From Methylopila sp. Yamaguchi (GTDB lineage Bacteria > Pseudomonadota > Alphaproteobacteria > Rhizobiales > Methylopilaceae), in assembly GCF_002897035.1 (NCBI RefSeq), contig NZ_BAUX01000001.1:186001-250000 (forward strand): a stretch of 64,000 nt of DNA, written 5' to 3'. The notes under the pieces were generated by a model, which made no database searches, was not told where the DNA came from, and saw only the letters and a program-made list of their open reading frames with translations. Positions within the stretch are counted from its first letter, which is position 1; every line of letters starts with the position of its first letter. Position numbers and translations under genes: made by a program. Positions 1-64,000 of this stretch are shown here, piece by piece.

Positions 1-2
1 TC

Positions 3-685
<683 letters not shown>

Positions 686-689
<4 letters not shown>

Positions 690-1459
690 CCAGCTCCGTG
701 AACCTGCGCGCCGTCGGAGCCATCTACAAGTTTGAGATGGCCCGCGCGCTCCGCACGATCATGCAGAGCGTGATCTCGCCGGTGATCTCCACCTCGCTCT
801 ATTTCGTGGTGTTTGGCGCGGCCATCGGCCAGCGCATGCAGGAGATCGACGGCGTCCCTTATGGGACCTTCATCGTGCCGGGCCTGGTCATGCTGTCGCT
901 GCTGACGCAGAGCATCGCCAACGCCTCGTTCGGCATCTATTTTCCGCGCTTCGCCGGCACGATCTACGAGGTCCTTTCGGCGCCCGTGTCCTACCTCGAG
1001 ATCGTCGTCGCCTACGTCGGCGCGGCGGCGACCAAGTCGATCGTGATCGGCCTGATCATCCTCGCCACCGCCTCGCTGTTCACGCCGCTCACCGTCGAGC
1101 ATCCGGTCCTGATGGTGACCTTCCTGCTGCTGACGGCGGTCACCTTCAGCCTGTTCGGCTTCATCATCGGCGTCTGGGCGGATGGGTTCGAGCAGCTGCA
1201 GATCATCCCGCTGCTCGTGATCACGCCCCTCACCTTCCTCGGCGGCAGCTTCTACTCCATCGACATGCTGCCGCCGTTCTGGCGGGCGGTGAGCCTGTTC
1301 AACCCCGTGGTCTATCTTGTCAGCGGCTTCCGCTGGAGCTTCACCGGGAAGGCCGACGTCCACATCGGCGTAAGCCTCGCGATGACGGCGGTGTTCCTGC
1401 TGGCCTGCCTCGTGGCGATTCGCTGGATCTTCAAAACGGGATACCGGCTGAAGGCGTGA
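686..1459 (+). CDS. ABC-2 type exporter, permease subunit
   Basis: A 257-residue inner-membrane permease of the ABC-2 (YadH/NodJ/DrrB) family. It has about six hydrophobic segments, with the first after a short cytoplasmic N-terminus (residues about 25-55), and the family-typical re-entrant C-terminal part with [10 protein letters not shown] followed by a proline and a long helix. The start ATG overlaps the ATPase stop by four bases, so the two proteins are almost certainly co-translated and form one transporter. Substrate unknown. Confidence 0.92.
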
Positions 1460-1490
1460 GGGGCGCGCGTCCCGATCGCAACAAGCCTAA

Positions 1491-1601
1491 AGCGTCGTTC
1501 CGGGCGAAGTCCCGGAACCCATCACCCCGCCGTTTAAGCTTTCCCGACACGGCGGGGTGATGGGTTCCGGAATTCCGCTTCGCTGCAGCCGGAACGACGC
1601 T
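1491..1601. repeat. Nested palindromic intergenic repeat
   Basis: Two nested inverted repeats fill the gap between convergent genes. The outer arms are 1491-1503 and 1589-1601 (13 bases, perfect). The inner arms are 1512-1531 and 1551-1570 (20 bases, perfect). The transcript would fold into one long interrupted hairpin. This matches the dispersed palindromic elements common between Hyphomicrobiales genes and may serve as a bidirectional transcription stop; there is no clear T-run. Confidence 0.8.
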
Positions 1602-1626
1602 CTCGCGCGCCTAGCCTGCAACCTGC

Positions 1627-2079
1627 TCAGTCCGCCGGCTTGACCTTCAGCGTCGAGCCCTCGGCCGCCATCACCCGCACCCGCGCGCCGGCGGGCAGGT
1701 CCGGTCCGGTCGCCCGCCAGACGGTGTCGTCGATCCGCACGCGCCCCGCGCCATCGACGAGCGGCTCGTCGAGCGACAGCACCCGCCCGACGCAGGCGTG
1801 CGCGCGCCGGTTCAGGAGCGGCCGGTCGCTGACGGCGGCGTTGTCGCGGCGGCCGAAGAACCACCAGCCCACCGCGGCTGCGAGGCCGAGCACGGCGAAG
1901 GCCAGCACCTCGGTCTGCCAGCCGGGATCGACGACGAAGGCGAGCGCGCCGACGACGACCGCCGCGAGCCCCAGCCACAGCAGCACGGTTCCGGGCGCGA
2001 CGAGTTCGATCGCGAGCAGCGCCACTCCCAGCGCCACCCAGCGCCATGGCCCGAGGCCGCCGATGAGTTCGACCAGCAC
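1627..2079 (-). CDS. NfeD family membrane protein
   Basis: A short NfeD-like protein of 150 residues: two to three hydrophobic segments in the first 80 residues (WVALGVALLAIELVAPGTVL and onwards), then a soluble OB-fold-like C-terminal domain containing RVRIDDTVWRA and a GARVRV strand. NfeD proteins partner SPFH/stomatin scaffold proteins in the membrane. The SPFH gene lies four bases upstream on the same strand, which supports the assignment. There is no ClpP-type protease domain, so this is the short form. Confidence 0.88.
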   Translation of the reverse strand: MLVELIGGLGPWRWVALGVALLAIELVAPGTVLLWLGLAAVVVGALAFVVDPGWQTEVLAFAVLGLAAAVGWWFFGRRDNAAVSDRPLLNRRAHACVGRVLSLDEPLVDGAGRVRIDDTVWRATGPDLPAGARVRVMAAEGSTLKVKPAD

Positions 2080-2083
2080 CGCC

Positions 2084-3055
2084 TCAGCCTCCCGACGCCG
2101 GAGACGGGCCGACGTTCGGCACCGAGCCGCGCCGGGACCCGGAGGTCCGGGCGGCTGGCGTCGCGCCGCCGTCGCTCCCGAAGGTGTCGCGCGCGATCTC
2201 CGCGATCCCGGCGAGCGAGCCGATCAGCGCCGTCGCCTCATAGGGCACGACCAGCGTCTTCTGGTTCGGCGAGGTCGCGAGCGCCTTCATGGCGTCCACG
2301 TACTTCTCTGCGATGAAGTAGTTGAGCGCCGCCATGTCGCCGCGCGAGACCGCCTCGCTGACCAGCGACGTCGCCCGCGCCTCGGCCTCGGCCTGCCGCT
2401 CGCGCGCTTCGGCGTCGCGGAAGGCGGCCTCCCTGCGGCCCTCGGCCTCCAGGATCTGCGCCTGCTTCGCGCCCTCCGCCACAAGGATCGAGGCGCGTTT
2501 CTCGCGCTCGGCCTTCATCTGCCGGCCCATGGCCGCGACGAGGTCCGCCGGCGGGGTGATGTCCTTGATCTCGATGCGGGTGACCTTCACGCCCCAGGGC
2601 CCGGCGGCGGCGTCCACCACGTGCAGCAGCTTGACGTTGATCTCGTCGCGCTGGGACAGGATGTGGTCGAGGTCCATGGAGCCCAGCACCGAGCGGATGT
2701 TGGTCATGGTCAGCGCCATCATCGCGCGCTCGAGGCTCGTCACCTCGTAGGAGGCCTGGGCCGCGTCGATCACCTGATAGAAGGCTACGCCGTCCACCGT
2801 CACGCTGGCGTTGTCGCGGCTGATGACCTCCTGGCTCGGGATGTCCAGCACCTGCTCCATCATGTTCACCTTGCGCCCGATCTGGTCGATGAACGGCACG
2901 ATGATGGTCAGGCCGGGATCCAGCGTCCTCGTGTACTTCTGGAAGCGCTCGACGGTGTAGTTGAAGCCCTGAGGGACCGTCTTCACGCCGGCGAAGATGA
3001 CGAAGATGATCAGCAGCGCCGCCGCGATCGCGACGATGTCGAAGCCGGACAGCAT
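2084..3055 (-). CDS. SPFH (band 7/stomatin-like) membrane scaffold protein
   Basis: Encodes about 323 residues: one N-terminal membrane helix ([19 protein letters not shown]), then an SPFH domain recognisable by [29 protein letters not shown] and [11 protein letters not shown], then an alanine/glutamate-rich coiled coil (about residues 190-270) typical of QmcA/stomatin-like proteins. These form oligomeric assemblies in membrane microdomains. I placed the start at 3055, because it opens directly on the membrane helix and follows a G-rich ribosome site; the frame stays open upstream to 3244, but that part is low-complexity and arginine-rich. The NfeD partner gene follows immediately. Confidence 0.9.
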
Positions 3056-3158
3056 GAACGAGACCCCCCCTTTGGCGGGGGCCATGAGGCGCCAAAGGCC
3101 TTGGGAACGCAAGCCGCTGGGCCGGCGGCGCTTCTCCGGCGGCGGGACCCCTGCGACG

Positions 3159-3189
3159 CTTGAAAGCCGCGCGTCCCGCGCCCACCTTA
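3159..3189 (+). promoter_or_regulatory. Sigma-32-like heat-shock promoter (candidate)
   Basis: CTTGAAA at 3159-3165, a 15-base spacer and CCCACCTTA at 3181-3189 resemble the RpoH-type consensus. It lies about 80 bases before the small heat-shock gene. The -35 match is perfect and the -10 is partial, so this is a candidate only. Confidence 0.4.
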
Positions 3190-3270
3190 ACGATCGGCCG
3201 GAACCACCGGCCTTCGGAGCGCTTTGTTTACGAGGCTCCGTCAAAGTCGCTTATGCGAAGGACTTTGAAC

Positions 3271-3726
3271 ATGTCGCGTATGACGAGTTTTCAGAGCCCG
3301 TTTCTGCTCGGGTTCGACGGCCTTGAGCGCGCGCTGGATCGCGTGGCGAAGAGCGCCGACGGCTATCCGCCGTACAACATCGAACGGGTGGGCCCGTCCA
3401 TCGACGGGCCGGAACGGCTCCGCATCACGCTCGCCGTCGCAGGCTTCCAGCCCGAACAGCTGGAGGTCACGATCGAGAAGAACGAACTGGTGATCCGCGG
3501 CCGGCCGCCAGCCGAGCGCGAGGACCGCGTCTACCTCCACAGAGGGATCGCGGCCCGTCAGTTCGTGCGAGCCTTTCTGCTCGCCGAAGGCATGGAGGTT
3601 CTCGGCGCCGATCTTGCGACGGGACTTCTGGTCGTCGATCTCGTTCGTCCAGAGCCGAAGCGCGAAGTTCAACGTATCGCCATCGCGTCGCGCGACGAAA
3701 GCAGCCGCTTAGCGGAGAAGGAGTGA
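3271..3726 (+). CDS. Small heat-shock protein, Hsp20/alpha-crystallin family
   Basis: An ATP-independent holdase that binds unfolding proteins. It has 151 residues; the alpha-crystallin domain spans about residues 30-130 and contains YNIERVGPSIDGPERLRITL, VAGFQPEQLEV and LVIRGR, which match the IbpA-type pattern. The start at 3271 begins the usual short N-terminal arm (MSRMTSFQSPFLLGFDGLER) and follows an AAGGA site; an in-frame ATG at 3253 is an alternative. A heat-shock-like promoter lies upstream, and a DUF1150 gene follows after three bases, a pairing standard in Hyphomicrobiales. Confidence 0.93.
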   Translation: MSRMTSFQSPFLLGFDGLERALDRVAKSADGYPPYNIERVGPSIDGPERLRITLAVAGFQPEQLEVTIEKNELVIRGRPPAEREDRVYLHRGIAARQFVRAFLLAEGMEVLGADLATGLLVVDLVRPEPKREVQRIAIASRDESSRLAEKE

Positions 3727-3729
3727 GTC

Positions 3730-3996
3730 ATGATCCGGGAAAACGCTTCGGTCCGTCGGGGTCCCCTGAGCTCGGCCGAATTTGCGGCCGTCGGCGACGG
3801 CCACATCGCTTACGTCAAGCCGATCCTCTCCGAGGAGCTCAACGCCCTGTTTCCGGAAGCCCCGGAGCTTGAGCCGGGCCTGAAGCTGTTCGCGCTGCTC
3901 GGCGCCAACGGGCAGCCGATCGTTGTCGCCGACAGCCGCGAAGCGCTGTTCGAAAGCGCCCGCGAGCACGAACTCGTCACCGTCAGCGTGCACTGA
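3730..3996 (+). CDS. DUF1150 family protein
   Basis: An 88-residue protein recognisable as DUF1150 by the central block with HIAYVKPI followed later by LFALLGANGQPIVVADSRE. The family is small, cytosolic and of unknown function, and is very often encoded directly after an Hsp20 gene in Alphaproteobacteria, as here. It is probably part of the same heat-induced transcript. No catalytic motif is visible. Confidence 0.85.
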   Translation: MIRENASVRRGPLSSAEFAAVGDGHIAYVKPILSEELNALFPEAPELEPGLKLFALLGANGQPIVVADSREALFESAREHELVTVSVH

Positions 3997-4020
3997 GATC
4001 AGCCGCGAGCGATGCAGAAC

Positions 4021-4047
4021 GGGACGCCGCGTACCTCGGGGCGTCCC
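4021..4047 (+). terminator. Hairpin after the Hsp20/DUF1150 pair
   Basis: GGGACGCC at 4021-4028 pairs with GGCGTCCC at 4040-4047, 25 bases after the DUF1150 stop. There is no T-run, so it may be a weak terminator or an RNA-stabilising hairpin. Confidence 0.45.
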
Positions 4048-4088
4048 GCGCCTGCGTGACGCCGGCGTCCGCCTGTAAACTAAGCAGG

Positions 4089-4553
4089 CTACGCCGCGTT
4101 TGAGGCGATCGGCTGGGTGAGCACGGCGTGCAGCGCCGTGGCGTCACGGGAGGCGCGGAGCTTCTGCGCGGTCGCGGGATCGCGCAGCACCCGTGCGACC
4201 CGCGCGAGCGCCTTCAGATGGTCCGCCCCCGCGGTCTCCGGCGCGAGCAGAAGGAAAGCGAGGTCGACCGGCTCGCCGTCCAGCGCGTCGAAGTCGATCG
4301 GACGGTCCAGCCGCGCGAACAGGCCGAACAGCCGGTCGAACTTCGGCAGCTTGCCGTGCGGGATCGCGATGCCGGCCCCCACGCCCGTGGAGCCCAGCCG
4401 CTCCCGCTGCAGCAGCGTCTCGAACACGTCGCGCTCCGGCAAGCCCGTGAGCTCCGCGGCGCGGGCCGCAAGCTCCTGGATGGCCTGCTTTTTCGAATTC
4501 ACTTTGAGCGCCGGTAATATCGCGTTCTGCGCGACGAGGTCGGCTAGGGGCAT
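4089..4553 (-). CDS. ptsN: Nitrogen-related PTS enzyme IIA (PtsN)
   Basis: An EIIA-Ntr protein of 154 residues, the terminal phosphate acceptor of the nitrogen PTS. Its phosphorylation state tunes potassium and nitrogen metabolism by protein binding rather than sugar transport. The fold signature includes RERLGSTGVGAGIAIPHGK, where the histidine of IPHGK is the phosphorylated residue, and FARLDRPIDFDALDGEPVDL. It closes the conserved rpoN-hpf-ptsN cluster, lying 78 bases after hpf. Confidence 0.96.
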   Translation of the reverse strand: MPLADLVAQNAILPALKVNSKKQAIQELAARAAELTGLPERDVFETLLQRERLGSTGVGAGIAIPHGKLPKFDRLFGLFARLDRPIDFDALDGEPVDLAFLLLAPETAGADHLKALARVARVLRDPATAQKLRASRDATALHAVLTQPIASNAA

Positions 4554-4631
4554 CTGACGTCGAAACCTCGGCTGCGCGGCCCGCAGCGACGCATGGGGAA
4601 CTCGCCCACACGCCGCGACCGCGGCTCGAAT

Positions 4632-5213
4632 TTAGTGGCCGTCCGCGCCGCCAACCGGGGGCGGGTCAATCCAGCCGACGTTACCGTCAGCACGGCGATA
4701 CACCATATTGATGCGGCCGTGAACCGCATGCCGGAAAACCACCACAGGCGCGCCGGTCAGATCGAGCTCCATCACCGCGAAACCCACCGTCATGCGGCGC
4801 AGCTTCGTGGTCGTCTCCGCCACGATGACCGGGCTCCAGCCGTCGTCCTCGAGATCGGTGTCGTCCGTCGGGGTCTCGAACACGACGTAGGGCGCGCTGT
4901 CGTTCGAATCGGCGTCGGCGTGGTGGTCCTTGAGGCGGGCCTTGTACCGCTTCAGGCGGCGCTCGATGCGGGCCGCGGCCTGGTCGAAGCTCGCGTAGGC
5001 GTCCGCGGCCGCGCCGGCGGACTGCAGAACGATCCCGCTGTCAAGATGCAGCGAGCACTCGGTGCGGAACCCGGAGCCGTCCTTGGCGACGGTGACGTGG
5101 CCCGAGAAGCCGCCATCAAAATACTTCGACATCGCGCCAGAAATACGATCCTGAACTTGCTCTCGAAGGGCCTCTCCAAGATCGAGGTTCTTTCCGGAAA
5201 CGCGCAACGACAT
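4632..5213 (-). CDS. hpf: Ribosome hibernation promoting factor, long form
   Basis: Dimerises 70S ribosomes into inactive 100S particles in stationary phase. At 193 residues it is the long form: an N-terminal RaiA-like domain (MSLRVSGKNLDLGEALREQV to about residue 105, with RRLKRYKARLKDHH), an acidic linker, and the C-terminal dimerisation domain (about 130-185, containing KLRRMTVGFAVMELDLTG). It lies between rpoN and ptsN, the standard alphaproteobacterial position. Confidence 0.95.
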   Translation of the reverse strand: MSLRVSGKNLDLGEALREQVQDRISGAMSKYFDGGFSGHVTVAKDGSGFRTECSLHLDSGIVLQSAGAAADAYASFDQAAARIERRLKRYKARLKDHHADADSNDSAPYVVFETPTDDTDLEDDGWSPVIVAETTTKLRRMTVGFAVMELDLTGAPVVVFRHAVHGRINMVYRRADGNVGWIDPPPVGGADGH

Positions 5214-5406
5214 GGATTTCGCTCCACGACTGACGACAGGAGGTCGGTCGGACGTCCGAACACTGCCTTCAACGCCGCCAAAACCGCGCCGCCGAACGCA
5301 CCGTCGTCGCCCTCCTTTTAAGACCTAAGAGCCGCCCATATCGAAGTCAATCGGCCCTTCGGCGCGATCATTTTTCCGCTAATGCCTTGAAAAACTTATC
5401 GGAACT

Positions 5407-6954
5407 CTATTGGGCCGAGGCGTTGCGGCTCGACGTCTTCTCGCGCCTGCGCTGCACCGACGACGGAATGCGCAGGCTCTCGCGGTACTTGGCGACGGTG
5501 CGCCGGGCGATCTCGACGCCGCCGTCGTGCAGCCGCTTCACGATCGTGTCGTCGGACAGCACGTCGTCCGGACTCTCGGCGTCGATCATCGTGCGGATGC
5601 GATGCCGCACCGCTTCCGCCGAATGCGCGTCGCCGCCGTCCGCGCTCGCGATGGAGGCGGTGAAGAAGTACTTCAGCTCGAACACGCCGCGCGGCGTCGC
5701 CATGTACTTGTTGGCCGTCACCCGCGACACGGTCGACTCGTGCATGCCGATGGCGTCCGCGATCGTGCGCAGGTTGAGCGGCCGGAGATGCGCGACGCCG
5801 TGGACGAGGAAGCCGTCCTGCTGGCGCACGATCTCGGTCGCGACCTTGAGAATGGTCCGCGCCCGCTGCTCCAGGCTGCGCGTCAGCCAGTTCGCCGTCT
5901 GCAGGCACTCGGTCAGGAAGGTCTTCTCCCCCTCGTCCTTCGCGACCCGGACGACCTTGGCGTAATAGGCCTGGTTGACGAGCACGCGCGGCAGGCTGTC
6001 GGCGACCAGCTCCACCAGCCAGGCGCCGTCCGGGCCGAGCCGCACCAGCACGTCCGGGCTGACCGACAGCACCACCTCGCCGCCGAACCCGCGCCCCGGC
6101 TTGGGCTCGAGCCGCTTCAGTTCGGCCAGCATGTCGGCGAGGTCTTCCTCGTCGACGCCGCACAGGCGACGCAACGCCGTGAAGTCGCGGCGCGCGACAA
6201 GCTCGAGGTTTTCGATGAGCGCCTGCATGGCCGGATCGTAGCGGTCGCGCTCCCGCAGCTGGATCGCGAGGCACTCCGCGAGCGTGCGCGCGCCGACGCC
6301 GCTCGGCTCGAAGGTCTGGATGACGCGCAGCACGCGCTCGACCGCTTCCAGCGAAGCGCCGAGGCGCTCGGCGATCGACTCGATCGGCTCGCGGATGTAG
6401 CCGGCGTCGTCGACGAGGTCGATCAGGTGCAGGCCGATGGCGCGCTCGACGGTCGACGACACGGCGAGCGCGAGCTGGCGCTCGAGGTGATCGGCCAGCG
6501 TCGGGCGATCGGCCACGAAGGCCTCGAGGTCGGCGCCCTCGCCCGAACTTGCGGACCCCGGACCCATCGACGACCAGTCGCCGGCCTCGGGCGGCGTCTC
6601 CGCCGGCGTCCGGACCGCCTCCGGGGGAGCGTCGTCGGGGAAGACGTTGCCGAAGTCGGTGTCGAGCGGCTGCTCGGGCTCTGATCGGGAGCCGGCGCCG
6701 CCGTCCTCGCTCCAATCGTCGGGGCTTTTCGCGCCCTCGAAGGCCTCCTCGAGGCGGCGCTCCTGCGCCTCGTCCGGCCGGTCGTCGACCCGCTCCTCCT
6801 GCCGCTCCAGGAGCGGATTCTGCTCGAGTTCGTTCTCCACGTAGGTGGCGAGGTCGAGGCTCGACAGCTGCAGCAGCTTGATGGCCTGCATAAGCTGCGG
6901 CGTCATCACCAGCGACTGTGATTGGCGCAGAAGCAGCTTAGGGGTCAGGGCCAT
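5407..6954 (-). CDS. rpoN: RNA polymerase sigma-54 factor
   Basis: Sigma-54 directs polymerase to -24/-12 promoters and needs an activator ATPase. The predicted protein has 515 residues. Region I opens with MALTPKLLLRQSQSLVMTPQ; an acidic region II lies at about 50-130; the core-binding region follows; and the C-terminus carries the RpoN box ARRTVAKYRE that reads the -24 element. The start at 6954 gives the canonical N-terminus; upstream in-frame sequence to 7005 has no family similarity. It belongs to the lpt-rpoN-hpf-ptsN cluster. Confidence 0.97.
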   Translation of the reverse strand: MALTPKLLLRQSQSLVMTPQLMQAIKLLQLSSLDLATYVENELEQNPLLERQEERVDDRPDEAQERRLEEAFEGAKSPDDWSEDGGAGSRSEPEQPLDTDFGNVFPDDAPPEAVRTPAETPPEAGDWSSMGPGSASSGEGADLEAFVADRPTLADHLERQLALAVSSTVERAIGLHLIDLVDDAGYIREPIESIAERLGASLEAVERVLRVIQTFEPSGVGARTLAECLAIQLRERDRYDPAMQALIENLELVARRDFTALRRLCGVDEEDLADMLAELKRLEPKPGRGFGGEVVLSVSPDVLVRLGPDGAWLVELVADSLPRVLVNQAYYAKVVRVAKDEGEKTFLTECLQTANWLTRSLEQRARTILKVATEIVRQQDGFLVHGVAHLRPLNLRTIADAIGMHESTVSRVTANKYMATPRGVFELKYFFTASIASADGGDAHSAEAVRHRIRTMIDAESPDDVLSDDTIVKRLHDGGVEIARRTVAKYRESLRIPSSVQRRREKTSSRNASAQ

Positions 6955-7145
6955 GAGTGCGGACGCTCGGACGGCTGAGGCGGCGCGGCCCCGGCCGTCG
7001 CGCACTCGTCAGCGGCGGCCAGTCCGCGTCGTCGACACGGGAACAGGACGGGCGCGAAACGCCCGCCGAGCCGATCGTCTGCGACTTCGACCCTCGCCGC
7101 AAGGCGTGTGGGCCGATTCTTGCATAACGAACCGCTTCGCCGTTC

Positions 7146-7967
7146 TTAAAGCCGAAACTCTTCGCCGAGGTAAAGCCGCCGGACGTCCGGATGAGACACG
7201 ATCTCGTCGGGCGTTCCCTCCATCAGCACGCGCCCCGCGTGGATGATGTAGGCGCGATCGATCAGCCCCAGCGTCTCGCGGACATTGTGGTCCGTGATCA
7301 GCACGCCGATGCCGCGGTTGGTGAGGTGCCGCACCAGCGCCTGAATGTCGCCCACGGCGATCGGATCGATGCCTGCGAACGGCTCGTCGAGCAGCATGAA
7401 GCTCGGCCGGCTCGCGAGCGCCCGGGCGATCTCGACGCGGCGGCGCTCGCCGCCGGACAGCGCGATCGACGGCGACTTGCGCAGCCGCGCGACGCCGAAC
7501 TCGTCCAGCAGCGCCTCGAGGTCGTGCTCGCGCCGCTTCCGATCGGGCTCCACGACCTCGAGCACCGCGCGGATGTTGTCTTCGACCGACAGGCCGCGAA
7601 AGATCGAGGCCTCCTGCGGGAGGTAGCCGACCCCGAGCCGCGCCCGACGGTACATCGGCAGGCGCGTCACGTCGTTGCCGTCGAGTTCGATCCGGCCGCG
7701 GTCGGCCGGAACGAGACCCGTGATCATGTAGAACACCGTGGTCTTGCCGGCGCCGTTGGGCCCGAGCAGGCCGACGGCCTCGCCGCGCCGCACGGAGAGG
7801 CCGACGTCGTGGACGACTGCGCGGGAGCCGTAGCTCTTGGCGAGCCCGCGCGCGACCAGCGCGCCTTCGGCGACGTCCGCGGTTTCGAAGTCATGACCGT
7901 CCGCCGCCGGCGAGTACGCGGCCTCAGGCTGCCGCCGGCCGGCGGCGAAACGCGACATCGGGTTCAC
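7146..7967 (-). CDS. lptB: LPS export ABC transporter ATPase LptB
   Basis: Cytoplasmic ATPase that drives LPS extraction from the inner membrane. Visible are Walker A (GPNGAGKTT), signature (LSGGERRRVEIARAL), Walker B (MLLDEPFAGIDP) and the H-loop (ITDHNVRET), with the LptB-typical DRAYIIHAGRVL near the end. It has a 35-residue N-terminal extension rich in polar residues, longer than in E. coli. I kept the GTG start at 7967 because an AAGGAG lies six bases ahead; ATG at 7958 would be too far from it. lptA ends 10 bases upstream. Confidence 0.96.
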   Translation of the reverse strand: MNPMSRFAAGRRQPEAAYSPAADGHDFETADVAEGALVARGLAKSYGSRAVVHDVGLSVRRGEAVGLLGPNGAGKTTVFYMITGLVPADRGRIELDGNDVTRLPMYRRARLGVGYLPQEASIFRGLSVEDNIRAVLEVVEPDRKRREHDLEALLDEFGVARLRKSPSIALSGGERRRVEIARALASRPSFMLLDEPFAGIDPIAVGDIQALVRHLTNRGIGVLITDHNVRETLGLIDRAYIIHAGRVLMEGTPDEIVSHPDVRRLYLGEEFRL

Positions 7968-7977
7968 GCGGCGCTCC

Positions 7978-8574
7978 TTAGGGCTGCTGGCGCTGCGCGG
8001 GCTTGAACACGCCCTGCACGCGGCCCCCGCCCGCCGCGCTCTCGATGCGCGACCGCTGGCTCGTCAGATCGACGTGCAGCCGGTCGCCGCGGATCACGTT
8101 GTCGCCTTGGGAGACCACCACGCCGCCCGTCAGCACGACGGTGTTGCTCGGCATGTCGAACACCCCGTGCTGGCCCGTGGCCCTCTGGTTCTTCGAGGTG
8201 ACGACCACATTGCCGTCCGCCTCCAGCCGGCGGATGTCGCGGCCCTGGGGCGCGCTCGGCGTGCCGGTCGGGCCCGAGGTGGCGCCCTGGGTCGGACGCT
8301 GGCCATCCTTGGGCTTCTGAGGAGGCTGATCGTTCGGGCCGTAGTAGTAGATCGTCAGCTCTTTGGACTTCAGGGTCGAATCGCCCTGCACCACCTGAAC
8401 GTTGCCGGAGAACACCGCGGCCTGGTCCTTCTCGCGCACCTCGAGATTGTCCGCCTCGACGTTGACCGGCTCGTTGGAGCGGCCGGAGAACCCTTCGAAC
8501 GCGCTTGTGACGGACTGCGCCGAAGCGACCGCCGGCAGCGCGAGACTTGCGAAGATCGCGAGAACGAAACGCAT
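7978..8574 (-). CDS. lptA: Periplasmic LPS transport protein LptA
   Basis: Forms the periplasmic bridge that carries LPS to the outer membrane. The N-terminus is a signal peptide (MRFVLAIFASLALPAVASAQ), followed by an OstA-type beta-jellyroll with VNVEADNLEVREKDQAAVFS and DGNVVVTSKNQRATGQ. An insertion rich in Pro, Gln and Gly (about residues 90-115) separates the strands. The start at 8574 was chosen because GGAGG sits five bases ahead and the signal peptide begins there. It lies between lptC and lptB. Confidence 0.94.
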   Translation of the reverse strand: MRFVLAIFASLALPAVASAQSVTSAFEGFSGRSNEPVNVEADNLEVREKDQAAVFSGNVQVVQGDSTLKSKELTIYYYGPNDQPPQKPKDGQRPTQGATSGPTGTPSAPQGRDIRRLEADGNVVVTSKNQRATGQHGVFDMPSNTVVLTGGVVVSQGDNVIRGDRLHVDLTSQRSRIESAAGGGRVQGVFKPAQRQQP

Positions 8575-8606
8575 CGGCGCCTCCTTGGGCGTAGTGTTTT
8601 GAGCTT

Positions 8607-9299
8607 TCACGGCGTTTGCGGGGGATTGGCGGGGGAAGCGGCGGCCGCGGCGGATTCCCGACGCAGCGTCAGCTTAACACGGCCGGAGAAGCGCATGCTG
8701 TCGCCGCTGTGCAGGATCTCCATGCGATCCGCGGTGAGCAGCGAACCGCCCATCTTGATGGAGACGGGTTGGTCGGACACGATTCGTCCCGTCTTCAGCT
8801 CCGCCCGGGCGCTGGCGAAGGTCGCGTCGTCGCCCTTGTCGGAGATGGCGCGCACGCTCTGCGTGAGGTCCAGCACCTGCGCCGTAGCGTCGTAGACGCC
8901 GGCGTTGGAGGTGAGCGTCGCCCACCCCTGGTCGGTCATCTCGATTCGCGCGCCGAGGCCGTCGAGCTCGATCCGGTTGGGGCTGGCGACGGTCTGCCGC
9001 GCGGTGCGGGCCGTGACGTCGTAGGCGCGGTCCTGGCCGTTGAAGCCGCGCAGCCGCGGCGCGTCCATCGCCACGGTGGAGCCGCCGACGTCGATGCCGG
9101 CCACGTCCACATGCACCTCGTCGGAGAGCGGCTCGAGCACCGCGGCCGCGCCGGCCGCGACGACGAGCGCCGCCGCGAGCGCCGGCGTGGCGATCCTTAG
9201 CCGCCGCACGAGCCGGCTGTGCCGTTCGGCGCGCCGGAACGCCTCGACCGGAACGGCGCCCGCCGCGGCCATGGCGATGATGGGGGAGGACCTCAGCAC
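8607..9299 (-). CDS. lptC: LPS export protein LptC
   Basis: Single-pass inner-membrane protein that passes LPS from LptB2FG to LptA. It has about 230 residues: a cytoplasmic N-terminus with AFRRAERHSRLVRRLRIA, a membrane helix (ALAAALVVAAGAAAVL) and a periplasmic LptC domain with GYDATAQVLDL-like strands and SVRAISDKGDDATFASARAE. The GTG at 9299 has a GGAA upstream; ATG at 9272 is the alternative. It starts 12 bases after RNase D and is followed by lptA. Confidence 0.9.
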   Translation of the reverse strand: MLRSSPIIAMAAAGAVPVEAFRRAERHSRLVRRLRIATPALAAALVVAAGAAAVLEPLSDEVHVDVAGIDVGGSTVAMDAPRLRGFNGQDRAYDVTARTARQTVASPNRIELDGLGARIEMTDQGWATLTSNAGVYDATAQVLDLTQSVRAISDKGDDATFASARAELKTGRIVSDQPVSIKMGGSLLTADRMEILHSGDSMRFSGRVKLTLRRESAAAAASPANPPQTP

Positions 9300-9311
9300 G
9301 CGGTCGTTCCG

Positions 9312-9926
9312 TCAGGCGTGCGAGAAGATGTCGTTCTCGGCCCAGCCCGCAAGATCGAGCGCCGCGCGCACCGGGACGAAGGCGAAGCAGGCGTCGGCGA
9401 AGGCAGTCCGGTTTTCGCGCGCGAGCACCCCATCCAGCTTGGCGCGCAGGGCGTGCAGATGCAGCACGTCGCTCGCAGCGTAGGCGAGCTGGGCGTCCGA
9501 CAGCTCGTCCGCGCCCCAGTCCGACGACTGCTGCTGCTTGGAGATCTCGACGCCGAGCATCTCGCGCACGAGATCCTTTAGGCCGTGGCGGTCGGTGTAG
9601 GTGCGGACCAGCTTCGACGCGATCTTCGTGCAATAGACCGGCTCGGTCATGACGCCGAAGGCCTTGTAGAGGGCCGCGACGTCGAAGCGGGCGAAGTGGA
9701 ACAGCTTGGTCACCGCGCGGTCGCGCAGCAGCGCCTCGATGTTCGGGGCGCGGGTCTGGCCGGGCGCGATCTGGACGAGATCAGCCGAGCCGTCGCCGGT
9801 CGAGAGCTGGACCAGGCAGAGCCGGTCGCGATGGGGATTGAGGCCGAGGGTTTCGGTGTCGATCGCGACCGCAGAACCGGGAACGTAATCGTTGGGAAGA
9901 TCGCCCCGATGGAGTCGGATCGTCAT
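9312..9926 (-). CDS. rnd: Ribonuclease D (short alphaproteobacterial form)
   Basis: A 3'-5' exoribonuclease of the DEDD-y family, acting on tRNA 3' ends and other small RNAs. Motifs: VAIDTETLGLNP (Exo I, D and E), LFHFARFDVAALYKAFG (Exo II, D) and YAASDVLHLHAL (Exo III, Y and D). At 204 residues it holds only the catalytic domain; the HRDC domains of the E. coli enzyme are absent, which is usual in this order. I chose ATG 9926 because MTIRLHRGDLP is the conserved start; ATG 9944 is possible. A tRNA-Leu gene lies upstream on the same strand. Confidence 0.92.
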   Translation of the reverse strand: MTIRLHRGDLPNDYVPGSAVAIDTETLGLNPHRDRLCLVQLSTGDGSADLVQIAPGQTRAPNIEALLRDRAVTKLFHFARFDVAALYKAFGVMTEPVYCTKIASKLVRTYTDRHGLKDLVREMLGVEISKQQQSSDWGADELSDAQLAYAASDVLHLHALRAKLDGVLARENRTAFADACFAFVPVRAALDLAGWAENDIFSHA

Positions 9927-9999
9927 GCGCGCTCTACCGATCATGCGCGCCGGACGCGGGACGGAACGAGGCCGCCGGGCGGGCGCGCGTCAAGACGAA

Positions 10000-10043
10000 C
10001 ACGTTCGAGCGCCGCGAATGAAACTTCGCGACGCTCGAACGTG
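10000..10043 (-). terminator. Hairpin terminator of tRNA-Leu
   Basis: Two 17-base arms at 10000-10016 and 10027-10043 match at 16 of 17 positions around a 10-base loop, immediately downstream of the tRNA 3' end on the minus strand. The sequence that follows is moderately T-rich. It probably ends the tRNA transcript. Confidence 0.7.
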
Positions 10044-10047
10044 GATG

Positions 10048-10132
10048 TGGTGCCCAGAAGAGGACTCGAACCTCCACGGTGTTACCCACACGGACCTGAA
10101 CCGTGCGCGTCTACCAATTCCGCCACCTGGGC
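10048..10132 (-). tRNA. tRNA-Leu (anticodon CAG)
   Basis: Read on the minus strand, an 85-nt tRNA: acceptor arm GCCCAGG pairing with CTGGGC, D-loop AATTGGTAGAC, anticodon loop TTCAGGT with CAG in the centre, a long variable arm typical of tRNA-Leu, T-loop GGTTCGAGTCC, and an encoded CCA at 10048-10050. It decodes CUG, a heavily used codon in this genome. Confidence 0.96.
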
Positions 10133-10320
10133 TCGCGGTGGGTCTTAGGGGGTCGACCGGGGGCCTGTCAATGGCGCCGTCGGGCTAATCCGCGGCTTTC
10201 GGCCTGAGCGCTCCGGCGGGCCGAGAGCCGCCGCGCGGCTGCGGGCTGCGCAATTCGGCCCTATTCCTTGACGAAGGATGAACGCGGGACCGGCCGAACG
10301 TCATCGCAGGGATTTGCACG

Positions 10321-10887
10321 ATGTTTCTCAACACACCGTCCGCAGCCGCGCTCGCCGCGACGCTCGCCCTCGCCTCCTCCGCATCCGCCCAGCAGGCGCC
10401 GAGCGCCGCGCAGGCCGCCGTCGCATTGGTGGGTCAAGGCGTCGCCACGCGTGCTGCGGACGACGCCGCTTGCCCGCGTGTCGTGACTCTCAAGGGCGCG
10501 GAGAGCTTCCCACGCGGCAGGACGGGCGCGAATCGTGCGCAACTCGGAGCCCTCGCCCGCGACTGCGCCGCACTGGGCGCCGAGACGCTGGTGAAGGTCG
10601 CGGTGACGGGCGACGGCGCCCGCGCGACGACGGCGGGACCCAGCTGGTTCAACGCGCCGCTCACCATCGCGGTGCTCGACGACCGCGGACGGCCGGTCGC
10701 GACGCGGCGCGCCAAGGTGAAGGTTCAGCTGCCGCGCGACGCGACGTCCGGCCCGTTCGCCTATGTGGTCGAGGACCTGTCGCTGCCGCCGGCGAAGGAC
10801 TACGCCGGCTGGTCCGTCGTGGTCGGCTTCGAGATGAGCCAGGCCGAACTGCGGCGGGCCGCGAAGGTGGTGACAGCGGGGCGGTGA
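10321..10887 (+). CDS. Unrecognised secreted protein
   Basis: A 188-residue protein with a clear signal peptide (hydrophobic AAALAATLALASSASAQ, cleavage after the ASA-Q stretch). The mature part has two cysteines (in ADDAACPR and ARDCAALG) that could form a disulfide, and beta-rich sequence such as FNAPLTIAVLDDRGRPVATR and GWSVVVGFEMSQAEL. I do not recognise the family. It stands alone between the tRNA-Leu and the AT-rich gene pair. Probably periplasmic; function unknown. Confidence 0.7.
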   Translation: MFLNTPSAAALAATLALASSASAQQAPSAAQAAVALVGQGVATRAADDAACPRVVTLKGAESFPRGRTGANRAQLGALARDCAALGAETLVKVAVTGDGARATTAGPSWFNAPLTIAVLDDRGRPVATRRAKVKVQLPRDATSGPFAYVVEDLSLPPAKDYAGWSVVVGFEMSQAELRRAAKVVTAGR

Positions 10888-10925
10888 GGCCGCTGCTGAT
10901 GGGCGGGATAGGCTAGGCCGGAGCC

Positions 10926-11141
10926 TCAGCGCTTTGTCGGGACGTTGCCAATTTCCGGTATCAACTGAGCGGACGGAGTTTCAAAATCAATCAGATAACG
11001 ATTCCGCAATTCATCTATCGGCTTATTCTCGACCAAGAATACGCGCGCTCCAAAATTCTCGTAAATATCCTTGGTCACTTCATCCCATGTTTCGAAACTG
11101 CATACCTTCGGGACTGTCTCACACGGCACCGACTGTTTCAT
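10926..11141 (-). CDS. Small unrecognised protein
   Basis: A 71-residue acidic protein with two cysteines near the N-terminus (in VPCETVPKVCSF) and the strand-like stretch ARVFLVENKPIDELRNRYLIDF. No family recognised. It follows the membrane-protein gene at 11163-11969 by 21 bases on the same strand, so the two are probably one operon. Base composition is visibly more AT-rich than in the flanking core genes, consistent with recent acquisition. A partner or immunity role is possible but nothing in the sequence proves it. Confidence 0.55.
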   Translation of the reverse strand: MKQSVPCETVPKVCSFETWDEVTKDIYENFGARVFLVENKPIDELRNRYLIDFETPSAQLIPEIGNVPTKR

Positions 11142-11162
11142 GACGGCAGCACCAGCTGGACT

Positions 11163-11969
11163 TCAATCGGAATCGATACTGCTAATAAATTGACTTGCAT
11201 CGAATGCGGTCTTATTGCATCTAAAACTGTGAGTTAAATGGCAGAATCTCCAGAAGTGCTCTTTATAGTATTCGAACGAATACGAACTTATTTCTTCATT
11301 TAATAGATTATTTGACGCCTCTTGAGTCAGAGCTCTGTTCGGCTCATCTTTAAGTAATTTGTTAGCAATATGTCTGCTTGGGTCTTCTTCAACCTTCTTG
11401 ATGACCTGCAGCAGACCGCGGCTACTGCCGGGAAAGATTGGATACCGACCTGAGACCGCGAAGATTATAGCGGACACTCGTTGATCTTTTTCATATTTAC
11501 CGCCCAGCATTGCGATCGCCTGCTCGACGGTCTGCCCTTTTAATTCCTCATAAGAGCCGACGAAAACATACTTCAGCGCCGGCGGCCCTAGCGTGCGCAG
11601 TCGGCCGACAGCAAGGTCCGGTTGTTTGTCAGGGTAGTAGGGTATCAGCCGGATCAACCAGCTAACACGCGCGTTCGTGGCGAGATTGGCGAAGATCTGG
11701 TCTTTGGGAACGATCTTGATCGGCCTGTCGGTGCGGTTCAGGAGCGCGACCGCCGGCCCTGCGATCGAGAACGCGACGCCCGATATGAGGCCCGCCGCCA
11801 TGGTCAGCTTCAGCCAGGTGGCGGGCTCCCCTTCCCGGTTGATCGTCCGGAAAAGCGCAGCGAAAGCGAAAGCCATCAGCGCGAGCCCGACCACCGACAG
11901 CGTTGCGGCGGTCTGGATCTCGGCAACCAGTTCGATCGTGCGTCGGACTTCCGCAAAAAGCTCGGTCAT
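11163..11969 (-). CDS. Unrecognised membrane protein with a soluble C-terminal domain
   Basis: About 268 residues. Two N-terminal membrane helices (TLSVVGLALMAFAFAALF and AAGLISGVAFSIAGPAVALL), then a soluble part containing KYVFVGSYEELKGQTVEQAI and, near the end, SYSFEYYKEHFWRFCHL. I chose ATG 11969 because a G-rich site precedes it and it opens just before the first helix; the frame extends to 11990. Base composition changes within the gene: the part encoding the helices is GC-rich, whereas the last 80 codons (about 11165-11410) are AT-rich. No family recognised. Confidence 0.6.
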   Translation of the reverse strand: MTELFAEVRRTIELVAEIQTAATLSVVGLALMAFAFAALFRTINREGEPATWLKLTMAAGLISGVAFSIAGPAVALLNRTDRPIKIVPKDQIFANLATNARVSWLIRLIPYYPDKQPDLAVGRLRTLGPPALKYVFVGSYEELKGQTVEQAIAMLGGKYEKDQRVSAIIFAVSGRYPIFPGSSRGLLQVIKKVEEDPSRHIANKLLKDEPNRALTQEASNNLLNEEISSYSFEYYKEHFWRFCHLTHSFRCNKTAFDASQFISSIDSD

Positions 11970-12057
11970 GACCGCCCCCGTGTGAGGCACGCGATTACAC
12001 CATTAAATGGTGACTTTCATCAATGCTCTTATTAGTTGCGCTGACGTGCATCGCAAA

Positions 12058-12083
12058 CGAAAAAAGCCGCCCGGAGGCGGCTC
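12058..12083 (-). terminator. Rho-independent terminator of the F0 operon
   Basis: On the minus strand, GGAGCCGCC/GGCGGC-type stem (arms 12065-12071 and 12076-12082, four-base loop) followed by six T (12060-12065 read in reverse). It lies 25 bases after the atpF stop. Confidence 0.9.
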
Positions 12084-12107
12084 TTCGAAACGTGACGTGC
12101 GCGGCGT

Positions 12108-12590
12108 TCAGTTGAGCTTGGCGCGGAGCTCCGAAAGACCGTTGTCGAACAGCTTGTCGCCCAGCGGCCCGCGAGCCTGGGAGGTCAGCACCTCGGCGGC
12201 GGCGGAGACGGCGGCGTCGGCGGCCGCGGAGCGCACCTCGGTGACGGCCTGGGCCTCGGCCATGGCGATCTTCTGCTCGGCCTGCTTGGTGCGGCGGGCG
12301 ACGAACTCCTCGACCTTGGCCTTCGCGTCGGCCGCCAGACGTTCGGCGTCGGCGCGGGCGGAGGCGACGATCTCTTCCGCCTCACGGTCGGCCTGGTCGC
12401 GCTTGCGGGCGTATTCGGCCAGCAGGCGGCTCGCCTCCTCGCGCAGGGCGCGGGCTTCGTCGAGCTCGGCCTTGATCTTGGCCGCGCGGCGGTCGAGCGC
12501 CGCGGTCACCTTCCCCGGCACGCCGAGATAGACGACGATTCCAATGAAGATGACGAAGGCGACGAGAACCCAGAATTCAGCGCTTCCCAC
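12108..12590 (-). CDS. atpF: ATP synthase F0 subunit b
   Basis: Peripheral-stalk subunit that holds the F1 head against rotation. 160 residues: one N-terminal membrane helix (FWVLVAFVIFIGIVVYLGVPG) and then a long charged coiled coil rich in Ala, Glu, Lys and Arg through to about residue 135. It is the last gene of the F0 operon, followed by a terminator. The companion b' gene lies 12 bases upstream, so this organism has the heterodimeric stalk of photosynthetic-type and alphaproteobacterial ATP synthases. Confidence 0.95.
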   Translation of the reverse strand: MGSAEFWVLVAFVIFIGIVVYLGVPGKVTAALDRRAAKIKAELDEARALREEASRLLAEYARKRDQADREAEEIVASARADAERLAADAKAKVEEFVARRTKQAEQKIAMAEAQAVTEVRSAAADAAVSAAAEVLTSQARGPLGDKLFDNGLSELRAKLN

Positions 12591-12602
12591 GGTCTCGTCT
12601 CC

Positions 12603-13208
12603 TCAGCGTGCGAGCGAGGCGTCGACCGCCCGCTCGATCTCGGCCGCCGGCGCCGAGGCGCCCGCCAGCCGCTCGACGATGGCTGAGGCCGCGTCGACCG
12701 CGATCACGCGAACGTTGGACAGCGCCTGCGCCTTGGTCGCGCCGATCAGCGCTTCCGCCGCTTCGAGCCTGGCGTTGAGCTCGGCCTCGGTGCGCTTGCG
12801 GTTGTCGTCGGCCTCCTTGGAGACCCGCTCGCGGGTCTCGGACGCGATGGCCTGCGCCTTGGAGCGCGCGTCCGCGAGCGCCTTTTCGTAGGCCTCGCCG
12901 GCCGCCTTGCTTTCGGCCCGCAGACGCCGCGCCTCGGCGAGATCGCCTGCGATGCGTTCGGCGCGGCCTTCGACGATGTTGGCGACGCGCGGGATCGCGA
13001 CCTTGCTCATCAGCAGGTAGAGCAGGCCGAAGAAGATCGCGAGCCAGAGGATCTGACCGGCGAAGGTGGACGAATCGAACGGCGGAAACGCGCCGCCGCC
13101 GCCATGGCCGCCGCCGTGCGCTTCCGTGCCGGCGTGCGTCTCGGCGGGCGTCGCATGCTCCGCCTGCGCCAGGATGATTGTGCCGGCCGGACCAGCGGTC
13201 TCGGTCAT
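12603..13208 (-). CDS. atpF2: ATP synthase F0 subunit b'
   Basis: Second peripheral-stalk subunit. 201 residues: a His/Gly-rich N-terminal extension (about residues 15-40), a membrane helix (GQILWLAIFFGLLYLLMSKV) and a long coiled coil ending in IERAVDASLAR. The extension before the helix is typical of alphaproteobacterial b' subunits. It lies between the c and b subunit genes. Confidence 0.93.
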   Translation of the reverse strand: MTETAGPAGTIILAQAEHATPAETHAGTEAHGGGHGGGGAFPPFDSSTFAGQILWLAIFFGLLYLLMSKVAIPRVANIVEGRAERIAGDLAEARRLRAESKAAGEAYEKALADARSKAQAIASETRERVSKEADDNRKRTEAELNARLEAAEALIGATKAQALSNVRVIAVDAASAIVERLAGASAPAAEIERAVDASLAR

Positions 13209-13286
13209 CGAAAGCTCTCCATCGATCGCGCGTCAGGCCGCGCGGGCGGCCGCGAGGGCCGCCTCACGCGGGAGGTCCGTCCGAAA

Positions 13287-13514
13287 TCAGACGGCGAACA
13301 GCAGCAGCAGCGCGACGAGCAGCGAGAAGATGCCGAGCGCTTCCGTCACCGCGAAGCCGAAGATCAGGCGGGCGAACTGGCCGTCGGCGGCCGAGGGGTT
13401 GCGCAGCGCGCCGGCGAGGTAGCTCGAGAAGATGTTCGCGACGCCGACGGCTGCGCCGCCCATGCCGAGGGTGGCGAGACCGGCGCCGATGAACTTGGCG
13501 GCTTCAGCTTCCAT
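13287..13514 (-). CDS. atpE: ATP synthase F0 subunit c
   Basis: Proteolipid of the proton-driven ring. 75 residues in two membrane hairpin helices: a glycine-rich first helix ([20 protein letters not shown]), the polar loop containing RNPSA, and a second helix with the proton-carrying glutamate (E58 in [12 protein letters not shown]). Length and motifs are standard. It lies between atpB and the b' gene. Confidence 0.97.
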
Positions 13515-13569
13515 GACGAGAACTCCAATTGGGACAGTGGGTTTCGGGGCGATGACGCCGCAGGCTTGA

Positions 13570-14316
13570 TCAGTGGCCGGGGTGCAGCGCGTCGTTGAGG
13601 TACATGCAGGCCAGCAGCGTGAAGACGTAGGCCTGCAGGAAGGCGACGAGGAACTCGAGCGCGGTGATGCCGATCGCCAGGATGAGCGGCAGGACGCCGA
13701 GCGCGAGGCCGACGCCGCCGAGGCTCGCGGAGAGCATCGTCACGAAGCCGGCGAAAACCTTCAGCGTGATGTGGCCCGCGAGCATGTTCGCGAACAGACG
13801 GACGCTGAGGCTGATGGGGCGGGAGAGGAACGAGATGACCTCGATCGCCGCCACGAGCGGAAGGATGTAGCCCGGCACGCCGGACGGCACGAACAGGTGC
13901 AGGAAGTGCGTGCCGTGCTTGGCGAAGCCGTAGATCACGACCGTCAGCATCACGACCATCGACAGCGCGAAGGTGACGATGATGTGGCTGGTGACGGTGA
14001 AGGTGTAGGGAATCAGGCCGATCAGGTTCGCGAACAGGACGAACATGAAGAGCGAGAACACCAGCGGGAAGAACTTCATCCCGCTGTCGCCGGACGTTTG
14101 TCGGACCGTGCCCGCTACGAACTCGTAGGACATCTCCGCCAGCGACTGCAGCCGGCCCGGCACCAGGGTGCGGGCCGAGGTGCCGATCATCAGGAAGCCC
14201 GTGATCAGGACGACCGTCAGCGCCATGTAGGCGGCGGAGTTGGTGAAGGCGAAGGCGCCCTCGCCGATGAGCGGAACGATCTGGAACTGGTGGATCGGAT
14301 CAAGTGCGCCGGCCAT
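13570..14316 (-). CDS. atpB: ATP synthase F0 subunit a
   Basis: Stator subunit with the two proton half-channels facing the c-ring. 248 residues with five to six membrane helices. The essential arginine lies in [13 protein letters not shown], and the final helix region contains [17 protein letters not shown]. It is the second gene of the operon, after the AtpI-type protein. Confidence 0.97.
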
Positions 14317-14432
14317 CGTTCCTTCAGCCTGTTACGGGCGCGCCGCTCTCGGCGTCCCTCGTCCTCGAAAAATCGGACGTCTCCGGGGTTCCGAAGGCGT
14401 CCGACCAAACTGCGCGACGCGTTCCGGGAGGC

Positions 14433-14783
14433 CTACTGGCCCGGGCCTTTGACGAGGCCCGCCGAGCGCAACACATTCAACACCCCGGCGGCGAAGCCGA
14501 GCAGCAGAAAGACGATCAGGCCCCAAGGGCTCGATCCGAACAGCTTGTCGACCAGGAAGCCGACGATGCCGCCCGCCACCACGCCCGCGACGAACTCCGA
14601 GCTGAGCCGGAACGCCTGAGCGAGGCCCGAGGAGGCGTCGCCGCCGGAGCGGCCGTCAGCGCCGGCAGATTTGGGGGAGCCTCGCTTTTCGATCTCGCGA
14701 TCGAGCCGCTCGAGACGCCCGGCCAGATCGCCGTCGCCGGGAGCGTCGTTCTGATCCGAATGGTGGTTGGAGCCTTGCGCCAT
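14433..14783 (-). CDS. atpI: AtpI/AtpZ-type F0 assembly protein
   Basis: First gene of the F0 operon; AtpI-type proteins help assemble the c-ring or carry magnesium. About 116 residues: a polar N-terminus rich in Asp and Gly with a short coil (LERLDREIEKR), then two membrane helices (FVAGVVAGGIVGFLVDKLF and WGLIVFLLLGFAAGVLNVLR) joined by the SSPWG loop that marks the family. I chose ATG 14783 with a GAGGAG site upstream; the frame runs on to 14861. Confidence 0.88.
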   Translation of the reverse strand: MAQGSNHHSDQNDAPGDGDLAGRLERLDREIEKRGSPKSAGADGRSGGDASSGLAQAFRLSSEFVAGVVAGGIVGFLVDKLFGSSPWGLIVFLLLGFAAGVLNVLRSAGLVKGPGQ

Positions 14784-15152
14784 TACGCCCGCGTCTCCTC
14801 CCGACCCCCGGAGCCGTTCGTCGCCCCCTTCAAGTCGCGCGCACCCTAATTTTTGGGGCATAGGCTGTCAAGGTTCCGCCGCAAAGTTACAACGCCTTGA
14901 AAATAATGTGAAAAACGGCGTCGAACGGGGGTGCGGCGGAAACGTCGCGGGGGCTGGACGGTATCTGTTGCGGGATATCCCCGTTGAAGTCGCGGGGCCG
15001 CCGTCCGGCAAATGCGCGCAGGCCGGCGCCAAAGCCGACGCGGAGGCCGCCTGAGCGGCGAATCTCCGTCCGCGAGGGCCCCGGCCTTGAACGAAGAAGG
15101 CCGGCGCCTCCCAGGAGGCGCCGGCCCAAAATTTCATACGAAGTTCGGTCGA
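14784..15152. other. Non-coding gap with F0 operon promoter region and a terminator
   Basis: About 370 bases between the F0 operon and the PepSY gene. It holds the terminator-like hairpin listed separately and, near 14880-14920, a short AT-rich stretch (TTGAAAATAATGTGAAAAA-like) that could belong to the operon promoter. I see no gene. Confidence 0.5.
15099..15126 (-). terminator. Strong hairpin after the PepSY gene
   Basis: Perfect 13-base arms at 15099-15111 and 15114-15126, 27 bases beyond the PepSY stop on the minus strand, followed by TTCTTCGTT. This is a convincing intrinsic terminator, though the T-run is interrupted. Confidence 0.75.
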
Positions 15153-15671
15153 TCAGTCGAAGACCGCCTTGCCGTTGGCGTCCACCTTCACGTCCTTCTT
15201 GCCGTCCGCGGCCGCCACGTCGATCTCGTAGGCGACCGCGCCGCTCTCGCGCTCGACTTCGGCGCTGATCGCCTTGCCGCCGCCGAGCTGCTCGGCCGCG
15301 GCCACCGCCGCCTTGAGCTGGGTCGAAGCCTTGTTGAAGTCGGCGGGCTTCAGCATGGTGAAATAGACCTCGATCGGCTGGTTCTCCTCGCCCGTCACCT
15401 GGCCGGAGTTCGGGTCCACATAATACTCAGTGAGCTTGTCGCCCGCCGCGTTCAGGACCTTCACCTCCCAACGGCCGCCGTTGTCGTCCTCGAACTCCAC
15501 CTCGGTGGCCTTGCCGCCGCCCTTGGCCTCGGCCGCGTCCAGCGCCTGAACGAGCGACACCTTCGCGTTCTTCGCCATCTCCGTCTCATCGGCGCGGGCG
15601 CCAGAGACCGGGGCGAGAGCGACGGCGCCGAGCGCGAAAGCGCCGAGAGCGATGCGGGACACGGTGGACAT
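15153..15671 (-). CDS. Periplasmic protein with two PepSY domains
   Basis: 172 residues with a signal peptide (IALGAFALGAVALAPVSGARA). The mature protein has two PepSY-like units: about residues 35-100, with VSLVQALDAAEAKGGGKATE and YYVDPNSGQVTGEE, and about 110-172, with TQLKAAVAAAEQLGGGKAI and ending in VDANGKAVFD. PepSY domains are thought to inhibit or bind peptidases or cell-wall ligands; the target here is unknown. An 8-bp inverted repeat sits in its leader. Confidence 0.8.
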   Translation of the reverse strand: MSTVSRIALGAFALGAVALAPVSGARADETEMAKNAKVSLVQALDAAEAKGGGKATEVEFEDDNGGRWEVKVLNAAGDKLTEYYVDPNSGQVTGEENQPIEVYFTMLKPADFNKASTQLKAAVAAAEQLGGGKAISAEVERESGAVAYEIDVAAADGKKDVKVDANGKAVFD

Positions 15672-15688
15672 GACGTAACCTCCAGATG

Positions 15689-15710
15689 CCGGTCGGTTGA
15701 AGCCGACCGG
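15689..15710 (-). promoter_or_regulatory. Inverted repeat in the PepSY leader
   Basis: Perfect 8-base arms (CCGGTCGG at 15689-15696 and CCGACCGG at 15703-15710) around a six-base loop, 18 bases before the PepSY start. It could be an operator or a leader hairpin. Confidence 0.4.
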
Positions 15711-15860
15711 GTGTTAAACGAGGGCGGCTGTCGCCGACCTAGGGGAGGCTCAACGCGGAGGCGCTTGCTATGTTTCGTCCCGCGCAGGAAATAAAGCGTG
15801 AGCCCGCACCCTTGGCCAAGGCCTGCGGCCGCCCCATGCACTTGCTTCTAGGACGCCGCC

Positions 15861-16514
15861 TTGCCCTCTCCCCTCTCGGCCGTTCTCAGCCGCGATCTCG
15901 CGCTCGCCCGCGGCGGCGGAGCGGGGCTCGGCGTCGTCTTCTTTCTCCTGGTGGTGACCGTCACGCCCTTCGCTGTGGGGCCGGACCTGCCGCTTCTCGG
16001 CCGCATCGGCCCGGCGATCCTCTGGCTCGGCGCGCTTCTCGCCACCCTGCTCGGGCTTGATCGGCTGCTGCAGGCGGACCACGAGGACGGCGGGCTCGAC
16101 CTGATGCATCTCGCGCCTGCGCCTCTCGAGCTTGTCGTCGCGGCCAAGATCCTCGCCCATTGGCTCACGACGGGCGTGCCGCTCGTCGTCGCCGCGCCGC
16201 TGTTCGCGGTAATGCTCGACGTCGGGCCTCAGACCTCGCTCAAGGTCGCGGCGTCGCTCCTGCTCGGCACGCCGGCGCTCGCCTGCCTCGGCGCGGTCGG
16301 CGCGGCGCTCACCGTCGGCCTGCGCCGCGGCGGCCTTCTGGTTCCGGTGCTGATCCTGCCGCTCGCGATCCCGGTGCTGATCTTCGGCGTCGCCGCAAGC
16401 GATCCGGCGCGCGACGGCTTCGGCCCGCTCGGCGTGCTGGCGGGCCTGGCCCTCGGCTACGCGGTGCTCGGCCCGGTCGCGGCCGCCGCCGCGCTCCGGC
16501 TGCTGCGCGATTGA
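15861..16514 (+). CDS. ccmB: Heme exporter permease CcmB
   Basis: Membrane subunit of the CcmAB ABC transporter in cytochrome c maturation system I. 217 residues and six hydrophobic segments. Family pattern includes the N-terminal RDLALARGGG, LLQADHEDGGLDLMHLAP and the C-terminal VPVLIFGVAAS. The start is TTG at 15861, with AGGA seven bases ahead; no ATG fits. The expected ccmA ATPase gene is not upstream, where a PepSY gene on the other strand lies instead. Confidence 0.93.
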   Translation: MPSPLSAVLSRDLALARGGGAGLGVVFFLLVVTVTPFAVGPDLPLLGRIGPAILWLGALLATLLGLDRLLQADHEDGGLDLMHLAPAPLELVVAAKILAHWLTTGVPLVVAAPLFAVMLDVGPQTSLKVAASLLLGTPALACLGAVGAALTVGLRRGGLLVPVLILPLAIPVLIFGVAASDPARDGFGPLGVLAGLALGYAVLGPVAAAAALRLLRD

Positions 16515-16685
16515 GATGTGAACGGCTTGCGACGGATGGCGCGTTTCCTGCGACGCAAAGGCGCCTTAGGTAACTGCGACCTCGGGATCGACGTATTCGA
16601 CGAGTTTAGATCCTGGGATGATTGACGATCCCGGCTCGCCGGCTTCGCCGCCGACGACCACGAACGGACCGGCCCGACCGAACCC

Positions 16686-17456
16686 ATGGCCCTGCTCTCC
16701 GCCGTCACCTCGCTCGCGAACCCCTCGCGCTTCGCGGCCTTCGCCGAGCGGCTCACGCCGTGGCTGATCGGCGTGACCGCGGTGGTCTTCGCGGTCGCGC
16801 TGTACCTCGCGCTGGTCGTCGCCCCCGCGGACTACCAGCAGGGCGAGACGGTGCGGATCATGTTCATCCACGTGCCCTCGGCCTGGCTCGCCATGTTCGC
16901 CTACACGCTGATGGCGATCGCTAGCCTCGGCGTGCTGATCTGGCGCCACCCCATCGCCGACGTCTCGGCCAAGGCCGCCGCGCCGCTCGGCGCCGCCTTC
17001 ACCTTCCTCGCGCTCGCCACCGGCTCGCTGTGGGGCAAGCCGATGTGGGGAACCTGGTGGGTCTGGGACGCGCGGCTGACCTCGTTCCTGATCCTCTTCA
17101 TCATGTATCTCGGCCTGATGGCGCTGCGCTCCGCGATCGAGGAGCCGTCGCGCGCCGCCAAGGCCTGCGCGATCCTGACGCTGGTGGGGTCGGTCAACAT
17201 CCCGATCATCAAGTTCTCGGTCGACTGGTGGAACACGCTGCACCAGCCGGCCTCCGTGATCCGCGCGGGAAGGCCGACCATGGACCCGTCCATCCTTTGG
17301 CCGCTGCTGATCGCGGCGGTCGCCTTCACCCTGCTGTTCACGACGTTGCACCTCGTCGGCATGCGCACCGAGCTGCTGCGCCGTCGGGCGCGCACCCTGC
17401 GCCTCACCGCCGCGGCCTCGGCGCCCTCAGCCCTCGCGGCGGAGCCAGCGGAATGA
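16686..17456 (+). CDS. ccmC: Heme exporter protein CcmC
   Basis: Inner-membrane heme-handling protein that loads heme onto CcmE. 256 residues, six membrane helices. The tryptophan-rich heme-contact motif is clear (WGTWWVWDARLTS), flanked by periplasmic histidines (in FIHVPSAWLAM and LHQPASV). It starts 171 bases after ccmB and overlaps ccmD by four bases. Confidence 0.96.
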   Translation: MALLSAVTSLANPSRFAAFAERLTPWLIGVTAVVFAVALYLALVVAPADYQQGETVRIMFIHVPSAWLAMFAYTLMAIASLGVLIWRHPIADVSAKAAAPLGAAFTFLALATGSLWGKPMWGTWWVWDARLTSFLILFIMYLGLMALRSAIEEPSRAAKACAILTLVGSVNIPIIKFSVDWWNTLHQPASVIRAGRPTMDPSILWPLLIAAVAFTLLFTTLHLVGMRTELLRRRARTLRLTAAASAPSALAAEPAE

Positions 17457-17623
17457 CCGACCCCCACTTCGGCTATATCGCCGCCTCGTACGGCATCGCC
17501 TTCGCGGTGATCGCAGGGCTCATCCTCTGGACCGCGCTCGACCAGCGCGCCCAGCGCCGGGCGCTGGCGGAGCTCGAGGCCCGATCGGGGCGGCGGCGGT
17601 CCGGCGAAGGGCTTCGCCCATGA
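17453..17623 (+). CDS. ccmD: Heme exporter protein CcmD
   Basis: A 56-residue single-helix protein that binds the CcmABC complex and releases holo-CcmE. One membrane helix (IAASYGIAFAVIAGLILWTA), then a charged C-terminus with RAQRRALAELEARSGRRR. It overlaps ccmC and ccmG by four bases on each side (ATGA junctions), so the three are translationally coupled. Confidence 0.93.
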   Translation: MTDPHFGYIAASYGIAFAVIAGLILWTALDQRAQRRALAELEARSGRRRSGEGLRP

Positions 17624-18252
17624 AGGCGCCGTTGCCGGCGACGACCCCGGACGACCGGCCCTCGCCGCTGCGCCGGGCGCTGTTCGCGCTTCCCGTCGCC
17701 GTGGTCGCGGTCGGAGTCTGGTTCTTCTACGGCTCGTTGACGAGCGGTCGCGACCCCGCGGCCCTGCCCTCGGCGCTGGTCGGGCGGGCGGCCCCGCAGA
17801 CGGCGCTGCCCGCCCTCGAGGGGCTGCTGGCGAACGGCGCGCCGGTCGCGGGCTTTTCGACCGCCGACCTCGCCACCGGGCAGGTCACGCTGGTGAACGT
17901 GTTCGCCTCCTGGTGCGCCCCCTGTCGGCAGGAGCATCCTGTGCTGATGCGGCTGCGCGAGCAGGGCGTCCGCATCCTCGGGCTGAACTACAAGGACACG
18001 GTTGAGAACGCCCGGCGCTTCCTCGGCGGCCTCGGCAACCCCTACGAGCGCGTCGGCGTCGACGCCAACGGCCGGGCTGGCGTCGAGTGGGGCGTCTACG
18101 GCGTGCCCGAGACCTTCGTGGTGACGGGCGACGGCCGCGTCGCCTTCAAGTTCGTGGGCCCGCTGACGATGGAGTCGGCCGAGGCGACGCTGAAGCCGCA
18201 GATCGAGAAGGCGAGGGCCGCGACGCCCGCGACGGACAAGCCGTCGAGCTGA
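17620..18252 (+). CDS. ccmG: Thiol:disulfide oxidoreductase CcmG/DsbE
   Basis: Membrane-anchored periplasmic thioredoxin that reduces apocytochrome c cysteines for heme attachment. 210 residues: one N-terminal anchor (RALFALPVAVVAVGVWFFYG) and a thioredoxin domain with the active site ASWCAPCRQEHP and the cis-proline loop VYGVPETFV. GLNYKDTVENARRFL is typical of the family. Last gene of the ccmB-ccmC-ccmD-ccmG run. Confidence 0.96.
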   Translation: MKAPLPATTPDDRPSPLRRALFALPVAVVAVGVWFFYGSLTSGRDPAALPSALVGRAAPQTALPALEGLLANGAPVAGFSTADLATGQVTLVNVFASWCAPCRQEHPVLMRLREQGVRILGLNYKDTVENARRFLGGLGNPYERVGVDANGRAGVEWGVYGVPETFVVTGDGRVAFKFVGPLTMESAEATLKPQIEKARAATPATDKPSS

Positions 18253-18313
18253 CGGGGCCGCAGACTTCGTCCGGGCCCCTCCCCGCCGGCCGCGGAGCTC
18301 TTATCTCTCACGC

Positions 18314-20842
18314 GTGTCCACCCGCGCCCGCGTCCCCTCCGCAGCCGTGCTGCCCGACCGCTTCGTGCGCTGGTTCGCCGGGCGCGGCTGGAGCCCGCGC
18401 GTCCATCAGCTCGAACTCATGGCGCACGCCCAAGCCGGGCGCGACGCGCTGCTGATCGCGCCCACCGGCGCCGGCAAGACGCTGGCGGGCTTCCTGCCGA
18501 CCTTGGTCGAACTCGCGGAGCGCGGGCCGTCGAACTCCGACAATGCGGGAACCCACACGCTTTACGTCTCGCCGCTAAAGGCGCTCGCCGTCGACGTCGC
18601 GCGCAATCTGGAGCGGCCGATCGCGGAGATGGGTCTGCCCATCCGCGTGGAAGGCAGGACCGGCGACACGCCCGCCGCCCGGCGCAAGCGGCAGAAGGAG
18701 CGCCCGCCGGACATCCTGCTCACGACTCCGGAACAGATCGCGCTGCTGATCGGCGATCCCAGCGCGGGTCGGCTGTTCGAGACGGTGAAGCGCGTGGTGG
18801 TGGACGAGCTGCACGCGCTGGGCCCCACCAAGCGCGGCGACCAGCTGGCTTTGGCGCTCGCCCGCATCCGGGCGCTCGCGCCGGGCGTCGTCACGGTCGG
18901 GCTCTCCGCCACCGTGAGCGACCCCGACGCGCTGCGGCGCTGGCTGGTCGACCCGCGCCGGGGCCGCCCGCTCGCGGAGCTCGTGCAGATCGCCGGCGGC
19001 GCGGCGCCGGACATCTCGATCCACCAGACCGACGAGCGCCTGCCCTGGGCCGGCCATGGCGGCCGCCACGCGCTGGGCGCGATCTACGAGGAGATCAAGC
19101 GGCACAAGACCACGCTGCTGTTCGCCAACACCCGGGCGCAGGCCGAGCTGACGTTCCAGGAGCTGTGGCGGATCAACGAGGACACCCTGCCGATCGCCCT
19201 TCACCACGGCTCGCTCGACGTCGGCCAGCGCCGGAAGGTCGAAGCGGCCATGGGCGAGGGCCGGCTGAAGGCGGTGGTCGCGACCTCCACGCTCGATCTC
19301 GGCATCGACTGGGGCGACGTCGACCTCGTGGTCCACATGGGATCGCCCAAGGGCGCCTCGCGCCTGCTGCAGCGGACGGGGCGCGCCAACCACCGGCTGG
19401 ACGAGCCCTCGAAGGCCATCATGGTGCCCGCCAACCGCTTCGAGGTGATCGAGTGCGAGGCGGCGCGGGCCGCCGCGCTCGCGGGCGAGCAGGACGCGGA
19501 GGCCGCGAAGCCCGGCTCGCTCGACGTGCTGGCGCAGCACGTGCTGGGCGTCGCCTGCGGCGGCCCGTTCGACGCCGACGCGCTGTTCGCGGAGGTCACC
19601 TCCGCCGCGCCCTACGCCGACGTCGACCGCGCGACCTTCGACGACGTCGTCGCTTTTGTGGCGACCGGCGGCTATGCGCTGCGCTCCTACGAGCGCTTCG
19701 CCAAGATCCGGAAGACCAAGGACGGCTTGTGGCGGGTCTCGAACCCGCAGGTTGCGCAGAGCTGGCGCATGAACGTCGGCACCATCATCGAGGCGACGAC
19801 GCTGAAGGTGCGCCTCGCCAAGGCGCGCCGCTCGAAGGCCGGCACGGTCGCGCCCGGCGGCTTCGGAGGGCGGGTGCTGGGCGAGATCGAGGAGTATTTC
19901 GTCGAGACCCTCACCCCCGGCGACACCTTCATGTTCGCGGGCGAGATCCTGAAGTTCGACGCCCTGGTCGACACCGACGTCTACGCTTCGCGCTCGACCT
20001 CCGACGCGCCGAAGGTGCCGACCTACGTGGGCGGCCGCATGCCGCTGACGACCGACGTCGCGGCCCGCGTGCGTGGCATCATCGACGACCGCTCGAGCTG
20101 GCCGACGCTGCCCGAGCAGACGCGCGAATGGCTCGGCCTGCAGCAGCGCCGCTCGCTGATCCCGGAGCCGGAGCAGCTCCTGGTCGAGACCTTTCCGCGG
20201 GCCGGCAAGAACTTCCTCGTGGCCTACACCTTCGAGGGCCGGCTCGCGAACCAGACGCTCGGCATGCTGCTGACCCGCCGTCTGGAGCGCGCGCACGCCG
20301 CACCGCTCGGCTTCGTGGCGAGCGACTACTGCCTCGCGGTCTGGGCTTTGCGCGACATGAGCGCGATGATCGCGGGCGACCTGCTCTCGCTCGACGCGCT
20401 GTTCGACCAGGACATGCTCGGCGACGACCTGGAGGCGTGGCTGGAGGAGAGCGCGTTGATGAAGCGCACCTTCCGCAACTGCGCCATTATCGCCGGCCTG
20501 ATCGAGCGCAACGTGATCGGCGCGAAGCGCAAGACCGGGCGGCAGGTCACCATGTCCACCGACCTGATCTACGACGTGCTGCGCCGGCACGAGCCCGATC
20601 ACGTCCTGCTCCGCGCCGCCCGCGCCGACGCCGCCCGCGGCCTGATCGACCTCGAGCGCATCGTCGAGATGCTGGCGCGGGTGAAGGGCCACATGGTCCA
20701 CAAGCCGCTGTCGCGCGTCTCGCCGCTGGCTGTGCCCGTGCTGCTGGAGGTCGGCCGCGAGCCGGTCTACGGCGCCTCCCAAGACGCGCTGCTGAAGCTT
20801 GCGGCCGACGATCTGGTCGCGGAGGCGATGGCGGAGGATTGA
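18314..20842 (+). CDS. Lhr-type DEXH helicase, ligase-associated DNA repair
   Basis: 842 residues, starting at GTG 18314. Two RecA-like domains: motif I PTGAGKTLAGF, motif II VVVDELHAL, motif III GLSATVSD, motif IV-VI region ATSTLDLGIDWGDVDLV and LLQRTGRANHR. A winged-helix and Lhr-core region follow. This is the helicase that accompanies a PdeM-type phosphoesterase and an ATP-dependent ligase in bacterial repair clusters; pdeM is encoded downstream, but no ligase or Exo gene lies in the window. Likely a 3'-5' DNA or RNA:DNA helicase. Confidence 0.93.
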   Translation: MSTRARVPSAAVLPDRFVRWFAGRGWSPRVHQLELMAHAQAGRDALLIAPTGAGKTLAGFLPTLVELAERGPSNSDNAGTHTLYVSPLKALAVDVARNLERPIAEMGLPIRVEGRTGDTPAARRKRQKERPPDILLTTPEQIALLIGDPSAGRLFETVKRVVVDELHALGPTKRGDQLALALARIRALAPGVVTVGLSATVSDPDALRRWLVDPRRGRPLAELVQIAGGAAPDISIHQTDERLPWAGHGGRHALGAIYEEIKRHKTTLLFANTRAQAELTFQELWRINEDTLPIALHHGSLDVGQRRKVEAAMGEGRLKAVVATSTLDLGIDWGDVDLVVHMGSPKGASRLLQRTGRANHRLDEPSKAIMVPANRFEVIECEAARAAALAGEQDAEAAKPGSLDVLAQHVLGVACGGPFDADALFAEVTSAAPYADVDRATFDDVVAFVATGGYALRSYERFAKIRKTKDGLWRVSNPQVAQSWRMNVGTIIEATTLKVRLAKARRSKAGTVAPGGFGGRVLGEIEEYFVETLTPGDTFMFAGEILKFDALVDTDVYASRSTSDAPKVPTYVGGRMPLTTDVAARVRGIIDDRSSWPTLPEQTREWLGLQQRRSLIPEPEQLLVETFPRAGKNFLVAYTFEGRLANQTLGMLLTRRLERAHAAPLGFVASDYCLAVWALRDMSAMIAGDLLSLDALFDQDMLGDDLEAWLEESALMKRTFRNCAIIAGLIERNVIGAKRKTGRQVTMSTDLIYDVLRRHEPDHVLLRAARADAARGLIDLERIVEMLARVKGHMVHKPLSRVSPLAVPVLLEVGREPVYGASQDALLKLAADDLVAEAMAED

Positions 20843-20915
20843 CCCGGTGGCGGCGTGCCCGCCGCCGGAGGCCGAGCCGGGATCATCCCCTGACGCTTCC
20901 TGCGAGCGCGTCGGT

Positions 20916-20929
20916 TTGATCCGCGTCAA
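20916..20929 (+). promoter_or_regulatory. Fnr/FixK-type box (candidate)
   Basis: TTGATCCGCGTCAA matches the Fnr/FixK palindrome TTGAT-N4-ATCAA at nine of ten positions. It lies 55 bases before the start of the small membrane protein at 20984, which suits activation from about -41. Confidence 0.55.
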
Positions 20930-20983
20930 AGCGGCGGCTGCGGTTCGGGGCTGTTCTCCTCTCATTCAAGAGGAGAAACCCGG

Positions 20984-21085
20984 ATGCCCGCCGAAACCCT
21001 GTTCGTCGTCGCCGCCGTGCTCGTGATGTTCGGCGCCTTCGCCGGCACGCTCGCCTGGGCCGGCTCCCGAGCGCGCCCGCGCTGA
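20984..21085 (+). CDS. 33-residue single-helix membrane protein
   Basis: A small gene with a strong ribosome site (AAGAGGAG, seven to eight bases ahead of ATG). The product is one hydrophobic helix (residues 4-26, TLFVVAAVLVMFGAFAGTLA) with a short polar tail ending SRARPR. Codon use matches the core genome. An Fnr/FixK-like box lies upstream, suggesting control by low oxygen. Small proteins of this form can be accessory subunits of membrane oxidases, but no partner is encoded nearby and the function is unknown. Confidence 0.75.
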   Translation: MPAETLFVVAAVLVMFGAFAGTLAWAGSRARPR

Positions 21086-21135
21086 CGCGCCGGAGGCGTG
21101 GACGGGACTCCGCGGTTCCTGCTACGTTCCGCGGA

Positions 21136-21846
21136 ATGATTCCGTCCCGCCCTTCCAAGAGCGCGTCCGAGCCGACGATCACCGTCGCCGGCGCGGCCCT
21201 CGTCGCCGATCCGCTCGGCGCGCTGTACGAGCCGGGCTCGGGCGCGCTGATCGTCGCGGATCTGCATCTGGAAAAGGGCTCGTACTTCGCCCGCCGCGGC
21301 CAGATGCTGCCGCCCTATGACACCGCCACCACGCTCGGGCGGCTCGCGCGCCTCGTCGCCGCCTATCAGCCGCGCGTGGTCATCGCGCTCGGCGACAGTT
21401 TCCACGACGACGGCGGCCCCGCCCGCATGCACGAGGCGGACCGCGCGGCGGTGGCGGAGCTGCAGCGCGGGCGCGACTGGATCTGGATCGCCGGCAATCA
21501 TGATCCGGCGCCGCCCGCGAACCTCGGGGGCGAGGCCAGGCTGACCCTCGTTCTCGGCGCCCTCACCCTGCGCCACGAGCCGACGGCCGGCGCCGCGCCC
21601 GGCGAGCTTGCCGGCCATCTGCATCCGGTGGCGAAGGTGGCCGTGCGCGGCCGCGGCCTGCGCCGCCGCTGCTTCGCGACCGACGGCGCGCGCGTGGTGC
21701 TGCCGGCCTTCGGCGCCTACGCCGGCGGCCTCAACGTGCGCGACCAGGCCTTCGCCGGCCTGTTTTCGGGCGACGCCTTCACGGCCTGGATGCTCGGCGA
21801 CGCTGGCGTCTACGCCTTCGCCGCCCGGGGCCTCCGCCCGGACTGA
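21136..21846 (+). CDS. pdeM: Ligase-associated phosphoesterase PdeM
   Basis: A calcineurin-like metallophosphoesterase of 236 residues. Metal-binding motifs are in order: VADLHLEKGS, IALGDSFHDD, IAGNHDP and LAGHLHP. In this family it is found with an Lhr-type helicase and ATP-dependent ligase in a DNA damage response cluster; the helicase is encoded 293 bases upstream on the same strand. Probably a nuclease or phosphodiesterase in DNA repair. Confidence 0.92.
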   Translation: MIPSRPSKSASEPTITVAGAALVADPLGALYEPGSGALIVADLHLEKGSYFARRGQMLPPYDTATTLGRLARLVAAYQPRVVIALGDSFHDDGGPARMHEADRAAVAELQRGRDWIWIAGNHDPAPPANLGGEARLTLVLGALTLRHEPTAGAAPGELAGHLHPVAKVAVRGRGLRRRCFATDGARVVLPAFGAYAGGLNVRDQAFAGLFSGDAFTAWMLGDAGVYAFAARGLRPD

Positions 21847-21918
21847 CGCGTTCTTGCTTCCCTTCTCACCCTGCCGGAGAACGGCAGGAAGAGGCCGCCT
21901 TTCGGATGGCCGGCGCCC

Positions 21919-23736
21919 CTAGATCCGCACCCGCTTCTCGGCCACGGCGGCGAACAGCTCCGCGTCGAGCGGCGTGAAGCGACCCTCGGTCGGGTGGGCG
22001 AGATAGAGCGGGTCGGCGATCAACGCAGGGTCGCAGCCCTCCCGCACCAGATCCACCTTGCGCTGCTTGAACGTGCCGGTGACGTCGATCGTCCGGCCGA
22101 TCCTTAGGAACACCGGTCGGGCGTAGGGCGGCAGGCTGGACGCCAGGAAGGCATGGAGCCCCGCGAGGTCGAGCTCGCCCTCGGTCACCACCAGCGCCAT
22201 GCCGGCCCGGCCGTCGTAGCCCGGCGCCGCCACGCCGTAGACCGTGACGTCGGTCACGCCGGGGAACATCGAGATCGTCTCGGAGACCTCCGAGGTCGCG
22301 ACGTTCTCGCCCTTCCACCGGAAGGTGTCGCCGATCCGGTCCACGAAGTAGAAGTAGCCGTTCTCGTCCCGCCGCATCAGGTCGCCGGTGCGGAACCAGC
22401 GGTCGCCGGGCTCAAAGGCGTCCGTGAGGATCTTTCGCTTCGTCGCCTCCGGGTCGGCGTAGCCCTCGAAGCGCATCGAGGGCTTTGACGGGTCGTTGAG
22501 GATGCGCCCGACCACCTCGCCGACCTCGCCCGGCGGGCACTCGACGCAGCGGCCCGAGGCGTCGCGCACCTCCGCGCAGGCCTCGACGTCGAAACGGATC
22601 ACCTTGGTCGGGAACTTGCGCTTCATGTACCAGGGGATGCGCCCGACGGCGCCCGGCGTGCCGTCGAGGTTGAACAGCGCGACGTTCCCCTCGGTCGCCG
22701 CGTACCACTCCAGAATGAACGGGATCCGGAAGCGCTCGGCGAACTGCGGCCAGACGTCCGGCCGCAGGCCGTTCCCGCAGACGAGGCGCAGCTTGTGTCG
22801 CGTCTCGGCCTCGCACGGCGGCGTGTGCACGAGGTAGCGGCAGAGCTCGCCGATGTACTCGGCCAGCGTGCACTCCGTCGCGACCACGTCGTCCCAGAAC
22901 CGGCTGGCCTGGAACCGCTCGCGGATGACCACCGAGGCGCCGGCGAGCAGAGGCGCGCAGGCGGCGATGACGCCCCCGACCGTGTGGTACATCGGCAGGC
23001 AGTCGTACATCCGGTCGTCCGGCCGCACGCCCATCGCGCCCATGAAGCCATGGGTGATCGCCATCAGCCGGTAATGGTTGATGTTGGCGGCCTTGGGCAT
23101 GCCCGTGGTGCCGCTGGTGTAGATGAACAGCGCGCGGTCCTCGACCGTCAGCCGCGGCAGGTCGACGGCCGGCAGCGGCGCGCCGGAGAAGCCGGACAGG
23201 GCCTCGTCGATCCGCGGCCAGTCGAACGCAGCCTCGCCCTGGACGTCGCCATGAAGCCAGACCGCCGGGCGTGGATCCACGCTCACGAAGGCCTCGGCGG
23301 AGGCGTAGGCGGCGGCGAGGTTCGCGCCGACGATCACATGCTTCGGCCCGACGATCGAGACGCAGTGGGCGAGCGGTCCGCCGGACAGATTGGTGTTGAG
23401 CAGCGCGACCACGCCCCCGACGCGGGTAATCCCGAGCCAGCAGGCGAGATAGTCCGGCCGGTTGGTCATCATCAGGGCGACGACGTCGCCTTTGACCACG
23501 CCGTTCGCCTTCGCCCAGCGGGCGTAGGCGTTGGCGCGCGCGTCGAGCTCCGCGAAGCTGTAGGTCTCGTGCTCCGAGATCAGGGCGGTGCGGGATCCAT
23601 GCTTCGCCGCGAGCTCCGCCACGACGTGCGGGAACACCCGCCCGCGGTCGCGGCCGATCGGCATGGTGGCGCGCAGCGCCCGCAGAACTCCCTTGAGGAA
23701 AAGCCAGTCCCGCGCAAGCCGCGACCACGGCGCCAT
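21919..23736 (-). CDS. Long-chain acyl-CoA synthetase (FATP/FadD-like)
   Basis: Activates fatty acids to acyl-CoA via acyl-AMP. 605 residues of the ANL superfamily: the phosphate loop YTSGTTGMPKAA, the adenine-binding segment around EWYAATEGN, RWFRTGDL with a following DRIGDTFRWKGENVAT, and a C-terminal lysine region FKQRKVDLVREG. The motif pattern and length fit the FATP-type (very-)long-chain enzymes rather than E. coli FadD. It stands alone between pdeM and the GTPase. Confidence 0.9.
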   Translation of the reverse strand: MAPWSRLARDWLFLKGVLRALRATMPIGRDRGRVFPHVVAELAAKHGSRTALISEHETYSFAELDARANAYARWAKANGVVKGDVVALMMTNRPDYLACWLGITRVGGVVALLNTNLSGGPLAHCVSIVGPKHVIVGANLAAAYASAEAFVSVDPRPAVWLHGDVQGEAAFDWPRIDEALSGFSGAPLPAVDLPRLTVEDRALFIYTSGTTGMPKAANINHYRLMAITHGFMGAMGVRPDDRMYDCLPMYHTVGGVIAACAPLLAGASVVIRERFQASRFWDDVVATECTLAEYIGELCRYLVHTPPCEAETRHKLRLVCGNGLRPDVWPQFAERFRIPFILEWYAATEGNVALFNLDGTPGAVGRIPWYMKRKFPTKVIRFDVEACAEVRDASGRCVECPPGEVGEVVGRILNDPSKPSMRFEGYADPEATKRKILTDAFEPGDRWFRTGDLMRRDENGYFYFVDRIGDTFRWKGENVATSEVSETISMFPGVTDVTVYGVAAPGYDGRAGMALVVTEGELDLAGLHAFLASSLPPYARPVFLRIGRTIDVTGTFKQRKVDLVREGCDPALIADPLYLAHPTEGRFTPLDAELFAAVAEKRVRI

Positions 23737-23865
23737 GCACCCTCCTGCGCCTCGTTCAGCCCGCGACGCGGCGGCGAAGCGTCTTCGTTGTCGTCCCGCA
23801 GTGAAGCCCGGCGGCCCAAGCGCTGTCCACCCCTGCGAAGAGGCGACGCTCGCGACCGTGAACGG

Positions 23866-24900
23866 TTATCCCAGCAGACCTCCGGCGCGCGGGGCGAGCG
23901 GATTGTCGCTCATGGCCGCGCGGTCCGGCCGGTCCGGCGCGATGCGGCCGGCGAAGGCGGCGTAGAGCTTCCCGAGCAGATCGGGCTCCAGCCCCTCCCC
24001 GATCGCGACAAGCCGGGTGCGGCGGTCGTCGTCCGGCCAGGCGTCGAGGAAACGCGGGGCGGCGAAGACGTGGCGCACGCCCTGCACCACCAGCGGCCGG
24101 TCCGGCTCCTCCGCCAGCCGCACCAGCCCCTTAAGCCGCAGCAGCTTCGGCGCGTGGGCCGAGCGCAGCAGCTCCACGAACAGATCGTAGGACGCACGGG
24201 TCAGCGGCGCCTCGCTCGCCAGCGCGACCGAGACCACCGAACCATGGATCGCCGGCAACGCCGGAAGATCGGGCTTCGGCGCGTCGTGCCGCGCGAGCGC
24301 CTCGCCGGCCGCCACGGTCGCGGCGTCGACGACGCGCGCCATCGGCGCGAGGGATCCGACCGCCGCCCGCGTCGCGGCGGCCTCGGAGGCGCTCGCAATG
24401 TCGATCTTCGACAGCGCGACGAGATCGGCCATCGCCGCCTGCCGGGCGGCCTCGGCGCGCTCCGCCAGCGTCGCGGCGCCGTCGACGGCCGAGACCACGG
24501 CGACGACGCCCGCCACCTGAAAACGCAGCGCGAGATAAGGGTGCAGCGACAGCGTCTGCAGCACGGGGACGGGATCGGCGAGGCCCGTCGTCTCCAGCAT
24601 CAGGCGGCTGAACTGGGGGATGCGGCCGTTGTCGCGGGCGCGCAGCAGGCCTTCGAGCGTCTCGATCAGGTCCCCGCGAAGCGTGCAGCACAGGCACCCG
24701 CCCGCGAGCGCCACGACGCCCTCGGCCGCGTGCTCCACCAGCAGATGGTCGACGCCGATCTCGCCGGCCTCGTTGACCACGACGGCCGCGTCCGACAGCG
24801 CGGGATCGCGCAACAGCCGGTTCAGCAGCGTGGTCTTGCCCGCCCCCAGGAAGCCGGTGAGCACGGTGAGCGGGATCGGGGCGAGGCGGGGATCGGTCAT
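23866..24900 (-). CDS. COG0523 (CobW-type) metallochaperone GTPase
   Basis: A G3E-family GTPase of 344 residues, of the class that handles metals such as zinc or cobalt. Walker A is GFLGAGKT (residues 16-23); the metal-binding CxCC motif is GGCLCCTLRGDL; Walker B-like ETTGLADP and the guanine motif SKID are visible, followed by the C-terminal CobW domain. The start at 24900 opens on the canonical MTDPRLAPIPLTVLTG; the frame extends to 24966. No metal riboswitch or Zur-like box was seen, so the metal is open. Confidence 0.88.
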   Translation of the reverse strand: MTDPRLAPIPLTVLTGFLGAGKTTLLNRLLRDPALSDAAVVVNEAGEIGVDHLLVEHAAEGVVALAGGCLCCTLRGDLIETLEGLLRARDNGRIPQFSRLMLETTGLADPVPVLQTLSLHPYLALRFQVAGVVAVVSAVDGAATLAERAEAARQAAMADLVALSKIDIASASEAAATRAAVGSLAPMARVVDAATVAAGEALARHDAPKPDLPALPAIHGSVVSVALASEAPLTRASYDLFVELLRSAHAPKLLRLKGLVRLAEEPDRPLVVQGVRHVFAAPRFLDAWPDDDRRTRLVAIGEGLEPDLLGKLYAAFAGRIAPDRPDRAAMSDNPLAPRAGGLLG

Positions 24901-24970
24901 GGAGGGTGCGGCACGGGCGATTGAGGCAGGAGGACGCGACCTTAGAGAACGCTCCCCACGGGCCACGCTC

Positions 24971-25074
24971 AGCGCGTCATCTCCCGGCTTGTCCGGGGGA
25001 TCCAGGCGTCATGGGACCGCAGCGTCCGAAAAGCGGACGCCCCGGATAAACCGGGGCGTGACGAGCCTTATCCT
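24971..25074. repeat. Palindromic intergenic repeat
   Basis: A GC-rich element with paired segments such as CTCCCGGCTTGTCCGGGGG (about 24981-24999), GCGTCC/GGACGC (25022-25040) and CCCCGG/CCGGGG (25040-25056), ending in CGTGACG. The core resembles the elements near 38671 and 48043. No gene. Confidence 0.65.
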
Positions 25075-25095
25075 GAAACGTTCGCGAGGGAGCGC

Positions 25096-26451
25096 TCAGA
25101 ACGACGACTTGCCCTCGGTGGGCGCGGCGTTGCGGTAGATCCCGCCGGGCACGGCGACCGGCGAATTGGAGGCGGCGTTGGGGCCCGGCGACAGCGTCGG
25201 GCCGGCGCTCTTCGGCGTGAGCTCGATCTTGACGCGGCCCTTCTTCTCCGTAGAGGCCGCGGTCTTCTTCGGCGCCTTCGCGGAGGCCTTCGCCTTCTGC
25301 GGCGTCGCGGCCTTCAGCGGCTTCACCTTGGCCGAGCCCGGCTTCACGGCCGCGCCGGGGATCAGCGCCGGGGTCGTCGAGGCCTTCGGCGCGAAGGCCG
25401 GCGGGTCCTCGTCGAGGCCGCTCGGCTTTGCCGCCACCTGCGGCGCGTTCGGCGCCGGCGTGGCGTAGACCATGACCGGGTTCACCTGGGTCTTCGCCAT
25501 CAGGATCGGCCGCCAGGGATGGCCGTTGGGGTCGAGCTTGCGGGCGGCGCGGATCTTGGCGGTCGACTTGCCGCACATCTGCTCGCGGAGGTCGACGGGG
25601 AAGGCCGCCGTCACGTCGGGGAGGCTCGCCAGCGTCCCGCGCGCGGAGGTCGCCGCGAAGCCGCGCTCGAAGGCGTCGATCGCGGTCTCGGACCGCTCGA
25701 TCGGCGTCGGCGCGCCGAGCACCACGGTGACGAGGCGGCGGCTGCCGCGGGTCGCCGTCGCCACCACGTTGAAGCCGGAGGAGCAGACGTAGCCGGTCTT
25801 CATTCCGTCCGTGCCGGGATAGCGCCCGACGAGGCCGTTGTGATTGCGGAGAATGCGGTCGCCGATCTGGATCGCGTCGAGCGAGAACAGGCCGGCCCAC
25901 TGGGGGAAGTCGCGGTAGAGCCGGGTCGCCAGCACCGCCATGTCGCGCGCCGTGGTGCGCTGCAGGTCCGGACCGGGGCGCACCGGCAGCCCGTTCGGAT
26001 TGACGAAGTTGGTGCTCGTCATGCCGATGCGGCGGGCGGTGGCGTTCATCTCGGCGACGAAGCCCTCGACGCTGCCGGAGGCGCCCTCGGCGAGCAGGAA
26101 GGCGATGTCGTTCGCCGACTGCACCATCAGCATCTTCAGCGCGTCGTCGACCGTGACGGTCTGGCCGACCTGGAAGCCCATCTTCGAGGGCGGCTCGGCC
26201 TGGGCCCGCGCGCTGTAGACCAACGGGGCGTCCCGGCGGAGCTTGCCGTTTTCAATCGCCTGCAGGACCACGTAGGTGGTCATTAGCTTGGTCAGCGAGG
26301 CCGGGTACCAGGGGACGGTCGGCTCCTGCGCCTCCAGCACCTGGCCGGTGGCGACGTCCGCGACGACGAGGGGGTTCGCCGCGGCCGGCGCGACCAGCGC
26401 GAGCGTTGCGGCGAGCCACGCGACGGCGCGGCGGGCGGGGGACTGGGGCAT
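25096..26451 (-). CDS. D-alanyl-D-alanine carboxypeptidase (S11 family)
   Basis: Low-molecular-weight penicillin-binding protein that trims peptidoglycan pentapeptides. 451 residues: signal peptide ending APAAA, then the S11 catalytic triad SLTK (52-55), SAN (112-114) and KTG (218-220). The region after about residue 300 is unusual: a long Ala/Pro/Lys-rich, probably disordered tail with PLKAATPQKAKASAKAPKK, in place of the classical PBP5 C-terminal domain and amphipathic anchor. It may bind the wall by charge. Confidence 0.92.
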   Translation of the reverse strand: MPQSPARRAVAWLAATLALVAPAAANPLVVADVATGQVLEAQEPTVPWYPASLTKLMTTYVVLQAIENGKLRRDAPLVYSARAQAEPPSKMGFQVGQTVTVDDALKMLMVQSANDIAFLLAEGASGSVEGFVAEMNATARRIGMTSTNFVNPNGLPVRPGPDLQRTTARDMAVLATRLYRDFPQWAGLFSLDAIQIGDRILRNHNGLVGRYPGTDGMKTGYVCSSGFNVVATATRGSRRLVTVVLGAPTPIERSETAIDAFERGFAATSARGTLASLPDVTAAFPVDLREQMCGKSTAKIRAARKLDPNGHPWRPILMAKTQVNPVMVYATPAPNAPQVAAKPSGLDEDPPAFAPKASTTPALIPGAAVKPGSAKVKPLKAATPQKAKASAKAPKKTAASTEKKGRVKIELTPKSAGPTLSPGPNAASNSPVAVPGGIYRNAAPTEGKSSF

Positions 26452-26663
26452 GGGCGCGATCGTACTCGTGATGCGTGGTCGTCGAAGCGACGCTCTCGCC
26501 CTCGCGCGTCGCCGACGCGCGTCCGGGCCAAGGACGCTGCCTAAAGAACGCCTGCCTGAGGCAGGACCGTTGTACCTTCAGAGTCGGAAAAGTCCAACGA
26601 CGGAGGTTCACGAGGGACGGAGCGCGACGAGGCGGGCGAAGCGCCAATCCGTCCGGGGGCGCG

Positions 26664-28475
26664 TCAGGCGCCCTGCAGCGCCGCGTCTTTCTCGTCCGCC
26701 GCGTGCGCCAGCGCCTGGGCCGCGACCAGCTTCGCGAAGGGGCCGTTCGCCGCTGCGAGACGGGCGAAGGAGCCGCTTTCGACGATCCGCCCGCGCTCGA
26801 ACACCAGCACGCGGTCGGCGGAGCGCACCGTCGCCAACCGGTGGGCGATGACGAGCGTGGTGCGGCCGGCGCGCGCGGCGTCGAGCGCCGCCTGGACCTT
26901 CTGCTCGGTGTGGGCGTCGAGCGCGCTGGTCGCCTCGTCGAGCACGAGGATCGGCGGGTCCTTCAGCAACGCGCGGGCGATCGACAGCCGCTGGCGTTCG
27001 CCGCCCGAGAGCGAGGCGCCGCGCTCGCCGAGCACGGTGTCGAACCCTGCGGGGAGGCGCCGGACCACGTCTAGCACCTCGGCCTTGGCGCAGGCGGCCT
27101 CGAGCTCCGCGTCGGTCGCCTCGGGCCGGCCGACGCGGAGGTTGTCGGCGATGGAGCGGGCGAACAGCATCGGCTCCTGGAACACGACGCCGATGTTGCG
27201 CCGAAGCCCCTCCAGCGTCAGTTCGCGAATGTCGACGCCGTCGATCAACACGCGGCCCTCCTGGGGGTCGAAGGCGCGGTGCAGCAGCGACAGCGTGGTG
27301 GACTTGCCCGAGCCGGTCGCGCCGACGAGCGCCACCGTCATGCCGGGCGTCGCCTCGAACGAGACCTCGGCGAGCGTCGGCCTCCCCGCCTCATAGGCGA
27401 AGGAGACGCGGTCGAAGGTCACCTCGCCACGCACCCGGCCGGGGTCGCGCGCGTCCGGGCGCTCGGCGACCTCGGGCACGGCGTCGAGCAGGCGAAGGAA
27501 TTCGCCGATCCGCGGAGCGTTCAGCAGCGCCATGTTGACGAGCGCGACCGCGTCGCCGAGCCGGGCGACGACGAGGGTGGCGAGGGCCGCGAAGGTGACG
27601 ATGTCGCCGACGCTCGCGAGCCCTTGCGCGTTCAGCGCAGCGCCCGCCAGCACCACGCCGAGGACCGTCAGCGTGCCGGCGGCGGGAGTCGCTGCGGCGG
27701 CGTAGGCCCACCACGACAGGATCGGCATCTGCGCGTCGAGCAGGCGCTGCATCACGCCGCGCACGACCGCCATCTCCCGCCCGACGCTTGCGAAGCTCTG
27801 CACCACCGCGACGTTGCCGATGGCGTCGGCGGCGTGCTGGGCGAGGTCGGAGTGGTAGCCCTCGATGTTTTCCTGCTGGGTCTGCGTCTTGCGCAGCAGG
27901 GTGATGAGCGCGATCCCGAAGACGGCGACCAGCCCGAGCAGGATCAGCCCGAGCCACAGGTTTAGCGCGAGCGAGGCCGGCAGCAGCGCGACGACGCCGA
28001 CCAGCGTCGCGAGCCCCGAGCGGAAGAACGACAGCCAGACGTCGGCGAGCGCGTTCGCGCCCATGGTCAGCGCCTTGACGATCCGCCCGGAATGGGTGCG
28101 CCGGTGGTAGCTCAGCGGCAGCGTCAGCACATGGCCGAAGGCCTCGGTCATGGCGGCGAGCCGCCGGCGGTGCGACAGCCGGTCGGCGTGAAGGCCGACC
28201 AGCACCCGGCCGACGATGGCCGCGAGCGCCACCCCGCCCCAGGCCACGGCGAGCGCCGGGATGGCGTCCGCCTCCCCACGCGTCAGCTTGTCGATCACCT
28301 TGCCGAACAGCACCGGCTCCGCGAAGGCGGCGAGCGCCAGCGCGACGTTGCCGAGCGCGAGCATCACCGCGAGCGGCCGTTCCGGCCCGAGCAGGCCGAT
28401 AGCGCGGACGTAGGTGGCGAAAATCCCCGGAGCGGGGCGATCGGCGGAGGGCGGGACGGACATGGCCGGCAGCAT
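26664..28475 (-). CDS. ndvA: ABC exporter, NdvA/ChvA-type glucan transporter
   Basis: A fused membrane-ATPase ABC half-transporter of about 603 residues. Six membrane helices in residues 20-330, then the nucleotide-binding domain with GATGSGKSTTLSLL, LSGGERQRLSIARAL and ILVLDEATSALD. Overall pattern (RRTHSGRIVKALTMGANALADVWLSFFR) is that of rhizobial cyclic beta-1,2-glucan exporters; no NdvB synthase gene is in the window, so the substrate is inferred from family only. ATG 28475 is preferred; ATG 28463 is possible. Divergent from the PodJ-like gene. Confidence 0.82.
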   Translation of the reverse strand: MLPAMSVPPSADRPAPGIFATYVRAIGLLGPERPLAVMLALGNVALALAAFAEPVLFGKVIDKLTRGEADAIPALAVAWGGVALAAIVGRVLVGLHADRLSHRRRLAAMTEAFGHVLTLPLSYHRRTHSGRIVKALTMGANALADVWLSFFRSGLATLVGVVALLPASLALNLWLGLILLGLVAVFGIALITLLRKTQTQQENIEGYHSDLAQHAADAIGNVAVVQSFASVGREMAVVRGVMQRLLDAQMPILSWWAYAAAATPAAGTLTVLGVVLAGAALNAQGLASVGDIVTFAALATLVVARLGDAVALVNMALLNAPRIGEFLRLLDAVPEVAERPDARDPGRVRGEVTFDRVSFAYEAGRPTLAEVSFEATPGMTVALVGATGSGKSTTLSLLHRAFDPQEGRVLIDGVDIRELTLEGLRRNIGVVFQEPMLFARSIADNLRVGRPEATDAELEAACAKAEVLDVVRRLPAGFDTVLGERGASLSGGERQRLSIARALLKDPPILVLDEATSALDAHTEQKVQAALDAARAGRTTLVIAHRLATVRSADRVLVFERGRIVESGSFARLAAANGPFAKLVAAQALAHAADEKDAALQGA

Positions 28476-28547
28476 CGCCAAAACGTCCCGTCGCGCAAGG
28501 CGACGCGGTAACGCAACCTTAAGATCGGCGCCCGGCCGGGCTACACG

Positions 28548-28586
28548 TTAACAGGTTGTTTACCCTCTTCGTTAACTGTGCGTTGA
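28548..28586 (+). promoter_or_regulatory. Two CtrA-like half-site pairs
   Basis: TTAA-N7-TTTA at 28548-28562 and TTAA-N7-TTGA at 28572-28586, each seven of eight matches to the CtrA consensus TTAA-N7-TTAA. They lie between the divergent ABC and PodJ-like genes, about 100-140 bases before the latter. Confidence 0.45.
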
Positions 28587-28688
28587 GAGGTCCACGCCCG
28601 GCGCGGCCCTCGATCAGAGCCCCCAACCCGCCGCGCGGAGCCGGACAGCCGGGCGCGATGGGACGGGGCGACGCCCAGGGTGCGCGCC

Positions 28689-31600
28689 ATGAGCTTCAGC
28701 GATCCGAGACACGTGACGGCCGGCGCCGACCAAGCCGAGGCGGGCGGCCATCGGCTGGAGCGGCTGGCGGAACGCCTTTCGGACGCGCGGCGCGCCAACG
28801 ACAGCTCCTCTCCCCTGCCGGAGCTCGAACAGCTGGTGTCCATGCTGGCGCAGCGCAACATCCAGACCGAGGACCGGCTCGCCAACGCGCTCGAGGGCCT
28901 CGCCCGCTGGGTCGAACGGTCCGGCCCCGCTGCCCCGGCCACGATTCCGACGCCCGAACCGATCGCCCCGACGCCCGCCCCCGCGTCCGCGGCCGAGGCC
29001 CCCGCGGACGACCTCGAGGCGCGTCTCACCGCCTTCGCGCGCGCGCTCACCGAAGCCCCGGCGCCCGCTGCCGTTACGCCCGCGCGACCGGCGGACAAGG
29101 CGGCCCAGCCCGGCTCGCTCCGCGCCGCGCTCGCTGAGATCGCCGCCCGCCAGAGGGATCTCGACGCCGACGATGAGCCCCCGGCGCCCCGCGCCGTCGC
29201 CGCTCCCGTCGCTCCGCAGGCGCCTGCCGCGACGATGGTCGATCCGATCGCGGTCGCCGGCCTGCGCGAGGAGATCGAGACGCTGGGCTCCGCGATCCGC
29301 GACATGCCCACCCGCGCCGAGGTCGACGGTCTCGCCCGTGAGATGGCGGCGCTCGCCGCGCGGCTCGGCGAGGAGCGGCCGGCCCGCCTCGATTCCGTTT
29401 CGCTGATGGCGATCGACACCCTCGTGTCCGAGGTCGATCGCATGCGCGGCGACGCGGCGAGCCCGCAGATGCTGGCGCGCTTCGCCGACGAGCTCGGCGC
29501 GGTCGCGACCCGGCTCGATCATCTGACGCCGGCGAACCCCGAGCTGTTCGACACGCTGGCGCTTCGCATCGAGCAGGTGCGCGAGGAGCTCACGCAGTTT
29601 CCGCCGATGGCCGCGGTCGAAGGCCTCGCGACCGAGATCCAGGCCGTGCTCGCCCGCCTCGACGCGCAGGAGCGCGCCGCCGCGCCGACCCAGCAGGCGG
29701 TCGCGGAGCTGTCGGGCAAGGTCGCGGTTCTCGGCGGCAAGATCGACGGCATCGCCGCCGCCGCCGAACAGCGCGCGGAGGAAGCCGAGCGCATGGGCCA
29801 GGCGGTCCGCGCCGAGCTCGCGACGCTTTCCAGCGCCGACGCGATGGAGAGCTTCAGCCGCCAGATCGAGAGCCTGACCGCGAAGCTCGAGAGCCGGCGC
29901 GAGCAGGGCCTGCCCACGGCCGAGCTCAGCGCCAAGATCCCCGCGCTGATCGACAAGATCGACGCGCTGACGGCGGCGTCGGACGCCGAGCGCGTCGCCG
30001 AGGCGGTGCGCGCCGAACTCGCGGCGATCGCGCAGCCCGCCGCCAAGCTCGACGACATCGGCCGCCAGATCGAGGGGCTCACGCTCGAGCTGGCCCGGCG
30101 CCCTTCGGGACCCGACGGCGTCGAGGCCCTCGCCGGGAAGATCGACGGCCTCGGCATCCGGCTGGAGGCGGTCGCCGCCGCCGCCCGCGCGCGCGGCGCT
30201 TCCGCCGAGCGCGTCGAAGAGGCGGTCCGCGGCATCGCCGAGCACCTGATCGCGACCGCGCAGGCCGACGCCAGCGGGCCCAAGTCCTTCGGCGGCCTCG
30301 ATACGCGCATCGAACAGGTGGTCGAAGGCCTCGACCGCGCCGGCGGCCGGCTCGACGATCTCAACGCCGGCTTCGCCTCGCTCGCCGCGAGGGTGGAGCA
30401 GGCCGCATCCGAAGCCGGACGCAACGCCGTCGCGGCGCTGCGGGCGGAGGGCGCCCAAGGCGCCACGCCGTTCGCCGACGGCTCCGACCAGCTCGCCCAC
30501 GCCCTGCTCGAAATCAAGGCTGCGTCCAAGCGCGACGACCGGCGCACCTCCGACACGCTGGACGCCGTCCGGCTCACGCTCGAACGCCTGATCGAGCGGA
30601 TGGAGGCGATCGACGAAGCGCTGAACGCCCACAGCATCGGCGTCGTCGAACGCCGGTCCTCCGCCTTCGACGACCGTCCGCAGACCGCGCCCGCGCCGCG
30701 CGTCGACGCCACGGAAGCCGCCCGCGCCGCCGCGCGTCGGGCGATGGAGGAGATGGAGGCCTCCGGCGATCTCGCCGCGCGCTTCGGACGCCCGCCCGCC
30801 GACGACGCCTTCCGGCCGGTCGCCGATCTCGCGTCCGATCACCCGCTCGAGCCGGGCGCGGCGCTGCGCGTGGAGCGCCGGACCGACGGCCTGCTGGACG
30901 CCCCTCACGACCCGCAGCCCGAGAGCCCGTCGAGCGACGTCGGGGCGCTGAGCGCCGCCGCTTTGATCGCTTCGGCCCGACGCGCCGTAACGCGGCCGGC
31001 GGCCGACGCCGAAAACGTCCTCGCCGAGACGGCGACGGACGAGCGCCGCTCCCGCGCCGCCGGCGTTCTGGCGGTCCTGAAGGCCCGCCGCCGTCCGATC
31101 CTGCTCGGGATCGCGGCCGCTTTGATCGTGCTCGGCGTGCTGAAGGCCGCCACCAGCATCAGCGACCATGGCGCCGAGACGGCGCCCGAGCCGGCCGCCC
31201 CGACCGCGGAGAGCGCGCCGCCCGCCCAGCCGACCCCGCAGCTCCAGGCGCCCGAACCCGCGCCCCAGCAGCCCGCCCCCGCCGCGCCCGCGGCCCCGGC
31301 GGCGCCTGCGGAGCCGCAACCCATCGAGCCCGCTCCGGCGCCGAAGCCGCGCGCCGAGATCGCCCCGCCGCGGGCGAAGGCCGCCGACATCACCGATTTC
31401 GCCTTCGCCCAGACCCTCGATCCGTCGGGCCAGAAATTCACGCCGCCCCCGAAGAAGGACGACATCGTCACGGGCTCGATCAACCGCGGCGACACGCTGC
31501 CGGATTCGATCGGCGGCTCCATGCTTCGGCTGCGCGCCGTGCAGGGCGATCCCTCGGCGCAGCTCGAGATCGCGGACCGGCTGGCCGCGGGCCGCGGCGT

Positions 31601-32174
31601 GGAGGCCGATCCGGTCGCCGCCGCCCGCTGGCTTGAGAAGGCCGCGGTCCAGGGCCTCGCCCCGGCGCAGCATCGCCTCGGCAGCCTCTACGAGAAGGGC
31701 CGCGGCGTGCCGCGCGACCTCGCCGCCGCCCGACGCTGGTACGAGCAGGCGGCCGCCTCCGGAAACGTGCGCGCCATGCACAATCTCGGCGTGCTGCACG
31801 CCGAGGGCGGCCTCGGCAAGCCGGACTTCGGGGCGGCCATCGTGTGGTTCCGCATGGCCGCCGAACGCGGCCTCGTGGACAGCCAGTACAATCTCGCCGT
31901 GCTCGAGGCCCGCGGCCTCGGCGGCAAGCGCGATCTGGCGGACGCCTACAAGTGGTTCTCGCTCGCGAGCGCCCAGGGCGACCAGGACGCCGGCCGCAAG
32001 CGGGACGACGTGGCGAAGGCGCTCGGAGCCGCCAATGTCGCGAGCGCCGATCAGCTGGTGGCGAACTTCAAGCCGCGCGCGGTCGACCCCGCCGCAAACG
32101 AGGTCCCCGCCCCTCCCGGCGGCTGGGACCAGGCCTCCACGAACGCCGCCGCCGCCCCGATGCAGCTGCGCTGA
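28689..32174 (+). CDS. podJ: PodJ-like polar organelle development protein
   Basis: A large scaffold of about 1161 residues. N-terminal two-thirds: alanine-rich coiled coils with repeated LEQLVSMLAQRNIQTEDRL-type heptads; one membrane helix at about 800-824 (PILLGIAAALIVLGVLKAA); a Pro/Ala/Gln-rich periplasmic linker; and at about 951-1110 four Sel1-type repeats (GRGVEADPVAAARWLEKAA and similar). This order matches PodJ, which organises the old cell pole in Caulobacter and rhizobia. No peptidoglycan-binding end domain is evident. ATG 28689 is preferred over GTG 28680. CtrA-like boxes lie upstream. Confidence 0.82.
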   Translation: MSFSDPRHVTAGADQAEAGGHRLERLAERLSDARRANDSSSPLPELEQLVSMLAQRNIQTEDRLANALEGLARWVERSGPAAPATIPTPEPIAPTPAPASAAEAPADDLEARLTAFARALTEAPAPAAVTPARPADKAAQPGSLRAALAEIAARQRDLDADDEPPAPRAVAAPVAPQAPAATMVDPIAVAGLREEIETLGSAIRDMPTRAEVDGLAREMAALAARLGEERPARLDSVSLMAIDTLVSEVDRMRGDAASPQMLARFADELGAVATRLDHLTPANPELFDTLALRIEQVREELTQFPPMAAVEGLATEIQAVLARLDAQERAAAPTQQAVAELSGKVAVLGGKIDGIAAAAEQRAEEAERMGQAVRAELATLSSADAMESFSRQIESLTAKLESRREQGLPTAELSAKIPALIDKIDALTAASDAERVAEAVRAELAAIAQPAAKLDDIGRQIEGLTLELARRPSGPDGVEALAGKIDGLGIRLEAVAAAARARGASAERVEEAVRGIAEHLIATAQADASGPKSFGGLDTRIEQVVEGLDRAGGRLDDLNAGFASLAARVEQAASEAGRNAVAALRAEGAQGATPFADGSDQLAHALLEIKAASKRDDRRTSDTLDAVRLTLERLIERMEAIDEALNAHSIGVVERRSSAFDDRPQTAPAPRVDATEAARAAARRAMEEMEASGDLAARFGRPPADDAFRPVADLASDHPLEPGAALRVERRTDGLLDAPHDPQPESPSSDVGALSAAALIASARRAVTRPAADAENVLAETATDERRSRAAGVLAVLKARRRPILLGIAAALIVLGVLKAATSISDHGAETAPEPAAPTAESAPPAQPTPQLQAPEPAPQQPAPAAPAAPAAPAEPQPIEPAPAPKPRAEIAPPRAKAADITDFAFAQTLDPSGQKFTPPPKKDDIVTGSINRGDTLPDSIGGSMLRLRAVQGDPSAQLEIADRLAAGRGVEADPVAAARWLEKAAVQGLAPAQHRLGSLYEKGRGVPRDLAAARRWYEQAAASGNVRAMHNLGVLHAEGGLGKPDFGAAIVWFRMAAERGLVDSQYNLAVLEARGLGGKRDLADAYKWFSLASAQGDQDAGRKRDDVAKALGAANVASADQLVANFKPRAVDPAANEVPAPPGGWDQASTNAAAAPMQLR

Positions 32175-32268
32175 TCGGCGCCCGACGCGTTGACAACGCC
32201 CGCCGCGGCGGGCGTAACCACATCTGACCGGACGGCGCGGCGGGCGCGTCGCCGGCGCGTCGCGGTCC

Positions 32269-33189
32269 ATGCAGATCTATCTTCCGATCGCTGAACTTCC
32301 GGTGGACGTGCTGCTCGTGATCGGCATGAGCCTCGCGGTCGGCTTCGTGTCGGGCCTGTTCGGCATCGGCGGCGGCTTCCTCATGACCCCGCTGCTGATC
32401 TTCATCGGCGTTCCGACCGCCGTCGCGGTCGCTTCCGAAGCCCCCCAGATCGCCGCCTCCGCCTTCACCGGCGCCCTCTCCTACTGGCGCCGCCGCGCGA
32501 TCGATCTGAAGCTCGCCGGCGTGCTGCTCGCGGGCGGCGTGGCCGGCACGGGATTGGGCGTCTGGTTCTTCAACGCGATGCGGGCCGCGGGGCAGCTCGA
32601 AGTCGTGATCGCGGTCTCCTACGTCGTCCTGCTCGGCGCGATCGGCGGGATCATGCTGACGGAGTCGCTGAAGACGCTGCTCAAGACGAAGCCCTCGGCG
32701 CCCGCCCGCCGCATCGGCGGCCGCAGCCTGATCGACCGCCTGCCGCTGAAGCTGCGCTTCAAGCAGTCGATGATCTACGTGAGCGCGATCCCGCTGGTGG
32801 GCCTCGGCGTGTTCGTCGGCTTCGTCGGCGCGGTGCTCGGGATCGGCGGCGGATTCCTGCTCGTGCCGGTGCTGGTCTACGTGTTCCGCGTGCCGACGGC
32901 GGTGGTGGTCGGCACCTCGCTCGCACAGATCCTGATCACCATGCTCGCGGCCACCGTGCTGCACGCGACCGTCAACGCTTCGGTGGACGTGGTGCTCGCC
33001 ATTCTGCTGATGCTCGGCGGGTCGATCGGCGCGCAGTTCGGCGTGCGGGCCGGCCAGAAGCTGCGCGGCGAGCAGCTGCGCCTGCTGCTCGCGCTGCTGC
33101 TGCTGGCCGTGGGCGCCCGCTTCCTGGTCGAACTCGTGGCGGAACCGGCTGAGCCGTTCTCCGTCTCGACGACGGGCCGGCCGAAATGA
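32269..33189 (+). CDS. TauE/SafE (TSUP) family anion permease
   Basis: A 306-residue permease with two homologous halves: VGFVSGLFGIGGGFLMTPLL near residue 24 and FVGFVGAVLGIGGGFLLVPVL near residue 184. The paired GxGGG motifs are the family hallmark. TSUP proteins carry sulfite, sulfoacetate, thiosulfate or organic anions. It overlaps the TIGR02186 gene by four bases, an alphaproteobacterial pairing. Substrate unknown. Confidence 0.92.
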   Translation: MQIYLPIAELPVDVLLVIGMSLAVGFVSGLFGIGGGFLMTPLLIFIGVPTAVAVASEAPQIAASAFTGALSYWRRRAIDLKLAGVLLAGGVAGTGLGVWFFNAMRAAGQLEVVIAVSYVVLLGAIGGIMLTESLKTLLKTKPSAPARRIGGRSLIDRLPLKLRFKQSMIYVSAIPLVGLGVFVGFVGAVLGIGGGFLLVPVLVYVFRVPTAVVVGTSLAQILITMLAATVLHATVNASVDVVLAILLMLGGSIGAQFGVRAGQKLRGEQLRLLLALLLLAVGARFLVELVAEPAEPFSVSTTGRPK

Positions 33190-33941
33190 GACCGCTCGCG
33201 GCTCTGGCCGTACTCGCGCTGCTCGCCGCGGCGGCGCCGGCGCGGGCGGAGAAGCTCGTGGTCGCGCTGTCCTCGCAGCAGATCGCCATCGCCTCGAATT
33301 ACGCCGGGGGCGACATCACGCTCTTCGGCGCCGTCCGCGCGGACCCGGAGAGCGACGGCGCCCCCCGCCGCTACGACCTCGTGGTCACCGTGCGCGGACC
33401 GGGGACCACGCTCGAGGTGCGGGAGAAGCAGCGCACCGCCGGGCTCTGGGTCAACCGCGAACGCCGCCGGTTCCCGCGCACGCCGTCCTATCTCGCCACG
33501 CTTTCCACCCGCCCTCTCGACGTCATGCTGTCGCCGGAGATCCGCGATGGGCAGCGGCTTGGCCTCAAGGCGGCGGCCGCCCCGCGCGGCGAGGACCTCG
33601 GCCGTCCGGAGTTTTCCGAGGCGCTGATCCGCCTGCAGACCGCGCGCGGCCTGTGGCGCGAGGAGCCGAAGGGCGTCGTCTTCCTCGACCCCACGCTGTT
33701 CCGCACGACCTTCCACCTCCCGCCCAACGTCCCTTTCGGCGCCTTCGAGGCGGACGTCCGCCTGTTCTCCGCCGGGGTGCCGATCGCGCGCGAGACCATC
33801 ACCTTCCGGGTGGTGAAATCCGGCTTCGAGGACCGGGTCGCGGCGCTCGCGGAGAACTGGCGTCTCGCCTATGGTGTCGCGACGGCGCTGCTGGCGCTCG
33901 CCTTCGGCTGGACGGCGAGCGTCGCGTTCCGCCGGGATTGA
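33186..33941 (+). CDS. TIGR02186 family membrane-anchored protein
   Basis: 251 residues with an N-terminal signal sequence (LAALAVLALLAAAAPARA) and a C-terminal membrane helix (AYGVATALLALAFGWTASVAF). Between them is a beta-rich periplasmic domain with SSQQIAIASNYAGGDITLFG and VTVRGP. The pattern is that of TIGR02186, a family encoded next to TauE-type permeases; it may be an accessory subunit. The start overlaps the permease stop. Confidence 0.82.
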   Translation: MRPLAALAVLALLAAAAPARAEKLVVALSSQQIAIASNYAGGDITLFGAVRADPESDGAPRRYDLVVTVRGPGTTLEVREKQRTAGLWVNRERRRFPRTPSYLATLSTRPLDVMLSPEIRDGQRLGLKAAAAPRGEDLGRPEFSEALIRLQTARGLWREEPKGVVFLDPTLFRTTFHLPPNVPFGAFEADVRLFSAGVPIARETITFRVVKSGFEDRVAALAENWRLAYGVATALLALAFGWTASVAFRRD

Positions 33942-33967
33942 GCCCGACCGCCGCCGCGGAGCCGCCC

Positions 33968-34450
33968 ATGACGCTGATCGCATCCGAGCCGGCCGGCGAC
34001 GACCGCGACATCCCCGAAACGCCGCTGGCGCTGGGCCTCGCCGGGCTCACGCCCTTCATCGGGCTCGCGCTCGCGCTCGCGCTCCAGCATCCCGTGGTGT
34101 TCGGAGTCGACGCCGCCTTCGCGCTGACGGCTTATGGCGCGACCATCCTGTCCTTCCTCGGCGGGGCGCACTGGGGCCTCGCCCTGCGCCACCCCGCCCC
34201 AGACGTCCGGCGCGCGCTGTACGTCGGCGCCATGGTCCCGCCGCTGTGGGCCTGGGCGGCCCTGCTGGTCGGCGGCGCAGGCGGTCTCGCGCTGCTCGCG
34301 GCCGGTCTCGTAGGCCACGGAATCGTGGACGCTGCGCGGTCCGGCCGTTTCGCGGCGCCGCGCTGGTACGGACGGCTGCGCCTCGTGCTGACGGCGGTCG
34401 CCACGATCGCGACCGTGGCCGCGGCCGTCGTCGTCGGTTACGCCGGATGA
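33968..34450 (+). CDS. DUF3429 family membrane protein
   Basis: 160 residues with four to five membrane helices. Recognisable family blocks are YGATILSFLGGAHWGLAL and MVPPLWAWAALLVGG. Function unknown; DUF3429 proteins are common in Proteobacteria and are often placed near DUF924 or repair genes. The stop overlaps the DUF924 start by four bases, so the two are translated together. Confidence 0.85.
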   Translation: MTLIASEPAGDDRDIPETPLALGLAGLTPFIGLALALALQHPVVFGVDAAFALTAYGATILSFLGGAHWGLALRHPAPDVRRALYVGAMVPPLWAWAALLVGGAGGLALLAAGLVGHGIVDAARSGRFAAPRWYGRLRLVLTAVATIATVAAAVVVGYAG

Positions 34451-35001
34451 CGTCGCCTCCGCCGAAGGCCGCGGTCGCGACCGTCGGCTTCTGGCGCGCG
34501 GCCGGCCATGACCGCTGGTACGATCGGAGCGACGCCTTCGACGCCCTCGTCCGCCGCCGGCTCGGCCGGCTGCAGCGCCAAGCGGCCGCGGGCGCCCTCG
34601 ACGACTGGGCGGGAACGCCGGTCGGCGCCCTTGGCCTGCTGATCCTTCTCGATCAGGCGCCCCGCAACCTGTTCCGCGGCGCGCGCGAAGCCTTCGCGAC
34701 CGATGCCGCCGCCCAGGAGGTGGCGGCGGCCGCCGTCGCCCGCGGCTTCGACCGCCGCACGCCCTGGCCGCTGCGCCAGTTCTTTTACATGCCGTTCGAG
34801 CACGCCGAAGATATTGCGCTGCAACGCCGGGCGATCGCGTTGTTTCGCGCGTCGGGCGACGACGAATGCCTGCGATGGACCGTCGTTCACGCCGAGATCA
34901 TCGAGCGGTTCGGGCGGTTTCCACATCGCAACGTCATACTTGGACGGCCATCGAGCGCCGCTGAGCTGGAATACCTCGAAAACGGCGGCTTTCAGGGATG
35001 A
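34447..35001 (+). CDS. DUF924 family protein
   Basis: A soluble, mostly helical protein of 184 residues. Family signatures: FWRAAGHDRWYDRSDAFD, LGLLILLDQAPRNLFRG and FFYMPFEHAED, ending FGRFPHRNVILGR. It belongs to the TPR-like DUF924 family, function unknown. Its ATG overlaps the DUF3429 stop. Confidence 0.9.
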   Translation: MTSPPPKAAVATVGFWRAAGHDRWYDRSDAFDALVRRRLGRLQRQAAAGALDDWAGTPVGALGLLILLDQAPRNLFRGAREAFATDAAAQEVAAAAVARGFDRRTPWPLRQFFYMPFEHAEDIALQRRAIALFRASGDDECLRWTVVHAEIIERFGRFPHRNVILGRPSSAAELEYLENGGFQG

Positions 35002-35046
35002 CTTCGTTTACGATCTTCCCGAACCCATCCTTAAGCGCGGCGGCGT

Positions 35047-35069
35047 TATTCGATTGCCTCAATCGAATA
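35047..35069 (+). promoter_or_regulatory. Perfect 23-bp inverted repeat before the flippase gene
   Basis: TATTCGATTG (35047-35056), CCT spacer, CAATCGAATA (35060-35069): perfect 10-base arms ending 11 bases before the flippase start. It is AT-rich against a GC-rich background, which suits an operator; as RNA it would fold next to the ribosome site. Confidence 0.6.
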
Positions 35070-35080
35070 GGGATCGTCGA

Positions 35081-37714
35081 ATGCCCAGCGACGCCAGCGC
35101 ATGCCATGACGGCCGCGACGCCCAGGAGCCGAATGGGGTGACCCCCTTCGCCCGTCTGGCCGCGCGCCTGCGCGGGCTGCTCGCCGACCGCTCGGACACG
35201 GCCACCGCGAAGAAGGTGGCGGGCGGCGCGTTCCTGTTCCGGGTCGGCAACGCCGGCATCGCCTTCGCGTCCCAGATCCTGCTCGCGCGCTGGATGGGCG
35301 AGAGCGAGTACGGAATCTACGTCTACGTCTGGACCTGGGTGCTGCTCCTCGGCGGCATGACGAGCCTCGGCCTCGCCTCCGCGCCGCAGAAGTTCATCCC
35401 CGAATACGCCGACGGCGGCGACCACGCGCTGCTGCGCGGCTTCCTCCTCGGCAGCCGGCTGCTGTCGATGGTCTTCGCCACCGTCGTCACCGCGGTAGGT
35501 CTGCTCGCGCTCTGGCTGTTCGGCGACGTCCTCGACCACTGGGCGATCGTGCCGCTGGTGCTCGCCCTGGTCTGCGTGCCCATGTACGTGCTGACCGACG
35601 TCCAGGACGGCATCGCCCGCACCTACAACTGGATCGACGTCGCGCTGGCCCCCGCCTATCTCGTCCGGCCGCTGCTGATCCTGGCGCTGCTCGCGGCGCT
35701 GAGCTGGGCGGCCTACGCCCCGACCGCCGTGACCGCCATGGCCGCGACCATCGTCGCCACCTGGGTCACCGCCATCGCCCAGCTCGCGCTGCTCGAGAAG
35801 CGCCTGCGGGAGCGCACGCCGCGCGGCCCCCGCGCCTTCGCGCCGCGCACCTGGATGGCGGTGTCGCTGCCGATCTTCATGGTCGAGGGCTTCTACCTGC
35901 TCCTCGCCTACACCGACGTGCTGGTGCTCTCCGCGTTCCGCGAGCCGCACGAGGTCGGCGTCTACTACGCCGCCGTGAAGGTCATGTCGCTCGTCGCCTT
36001 CGTGTCGTTCTCGGTCTCGGCCGCGGTCGCCCACCGCTTCACCGAATACGCCGTCGCCGGCGAGCGCGAGCGGCTCGAGACCATGGTGCGCGACGCCGCC
36101 CGCTGGACCTTCTGGCCCTCGCTCGGCGGGGCCGTGATCATCCTGGCGCTTGGGTGGCCGATCCTGTGGCTGTTCGGCCCCGCCTTCGTCGAGGGCTATC
36201 CCGTGCTGTTCGTGATCGCGATCGGGCTGCTCGCCCGCGCGACCGTCGGCCCGCTTGAGCGCCTGCTCAACATGCTCGGCCAGCAGAACGTCTGCGCCGC
36301 AGTCTATGGGGGCGCCTTCCTCCTCAACATCGCGCTCGCGCTCGCCTTCGTGCCGCCCTTCGGGATGATGGGCGCCGCCGCCGCCACCTCGCTCACCCTG
36401 GTGATGGAGTCGATCCTGCTGTTCGTCATCACCCGCCGCCGGCTCGGCCTCGGCGCCCTGCCCTGGGGACGCGGCCCGGGCGGCCGTCCCGTCGTCTCGC
36501 GGGTGGCCGACAGCGTCGCGGCCGGCGCGACGGACATGGGCGTCGCCGGCCCCCCGCCCGCGCTCGATCTCGGCGTCGCCTCCGGCGCCCGCTTCGAGAT
36601 CCTCGACGTCGCGGGCATGACGCGCGTCCGCGCCGCCTGGGCGGACCTCGCCGCCCGCGCAGCCGAACCGACGCCCTTCGCGGCCCCCGACTTCGCGATA
36701 CCGGCGGCCGCTCATCTCGCGACCGCGCGCCGCGTCCGCTTCGCGGTGGTGTGGGCCGCGGACGGTTCGATGCTCGCGGCGCTGCCGATCACTCCGCGCC
36801 GTCTGCTGCCCTGGGCCGCCGGCGCGTCCACCACCCTCTGGGCCTATCTCGGCCCGCTCGGCACCCCGCTCCTCGACGCCGCGCGCGCGCCCGAAGCCAT
36901 GGCCGCGCTGCTCGACGGCCTCGCGCAGTCGGGCCGCGCCACGCTGCTGTTCCGCCTGCTGCCCGAGCACGGCCCCGCCGCCGTCGCTCTCCGGACGGCG
37001 CTCGCCGCCACCGGCCGCGCTTCGGAACGGATCGACGGCTACGGCCGCGCCCTGCTGGTCACCGGCGCAGACCCCGAGGCCTTCCTCACGGCCTCGCTGT
37101 CGTCGAAAAAGCTGAAGGAGCTGCGCCGCCAGCTCCGCCGCCTGGGCGACGAGGCGCCGATCTCCTTCTCCGAGGCCCGCGGGGCGCAGGAGACGCCCGG
37201 CGCGCTCGACCGCTTCCTCGCCCTCGAGGCCAGCGGATGGAAGGGCAAGGGCGGCACCTCGATGCGCGACAACGCCGATCAGCTCGCCTTCATCCTTGAG
37301 ACGATCAGAAACCTCGCGGCGAACGACGACGTCCGCTTCCTCGAGATGACGGCCGGAGACGCCGTCGTCGCCTCGGCGCTGGTGCTCGTGAACGGCCGCC
37401 GCGCATGGTATTATAAAACCGCCTACGACGAGCGCTTCGCTAAGAACTCGCCGGGCGTGCACCTGACGCTCGAACTCACGCGCCGCCTTTTGGAAGACCC
37501 GGAGATCGACAGCGTCGACTCCACCGCCATCGCGAACCACCCGATGATCGACCACATCTGGCGCGACAAGCTCGCCCTCGTCGACCTGATGGTGTCGTCG
37601 CGCCCCGGGGCCGCCCGCACGCTCGCCCTCTCCGCCGCCGCCGAACGCCTGCGCCGCCGCGCCCGCGTCCAGCTGCGGGACCTCTACCTCCGCGCAAAAG
37701 GACTCGTTCGATGA
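35081..37714 (+). CDS. Flippase fused to a CelD/BioF2-type acetyltransferase
   Basis: 877 residues and two enzymes in one chain. Residues about 45-460 form a 12-14-helix MATE-like oligosaccharide flippase (RVGNAGIAFASQILLARWMG; LLNMLGQQNV). Residues about 500-860 are a cytosolic GNAT-like domain of the CelD/FemAB type with SSKKLKELRRQLRRLGD and WYYKTAYDERFAKNSPG. The first half should move a lipid-linked glycan across the inner membrane; the second should acylate sugars or amines. The start at 35081 follows GGGAT. A JmjC-like gene overlaps by four bases. No glycosyltransferase is adjacent. Confidence 0.85.
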   Translation: MPSDASACHDGRDAQEPNGVTPFARLAARLRGLLADRSDTATAKKVAGGAFLFRVGNAGIAFASQILLARWMGESEYGIYVYVWTWVLLLGGMTSLGLASAPQKFIPEYADGGDHALLRGFLLGSRLLSMVFATVVTAVGLLALWLFGDVLDHWAIVPLVLALVCVPMYVLTDVQDGIARTYNWIDVALAPAYLVRPLLILALLAALSWAAYAPTAVTAMAATIVATWVTAIAQLALLEKRLRERTPRGPRAFAPRTWMAVSLPIFMVEGFYLLLAYTDVLVLSAFREPHEVGVYYAAVKVMSLVAFVSFSVSAAVAHRFTEYAVAGERERLETMVRDAARWTFWPSLGGAVIILALGWPILWLFGPAFVEGYPVLFVIAIGLLARATVGPLERLLNMLGQQNVCAAVYGGAFLLNIALALAFVPPFGMMGAAAATSLTLVMESILLFVITRRRLGLGALPWGRGPGGRPVVSRVADSVAAGATDMGVAGPPPALDLGVASGARFEILDVAGMTRVRAAWADLAARAAEPTPFAAPDFAIPAAAHLATARRVRFAVVWAADGSMLAALPITPRRLLPWAAGASTTLWAYLGPLGTPLLDAARAPEAMAALLDGLAQSGRATLLFRLLPEHGPAAVALRTALAATGRASERIDGYGRALLVTGADPEAFLTASLSSKKLKELRRQLRRLGDEAPISFSEARGAQETPGALDRFLALEASGWKGKGGTSMRDNADQLAFILETIRNLAANDDVRFLEMTAGDAVVASALVLVNGRRAWYYKTAYDERFAKNSPGVHLTLELTRRLLEDPEIDSVDSTAIANHPMIDHIWRDKLALVDLMVSSRPGAARTLALSAAAERLRRRARVQLRDLYLRAKGLVR

Positions 37715-38661
37715 CCGCAACGCTCAGCGCCGCCGCGACGGATCTCGCGGCCTCCTACCCCCTCCGCCACTTCCGCATCACCCACGATCTCGCTTCGCAT
37801 CCGCTGCTGCAGCTGCCGCGGCTGATCGCGCTGACGAAAGAGCTCGAGCGTGACCGGTTCGAGTACAACTCCGGCAAGCTCCAGCCGAACCAGAAGGCCG
37901 AGGACACGCCGCTGGTCAGCCTCACGCCCGAGGAGGTGGTGGCGCAGATCGAGACCGCCGGGGCCTGGATGGTGCTGAAGCGCGTCGAGAGCGTGCCGGC
38001 CTACCGCGCGATGATGGAGGAGGCGCTGCTGTCGATCGCGAAGCAGCTCGGCCACGCCAGCCTTGACGGCGCGAGCTTCCGCGACATCGAGGGCTACATC
38101 TTCGTCTCCTCCGCGAACTCGGTGACGCCGTTCCACAGCGACAACGAGGACAACTTCTTCGTCCAGATCCGGGGCCCGAAGTTCTTCCACCTGTTCGACA
38201 ACGACGACCGCTCGCTGGTGTCGGAGGAGCTGCTGGAGAGCGCGCCGTCCAAGCACCGCAACCTTCCCTACGAGCCGAGGTTCGAGGAGCGGGCGACGGT
38301 CTACGACCTGAAGCCCGGCGAAGGCGTGTTCGTCCCGTATCAGGTCCCGCACTGGGTCCGCACCGGCGACGACTACTCCATCTCGATGGCGATCACCTGG
38401 CGCTCGGACGCGGTGGTGCGCCGGAACAAGCTGCTGTTCATGAACGCCTGGCTGCGGGAGAAGGGGTTCCCCCAGGCGGCTCCGGGCAAGAAGCCGGCGC
38501 TCGACGGCCTCAAGGTCGCGGCCTACACCGCCGCGCGGTCGGCGATCGAGCCGCTCCGCCGCAACGAGACCATGCGCCGGTGGCTGCGCTCGGCCGTGTT
38601 CGGCAAGAAGGCGAACTACTACTACGAGGCCCAGAAGGCCGCCGAGAAGAAGGCGGCCTGA
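37711..38661 (+). CDS. Cupin/JmjC-like putative Fe(II)/2-oxoglutarate oxygenase
   Basis: 316 residues. A JmjC-type double-stranded beta-helix with the probable iron triad H142-x-D144 (in TPFHSDNEDNFFVQIRG) and H214 (in YQVPHWVRTGDDYSISMAI). The C-terminal 80 residues are basic and helical (AYTAARSAIEPLRRNE). It starts inside the flippase-acetyltransferase stop codon, so both should be made together, which suggests that it hydroxylates or otherwise modifies a product of that pathway. The substrate is unknown. Confidence 0.82.
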   Translation: MTATLSAAATDLAASYPLRHFRITHDLASHPLLQLPRLIALTKELERDRFEYNSGKLQPNQKAEDTPLVSLTPEEVVAQIETAGAWMVLKRVESVPAYRAMMEEALLSIAKQLGHASLDGASFRDIEGYIFVSSANSVTPFHSDNEDNFFVQIRGPKFFHLFDNDDRSLVSEELLESAPSKHRNLPYEPRFEERATVYDLKPGEGVFVPYQVPHWVRTGDDYSISMAITWRSDAVVRRNKLLFMNAWLREKGFPQAAPGKKPALDGLKVAAYTAARSAIEPLRRNETMRRWLRSAVFGKKANYYYEAQKAAEKKAA

Positions 38662-38670
38662 GGCCCACAC

Positions 38671-38786
38671 GCATCATCCCGGACGGCGGAAGCCCAAGCC
38701 GGGATGATCGTCAGGCGTCCGCTTATGACTCGCACCAGTTCGAAGGATGATCCCGGCCCTCCGCTTTGCGGCGACGGGGATGACGC
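38671..38786. repeat. Palindromic intergenic repeat
   Basis: Two mutually inverted units fill the gap between convergent genes: CATCATCCCGG/CCGGGATGATCG (38672-38710), then a second GGATGATCCCGG unit (about 38745-38756) and GGGGATGACG near 38777. It is the same type as the elements at 24971 and 48043. No gene. Confidence 0.65.
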
Positions 38787-40403
38787 CTACCCCCGCTCGC
38801 GGAGCAGGCGGCGGATGACCTTGCCCGTGGTCGTCAGCGGCAGCTCGGCGACGAACTCCACCTCGCGCGGATATTCGTGCGCCGAGAGCCGGTCGCGGAC
38901 GAAGGTTCGGATCGCGTCGGCCAGCGCGTCGTCGCCGACAACGCCCTCGCGCAGCTGCACGAAGGCCTTCACGATCTGGGTGCGGGTCGGGTCGGGCTTG
39001 CCGACCACCGCCGCGAGCGCCACCGCCGGATGGCGCGACAGACAGTCCTCGATCTCCGTCGGGCCGACGCGGTAGCCGGAGGAGGTGATGACGTCGTCGT
39101 CGCGGCCGATGAAGCGCACGTAGCCGTCTTGGTCCGCGACCGCCTGATCTCCGGTCGTCATCCACTCGCCGCGGAACTTGGCCGCGGTCGCCTCCGGCTG
39201 GTTCCAGTAGCCGAGGAACATGACCGGGTCCGGCCGGCGCACGCAGATTTCCCCCGGCTCGCCCGGGGCGCAGGGGCGTCCCTCGGGGTCGAACAGCGCC
39301 ACCTCGTGGCCCGGCGTGGGCTTGCCGATGAAGCCCGGCCGCGACACGCCGACGCCGGCGGCGGAGGCCAGCACGTAGTTGCACTCGGTCTGGCCGTAGA
39401 CCTCGTTGACGATGAGGCCGAGCTCGTCCTGGGCCCAGCGAAACGCCGTCTCGCCCAAGGCCTCGCCGGCGGACACCACCGACCTCAGCTCCAGCCGGAA
39501 CCGCTCGCGCGGCTTCGCGACCGCGGCCATCAGCCGGAGGGCGGTGGGCGGCACGAAGGCGTTCCGGACCTCGCCTTCCTCCAGCAGCGCGAAGGCGGCC
39601 TCGGGATCGAACTTGGCGCGGGGCTGCGCGACCACCGGCACGCCGTAGTGCAGCGCCGGCATCGCAAGGTTGAGCAGGCCGCCGGCCCAGGCCCAGTCCG
39701 CCGGCGTCCAAGCGCGGTCGCCGGCCCTCGGCAGGAAATCATGGGTCATCCGGAAGCCCGGCAGATGCCCGATCAGCACCCGGCCGGCGTGCAGCGCGCC
39801 CTTGGCCGCGCCGGTCGTGCCGGAGGTGTAGATCATCAGCGCGGGCGCTTCGGGTCCGAGCTCGACCTCCGGCGCCGTCCCACCCTCAGCGAGCAGGGCC
39901 TCGTAGCCGAGCGCGTCGCCGTCGGCGCCATCGACGCAGACCACGATCTCGAGCGCCGGAGCGGGCGTCGCCATGCCGGCCAGCCGCTCGATTCCGGCCG
40001 CCGTGGTGACGACGGCCTTGGCGCCGGCGTCGGTCAGGCGGTGCGCCAGCGCGTCCGGCCCGAAGGCGAGCGCGAGCGGCATGGCGATGCCGCCGAGCCG
40101 GGAGATCGCCACATGGGCGACGATCGCCTCCGCCCCTTGCGGCAGCATCACCCCGACTCGATCGCCCCGCATGACGCCGCGCGCGGCGAGGCCTGCGGCG
40201 AGCGCATGCGACGCCGCGCGGATCTCGCCGTAGGTGGTCGGGGCGAGCGCCTCGCCGGGCCGTTTGACGAGCACCGCGACGCGGTCGGGCTCGTCGATCG
40301 CCCAGCGGTCGCAGATGGCTTCTGCGATGCTGAAGCGCGCCGGCAGGTTCCAGTCGAAGGCGGCGCGGAGCCGGTCGTAGTCCCTGATTTCCGGCAGCAG
40401 CAC
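38787..40403 (-). CDS. AMP-forming acyl-CoA synthetase
   Basis: 538 residues of the ANL superfamily: P-loop IYTSGTTGAAKGA, NEVYGQTECN, GYRVGPTEIEDCL and the catalytic lysine region TTTGKVIRRLL. The pattern suits an acetyl-/propionyl- or medium-chain acyl-CoA synthetase. The start is GTG 40403, which gives VLLPEIRDYDRL and follows a GGCGGGGA site; sequence before it is out-of-frame coding for the NUDIX gene. It ends the rppH-side operon. Confidence 0.87.
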   Translation of the reverse strand: MLLPEIRDYDRLRAAFDWNLPARFSIAEAICDRWAIDEPDRVAVLVKRPGEALAPTTYGEIRAASHALAAGLAARGVMRGDRVGVMLPQGAEAIVAHVAISRLGGIAMPLALAFGPDALAHRLTDAGAKAVVTTAAGIERLAGMATPAPALEIVVCVDGADGDALGYEALLAEGGTAPEVELGPEAPALMIYTSGTTGAAKGALHAGRVLIGHLPGFRMTHDFLPRAGDRAWTPADWAWAGGLLNLAMPALHYGVPVVAQPRAKFDPEAAFALLEEGEVRNAFVPPTALRLMAAVAKPRERFRLELRSVVSAGEALGETAFRWAQDELGLIVNEVYGQTECNYVLASAAGVGVSRPGFIGKPTPGHEVALFDPEGRPCAPGEPGEICVRRPDPVMFLGYWNQPEATAAKFRGEWMTTGDQAVADQDGYVRFIGRDDDVITSSGYRVGPTEIEDCLSRHPAVALAAVVGKPDPTRTQIVKAFVQLREGVVGDDALADAIRTFVRDRLSAHEYPREVEFVAELPLTTTGKVIRRLLRERG

Positions 40404-40438
40404 GGCGTCCCCGCCGAGCCGCGCCGGTTCTCCGCCGC

Positions 40439-40942
40439 TCACGCGTCGGACGCCTTGACGACCGGCGCGAAGGCCTTGAGCACCTCGTCGTAGACGCCGC
40501 GCTTGAACGGCACGATCAGCTCCGGCAGTTCGGCCAAATCGGCCCACCGCCAGTCCGAGAACTCGGCCTTGTGGCCGCCGGGCGAGGCCACGTTGATCTC
40601 GGCGTCGGGCCCGGTGAAGCGAAAGGCGAACCAACGCTGCGTCTGGCCGCGGTAGCGCCCGGAGCGGGTGCGCGCCAGCACCTCCGGCGGGAAGTCGTAG
40701 GCGTACCACGCGGGGGACTCGGCGATCAGCTCGACCGACGACACGCCGGTCTCCTCGTAGAGCTCGCGCTTCGCGGCCGTCAGCGGCTCCTCGCCCCGGT
40801 CGATGCCCCCCTGGGGCATCTGCCACTCGTAGGCGCGGACCTTGGGCTCGACGTCGCCTCCCTTGCGCCGGCCGATGAAGACCTGGCCTCCCGCGTTGAC
40901 GAGCATGATGCCGACGCAGCGGCGGTAGGGGAGATCGGTCAT
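40439..40942 (-). CDS. rppH: RNA pyrophosphohydrolase RppH
   Basis: Removes pyrophosphate from 5'-triphosphate mRNA, the first step of 5'-dependent decay. 167 residues. NUDIX box [20 protein letters not shown] and TGV follow directly; the N-terminus [19 protein letters not shown] and WFAFRFTG are typical. It follows the polysaccharide deacetylase-like gene in the ctpA run, as in other Hyphomicrobiales. Confidence 0.96.
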
Positions 40943-40949
40943 GGGCGGG

Positions 40950-42137
40950 TCACGATCGGGTCTGCGCGCCGCCGGCGGCGCTGACGGGGACGAGCGCGAC
41001 GCCGCGCTCCGCCAGGCCCGCCCGCCAGATGTCTACGCGTTTCAGGAGCAGGGGCGACAGCGTGGCCCACCCGACGGCGACCTTTCCCGAACGCGCTTCG
41101 CGTTCGAGGCGGGCGAGCGCCACGTCCACGCCCTCCGCGTCGGACTCGGCGTCGACCACGACGGCGGGACGGGCGAAGGGCAACCCCGCTTGGCCGGCGA
41201 TCGGCGAGGCCTTGTCGGCGCGATTGGGCGCGCCGCCGATGAACATCAGCCCGCGCCGGGCGAGCTCCACGAAGATCGGCTGCAGCGCCGGCTCGGTCTC
41301 GAGGAAGCGGGCGCCGGCGAGGGGGGCCAAGCCGACATAGCCTTCGGCGCGGCCAAGGGACCAGCGCAGCCGCTCGAGGTTGGCGGAGGCCGGCAGATTG
41401 GTCAGCAGCGTCTGCGGGCCGGGGTCGTTGGCCGGGTAGTCGAACGGCTCCATCGGCGCCTGGAGCAGCACCTCGCGGCCGCCCCCGCGCGCCTTGGCGA
41501 CGAGATCGGCGACGTCCGACCCATAGGGCGAAAACGCGACCGACACCTCCGCCGGCAAGGCCGCCAGCGCCTGCAGCGTCGCCTCCCGGCCGACGCCCAG
41601 TCCGCCGACGACCAGAGCGACCCGCGCGCCATCGCGCGCCTCCGCGCCGCGGGCGTAGGCGTCGAGCGGCCGCCGGCCGTCGGCCGCGACGCGCGGCAGC
41701 CCGCCGTAGCGGCTGTCCTCCAGAAGCGCCTTGTCGATCTCGCCCGGGGCCGCCCGCGCGCCGCTCTGGGCCGTGCGCCCGTCCTCCGCGCCGGGCACCC
41801 GAATGATGACCGGGCCGCTCTTCGGCATGGGATCGCCGGGCCGCACGATCGGCACTCCGTCGCGGGACGTCTCTTCCGGCTTCGTCGCGGCATGGGCTTC
41901 GGGGGCCGCGGCCTCCGGGGCGGCCGCGCCGCGCCGCTCGATCGCCGCCGTCACGACGGGCTGGCCGCCGAGCGGGTCGGTCACGACGATCGCCCAGACG
42001 CCGCCGAAGGCCAGGATCGCGAGGGCTGCGGCCGCCACCGCCGCCGCCGGGTCGACGCGCGGACGCCGACGCGCGGCCGCGGCCCGCGTCTTCGCCAGTC
42101 TGCCCTCAACGGGCTTTTCGAGATCGTCGTGGGTCAT
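40950..42137 (-). CDS. Divergent polysaccharide deacetylase family protein
   Basis: 395 residues: cytoplasmic N-terminus, one membrane helix ([20 protein letters not shown]) and a periplasmic deacetylase-like barrel with [40 protein letters not shown] and [10 protein letters not shown]. It belongs to the YibQ-type divergent family, usually encoded between ctpA and rppH, and probably acts in cell-wall turnover with the amidase activator EnvC. Confidence 0.9.
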
Positions 42138-42259
42138 CGCCCCGGATCGCTGCGCGCCGTCCCGGTTGGCGCGCTGCGAATCATAGCGGATTCGTGACGC
42201 GGCCGCCTCAGGCTTTCGCCGGAGACGGCCGCGGAAGATGAGGGTCTTTGGGAAGACCG

Positions 42260-43587
<1,328 letters not shown>

Positions 43588-43591
<4 letters not shown>

Positions 43592-44907
43592 CCGCCTACC
43601 TTTTCGCCTGGGACGCCGGCCCACCATGGGGTCGGGTCGATCGAGCCGCCGTCCTTGCGGAACTCGACATATAGCACGGATTTCTGAGCTCCGGCTGCGG
43701 CGGTCGGCGTCGCTCCGGAAGGATCCCCGCTCATCACGGCCACCGGTTCGCCCGCGAGGACGAACTGCTTGAGCCCGACAGTGATCCGCTCCATTCCCGC
43801 AAGAAGGATATGATAGCCGCCGCCGGCGTCGAGGATCAAGAGTTGCCCGTAGGAGCGGAACGGCCCTGCGTAAACCACCCAGCCGTCCGCGGGCGCCGTG
43901 ACCGGCGCGCCGGGCCGGGCGGCGAGCGAAAGCCCCTGTTCCGCGCCGCCGGCGCCGTTCGGCCGGCCGAAATCGCGCAGCTTCTGACCCGCCACCGGCA
44001 GCGGCAGCATGCCGCGCGTCTCCGCGAAGGGCAGCGCCGGCGCGAGCCGCGTGGCGTCGTGGAGAGCCGCGAGATCGACCTTGCGCCGCGTCTCGTCCCC
44101 TGCCGGGCGACCGGCCGCCGCCGCGGCCTGCGCCGCCTCGGCCGCCGCGCGCGCGCCGGCGACCTCCTGCTCGACGCGGGCGACCAGCTCCTCGAGATCC
44201 TTCACGTCGCGGGCGATCGCCTGCGCCCTGGCGGTCTCGCCCGCGAGATCGGTCTCGCGGGCGCCGAGGCGGCGCTGGCGCTCGTCCATGAGCGCGGCGA
44301 GGCGCGCGCGTTCGCGTCCGAGGTCGGCGAGTTCGCCGGCCAGCTCGTCGCGCTCGTCGGTCATCATGGCCTTGAGCCGGGACATCTCGCGCAGGTCCGA
44401 GCCGAGCGATTCGGCCTCCGCGCGCATGTCCGGCACCACAGCGCCCAGCAGGATCGCGGAGCGCACCGCCTCCAAGGCGTCGTTGGGGCGCACCAGCAAC
44501 GCGGGGGGCGGCTGCCGCCCCATCCGCTGCAGGGCGGCGATCACCTCCGCGAGCACGTCGCGCCGCGCGAGCAGCGAGGCTTTCAGCTGCCGTTCCGATT
44601 CGGCCATCTCGGCGATGCGCGTCTCGCGCTCGGCGACCTGAGGCTCGCGCTGCCGAATGGCGCCGGCGGCGTCGATCAGGGCGGCCTGCAGCTTGCCGCG
44701 CTCGCCCTTCAGCGCCTCGATCTCGGCTGCGATGCGCTGACGCTCCTCGTCGGCCGCCCGCAGCGCGTCGCGCTTCTCGTCGAGGGCCTTGCGCTGGTCC
44801 TCGGAGACGGCCGGCGGCGGCCGGTCCTGGGCGCGCGCGAACGCCCCCGACGCCGCGGCCAAGGCGGCGCCGAGCCCGAGCGCGCGGAGAAGGCGAAGTC
44901 GGCTCAT
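43588..44907 (-). CDS. envC: EnvC-type murein hydrolase activator
   Basis: 439 residues: signal peptide (LLRALGLGAALAAASGAFARA), two long coiled-coil stretches (about 30-260) and a C-terminal LytM/M23 fold with QGLSLAARPGAPVTAPADGW and VLYVEFRKDGGSIDP. The metal ligands of active M23 peptidases are replaced (YHILLAG and YVEFRK where HxH normally lies), so this should be a non-enzymatic activator of AmiC-type amidases in division. Translationally coupled to ctpA. Confidence 0.92.
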
Positions 44908-44996
44908 GGGAGGATTTGAGCGGCCTGAGGCTTAAGGTTTCGCTAACCACACCTGCCGGGTTTTCGGCCGGCCCGCAACGGGGCCGCCGTCGCGGC

Positions 44997-45479
44997 TCAG
45001 GAGCGATGGTAGGGATGGCCCGCGAGAATGGTCGCGGCGCGGTAGAGCTGTTCGGCGAGCAGCAGGCGCACGATCTGGTGCGGCCAGGTCATCGCTCCGA
45101 AGGCGAGCTTCGCCGCGGAGCGCGCCAGAAACTCCTCGGCCAGCCCGTCCGCTCCGCCGATCACGAAGGCCACCCCCGCCGCGCCGTCGTCCCGCCGGCG
45201 GCCGAGGTCTGCGGCGAAGGCCTCGCTGGTGGGCGACCTGCCGCCCTCGTCCAGCGCGTAGATCAAAAGTTCGGGATCGAGCGCGGCGGCGAGCGCCGCG
45301 GCTTCGTCCCGCTTGCGGTCGTCCGGCCTGCGGGCGCGGCTCTCGTCGAGTTCCACGATCTCCGGCGCCGAAAGCGCGATCCCGCGGCCGACCTGGCCCG
45401 CGCGCTCGACATAACGGCTCACGAGCTCGCGTTCCGGTCCGGCCTTCAGCCGGCCGACGGCCGCAATGACGAGACGCAT
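44997..45479 (-). CDS. rlmH: 23S rRNA pseudouridine-1915 N3-methyltransferase
   Basis: A SPOUT-class methyltransferase acting on helix 69 of 23S rRNA. 160 residues. The N-terminus MRLVIAAVGRLKAGPE and the knot region VAFVIGGADGLAEEFL with MTWPHQIVRLLLAEQLYRA are diagnostic, ending GHPYHRS. It follows rsfS by 13 bases, the standard order. Confidence 0.97.
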   Translation of the reverse strand: MRLVIAAVGRLKAGPERELVSRYVERAGQVGRGIALSAPEIVELDESRARRPDDRKRDEAAALAAALDPELLIYALDEGGRSPTSEAFAADLGRRRDDGAAGVAFVIGGADGLAEEFLARSAAKLAFGAMTWPHQIVRLLLAEQLYRAATILAGHPYHRS

Positions 45480-45492
45480 CGCGGCGCGGCGG

Positions 45493-45873
45493 TCAGGACG
45501 CCGAGACTTCGACCGGGCGGTCGGCGGACCACATTTTCTCGAGGTTGTAGAAGGCGCGGACCTCCGGACGGAAGACGTGAATGATCACGTCGCCGGCGTC
45601 GATCAGCACCCAGTCGCAATGGGGCAGCCCCTCGACCAGGGCCTTGCCGTGCCCCTGGGCGCGGAGCTCCTCGACGAGCTTGTCGGCGATCGAGCCTACA
45701 TGCCGGTTCGAGCGACCGGTGGCGATCACCATCTCGTCGGCCAGCGCGGATTTTCCGCGCAGGTCGATGACTACGGTGTCTTCCGCCTTGTTGTCGTCGA
45801 GCACATCGAGGATGAGGTGAAGCAGCGCCGGGTTCGCCGCATCGGGCGTTCCGCCGCCGATATGAGGCGCCAT
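45493..45873 (-). CDS. rsfS: Ribosome silencing factor RsfS
   Basis: Binds ribosomal protein L14 and blocks subunit joining in starvation. 126 residues. Family blocks: DNKAEDTVVIDLRGKSALAD, ATGRSNRHVGSIADKLVEEL and DWVLIDAGDVIIHVF. I chose ATG 45873 with AAGGAGA nine bases upstream. It lies between nadD and rlmH. Confidence 0.96.
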   Translation of the reverse strand: MAPHIGGGTPDAANPALLHLILDVLDDNKAEDTVVIDLRGKSALADEMVIATGRSNRHVGSIADKLVEELRAQGHGKALVEGLPHCDWVLIDAGDVIIHVFRPEVRAFYNLEKMWSADRPVEVSAS

Positions 45874-46024
45874 CAACGGCGTCTCCTTCAGCGCTATGGT
45901 GGACAGGGGTCTTCGCCTTCCGTCAGCCGTCCTCTTAAGCCGGAGGCTTCTCCGACCGCTTCCACATTAACGGTTTCGCAGGCACTTTTTCAACCGCCTG
46001 AGCCGAGGAAAGCGCCCGCAGCGT

Positions 46025-46663
46025 TCACGAATCGTGTCGGGCGCCGCGCAGCGCGGTGGACGACAGCGGCGAACGGGGGCCGTGCAGGAAGGTCCAGGCC
46101 GGCGGCGGCGAGCCGGCGAGTTCGGCCGCGGCGGCCTCCGGAACGCGCCGTCCCGCCATTCGGGCGGCCGCCCGGGCGCGGATTGCGGAAAGCGTCGCGC
46201 CGGGGCGGTCGACCACGGCGATCGGGACGGTGGCCGCGATCGCGCGCCAGCGCTCCCACATGTGAAACGTCTCGAGGCTGTCGGCTCCCATGATCCACAC
46301 AAAGGCCACGCCCGTGGCCCGGCGGGCGAGATGCGCGATCGTGTCGTGGGTGAAGCGGGCGCCGAGCGCGTCCTCGAAACCGGTGGCGACGATGCGCGGA
46401 TGGCGCGCGACCGCCTGGGCCGCCGCCACGCGCTCCCCCACCGGCGGCAATTTTGCGTTGTCCTTCAGCGGATTGCCGGGCGTCACCAACCACCACACCC
46501 GGTCGAGCCTCAGCCGCTTCATGGCGGTGAGCGTCGCTAGCCGATGGCCCGCGTGCGCCGGATTGAACGAGCCGCCGAACAGGCCGATTCGCATGCCCGG
46601 AGCGTGCGGCGGCAGCGCCGGCGTGCCGACGCGACCCGCCGCGCCCCGGGCCCTGCGGTTCAC
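46025..46663 (-). CDS. nadD: Nicotinate-nucleotide adenylyltransferase
   Basis: Makes deamido-NAD from nicotinate mononucleotide and ATP. 212 residues from GTG 46663. Nucleotidyltransferase signature [14 protein letters not shown], and the C-terminal pattern [13 protein letters not shown] (the ISSTxIR-type loop). The GTG overlaps the proA stop by four bases, and LPPHAPG before GLFGG is conserved in the order, which favours this start; ATG 46594 would give the minimal enzyme. The mid-gap down to rsfS holds no gene. Confidence 0.92.
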
Positions 46664-47943
46664 GGACGAGTCTGGCCCGTCCCGCGGACGCGGTAGTTGA
46701 AGGTCGTCAGTTGCTCCAGCCCCACCGGCCCGCGGGCGTGCAGGCGGCCGGTCGCGATGCCGATCTCGGCCCCGAAGCCGAATTCGCCGCCGTCCGCGAA
46801 CTGGGTCGAGGCGTTGTGCAGCACGATCGCGCTGTCGACCTCGGCCAGGAAGCGCGCCGCCTCCGCCTCATCGGCCGTGACGATCGCGTCGGTGTGGTGC
46901 GAACCGTAGGCGTCGATGTGCGTGAGCGCGCCCTCGAGGCCGTCGACCACCCGCACCGCGATGATCGCGTCGAGGAACTCGGTGCGCCAGTCCTCGTCGG
47001 TCGCCGGGGTCACGCGCGGATCGACCAGCCGGGTCTCCGCGTCGCCGCGCACCGCGCAGCCGGCGTCGAGCAGGTCCGTCACCAACGGCGCCAGGTGGCT
47101 GGCGGCGACGGCGCGATCGACCAGCAGCGTCTCGGCGGCTCCGCAGACGCCCGTGCGGCGCATCTTTGCGTTCATCAGGATCGACCGCGCCATGGCGAGG
47201 TCCGCGCCGGCCGCGACGAAGACATGGTTGTTGCCGTCGAGGTGGGCGAACACCGGCACCCGCGCCTCCGCCTGCACGCGGGCGACGAGGCCCTTGCCGC
47301 CGCGGGGCACTATGACGTCAATGTTGCCGTCGAGGCCAGCGAGCATGGAGCCGACCGCCGCGCGGTCGCGCGTCGGCACGAGTTGGACCGCGTCCTCAGG
47401 CAGGCCGGCCTCGGCGAGGCCGAAGGCGAGCGCCGCTTGGATCGTGGCCGAGGAGCGGAAGCTGTCCGTGCCGCCGCGCAGGATCGCGGCGTTGCCGGCC
47501 TTGAGGCACAACGCGCCGGCGTCGGCGGTGACGTTGGGGCGGCTCTCGTAGATCACGCCGATGACGCCGAGCGGCGTGCGCACGCGCTCGATCGCGAGGC
47601 CGTTCGGCCGCGTCCAGGCGGCCGTCGTCTCGCCGACGGGGTCGGCCAGCGCCGCGACGGCTTCGAGGCCGTCGGCCATGCCCTTGATCCGGGCCGGGGT
47701 GAGCGTCAGCCGGTCGAGGAAGGACGCGGCGACCCCGGACGCCCGGGCGGCCGCGAGGTCCGCCTCGTTCGCGGTGAGGATCTGGCGCTCGGTCGCGAAC
47801 AGGCGGCGCGCCGCGGCCTTGAGGGCTTCGTCCTTCGCCGGTCGGGCTGCGAGCGCGAGCGTCTTCGCGGCGGCGCGGGCGCTCCGGCCCACCTCCAGCA
47901 TGATGGCGTCGATCTCGATGAGCCGTTCGGCGGCGGCGGACAT
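46660..47943 (-). CDS. proA: Gamma-glutamyl phosphate reductase
   Basis: Second step of proline synthesis: gamma-glutamyl phosphate to glutamate semialdehyde with NADPH. 427 residues. Active-site cysteine in [16 protein letters not shown]; other family markers are [22 protein letters not shown] and [13 protein letters not shown]. It lies downstream of proB, with a 197-base repeat-containing gap, and overlaps nadD. Confidence 0.97.
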
Positions 47944-48042
47944 GACTGCACCTCCAAGGGAACGCGCCCTTTAGCGCGTTTCGGAAGCCGCGTCATTATG
48001 CGGCGAGCGCTGAACGGACCTGCATGCGTTCCCAAGCCATTC

Positions 48043-48138
48043 GCGCGTCATGGTCCGGCTTGACCGGACCATCCATGTCGGGCGTCGCGCTCGACGCCGC
48101 CGGTGGGTCCTCCGGTCAAGCCGGAGGACGACGGCGCG
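48043..48138. repeat. Palindromic intergenic repeat between proB and proA
   Basis: GCGTCATGGTCCGGCTTGAC and GGACCATCC (about 48044-48074) form a first fold; GGTCCTCCGGTCAAGCCGGAGGACGACG (about 48106-48133) forms a second, with GTCCTCCGG pairing to CCGGAGGAC around TCAAG. Similar to the elements at 24971 and 38671. It lies inside a proline-operon gap and could cause partial termination. Confidence 0.7.
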
Positions 48139-48140
48139 CT

Positions 48141-49265
48141 TTACGCCCCCGTCAGGACGAGATCGTCGCGGTGGATGATGGCCGGCCGTCCCTTGAAGCC
48201 GAGCACCTGCTCGATCTCGGCGGTCGGCTTGCCGCGCAGGCGGTTCGCGTCGCCGGAGTCGTAGGACACCAGACCGCGCGCTACCTCGACGCCGTCCGGC
48301 GCGCGCACGATCACCGCCTCGCCGCGCGAAAAATGTCCGTCCACTCGGACGACGCCGGCTGGGAGCAACGAACGCCCGCGGTTCAGCGCCGAGGCCGCGC
48401 CGGCGTCGACATGAATCTCGCCGCGCGGCGAGAGCACGCCGGCGATCCAGCGCTTGCGGGACTGGGCCGGATTGTCGTGCGGCAGGAACCAGGTGCACCG
48501 GCCGCCCTGCTCCACCACCGACAGCGGGCTGTCGACCTTGCCCGAGGCGATCATCATGTGGATGCCGGCGCCGGTCGCGATCCGGGCGGCCTCGACCTTG
48601 GTGCGCATCCCGCCGCGTGAAAACTCCGACGCCGCGCCGCCTGCGATCGACTCCACCGAGGCGGTCACGCGCTCGACGATCGGGATCAGCGTGGCGGTCG
48701 GGTCCTGGGCGGGGGGCGCCGTGTAGAGGCCGTCGATGTCGGACAGCAGCACCAGGCAGTCTGCGCTCGCCATCGACGCGACCCGGGCCGCCAGACGGTC
48801 GTTGTCGCCGTAGCGGATCTCTGAGGTCGCGACGGTGTCGTTTTCGTTCACGACCGGGATGGCCTTCAGCGCCAGCAGGCGGGCGAGCGTGGCGCGCGCG
48901 TTGAGGTAGCGCCGACGCTCCTCGGTGTCCCCGAGGGTGAGCAGAAGTTGACCTGCGGTTAGCCTGTGGTCGCCCAGAACCTCGGACCAGGCGCGGGCCA
49001 GAGCGATCTGTCCCACCGCGGCGGCGGCCTGGCTGTCCTCCAGCCGGAGCGCGCCGCGCGGCAGCCCGAGCACCGTGCGGCCGAGCGCGATCGCCCCCGA
49101 GGACACCACGATCACCTCCGCGCCGCGGGCGGCGTGGCGCGCGAGATCGGCCGCGAGGCTTTCGAGCCAGGAGCGCTTGAGCGCCCCCGCGACCTGATCG
49201 ACGAGCAGCGCCGAGCCGATCTTGACGACGATGCGGTTGAAGGAGGCGAGCGAGGGAGCGGTCAC
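48141..49265 (-). CDS. proB: Glutamate 5-kinase
   Basis: First step of proline synthesis: phosphorylates glutamate. 374 residues: amino-acid kinase domain ([48 protein letters not shown]) and a C-terminal PUA domain (about 280-374). It starts at GTG 49265, which overlaps the vapC stop by four bases. This is unusual, because proB normally follows obgE directly. Confidence 0.97.
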
Positions 49266-49660
49266 GGGCGGTACGCAGGCTCGATGTCGGTGTGGACGAA
49301 GTCGTCGCCCTTGAAGAGCAAAGGCGCGTTATGAAACTTCGCGATCGCATAGCTCATGCAATCGCCGAAGTTGAGCTTGGCGGGATGGCCGCGGCCACGG
49401 CCATATCTCTGGAAGGCTTCGGCGGCCAGTCGGTAGTGGTCCGCCGTGAACGCGACGACCGTCACCGCCGGATTGGAGGCGATGTCGTCGATGAAGCGAT
49501 CGGCGCCGTCCGACATCAGCGATTGAAGAACGATCCGGGTCTCGAGAAGGGTCGGAGCGCCGACGAGCGCCTCGGCCACGCCTATGACCTGCGCGAACGC
49601 TTCCCCTTCCGACTCGTTCTTCGCAATCGCGACGAGAGCCGACGAGTCCACCGCGATCAA
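49262..49660 (-). CDS. vapC: VapC-type PIN-domain toxin
   Basis: A 132-residue PIN-domain ribonuclease. Acidic active-site residues sit in the family positions: D5 in [10 protein letters not shown] in [10 protein letters not shown] in [10 protein letters not shown] and D near LLFKGDDF. The start is TTG 49660, overlapping the vapB stop; the stop overlaps proB. VapC toxins usually cut tRNA or rRNA. The module lies inside the obgE-proB-proA operon. Confidence 0.9.
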
Positions 49661-49932
49661 CGCGGAAGACCTTGCTCGTCGTACATGTCGTTCATCACGT
49701 CCTCGACCGAGACGCCCGGCTTCATGTTGGCTTTGGCGCGCCGGGCCGCGGCGCGTAGGGCGTCGATGTTGGCCTTCTGCGTAGCGGTCACTTGCGAAGC
49801 GTCCCGGAATTTCGCGCCATGCGCGCGAAGGGCGTCAAGCACGACCTCCGCGACCGGCTTGCCGGTGATATCCGCGACGTTTCGAGCGATTTCATAAGCC
49901 TCATCGCTCCGAACGTTCAGCTGCCGGGCCAT
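49657..49932 (-). CDS. vapB: VapB-type antitoxin
   Basis: 91 residues, cognate antitoxin of the VapC toxin encoded next. The N-terminal NVRSDEAYEIARNVADITGK pattern is the Rv0623/PSK-type VapB family (ribbon-helix-helix-like DNA binding), and the C-terminal part (MKPGVSVEDVMNDMYDEQG) should bind and block the toxin. Such antitoxins normally repress their own operon. Confidence 0.87.
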   Translation of the reverse strand: MARQLNVRSDEAYEIARNVADITGKPVAEVVLDALRAHGAKFRDASQVTATQKANIDALRAAARRAKANMKPGVSVEDVMNDMYDEQGLPR

Positions 49933-49973
49933 GCTAGCTCTCCCTTACCGGGAGCTAGCCTACACCCGCGCCG

Positions 49974-51795
<1,822 letters not shown>

Positions 51796-51864
51796 GGACG
51801 ATGCCTCCGGCGACGGGACGGTCGACGTGGATACGTCGTTCCCGCCGCCGCGGATGCCGCGCCT

Positions 51865-52983
51865 TCAGCCCCCGAACGCCCGGACGTCCGCCGCGGCCCA
51901 CTCCCGGAACGAGAGGAAGGTGTCGCGATCGAGGCGGAAGCGGTCCGCCGCCAGCGAGCCGCCGGACGCCGGCCGCACCAGAGTCGAGCCCTCCCACTGG
52001 AATCCGCAGCGGATCAGCACCTGGCGCGAGGCCCAATCGCTCGCCCGGCAATTGGCGCGCGCGGCTTTGGCGCCGCCGCCGAGGAAGGCCGCCTCGAGCG
52101 TCGCCCGCGCCGCCTCCACCATCAGCCCGCGGCCACGGTGGGCCGCGCCGAGCCAGAAGCCGAGCTCGACCACGCCCGGCTCGACCGACCGCCAGCCGAC
52201 GCCGCCCACCACCGTGCGCTCCTCCTTGAGCCGCAGGATCAGGCTGAGGTTGGTCGGCCGCATCTCGCGCGCCGCCCGCAGGACGAACGCCTGGGCTTCC
52301 GCCGTGAGGGCGAGTTCGGCGAAGGGCGCGGTGGCGAGGCCGATCGGCGCCTCGGCGGCCCGCGCGATCTCGGCGACGTCCGCGCGCGTGGGCATGCGCA
52401 GGCTGAGGCGCGGGGTCTCGATCGCCGGCTGGCCGTTTGTCCAGGCGGCGCGTTCAAGCGTCGAGGTGGCGAGCCGCACGGTCGCGCCGCGCGCCTTCGA
52501 AAACGCATCGGTCTCGCCGGTCGGCCGGAACCCGAGCCGCGCCAGAAGCCGCCCCGAGGCGGGATTGTCGAGCATATGCCCAGCGTCGATCGTCGCGAGG
52601 TCTGTCGCGGCGAAGGCGAAGTCGAGGAAGGCCCGCACCGCCAGCCGGCCGACCCCGCGGCCCTGGAACGGCGCGGCCAGCCAATAGCCGAGCTCCGGCG
52701 TCGCCCCGGAGGCGTCGATCGCGACGACGCCTCCGAGCGCGCCGTCCACCGAAACGCCGGCCGCGAGCATGTCGCGGCGGTCGGCGACGCTTTTCAGCCA
52801 GGCCTCGGCGTCGTCGAGACCGTAGGGATGGGGGACCTGCGTGAGGTTTCGGGCGACGGCGAAGTCGCCCAAGGCCGCGGCGATCGCCGGGGCGTCGTTC
52901 AGGGTCAGGCGGCGGAGGCGGACGATCGTCTCCGCGGTGGTACAGTCTTCGAGCAACAGACCTTCATCGAACAGCATCGACAT
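51865..52983 (-). CDS. Protein with two tandem GNAT acetyltransferase domains
   Basis: 372 residues. Each half is a complete RimJ/RimL-type GNAT: first half with LGYWLAAPFQGRGVGRLAVR, second with LGFWLGAAHRGRGLMVEAAR, the acetyl-CoA pyrophosphate loops. The gene lies between rpmA and obgE, where Hyphomicrobiales usually have one or two GNAT genes; here they are fused. Likely N-acetylates protein N-termini, perhaps ribosomal, given the context. Confidence 0.88.
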   Translation of the reverse strand: MSMLFDEGLLLEDCTTAETIVRLRRLTLNDAPAIAAALGDFAVARNLTQVPHPYGLDDAEAWLKSVADRRDMLAAGVSVDGALGGVVAIDASGATPELGYWLAAPFQGRGVGRLAVRAFLDFAFAATDLATIDAGHMLDNPASGRLLARLGFRPTGETDAFSKARGATVRLATSTLERAAWTNGQPAIETPRLSLRMPTRADVAEIARAAEAPIGLATAPFAELALTAEAQAFVLRAAREMRPTNLSLILRLKEERTVVGGVGWRSVEPGVVELGFWLGAAHRGRGLMVEAARATLEAAFLGGGAKAARANCRASDWASRQVLIRCGFQWEGSTLVRPASGGSLAADRFRLDRDTFLSFREWAAADVRAFGG

Positions 52984-53005
52984 CGAACCGGACCTTCCGA
53001 AACGG

Positions 53006-53040
53006 CGACGGGGGAGAACGGTCGCCCGTCTCCCCCGTCG
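53006..53040 (-). terminator. Hairpin after rpmA
   Basis: Perfect 12-base arms at 53006-53017 and 53029-53040 with an 11-base loop, downstream of rpmA on the minus strand and just ahead of the GNAT start. No T-run; probably partial termination or RNA protection. Confidence 0.6.
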
Positions 53041-53115
53041 GTCCGGACCTATTCGGTCCTGTCGTGATCCGCCGGGGGTCTTGGGCCCGGCGGGAAGCGT
53101 CGCTTCAACCCGCCG

Positions 53116-53391
53116 TCATTCCGCAGCTTCGGCCGCCTGGGCGGCAGTGACGTTCACGTAAGTGCGGCCGTTGGCTTTCGATACGAACAGCACTTGGCCT
53201 TCGACGGTCGCGAACAGGGTGTGGTCCTTGCCCATGCCGACGTTGACGCCCGGATGCCACTTGGTGCCGCGCTGACGCACGAGGATGTTGCCCGGAATGA
53301 CGCGCTCGCCGCCGAACTTCTTCACGCCGAGGCGCCGGCCTTCGGAGTCGCGGCCGTTGCGGGAGGAGCCGCCTGCCTTCTTGTGAGCCAT
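53116..53391 (-). CDS. rpmA: 50S ribosomal protein L27
   Basis: 91 residues. The N-terminal [20 protein letters not shown], whose tail reaches the peptidyl-transferase centre, is diagnostic, followed by [20 protein letters not shown]. An Ala/Glu-rich end (AAQAAEAAE) is slightly longer than in E. coli. It lies 25 bases after rplU. Confidence 0.98.
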
Positions 53392-53416
53392 CGGAGTTCT
53401 CCTTTTCTCGAGCCGG

Positions 53417-53740
53417 TCAGTTCTTGGAGGCGCCGGTCAGGCCGACGATCTTGACGATCGTATGGTCCTGACGGTGGCCGCGCTTGCGCTTCGAGTTCTG
53501 GCGGCGGCGCTTCTTGAAGGCGATGACCTTCGCGCCGCGCGCGTGCTCGACGATTTCGGCCGCGACCGAGGCGCCCGAGACGAAGGGCGCGCCGAACGTC
53601 ACGTCGTCGCCCGAACCGATGAAGAGAATCTCGCCAAAATTCACTGTGGAGCCGGCCTCGCCCTCGAGCTTGCCGACCGTGATCACGTCGCCTTCGGCGA
53701 CCCGGTGCTGCTTGCCGCCGGTCTTGATGACTGCGAACAT
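53417..53740 (-). CDS. rplU: 50S ribosomal protein L21
   Basis: 107 residues, binds 23S r[21 protein letters not shown] and the basic [19 protein letters not shown] are diagnostic. First gene of the rplU-rpmA pair; the 192 bases upstream should hold the promoter, but I see no clear boxes. Confidence 0.98.
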
Positions 53741-53932
53741 CGTTTCAAAGTCCCGTGTTCATAACGCGCTCCCGAGGCGGAATGCCCTTGGCGCGGCTTT
53801 TTGTCAGTCTGGGTCGTGTCGCCCAAACGGAATGGCGCGGATGAGAGGTCCCACCGCGCCAGCGCGTGTCTCTACAGCGGGAGCGGGCTTCCGGTCAACC
53901 GCGAAGGCGCGTCGCGGAGCCCCGTTCCGCTA

Positions 53933-54292
53933 TCAAGACGCGGGCTCCATCGTCCGCGGCCGCAGCGGCGCCCGCCCGTGCGCCTGTTTGATGTCGGCGA
54001 TCTCGTCAAGCATGACGCGCAGAGCCCGGAGGGCGCGGTCCTCCTCGGGCGTCAGCTTGCCCTTCGGCTCGAAGTGAGTGACCAGCACGGCCAGCGCGTC
54101 GCCGATGCGGCCGAGCTGGCGGCCGTAGCTGCCGACCGTGTCGATCACCTCGGCCTCCACCTCCGGCGCCTTCGACAGGCCCATGTTGACGGTGAACAGG
54201 CTGAAGCTGTTGCCGACCATGTTGAAGGCCGACGTGAAGATGCGAAACGCCTGAGTGACGTCGCCCCCGAGCGGCATCCGAAACGTCGCCAT
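53933..54292 (-). CDS. Conserved helical protein of unknown function
   Basis: 119 residues, largely helical, opening MATFRMPLGGDVTQAFRIFT. A GGGAGG site lies seven bases before ATG 54292. No membrane segment or catalytic motif. I do not recognise a named family. Separate transcription unit between rplU and the TIGR02117 gene. Confidence 0.72.
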   Translation of the reverse strand: MATFRMPLGGDVTQAFRIFTSAFNMVGNSFSLFTVNMGLSKAPEVEAEVIDTVGSYGRQLGRIGDALAVLVTHFEPKGKLTPEEDRALRALRVMLDEIADIKQAHGRAPLRPRTMEPAS

Positions 54293-54343
54293 GAGTCCCT
54301 CCCCCGCAGGAAGGCTCCATCTCACGCCCATGGGGCGGCGACG

Positions 54344-55033
54344 TCAAAGCCCCTTCATCAGCGGGGCCGCGAACGGCGTCCAGGCGCCGACCGGGACCCC
54401 GCCCGCGCGCAGCATCTCCCCGGCCCAAACGTTGCAGGTGCGGACCGGCGAGAACGCGCCGACGGCCGCGAAGTAGGCGTCGCCGTAGCCCTGCGTCGCT
54501 CCCGCCAGAGGCTGGACGCGCCCTTCGGCGTCGCGGGCGAACGAGGCCTCGATCCGCGCCGTCATGGCGGCGTAGAGCGGCGCGGCGATTTCGACGGTCC
54601 GGACGTTGGCGCTCTCCGCGCGGATGCGCGCGACGGGCAGGACGTGCATCACCGTCAGGTCGAAGGCGAGCGCCCGCGCCATCGCGCCGACCGAGAGGTC
54701 GCTCAGCGCGCCGATCTCCGTGTAGGCGGCGCGCGAGCCCCAGCCGAAGGCGACCCAAGGCGCGGCGCGGCCAGGCGCGGCGATGGGGGACGCGTCGAGT
54801 AGAGGCCGCCAGTCCTTCGACGGATCGACAGTCGGGAGCACGAGATCGACGTGGTAGCCGTTGTCGACGACGAAGATCGTGACCCGTCGGCCGGCCATGG
54901 CCGTCGCCAAGGAGCCTAAGGGGATCGACCCGGTCGCAGCGGCGGCGAGATAGAGCAGCCCCGCCGCGGCGAGAGCCTCGACCAGACCGAGCAGCCCCGC
55001 CACGATCGTCCGCGCCGCGCGCGCTCCGTCCAC
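54344..55033 (-). CDS. TIGR02117/DUF2459 family protein
   Basis: 229 residues, starting at GTG 55033. An N-terminal membrane helix (VEALAAAGLLYLAAAATGSI) and a periplasmic domain with VDNGYHVDLVLP, WVAFGWGSRAAYTE and CNVWAGEMLRAGG. These blocks, including the single Cys and the His, match the TIGR02117 (DUF2459) family, of unknown function, possibly a papain-like fold. It ends the core-genome part before the tRNA-Gly. Confidence 0.82.
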   Translation of the reverse strand: MDGARAARTIVAGLLGLVEALAAAGLLYLAAAATGSIPLGSLATAMAGRRVTIFVVDNGYHVDLVLPTVDPSKDWRPLLDASPIAAPGRAAPWVAFGWGSRAAYTEIGALSDLSVGAMARALAFDLTVMHVLPVARIRAESANVRTVEIAAPLYAAMTARIEASFARDAEGRVQPLAGATQGYGDAYFAAVGAFSPVRTCNVWAGEMLRAGGVPVGAWTPFAAPLMKGL

Positions 55034-55143
55034 AGGCCTCTCCGCGGTTCAAAAAAAGCGATGTTACCCGCCTTGCATTCCTCCGGCGGCTGCGGCATAG
55101 GAAGCGCCTCGTCGGCGGCAGCGTCGACGGTCGACGAAAGCGG

Positions 55144-55218
55144 GCGGGCGTAGCTCAGGGGTAGAGCACAACCTTGCCAAGGTTGGGGTCGTGGGTTCGA
55201 ATCCCATCGCCCGCTCCA
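55144..55218 (+). tRNA. tRNA-Gly (anticodon GCC), likely island attachment site
   Basis: 75 nt including the encoded CCA (55216-55218). Acceptor GCGGGCG pairs with CGCCCGC; D-loop AGCTCAGGGGTAGAGC; anticodon loop TTGCCAA with GCC; T-loop GGTTCGAATCC. The genes to its right are accessory and unlike the core genome to its left, so its 3' end is a plausible integration site; the second att copy is not in the window. Confidence 0.97.
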
Positions 55219-55228
55219 GTCGACCAAA

Positions 55229-55269
55229 CGACGAAAGCCGCGGGTAGCTCCGCGGCTTTCGTCGTTTTT
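55229..55269 (+). terminator. Rho-independent terminator of tRNA-Gly
   Basis: Perfect 14-base arms at 55229-55242 and 55251-55264, followed by TTTTT (55265-55269), ten bases after the tRNA 3' end. Confidence 0.92.
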
Positions 55270-55473
55270 GGCGGTTGGCGGCGGGGAAGGTTCGAGAGGA
55301 ACATTAGAGCCGCGGTTACGCCTCGGTTACAGACCACCGGCGGACAACACCATTATAGGGTTGCGCGCCTTCGAGATCGTCATGGAGCGGTCTTGACCCG
55401 GTGCAGACCTTCCGCCCTGCCTATTCGAATGTCCGCTCGGGAGGCGAAGCGGCCCCGGAAGCGGCGGCATGCG

Positions 55474-55830
55474 CTAGGATCTCGGCCTGCCATCCTTGCA
55501 CCAGTCGATGCGGCCGTGCCTGATCCAAAAATGGCACCCGCAGTCGTTCTGTTGATGGACGGACGGCTTGACGGTCGGGCGGCCGAACCAGTCCAGGGCG
55601 ATCTCCCATCGCGGTCTACGCTTCTGGCTTAGCGAAAGCGGGATCGTCGCTCCGCACCCGCCGGGGCATTTCAGGCAAGCCCATTTCTCGAATCCGCCGT
55701 CGACCACGTGCACGACCTCGCCGGGCCTGAGCTCGGGTTCGGACGGATACGACCGTGCCCGGCTCGCCAAGAAATCGAACTCGATGAAGCCGAAGCGCCG
55801 CAACGTCCTCGCAATGAACCTCTTCAACAT
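55474..55830 (-). CDS. DUF6527 family protein of the ubiquitin-like operon
   Basis: 118 residues and last of the three conjugation genes, two bases after the JAMM-E1 stop. A basic N-terminus (MLKRFIARTLRRFGF) precedes a compact cysteine-rich domain: C52-x2-C55-x3-C59 in WACLKCPGGCGATIPL, then KPSVHQQNDCGCHFWIRHG with C97, C99 and H100, and C111. The pattern fits DUF6527, a family encoded with bacterial ubiquitin-like operons and suspected to be a processing or deconjugating enzyme. Start at 55830 gives the close spacing; the frame extends to 55905. Confidence 0.8.
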   Translation of the reverse strand: MLKRFIARTLRRFGFIEFDFLASRARSYPSEPELRPGEVVHVVDGGFEKWACLKCPGGCGATIPLSLSQKRRPRWEIALDWFGRPTVKPSVHQQNDCGCHFWIRHGRIDWCKDGRPRS

Positions 55831-55832
55831 TG

Positions 55833-57230
55833 CTAGCCGATCCTGTGCAGGAAGGGCGCCACGTCGGCCCGGCCCCAAATCTTCGGGGTCGCGCACTGCT
55901 CGCATTCCTGCCGAGGCGAGCAGGTCGTGGTTCGCTCCTCGATTGCGTCGAAGCGGCGGCGGCGTTCGGGCTTCATCCCCTCATCGCCGCGGAAGGCTGT
56001 CAGGGCATGGAGCAATTCATTGACGGCCATGCAGGCTGTTTCCGTGGTGAAGGTCACGACGACCGGCGCGGGGTCGCCGCCTCCGGAGACGTAGGCCTCC
56101 GCCTTCCGGCGCTCGAACTCGTCGGGGCCGGTGCGGCGCAGGGCTTCGTCGCGCGCTCGCACGGGATCGATCAGTCCACGGCAGAGCAGGCAGGGCGTCC
56201 CAGACGCCACCACGGTCACGCGGCCGGCCATCTCGTAGGGCCGGTCCTTGCTCTTCGGGATGATCCGGACGCCCATGTCGATGACCGGTATGCCGTAGTA
56301 ATACGCCAGCCTGTTGAGGAAGAGCCGGCCATCGTGATCGTCCGTGCAGCCGAAGATCACGTCGCATGAGCGCATGGCATCGCGCACGTCCGCATCGCCG
56401 ACCCATCCACGGAAGGTGGCGACCTGCACTCCGATCTCGGCCCCGCGGATCTCGCGGGCCAGGACGTCGACCTTCGACGCCTTCGCCCTGACGTCGTCGA
56501 GACGCGAGCCGTGGACGCGATTGAGGTTCGTCAGCTCGATCGTGTCGTCGTCGACCAGGAGGAGATGGCCGATCCCGAGCCGCGCCAGCAACATGGCGGT
56601 CGGGCTTCCGGTGCCGCCGCACCCCACGATCCCGACGCGCAGGCTGCGAACGAGCGGGTTAAAGGCCGGGCCGAACAGGCGGGCCTGACGATCCAGCACC
56701 TCCTCGACAGGCATCGCCCCGACGCCGTGAAGGATGAGCTTGCGCCCCGAGACCAGGACCCGCTCGCACGCCTCGGAGCGGTCGGGGCTCGTCCAATGCC
56801 GCGCGCAGATCGAGCCGTCGCCGCCCATGACGACGCTGGCGAAGCCGTGCCCATCGCCGGAGCGGTTCGAGACAATCCTGAGGAGGTCCTTCTCGTTGCG
56901 GTCGTCCTGGTCCGAGAAAAAGGCCGTGCTTCCGGGATGGGTGTGGGCGATGCCCAGGACCAGGCCGCGCTCCTCAGCATTTTTGAGGAGTCGGACGAAA
57001 GACCGCGTTGACCAGGTGACGTGAACGCCGGAGGCGGAGACGCGATCCTCGTCAGGCACCGGAACCACCTCATGGGAGACCAGCCGTCGCCTGCGCAGGC
57101 CGGTCCAGGGGTCCGACGCGATGTCGGCCACGCCGAAGAGAACGTAAGCCGCGGCCTCGGCGCCGTCGGCCGAGGAGAGAAGCGCGCGAAGCTCGGCTTC
57201 GTGCCCCTCGATGAGGATCATGTCGATCAT
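55833..57230 (-). CDS. JAMM peptidase-E1 (ThiF) fusion protein
   Basis: 465 residues. Residues 1-160: JAB/JAMM deubiquitinase-like domain with the zinc ligands E25, H96-x-H98 and S106-x2-D109 (AHTHPGSTAFFSDQDD). Residues about 190-465: ThiF/MoeB-type E1 with nucleotide loop VGCGGTGSP (202-210), LLLVDDDTIELTNLNR, and two CxxC pairs (C347/C350 and C443/C446) that should hold zinc. The E1 should adenylate a ubiquitin-like C-terminus and the JAMM should cut conjugates or trim the precursor. No obvious thioester cysteine is apparent beyond C400. It starts one base after the Ubl-E2 stop. Confidence 0.9.
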   Translation of the reverse strand: MIDMILIEGHEAELRALLSSADGAEAAAYVLFGVADIASDPWTGLRRRRLVSHEVVPVPDEDRVSASGVHVTWSTRSFVRLLKNAEERGLVLGIAHTHPGSTAFFSDQDDRNEKDLLRIVSNRSGDGHGFASVVMGGDGSICARHWTSPDRSEACERVLVSGRKLILHGVGAMPVEEVLDRQARLFGPAFNPLVRSLRVGIVGCGGTGSPTAMLLARLGIGHLLLVDDDTIELTNLNRVHGSRLDDVRAKASKVDVLAREIRGAEIGVQVATFRGWVGDADVRDAMRSCDVIFGCTDDHDGRLFLNRLAYYYGIPVIDMGVRIIPKSKDRPYEMAGRVTVVASGTPCLLCRGLIDPVRARDEALRRTGPDEFERRKAEAYVSGGGDPAPVVVTFTTETACMAVNELLHALTAFRGDEGMKPERRRRFDAIEERTTTCSPRQECEQCATPKIWGRADVAPFLHRIG

Positions 57231-57231
57231 G

Positions 57232-58098
57232 TCAGGCCGCCTCCGCGAGGGCGCGCTCGATGCGCTTGACCATCGTGTGGATGCCATCGATCCCGGGCCG
57301 CCACGTGTTGTTGTGCCGCGACCAGCGCTGCCAGATCTGGCCGCGGAAGGGGTGCTGCTGATCGGCCGCGCGCGGATACCTGTTCGCGCCCCGCAGCTTG
57401 AGCCACGGCAGGCAGTAGAACATGTCGGGCGGGCAGTCCGGATATCCCGGCGGCAGAACCACCAGGATATCGGCGGAGGCGGCGTCGAACTTGCCGTCCG
57501 GCAGCGCGATGCCCTTCAGCACCACGCCCGCCTGACCCGGCTGGCTGCCGTCCTCGTAGGCGATGCCGCGACCCTCGAGATAGGCGACGTCGCGCGGGGG
57601 CAACACGATCGAGAGGCCCTCGGTCGTCTGCGCGATCGCGGTGAAGAACTTCTCGACGCCCGCCTTCGACAGGTCGACCAGGTCGCCGTCGCGGATGAGA
57701 AGATCCTCGCCGCCCCGGATCTCCTGATAGACGTCGTGGGTGCGAGGGTCGACGCCGGCGTTCTTCTTAAGGACCAACCCGCTGATCAGGTTGGGACCCC
57801 ATTCGCCCTCGCGATCGTCGATCTTGAAGCGGAAGGAGCGATCGGTCCGGAAGACCAGGACCTTCTCGGCTCCCTTGGCGCGGAGATCGAACAGCTCTTC
57901 CTGGCGCAGGGTCTCCAGCGCGCCGTCCGGAAGCAGGGCGATCGCCAGGTGCTCGTCGACGGGCCGGGCGCCGGCCGCCTCCAGGATCTGGCGCCCGGTC
58001 ACGATCGGATCGGGGATTGCGATGCGGCGGAAGTCGAGCTCGGCGTTGCCGATCAGGATCTCGAAGTGGGGCGAAGGGGGGTGGGTGGAGTGGTTCAT
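57232..58098 (-). CDS. Double ubiquitin-like/E2-like fusion protein
   Basis: 288 residues. Two beta-grasp ubiquitin-like units of the Multi_ubiq type (about 11-85, FEILIGNAELDFRR; and 86-152, RSFRFKIDDREGEWG with DVYQEIRGGEDLLIRDGD), then an E2-like domain of the prokaryotic E2 family E type (about 165-285) with LPPGYPDCPPDMFYCLP and WQRWSRHNNTWRPGIDG. The E2 holds C222 and C229. Because the Ubl units are N-terminal, neither has a free Gly-Gly end, and the chain ends ALAEAA. A GAGG site precedes ATG 58098. It lies 85 bases after the helicase gene. Confidence 0.87.
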   Translation of the reverse strand: MNHSTHPPSPHFEILIGNAELDFRRIAIPDPIVTGRQILEAAGARPVDEHLAIALLPDGALETLRQEELFDLRAKGAEKVLVFRTDRSFRFKIDDREGEWGPNLISGLVLKKNAGVDPRTHDVYQEIRGGEDLLIRDGDLVDLSKAGVEKFFTAIAQTTEGLSIVLPPRDVAYLEGRGIAYEDGSQPGQAGVVLKGIALPDGKFDAASADILVVLPPGYPDCPPDMFYCLPWLKLRGANRYPRAADQQHPFRGQIWQRWSRHNNTWRPGIDGIHTMVKRIERALAEAA

Positions 58099-58183
58099 GA
58101 CGACCTCGTCTCGATGTCTGGGCGGCGGATGCCGACCCTTCCATTCGAGTAGCGAAGCGAGCTGGGCGGATTCGGTAATCGCC

Positions 58184-61100
58184 CTAAAAAGAATCCTCCG
58201 ATGTGCAGACGAAATAGTATTGGCAGGTCGGGCATTCCCTTCCCGGCGAGGGAGTGAAGTCGCCTTTCTCTATGCCCGCGATGGCGTCGGAATAGTCCGA
58301 GACCGCCTTCCCGCCCTTCGTCGGGACGATCGGCACCCTGCCGGCCTTAGCCGGGTAAAAGGCTTCAAGGTCGATCCTGCGGCCCGGGAACGCCTGCGCG
58401 GCGGCGACGCCCATCAAGGCCCACTCGGCCTTCTCCTCCTCAGACTTCGACTTGCGACCGGTCTTCAGCCGCTGCGCCACGACGCCGGAGGCCGTTTCCA
58501 GAACTCGGTCCGGCCGCAACGTGATCGTCTTGCCGCCCAACGCGGCAGTCCATTCCGTGCCCACGTCCTCACCCTCTACCAAAGCCGACACCGAGCCTTC
58601 CACCATCCGTCTCGCCTCGGCGCGGTAGAGCGGCTCGAAACCATGCTTGGGGCCGTGTTCGGCCCAGATCGCCTCCAGCTGCTCGATCGCGGCGGCAGCG
58701 GTCACGGTCCGACCCTTCCGACGTTCCTCGAAGATCCATCGGACGGTTTGCCTGACACAGCCATGGAACCGGAGATAAGCGCTGTCCTCCTCGCCGCCGC
58801 GAAGGCCATCGAGCACCTCGTAGCGATACCGGGCCGGGCACTTCATGTAGATATCGAGATGCCGGCCCTGATGGATTTCCTGCGGGACCGTGGGAGACAT
58901 CGGCTCGGACCGCTTGCTCCCTGTGGCGGTCGCCACGGTTCGCGATGCGGGCAGCACTCCGGGCATCCGCTCCAGGAACTTGGAAGGGTTGCAGGTCTGG
59001 CTCTCTGTGTAGCGCGCCGCGCTGCTGATCGACATCACGTCGCGGGCTCGCGACAGGGCGACGAAGAAGAGGCATTCCGTCTCGGCGTCGTGCTGGTCCT
59101 TCGATATTTCCAACCGTTCCATCCCGACCGGCGCGGGGCAACGCTGCGGGCGTTTGGGCCCCGGCACCGTGCGCGTCGCGACCTGCGGGAGGTGAACGGC
59201 GCGGAACTCCAGGCCCTTCGAGGCGTGCACCGTCATCATACGGACCGCGGGGATGCCGCTGGCCTCGGGCGGCACGATCCGGAATTGCCGGTCGTCGTCG
59301 AGCCTCTCCAGCCTGCGGATATCGTCAAGCAGCTTGCGTCGACCAGCGACCGACCGGTTGGCGTCGTAGTGCTCGCGGCAGAACTTGAGCAACTGGTAGA
59401 TGGCGACGAGGCGCTGCTGGGAGCGGACGTCGCCGACTTCCAGTATGGGACGAAGGTAGTCGCTGGATTCGAGGAGATAGTGGCTGAGCAGGTGCCAGGC
59501 GCTCGTCTTCCACTCGACGCCGTCGAGGTGCCGCGCCAGGAGCTTCAACGCCTCGGAGCTCGCTTCGCTAAGGCCCGGAACCTCGTCCGCTTTCGCGCAG
59601 GCCGCGATGACCTCCTGACCCGTCTCCCGCGCATGCCGCAGCAACGCCACGGCGTCGGACCTCGACACGCCGTATTGGGGGAACCGGGCGACGCGGACCA
59701 ACCCGACACCGCCTCGATCGCTACCCAGCGAGACCAGCGAGAGCAGGTCGCGAATCTCCGGTCGCTCGAAGAGGTCGCCGAGATAGAGGACCGGAACGCC
59801 GAGATCCTGAAGCGCCCGGCCGAACCTTGCCAGGCACAGATGGGTCGTGGCGAGGATTGCCTGATCCTCGTAACCGATGCCATCGCCCTTCAGCCGCTCG
59901 ATCTGATCGCGTATCGCCGTGGCTTCTGAGGCCAGGTCGGGCGCATGGAGGAGATCGACGAAGCCGACCCTGCCACGCTTCGCCCTCCAGGTCGCCGCCG
60001 GCTTCGGGGCAGCCGCCATCTCTGCCCCGAAGCGTGCGAAGGCCCGAACCACCGTCTCGCATGATCGGTAATTGGTCTTTAGCTGCCGGCGCTGGGCCCC
60101 GGTGTATCGGTCGGTGAACCCCATCGCATTCTGGGGGGCGGCGCCGCGAAAGCGATAGATCGACTGCCGAGGGTCGGCGACGACCCAGAGACGCTTGCCG
60201 CTCTCGGTGATTTGGTCGAGCAGCTCGGTGCTGGCGAAGTTGACGTCCTGATACTCGTCCACCAGCACATGGCGATGCTTGGCCATGACGGTCGCGCGGA
60301 CCTCGGGCCTCTCTCGCAGCAGCAGGACCGAGCGATAGACGAGGTCGCCGAAATCGACACTGCCGTCTGCTGCCAAGGTGCGTTGGTAGATCTCGTAGAC
60401 CTCGCCGACCTCCACGGCCTTCTCGGCCCGCTCAATGTCCTGGGCGGTCGTCGCGGCGGCGAGCGCGGCACGTGCGGCCGCAAGGTAGTCATGGTCGGAG
60501 ATCATCTCGTCCTTGGCCCGGGAGATCGCGCGTAGGATCGGGCGAAGTTCAAGCGTCGGGTCCCACAGGTTCTGGAAATGGTCGAGCCGGAGCTCGCCGA
60601 GCACGCTTTCCAGCAGCGCCAACTGTCCGGATTCGTCGAGGACCTTGAAATCGGCAGGCAGGCCTGCAGCGTGGCAGTGCAGCCGAAGCAGTTCAAGACC
60701 GTAGGCGTGGAAGGTCCCGACCCAGATTAGGGGCGCGGCGACAGCATCCACCCTCTCGACCCTCTCGATCATCTCGGCCGCGGCCTTGTTCGAGAACGTC
60801 AGCGCGAGGATCGACGACGGCGGCTCGCTTCGGGCGAGCAAGTGCTTGATCCGCGAGATCAAGGTCCGCGTCTTGCCCGTCCCCGGACCCGCGTCGAGGA
60901 TCAGGGGACGCTCGTCCCATTCGGCCGCCTCGCGCTGCTCGGGGTCCAGATCGAACGTGACGGCCGACCTATCCTCAGCCTCCTTCGGTGGCGTCAGCGG
61001 AGGCAGGAGCAACGCCCGGATGGCCTGCATCCGAACAAACTCGACGGGCAAGCCGAGGTCGTTCGCGATGGACGAGGGGCGCTCCTTTCCCTCGAAAAGC

Positions 61101-61540
61101 CACTTGCGAAGCTTGTCCGCGGGCAGCAGGAACTCCTGCGCGAAGATGTCCGCTTGGACTTCCTGCCGCTCGCGGGGGGAGTAGGCGACAACACGGTCGC
61201 TTCCCGTCTCGATCGGCTGACCGCCGAACCCTGCCTCGGTCGATCGGATCATGAAGGCGGTTTCGTCGTGAAGGACGAAATGACCGAGTTCGTGAGCCGC
61301 CACGACGGCGCGTTGGCGGCCATCGAGATTGGCGGCCAGCCGAACGAAGCCGTCGTCCCTTTCCAGCGCCCCGAGGACGCCGACGCCGTATACCGTCCCC
61401 GGTTCGAAGTTGTCGGTCTGCAATCCGGCCTGTTTCAGACCCTGCGCCACCAACTCCGCCGCCGCGTCGGACGATGCCTTGTTCCTGGCCTCCGCGTGCC
61501 GCTGGCGCGCCTTGAGACGAACATCGCGCCAGACGTCCAT
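58184..61540 (-). CDS. ImmA/IrrE peptidase-UvrD helicase-PD-(D/E)XK-like fusion
   Basis: 1118 residues. Residues 1-180: ImmA/IrrE zinc peptidase with HELGH (83-87) and a third ligand in RQEVQADIFAQEFLLP (E127 or D131). Residues about 195-880: UvrD/Rep-type SF1 helicase with GPGTGKT (218-224), DEYQD (motif II) and HASKGLEF (motif V). Residues about 890-1118: nuclease-like domain bracketed by C901 and C1103/C1106/C1112, the four-cysteine iron-sulfur layout of AddB/Cas4; D1011 and K1026 are present, but the acidic residue before K1026 is replaced (QRLKTG), so cleavage may be lost. Starts three bases after the XRE stop. Confidence 0.88.
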   Translation of the reverse strand: MDVWRDVRLKARQRHAEARNKASSDAAAELVAQGLKQAGLQTDNFEPGTVYGVGVLGALERDDGFVRLAANLDGRQRAVVAAHELGHFVLHDETAFMIRSTEAGFGGQPIETGSDRVVAYSPRERQEVQADIFAQEFLLPADKLRKWLFEGKERPSSIANDLGLPVEFVRMQAIRALLLPPLTPPKEAEDRSAVTFDLDPEQREAAEWDERPLILDAGPGTGKTRTLISRIKHLLARSEPPSSILALTFSNKAAAEMIERVERVDAVAAPLIWVGTFHAYGLELLRLHCHAAGLPADFKVLDESGQLALLESVLGELRLDHFQNLWDPTLELRPILRAISRAKDEMISDHDYLAAARAALAAATTAQDIERAEKAVEVGEVYEIYQRTLAADGSVDFGDLVYRSVLLLRERPEVRATVMAKHRHVLVDEYQDVNFASTELLDQITESGKRLWVVADPRQSIYRFRGAAPQNAMGFTDRYTGAQRRQLKTNYRSCETVVRAFARFGAEMAAAPKPAATWRAKRGRVGFVDLLHAPDLASEATAIRDQIERLKGDGIGYEDQAILATTHLCLARFGRALQDLGVPVLYLGDLFERPEIRDLLSLVSLGSDRGGVGLVRVARFPQYGVSRSDAVALLRHARETGQEVIAACAKADEVPGLSEASSEALKLLARHLDGVEWKTSAWHLLSHYLLESSDYLRPILEVGDVRSQQRLVAIYQLLKFCREHYDANRSVAGRRKLLDDIRRLERLDDDRQFRIVPPEASGIPAVRMMTVHASKGLEFRAVHLPQVATRTVPGPKRPQRCPAPVGMERLEISKDQHDAETECLFFVALSRARDVMSISSAARYTESQTCNPSKFLERMPGVLPASRTVATATGSKRSEPMSPTVPQEIHQGRHLDIYMKCPARYRYEVLDGLRGGEEDSAYLRFHGCVRQTVRWIFEERRKGRTVTAAAAIEQLEAIWAEHGPKHGFEPLYRAEARRMVEGSVSALVEGEDVGTEWTAALGGKTITLRPDRVLETASGVVAQRLKTGRKSKSEEEKAEWALMGVAAAQAFPGRRIDLEAFYPAKAGRVPIVPTKGGKAVSDYSDAIAGIEKGDFTPSPGRECPTCQYYFVCTSEDSF

Positions 61541-61543
61541 GCC

Positions 61544-62095
61544 CTATTCCTCGTCTTCCTTGAGCCAGAAGGCTTTCGCCTCGTCGGTCATCTCGGAGGC
61601 TTCGATCGCCTCTTGCCAGCTGCGCTTCCGACCCTCCCTCGGGCCGTTCGCAGCCTTGAAGGCGGCAACGGCCGGCGGCTCGCTGGAGGCCCTGGCGACG
61701 TCCAGCATCCACCGAGCCACCAGGCCGAGCTTCTCCGCGCCGACGCGGGCGAAGCGCTTTGGAATGCTTGCCGGTTCGATCCGCCCGGCGTTGATGTCCG
61801 AGACGATCGACCGCGGAACGGTCATCGCGTCCGCGAGGTCCCGCAACGACATCCCGGCACCCTGCGCGACCGCCCTCAGGGTGGGCATCGGCCTCGGCGC
61901 TGCCTCGACGGCGGCCTGCGGGCGGATGGAGGCCAACAATTCCATGTCGGCGATCTCGACCGCATGGCTGCGGATCTCGTTCGCGTATTGGGGATAGCGG
62001 TTGGTCCACTCCTTCAGGACTTTCGGCGTGACTACGTCGACGGCCTGGTGAAATTGAAAAATCACCTCATCGAGCTCCTCGGAAGAGGTTGTCAT
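61544..62095 (-). CDS. XRE-like regulator paired with the ImmA/IrrE protein
   Basis: 183 residues. The central part (about 75-135) is a helix-turn-helix: TLRAVAQGAGMSLRDLADAM then VPRSIVSDINAGRIEP. An acidic C-terminus (EMTDEAKAFWLKEDEE) follows. Genes of this type are often encoded just before an ImmA/IrrE peptidase that cleaves them, as in ICEBs1 ImmR-ImmA, and here the peptidase domain is in the next gene, three bases on. Start ATG 62095 overlaps the sigma-like stop. Confidence 0.82.
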   Translation of the reverse strand: MTTSSEELDEVIFQFHQAVDVVTPKVLKEWTNRYPQYANEIRSHAVEIADMELLASIRPQAAVEAAPRPMPTLRAVAQGAGMSLRDLADAMTVPRSIVSDINAGRIEPASIPKRFARVGAEKLGLVARWMLDVARASSEPPAVAAFKAANGPREGRKRSWQEAIEASEMTDEAKAFWLKEDEE

Positions 62096-62754
62096 TTGCT
62101 TGCTCCCAACAATTCGAAAATGTCCGCTCTTATCCGATCGACCCACGTCTTGATCGTTTGAGGGCTTTTTCCGAGCAACACGGCGATGCTCTCGTCCGGA
62201 TCGGACGAGGTATACTTGAAGCCGTTGAGGTGAAGTGCGAACGCCTTTCGATGGAGCGGGTCCAACCGCTCCAGGATGTCGGCGGCAATTGCCAACTGCT
62301 CCGGACTGAGCCGCGTGCTGTCGGCCGGGTCGAAGGTGCGGCCGGTTTCGTCATCCTCGACGGGAAACTGCTCGACCCATTCCTTCTCGCGAAGCGACGG
62401 GCGCAGACGGTCGGTGAGCCGTTCCCTTAGCTTCTTGTAGAAGCCTTTTTCAAACCCTACCCCATCCTTCGAGGTGGGATCCAGCAGGGCCTCGTTGAGC
62501 TTCCCGATGACTTCCTCGATGATCTCCGAGCCGCCATCCAGGAGATCGCGTCGGACACGTTGGCGCAGGTATCTCCGAGCCCGGCCTTGGAGATGCTCAA
62601 GGAGCCTTCCCCTGGTCCGTTCGGTATCGGGTCCGGCCATCTCCCGAAAGGCCGCGACGATCTCGACGGCCTTGCGGCGATCGAGGTGCCCGTCCTCGCT
62701 CAGCGACCGCCATTCGTCCCACTTCCCGGCATCCTGCCCTGTTAAGTCGTTCAA
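62092..62754 (-). CDS. Sigma-70-like regulatory factor
   Basis: 220 residues, start TTG 62754 behind a GGGGGG site. A region-2-like helix pair (RARRYLRQRVRRDLLDGG and IIEEVIGKLNEALL) and a region-4-like C-terminus (ILERLDPLHRKAFALHLNG; then VLLGKSPQTIKTWVDRIRAD) resemble an ECF sigma factor. It is first in the six-gene operon and so may control it or the host. A distinct HTH protein rather than a true sigma factor cannot be excluded. Confidence 0.75.
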   Translation of the reverse strand: MNDLTGQDAGKWDEWRSLSEDGHLDRRKAVEIVAAFREMAGPDTERTRGRLLEHLQGRARRYLRQRVRRDLLDGGSEIIEEVIGKLNEALLDPTSKDGVGFEKGFYKKLRERLTDRLRPSLREKEWVEQFPVEDDETGRTFDPADSTRLSPEQLAIAADILERLDPLHRKAFALHLNGFKYTSSDPDESIAVLLGKSPQTIKTWVDRIRADIFELLGASK

Positions 62755-63100
62755 TAGACACCCCCCTGGTCAAGCGGCGTCCTGTTGCAGTAGCGATGCA
62801 ACGACAAGCCATTCGGTAGTTGTTCGCAAAATTATTGTTTGAACGGGAGATTCGCGCAATCGGAGCTCCCGGGCGCGATGCCGCCACCGTGGCGTGGGCG
62901 TAAGCTTCATCGATGCCAGTCGAGCGAGGATCGCGGTAGCTGATACGGCCAGCGCTTCACGGCGCTTGTTCGCTTAATAGAGTATGACATCAGGATGTTG
63001 TGGCCGCCGGACCGACCTTTTTTATCTTAACGGCAGCTGTCGGGCTCCAAGCGCATTCGAGTGGTTTTGCCCGAAGGTCCGCTGATGGCACATTTCACCT
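62755..63100. other. Non-coding gap upstream of the six-gene operon
   Basis: About 346 bases, visibly more AT-rich than the flanks. It must hold the operon promoter, and contains the 6-base dyad listed separately. I see no gene and no tRNA. Confidence 0.5.
62784..62802 (-). promoter_or_regulatory. Candidate operator of the ubiquitin-like operon
   Basis: GTTGCA at 62784-62789 and TGCAAC at 62797-62802 form a perfect 6-base dyad with a 7-base spacer, 30 bases before the sigma-like start. The spacing suits an XRE-type dimer site overlapping the transcription start. Confidence 0.4.
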
Positions 63101-63367
63101 TCAAGCGCTTGTCATGCCTGGATTTACCTTGGAAGGCCCGCCTTCCGCCGCCTGCATCAGCGCGTAGGGGTCAGCGCCGATTGCGCGGGCAAACTCGACA
63201 AACTCCGCTGCATCCAGCCGCCTCTCACCGAGCTCGACCTTTGAAATAAAGGTTTGACGCTGCCCCACGCGACGGCCCACCTCTGCCTGGGTGATACCAG
63301 CGGCCTTCCGGGCCTGGACCAGCGAGGCCACCATCCTTTGGTACAAATCGGATCGAATGGAGGTCAA
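63101..63367 (-). CDS. XRE family HTH transcriptional regulator
   Basis: 88 residues with a clear helix-turn-helix: LVQARKAAGITQAEVGRRVG, QRQTFISKVELGERRLDAAE and FVEFARAIGADP, the typical Cro/CI-type layout. TTG 63367 is the likely start, because YQRMVASLVQARKAAG corresponds to the normal N-terminus; ATG further in would cut the fold. Divergent from the gene at 63479, with an operator-like dyad between them. Confidence 0.88.
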   Translation of the reverse strand: MTSIRSDLYQRMVASLVQARKAAGITQAEVGRRVGQRQTFISKVELGERRLDAAEFVEFARAIGADPYALMQAAEGGPSKVNPGMTSA

Positions 63368-63414
63368 GGAGGTGACGCCGGTCGTTAAACCGACCCCTCA
63401 ATGACACCCGAAAT

Positions 63415-63441
63415 TTGAGTACCCCAAAACCGGGTATTCAA
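63415..63441. promoter_or_regulatory. 27-bp operator-like dyad between divergent genes
   Basis: TTGAGTACCC (63415-63424) and GGGTATTCAA (63432-63441), 10-base arms matching at nine positions around a 7-base spacer. It lies between the XRE gene and the gene at 63479, as expected for an autoregulatory site. Confidence 0.65.
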
Positions 63442-63478
63442 TCACTCTGCCTCGACGTTCCAGCGATTCGAGGCGGCC

Positions 63479-64000
63479 GTGAAGGAGCAGTATGTCGGCG
63501 ACATCAACGACTACCGAAAGTACGCCCTTCTCCGCGTCCTAGCCGCCGGTGGACGTCACCGGGTTGGCGTTTGCTGGATGATGACGCCTTCGGACGGCAG
63601 CGCGGATGGGAACGTCCTCTCCTATCTCACCAAGCCTGAGCGATTTCGCGCCTTCGATTCCGACCTCTTCGATCTCCTTCGCTCCACTGTTAACGACGTT
63701 GGCGGCCGCCGCCTCTCCGCGATCGAGGCAGGGGAAGCCATCCCCAGCGCGACCTACTACAACGCCCAACTCCCGCGCGAGCGCGAGGCTCGGTCCGCAT
63801 ATTGGCGGAATTGCCTGGCCTCGTTTCGGGACCGAGACCTCGTGTTTCTGGACCCGGACAACGGGCTTGCAGTCGCCTCGACGGCCAAAGGCCGGAAGAA
63901 CTCGGACAAGTATATTTTCCTCGACGAGGTCGCCGCGTTTTACACGGCTGGTCAGTCGCTGCTGATCTATCAGCACTATCCGAGGATTGACCGGGTCAGC
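63479..64000 (+). CDS. Unrecognised protein (3' truncated by the window)
   Basis: At least 174 residues, open to the right edge. GTG 63479 is the only start after the upstream stop, with GAGG ahead. It opens KEQYVGDINDYRKYALLRVL and carries LVFLDPDNGLAVAS, which resembles the DPPY-type catalytic loop of nucleotide methyltransferases, and SLLIYQHYPR. I do not recognise a named family. Position beside an XRE gene in a defence-type island suggests a role in phage defence or a mobile element. Confidence 0.7.
   Translation, partial: MKEQYVGDINDYRKYALLRVLAAGGRHRVGVCWMMTPSDGSADGNVLSYLTKPERFRAFDSDLFDLLRSTVNDVGGRRLSAIEAGEAIPSATYYNAQLPREREARSAYWRNCLASFRDRDLVFLDPDNGLAVASTAKGRKNSDKYIFLDEVAAFYTAGQSLLIYQHYPRIDRVS

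What the first reader, a model, noticed from the sequence alone, without database searches (positions are those of the whole stretch)
55474..58098. Compact bacterial ubiquitin-like conjugation system in three genes
Three genes with gaps of one and two bases encode a double ubiquitin-like/E2 fusion, a JAMM-peptidase/E1 fusion and a DUF6527 protein: all steps of a ubiquitin-type cycle (modifier, activation, transfer, removal) in the least number of chains. Comparative work by Iyer, Burroughs and Aravind described operons of this kind, and I recall recent reports of related Bil and Bub systems, the former antiphage, but cannot check how close this one is. What is seen directly is the fusion layout, motifs and spacing; antiviral function is inference.
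Basis: partly seen in the sequence, partly recalled or inferred. Interest (0 to 1): 0.92.

Follow-up and report, generated by a model that had tools for sequence, protein, structure and literature searches.

The report
Bacterial ubiquitin-like operon with DNA-sensor cassette
A bacterial gene island carries a ubiquitin-like protein-tagging kit of an already known type, and directly in front of it a three-gene switch (sigma-like factor, DNA-binding protein, protease fused to a DNA helicase) that also sits in front of other bacterial ubiquitin-like systems and probably turns them on when DNA is damaged or invaded.

Summary
In detail: 58098-57232(-) encodes two ubiquitin-like domains plus an E2 fold, 57230-55833(-) a JAMM peptidase-E1 fusion, 55830-55474(-) a DUF6527 protein; gaps are 1 and 2 bases. 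This layout was listed in 2006 (Iyer et al. row 6e) and its closest solved relatives include Citrobacter BubB and BubCD: a new member of the Bub kind.

Two points go further. (1) Split homologues end at or 2-8 residues after TTEG, and the window keeps that glycine (G161) just before the E2, so the JAMM peptidase probably cuts there. The E2 part has no invariant cysteine; WQRWSRH is invariant. (2) The unit is six genes: upstream lie a sigma-like gene, an HTH gene and an M78 protease-UvrD helicase-FeS fusion. Of 22 genomes found with the helicase alone, 21 have a Bub, Bil or related operon next door; one contig ends. A fixed-spacing promoter-like element lies before the downstream operon in 31 of 39 gaps. 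I found no description of this cassette, but the main Bub papers were not readable here.

The parts
57232..58098 (-). Ubl-Ubl-E2 fusion, 288 aa: two Multi_ubiq stretches (the better one at residues 89-154), tail TTEG with G161 (codon 57618-57616), Prok-E2_E 166-286 with WQRWSRH at 256-262
   Evidence: Pfam; alignment; fold model and PDB match
55833..57230 (-). JAMM peptidase-E1 fusion, 465 aa (Prok-JAB 10-138, ThiF 180-446; two CxxC pairs, C347/C350 and C443/C446)
   Evidence: Pfam; phmmer to Citrobacter BubCD 8e-37; invariant residues in 19 rows
55474..55830 (-). DUF6527 protein, 118 aa, probably metal-binding (C55-x3-C59 ... C97-x2-H100 ... C111; of these only C55 and H100 are invariant in 19 rows)
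   Evidence: Pfam 1e-23; alignment; model pLDDT 76 without PDB match at E <= 0.001
58184..61540 (-). HEL: M78 (ImmA/IrrE) protease (HExxH at 83) + UvrD helicase (Walker A and B intact) + AddB/Cas4-like domain with four conserved cysteines (901, 1103, 1106, 1112) and degenerate nuclease site, 1118 aa
   Evidence: Pfam M78 5e-12, UvrD 4e-61, PDDEXK_1 3e-11; motif conservation in 23 rows
61544..62146 (-). HTH protein, 200 aa; candidate repressor and protease substrate (both roles inferred)
   Evidence: weak HTH hits under the cut-off, residues 89-125; syntenic homologues
62092..62754 (-). SIG: protein with sigma-70 region-4-like C-terminus, 220 aa
   Evidence: Sigma70_r4_2 3e-5, just under the cut-off; TIGR02937 3e-8, under its cut-off; Sigma70_r4_2 in 13 of 22 homologues at E <= 0.01
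58151..58177 (-). promoter-like element TACCG-N18-CGCT in the gap between HEL and the Ubl gene, beginning 79 nt before the Ubl start codon
62792..62818 (-). second copy of the element upstream of SIG; its CGCT lies inside an inverted repeat GTTGCA-N7-TGCAAC
55144..55224 (+). tRNA-Gly gene (55144-55218); 55174-55224 is repeated exactly (51 bp) at contig C1 261298-261348, 20.1 kb further on: probable attachment-site pair of an integrative island whose tRNA-side end is this operon

Best explanation
It is a Bub-type (Iyer class 6e) ubiquitin-like conjugation operon under a dedicated DNA-sensing control cassette. Proposed working: in quiet cells the HTH protein keeps cassette and operon low. On DNA damage or entry of foreign DNA, HEL binds or moves along single strands or DNA ends, its M78 protease domain becomes active and cleaves the HTH protein, as CapP does to CapH; SIG then drives its own operon and the downstream operon from TWCCG-N17/18-CG[AC]T promoters. 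The Ubl-Ubl-E2 precursor is cut after G161 by the JAMM domain, giving a two-Ubl modifier that ends in TTEG and a free E2; the E1 adenylates the glycine and the E2-like protein passes it on by a route without a conserved E2 cysteine (invariant WQRWSRH), with DUF6527 perhaps as target adaptor; JAMM can remove the tag. Shown by computation: genes, folds, conserved active sites, cassette linkage, promoter-like element. Inferred: every biochemical step, the protease substrate, the trigger, and any phage defence.
For: Core: Pfam, PDB relatives BubCD, BubB, multi-Ub, fold match to BubB, JAMM residues and G203, G205, T207, G208, S209 of the E1 loop invariant in 19 rows. Cut site: 5 of 8 split Ubls end exactly at TTEG, 3 carry 2-8 residues more; G161 is invariant in 12 of 12 fusions while the linker behind it varies; residues 159-163 are disordered in the model; 6 of 6 inspected operons whose E1 has DUF6791 in place of a JAMM domain lack the tail. 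Cassette: HEL matches are sharply separated from plain UvrD (E <= 4e-175 against >= 4e-66 in the class and phylum draws); 21 of 22 such genomes, the order draw included, have a ubiquitin-like operon adjacent; 12 of 13 plasmid loci chosen by me likewise, including BilABCD by PADLOC models. Element: 31 of 39 gaps with hits concentrated at spacers 17 and 18; 9 of 11 in genomes fetched after the pattern was fixed; 0 of 13 Bub loci without the cassette. The M78 proteases CapP and PprI are activated by ssDNA (passages).
Against: No expression, cleavage or conjugation data. SIG is diverged: Sigma70_r4_2 in 13 of 22 rows, Sigma70_ECF in 2 of 22. The strict element is missing in 8 of 39 gaps, among them the relative L010; around the SIG start it is found in 11 of 26 (two of the 11, L038 and L087, inside the annotated gene) and in 3 of the 11 later loci examined. 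An inverted repeat around the CG[AC]T box is not general (arms of 6 or more in 3 of 44, 1.2 expected). The cassette is not needed for Bub: 3 of 10 genome loci and 10 of 12 fetched plasmid loci found with the Ubl-E2 lack it. DUF6527 gave no fold match. The pattern was drawn from part of the first set of gaps, and the loci are not all independent.
Confidence: 0.6

Rival explanations
1. HEL is an effector, not a sensor: a Gabija-like helicase-nuclease defence gene that travels with ubiquitin-like operons and is regulated or targeted by conjugation.
For: The best PADLOC hits of HEL are GajB helicases (25 of 65 families shown); an AddB/Cas4-like domain with four cysteines is fused at the C-terminus.
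Against: Where this genome's own AddA/AddB-like ORFs read DYKT, none of the 22 unbroken HEL rows has an acidic residue two places before the lysine position, and the lysine itself is kept in 4 of 22 (window, L007, L039, L042), so nuclease action is doubtful. The M78 site is conserved. Of 10 fetched plasmid Bub loci without the cassette 9 have an annotated ImmA/IrrE gene, 8 of them beside an annotated HTH gene, as if that pair replaced the cassette.
Confidence: 0.25
2. The Ubl-E2 fusion is never cut; it works as a Ubl-binding RWD-like scaffold, as Iyer et al. 2006 suggested for inactive E2 folds, or is conjugated whole.
For: No invariant E2 cysteine; Iyer et al. call the domain likely inactive (passages); multi-ubiquitin relatives form filaments (PDB titles).
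Against: TTEG is kept at the junction and is the exact or near C-terminus of split homologues; JAMM ligands are invariant; Citrobacter BubB was solved in complex with BubCD (PDB title).
Confidence: 0.2
3. The operon is a general stress or regulatory modification system rather than phage defence.
For: The 2026 CapK paper says that Bub has not been demonstrated to protect against phage and may mediate more global stress responses (passage).
Against: The same cassette precedes BilABCD operons, which are reported antiphage systems (titles in a reference list; a review passage describes the Bil genes); the window copy lies in a probable integrative island.
Confidence: 0.35

Closest known systems
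Iyer, Burroughs, Aravind 2006, operon class 6e (PMC1779556, passages read)
   Same: PolyUbl with two to three Ubls, in some species fused to an inactive E2/RWD-like domain; JAB-E1 fusion; metal-binding protein with C-x3-C-x35-38-H-x2-C signature. Release of a fused Ubl by JAB at its glycine was proposed there for phage TAPI and ThiS/MoaD fusions
   Different: The words helicase, UvrD and sigma factor do not occur in that text; the passages that I saw do not place a cut between polyUbl and E2; the window's last ligands read C-x2-H, not H-x2-C
Bub (Citrobacter BubB/BubCD; Ye et al. 2026, Gong et al. 2025, neither held)
   Same: JAMM-E1 homologous over residues 17-414 (8e-37), E2 homologous with YQRWSRH, multi-Ub homologous
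   Different: Window fuses Ubl and E2 in one chain, whereas BubB is a separate chain in the PDB; SIG-HTH-HEL cassette in place of CapW, CapH+CapP or CapK+CapS (those named in PMC13373217)
Bil (BilABCD)
   Same: Ubl, E2, JAMM and E1 parts; homologues follow the same SIG-HTH-HEL cassette in 8 of the 22 HEL genomes (SIG and HTH not recognised in one, L107)
   Different: Four separate genes; BilB of L035 and L036 is DUF7665; the window proteins hit no Bil model in the rows shown
CapH+CapP and PprI/DdrO control pairs
   Same: DNA-binding protein plus M78 protease, ssDNA-activated in the described cases (passages)
   Different: Here the protease is fused to a UvrD helicase and a cysteine-bearing nuclease-like domain, and a sigma-like gene is added

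Membership tests
Bub / Iyer class 6e | Tandem Ubl protein (Multi_ubiq) | tested here: met
   PF14452 4e-32, two stretches; 8u38 fold match 2e-17
Bub / Iyer class 6e | E2/RWD-like domain without conserved cysteine | tested here: met
   PF14462 2e-47; no invariant Cys in 12 rows; BubB fold match TM 0.87
Bub / Iyer class 6e | JAMM-E1 fusion protein | tested here: met
   Prok-JAB + ThiF; BubCD 8e-37
Bub / Iyer class 6e | Metal-binding further component (here DUF6527) | tested here: met
   PF20137 1e-23; Cys/His pattern; that it is Iyer's protein Y is my reading of the signature; bound metal not testable
Bub / Iyer class 6e | Conjugates the Ubl to proteins | not testable with these tools
   needs biochemistry
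Bil | BilA, BilB, BilC and BilD proteins | tested here: not met
   no hit for the Ubl-E2 and DUF6527 proteins; only E1-E2 models among the 25 of 34 rows shown for the JAMM-E1 protein; L035 proteins hit all four Bil models
CapH+CapP control | HTH repressor plus M78 protease next to an immune operon | tested here: inconclusive
   M78 domain over its cut-off, HTH hits weak and under the cut-off; repression untested
CapH+CapP control | Protease is ssDNA-activated and cleaves the HTH protein | not testable with these tools
   needs purified proteins
ECF sigma factor | Sigma regions 2 and 4 | tested here: inconclusive
   region 4 model in 13 of 22, Sigma70_ECF in 2 of 22
Gabija | GajA partner next to the GajB helicase | tested here: not met
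   no GajA among the rows shown for seven window proteins; the helicase hits GajB as one of many UvrD models

The most novel reading that the evidence does not exclude
SIG-HTH-HEL is an undescribed, transferable control unit specific to bacterial ubiquitin-like conjugation: a helicase-driven DNA-end or ssDNA sensor with a built-in protease frees a dedicated sigma factor that reads one promoter type (TWCCG-N17/18-CG[AC]T) in front of Bub, Bil and further ubiquitin-like operon types. [quoted passage not shown]
Probability: 0.5. Interest if true: 0.8.

Novelty: new variant of a known kind. Interest (0 to 1): 0.62.

Why it matters
What the bacterial ubiquitin-like systems respond to is open. A control cassette shared by Bub, Bil and related operons, with a recognisable promoter-like element, gives a direct handle: the element predicts the regulon, and its trigger can be read with a reporter. 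The fused Ubl-E2 with TTEG at the joint predicts that the peptidase first matures the modifier by cutting off its own E2, which can be checked on a gel. A protease fused to an SF1 helicase would also be a new way of coupling DNA sensing to proteolysis.

Tried and rejected
Rejected: Bil membership of the window operon; canonical E2 by conserved cysteine; phage origin (no match in 50,697 phage records at E <= 1e-3; one partial relative, L034, in viral contigs). DUF6527 fold: best PDB match E 0.92, unusable. General operator palindrome around the CG[AC]T box: not supported (which took only regions with a motif hit). A 30-nt ungapped comparison of the two intergenic regions beat all 60 shuffles in 5 of 23 loci only (L007, L035, L036, L086, L087); the bipartite pattern was tested instead. 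Empty attachment site in same-genus genome G464: left flank and tRNA found (92%), right flank not found behind it beyond 45 bases, so the empty site is not shown. L008 (helicase frame interrupted) and L108 (helicase in two ORFs) were described only; L008 does not count among the unbroken HEL rows. In the control the start codons of L009, L012 and L013 are my estimates.

Literature: DUF6527 gives 0 papers. Searches listed no paper that by title or start of abstract describes the cassette; most listings were capped (12-25 rows). I read passages of PMC1779556, PMC13373217, PMC11354881, PMC10904395 and PMC12355090, no whole paper. The main Bub papers, the Bil paper and the CapP paper were not held, so novelty of the cassette is not proven. 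My memory that Bub uses a serine/oxyester route is uncertain and rests on no call.
Full report
OBSERVATION. The three genes exist as described. Domain searches give two Multi_ubiq stretches and Prok-E2_E for the first, Prok-JAB and ThiF for the second, DUF6527 for the third. The closest solved proteins are Methylobacterium brachiatum multi-ubiquitin (8u38, 3e-32) and, for the E2 part, Citrobacter BubB (9e-9), and Citrobacter BubCD for the second protein (8e-37). An AlphaFold model of the first protein (pLDDT 75, 10 sequences) matches multi-ubiquitin structures (E 2e-17, 39% identity) and BubB (rmsd 1.5 over 122 columns, TM 0.87 by target length).

ACTIVE SITES. In 19 JAMM-E1 sequences E25, H96, H98, S106 and D109 (JAMM), G203, G205, T207, G208 and S209 of the E1 loop, and four cysteines in two CxxC pairs (347/350, 443/446) are invariant; no other cysteine is, C295 being nearly so. 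That the four bind zinc is recalled from MoeB/ThiF. D109 corresponds to the D of Citrobacter BubCD that depositors changed to alanine (D104A; alignments and names). In 12 Ubl-E2 fusions no cysteine is invariant, while WQRWSRH (256-262) is, and BubB reads YQRWSRH. Iyer et al. 2006 called this domain likely inactive (passages).

CUT SITE. In eight homologous loci Ubl and E2 are separate genes. Five of these Ubls end exactly at TTEG (L009, L015, L016, L020, L021); three end 2, 3 and 8 residues later (L018, L017, L019). In the window and 11 other fusions G161 is invariant (E160 is A in one) and the E2 follows after a linker of variable length. The model is disordered at 159-163. Six inspected operons (L024, L040, L043, L044, L045, L085) have DUF6791 in place of a JAMM domain before ThiF and lack the tail. 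I infer that the JAMM domain matures a precursor whose extension is its own E2. Release of fused Ubls by JAB was proposed in 2006 for other fusions.

THE UNIT IS LARGER. Directly upstream on the same strand lie SIG (62754-62092), HTH (62146-61544, overlapping SIG) and HEL (61540-58184), the last with M78 protease, UvrD helicase and an AddB/Cas4-like domain. Of ten genome contigs relatives found with the Ubl-E2 alone, seven have HEL upstream (L004-L008, L010, L011), three do not (L009, L012, L013). Of 12 plasmid loci fetched out of 175 records found with the Ubl-E2, two have it (L023, L025); of the ten others nine have an annotated ImmA/IrrE gene (not L019), eight of them beside an annotated HTH gene (not L017).

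CASSETTE SEARCHED ON ITS OWN. A profile of the HEL N-terminal 479 positions (A6, 20 rows) was run on 385 genomes of the class, 398 of the phylum and 397 of the order; draws share some genomes, the window's among them. Matches of the fusion: 5, 6 and 13; all span positions 1 or 2 to 477-479 except G990 (2-348, E 5e-125). In the class and phylum draws the next matches are at E >= 4e-66 and begin at position 155 or later, i.e. plain UvrD; the order draw was cut at 1e-100. That makes 22 distinct genomes: the window, G065 (its contig of 9,320 bases is L010) and 20 more, all fetched. Next to HEL, downstream on the same strand, are: Ubl-E2/JAMM-E1/DUF6527 in 4 (window, L010, L088, L100); multi-Ub/DUF6791-type E1/DUF6527 in 7 (L085, L089, L090, L097, L098, L101, L103; E1 type by BLAST to L044, Pfam-checked for L085 only); BilABCD homologues in 8 (L086, L087, L099, L102, L105-L108); other multi-Ub/E1 operons in 2 (L091, L092); one contig end (L104). 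So 21 of 22, one undetermined. SIG and HTH were recognised in 20 of the 21 (not L107) and in L104. Independently, HEL against plasmids gave 107 records (E <= 1e-40); I chose 13 of the 60 listed for diversity, not at random: 12 have a ubiquitin-like operon within the 5-kb flanks (11 downstream, L041 divergent), and one (L042) has an insertion-sequence gene next to HEL and Bub genes about 9 kb away in the same record. L035 proteins hit PADLOC BilA, B, C, D at 5e-59, 7e-64, 2e-70, 2e-174. The rows of A6 came from loci with such operons, which may favour them; the gap in the scores speaks against many unseen members in the class and phylum draws. The 12 same-genus genomes listed in the order draw lack HEL.

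PROMOTER-LIKE ELEMENT. Reading the two intergenic regions of the window and four close relatives showed TACCG-N16-TTCGCT-like pairs. Generalised to TWCCG-N17/18-CG[ACT]T, the element occurs in 21 of 29 HEL-downstream gaps against 0.24 expected from dinucleotide shuffles, and in 11 of 26 regions around the SIG start against 0.43. The pattern was drawn from part of these loci. It was then applied to the order genomes fetched later: 9 of 11 complete gaps, and 3 of 11 SIG regions. Over 39 gaps (28 of the first set, with L011 added and L041 and L042, which have no Ubl gene downstream, left out; 11 later) 31 carry it, 20 with spacer 17 and 11 with 18; other spacers from 8 to 28 give 0-5 loci. None of 13 Bub loci without the cassette has it within 160 nt of the Ubl gene. 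Close relatives among the loci are not independent. An inverted repeat around the CG[AC]T box is strong upstream of SIG in the window, L004 and L006, but not generally.

HEL. HExxH, Walker A, Walker B and the cysteines 901, 1103, 1106, 1112 are conserved in at least 22 of 23 aligned rows, L008 being broken. The acidic residue of the nuclease D/E-x-K is absent at the aligned place in the 22 unbroken rows, and the lysine is kept in 4, where two AddA/AddB-like ORFs of this genome (named by eye) read VDYKT and LDYKTG. I read this as a helicase with a structural, perhaps FeS-bearing, domain and an active protease: a sensor rather than a nuclease. CapP and PprI, both M78 proteases, are activated by ssDNA (passages in PMC13373217 and PMC10904395).

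ISLAND. tRNA-Gly at 55144-55218; its last 45 bases plus 6 more are repeated exactly at contig C1 261298-261348, 20.1 kb on, without a whole tRNA there. G+C is lower in between, and a tyrosine-recombinase-like ORF lies within (by eye). The operon sits at the tRNA edge. An empty site was looked for in one genome and not shown.

LITERATURE. Iyer 2006 Table 1 row 6e matches the core, fusion and metal-binding protein included (passages). Chambers et al. 2026: 219 of 544 Bub operons are associated with CapW or CapH+CapP, 59 of 544 with CapK+CapS (231 in a wider search), and Bub has not been demonstrated to protect against phage (passages); the word helicase does not occur in that text. The two main Bub papers were not readable.

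VERDICT. Core: known kind, new member. Cassette plus cut site: a variant that I did not find described, with strong linkage evidence and untested mechanism.

Noticed in passing
L034 (viral contig), 3673-4592: Partial Ubl-E2 and JAMM-E1 relative on an IMG/VR contig, the one relative found by the single viral-contig scan.
   Followed up: no
L026 11249-20000 (contig C1 251248-259999): Rest of the island: tyrosine-recombinase-like ORF, a VapE-like ORF and a large NTPase-like ORF (read by eye from translations).
   Followed up: no
L024, L040, L043, L044, L045, L085: Multi-ubiquitin operons whose E1 carries DUF6791 instead of a JAMM domain (6 of 6 scanned) and whose Ubl protein has no TTEG tail: what this E1 activates, and whether anything is conjugated, is unclear.
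   Followed up: partly
L015, L021: Nostoc and Chroococcidiopsis plasmids carry Bub near a SAVED-domain gene, in L015 also a nucleotidyltransferase gene (CBASS-like).
   Followed up: no
window 63101-63367: Separate small HTH_3-type gene upstream of SIG; weak homologues also lie near the cassette in L103 and L108.
   Followed up: no
L042: Cassette about 9 kb from the Bub genes of the same plasmid, with an IS66-type gene next to HEL.
   Followed up: partly
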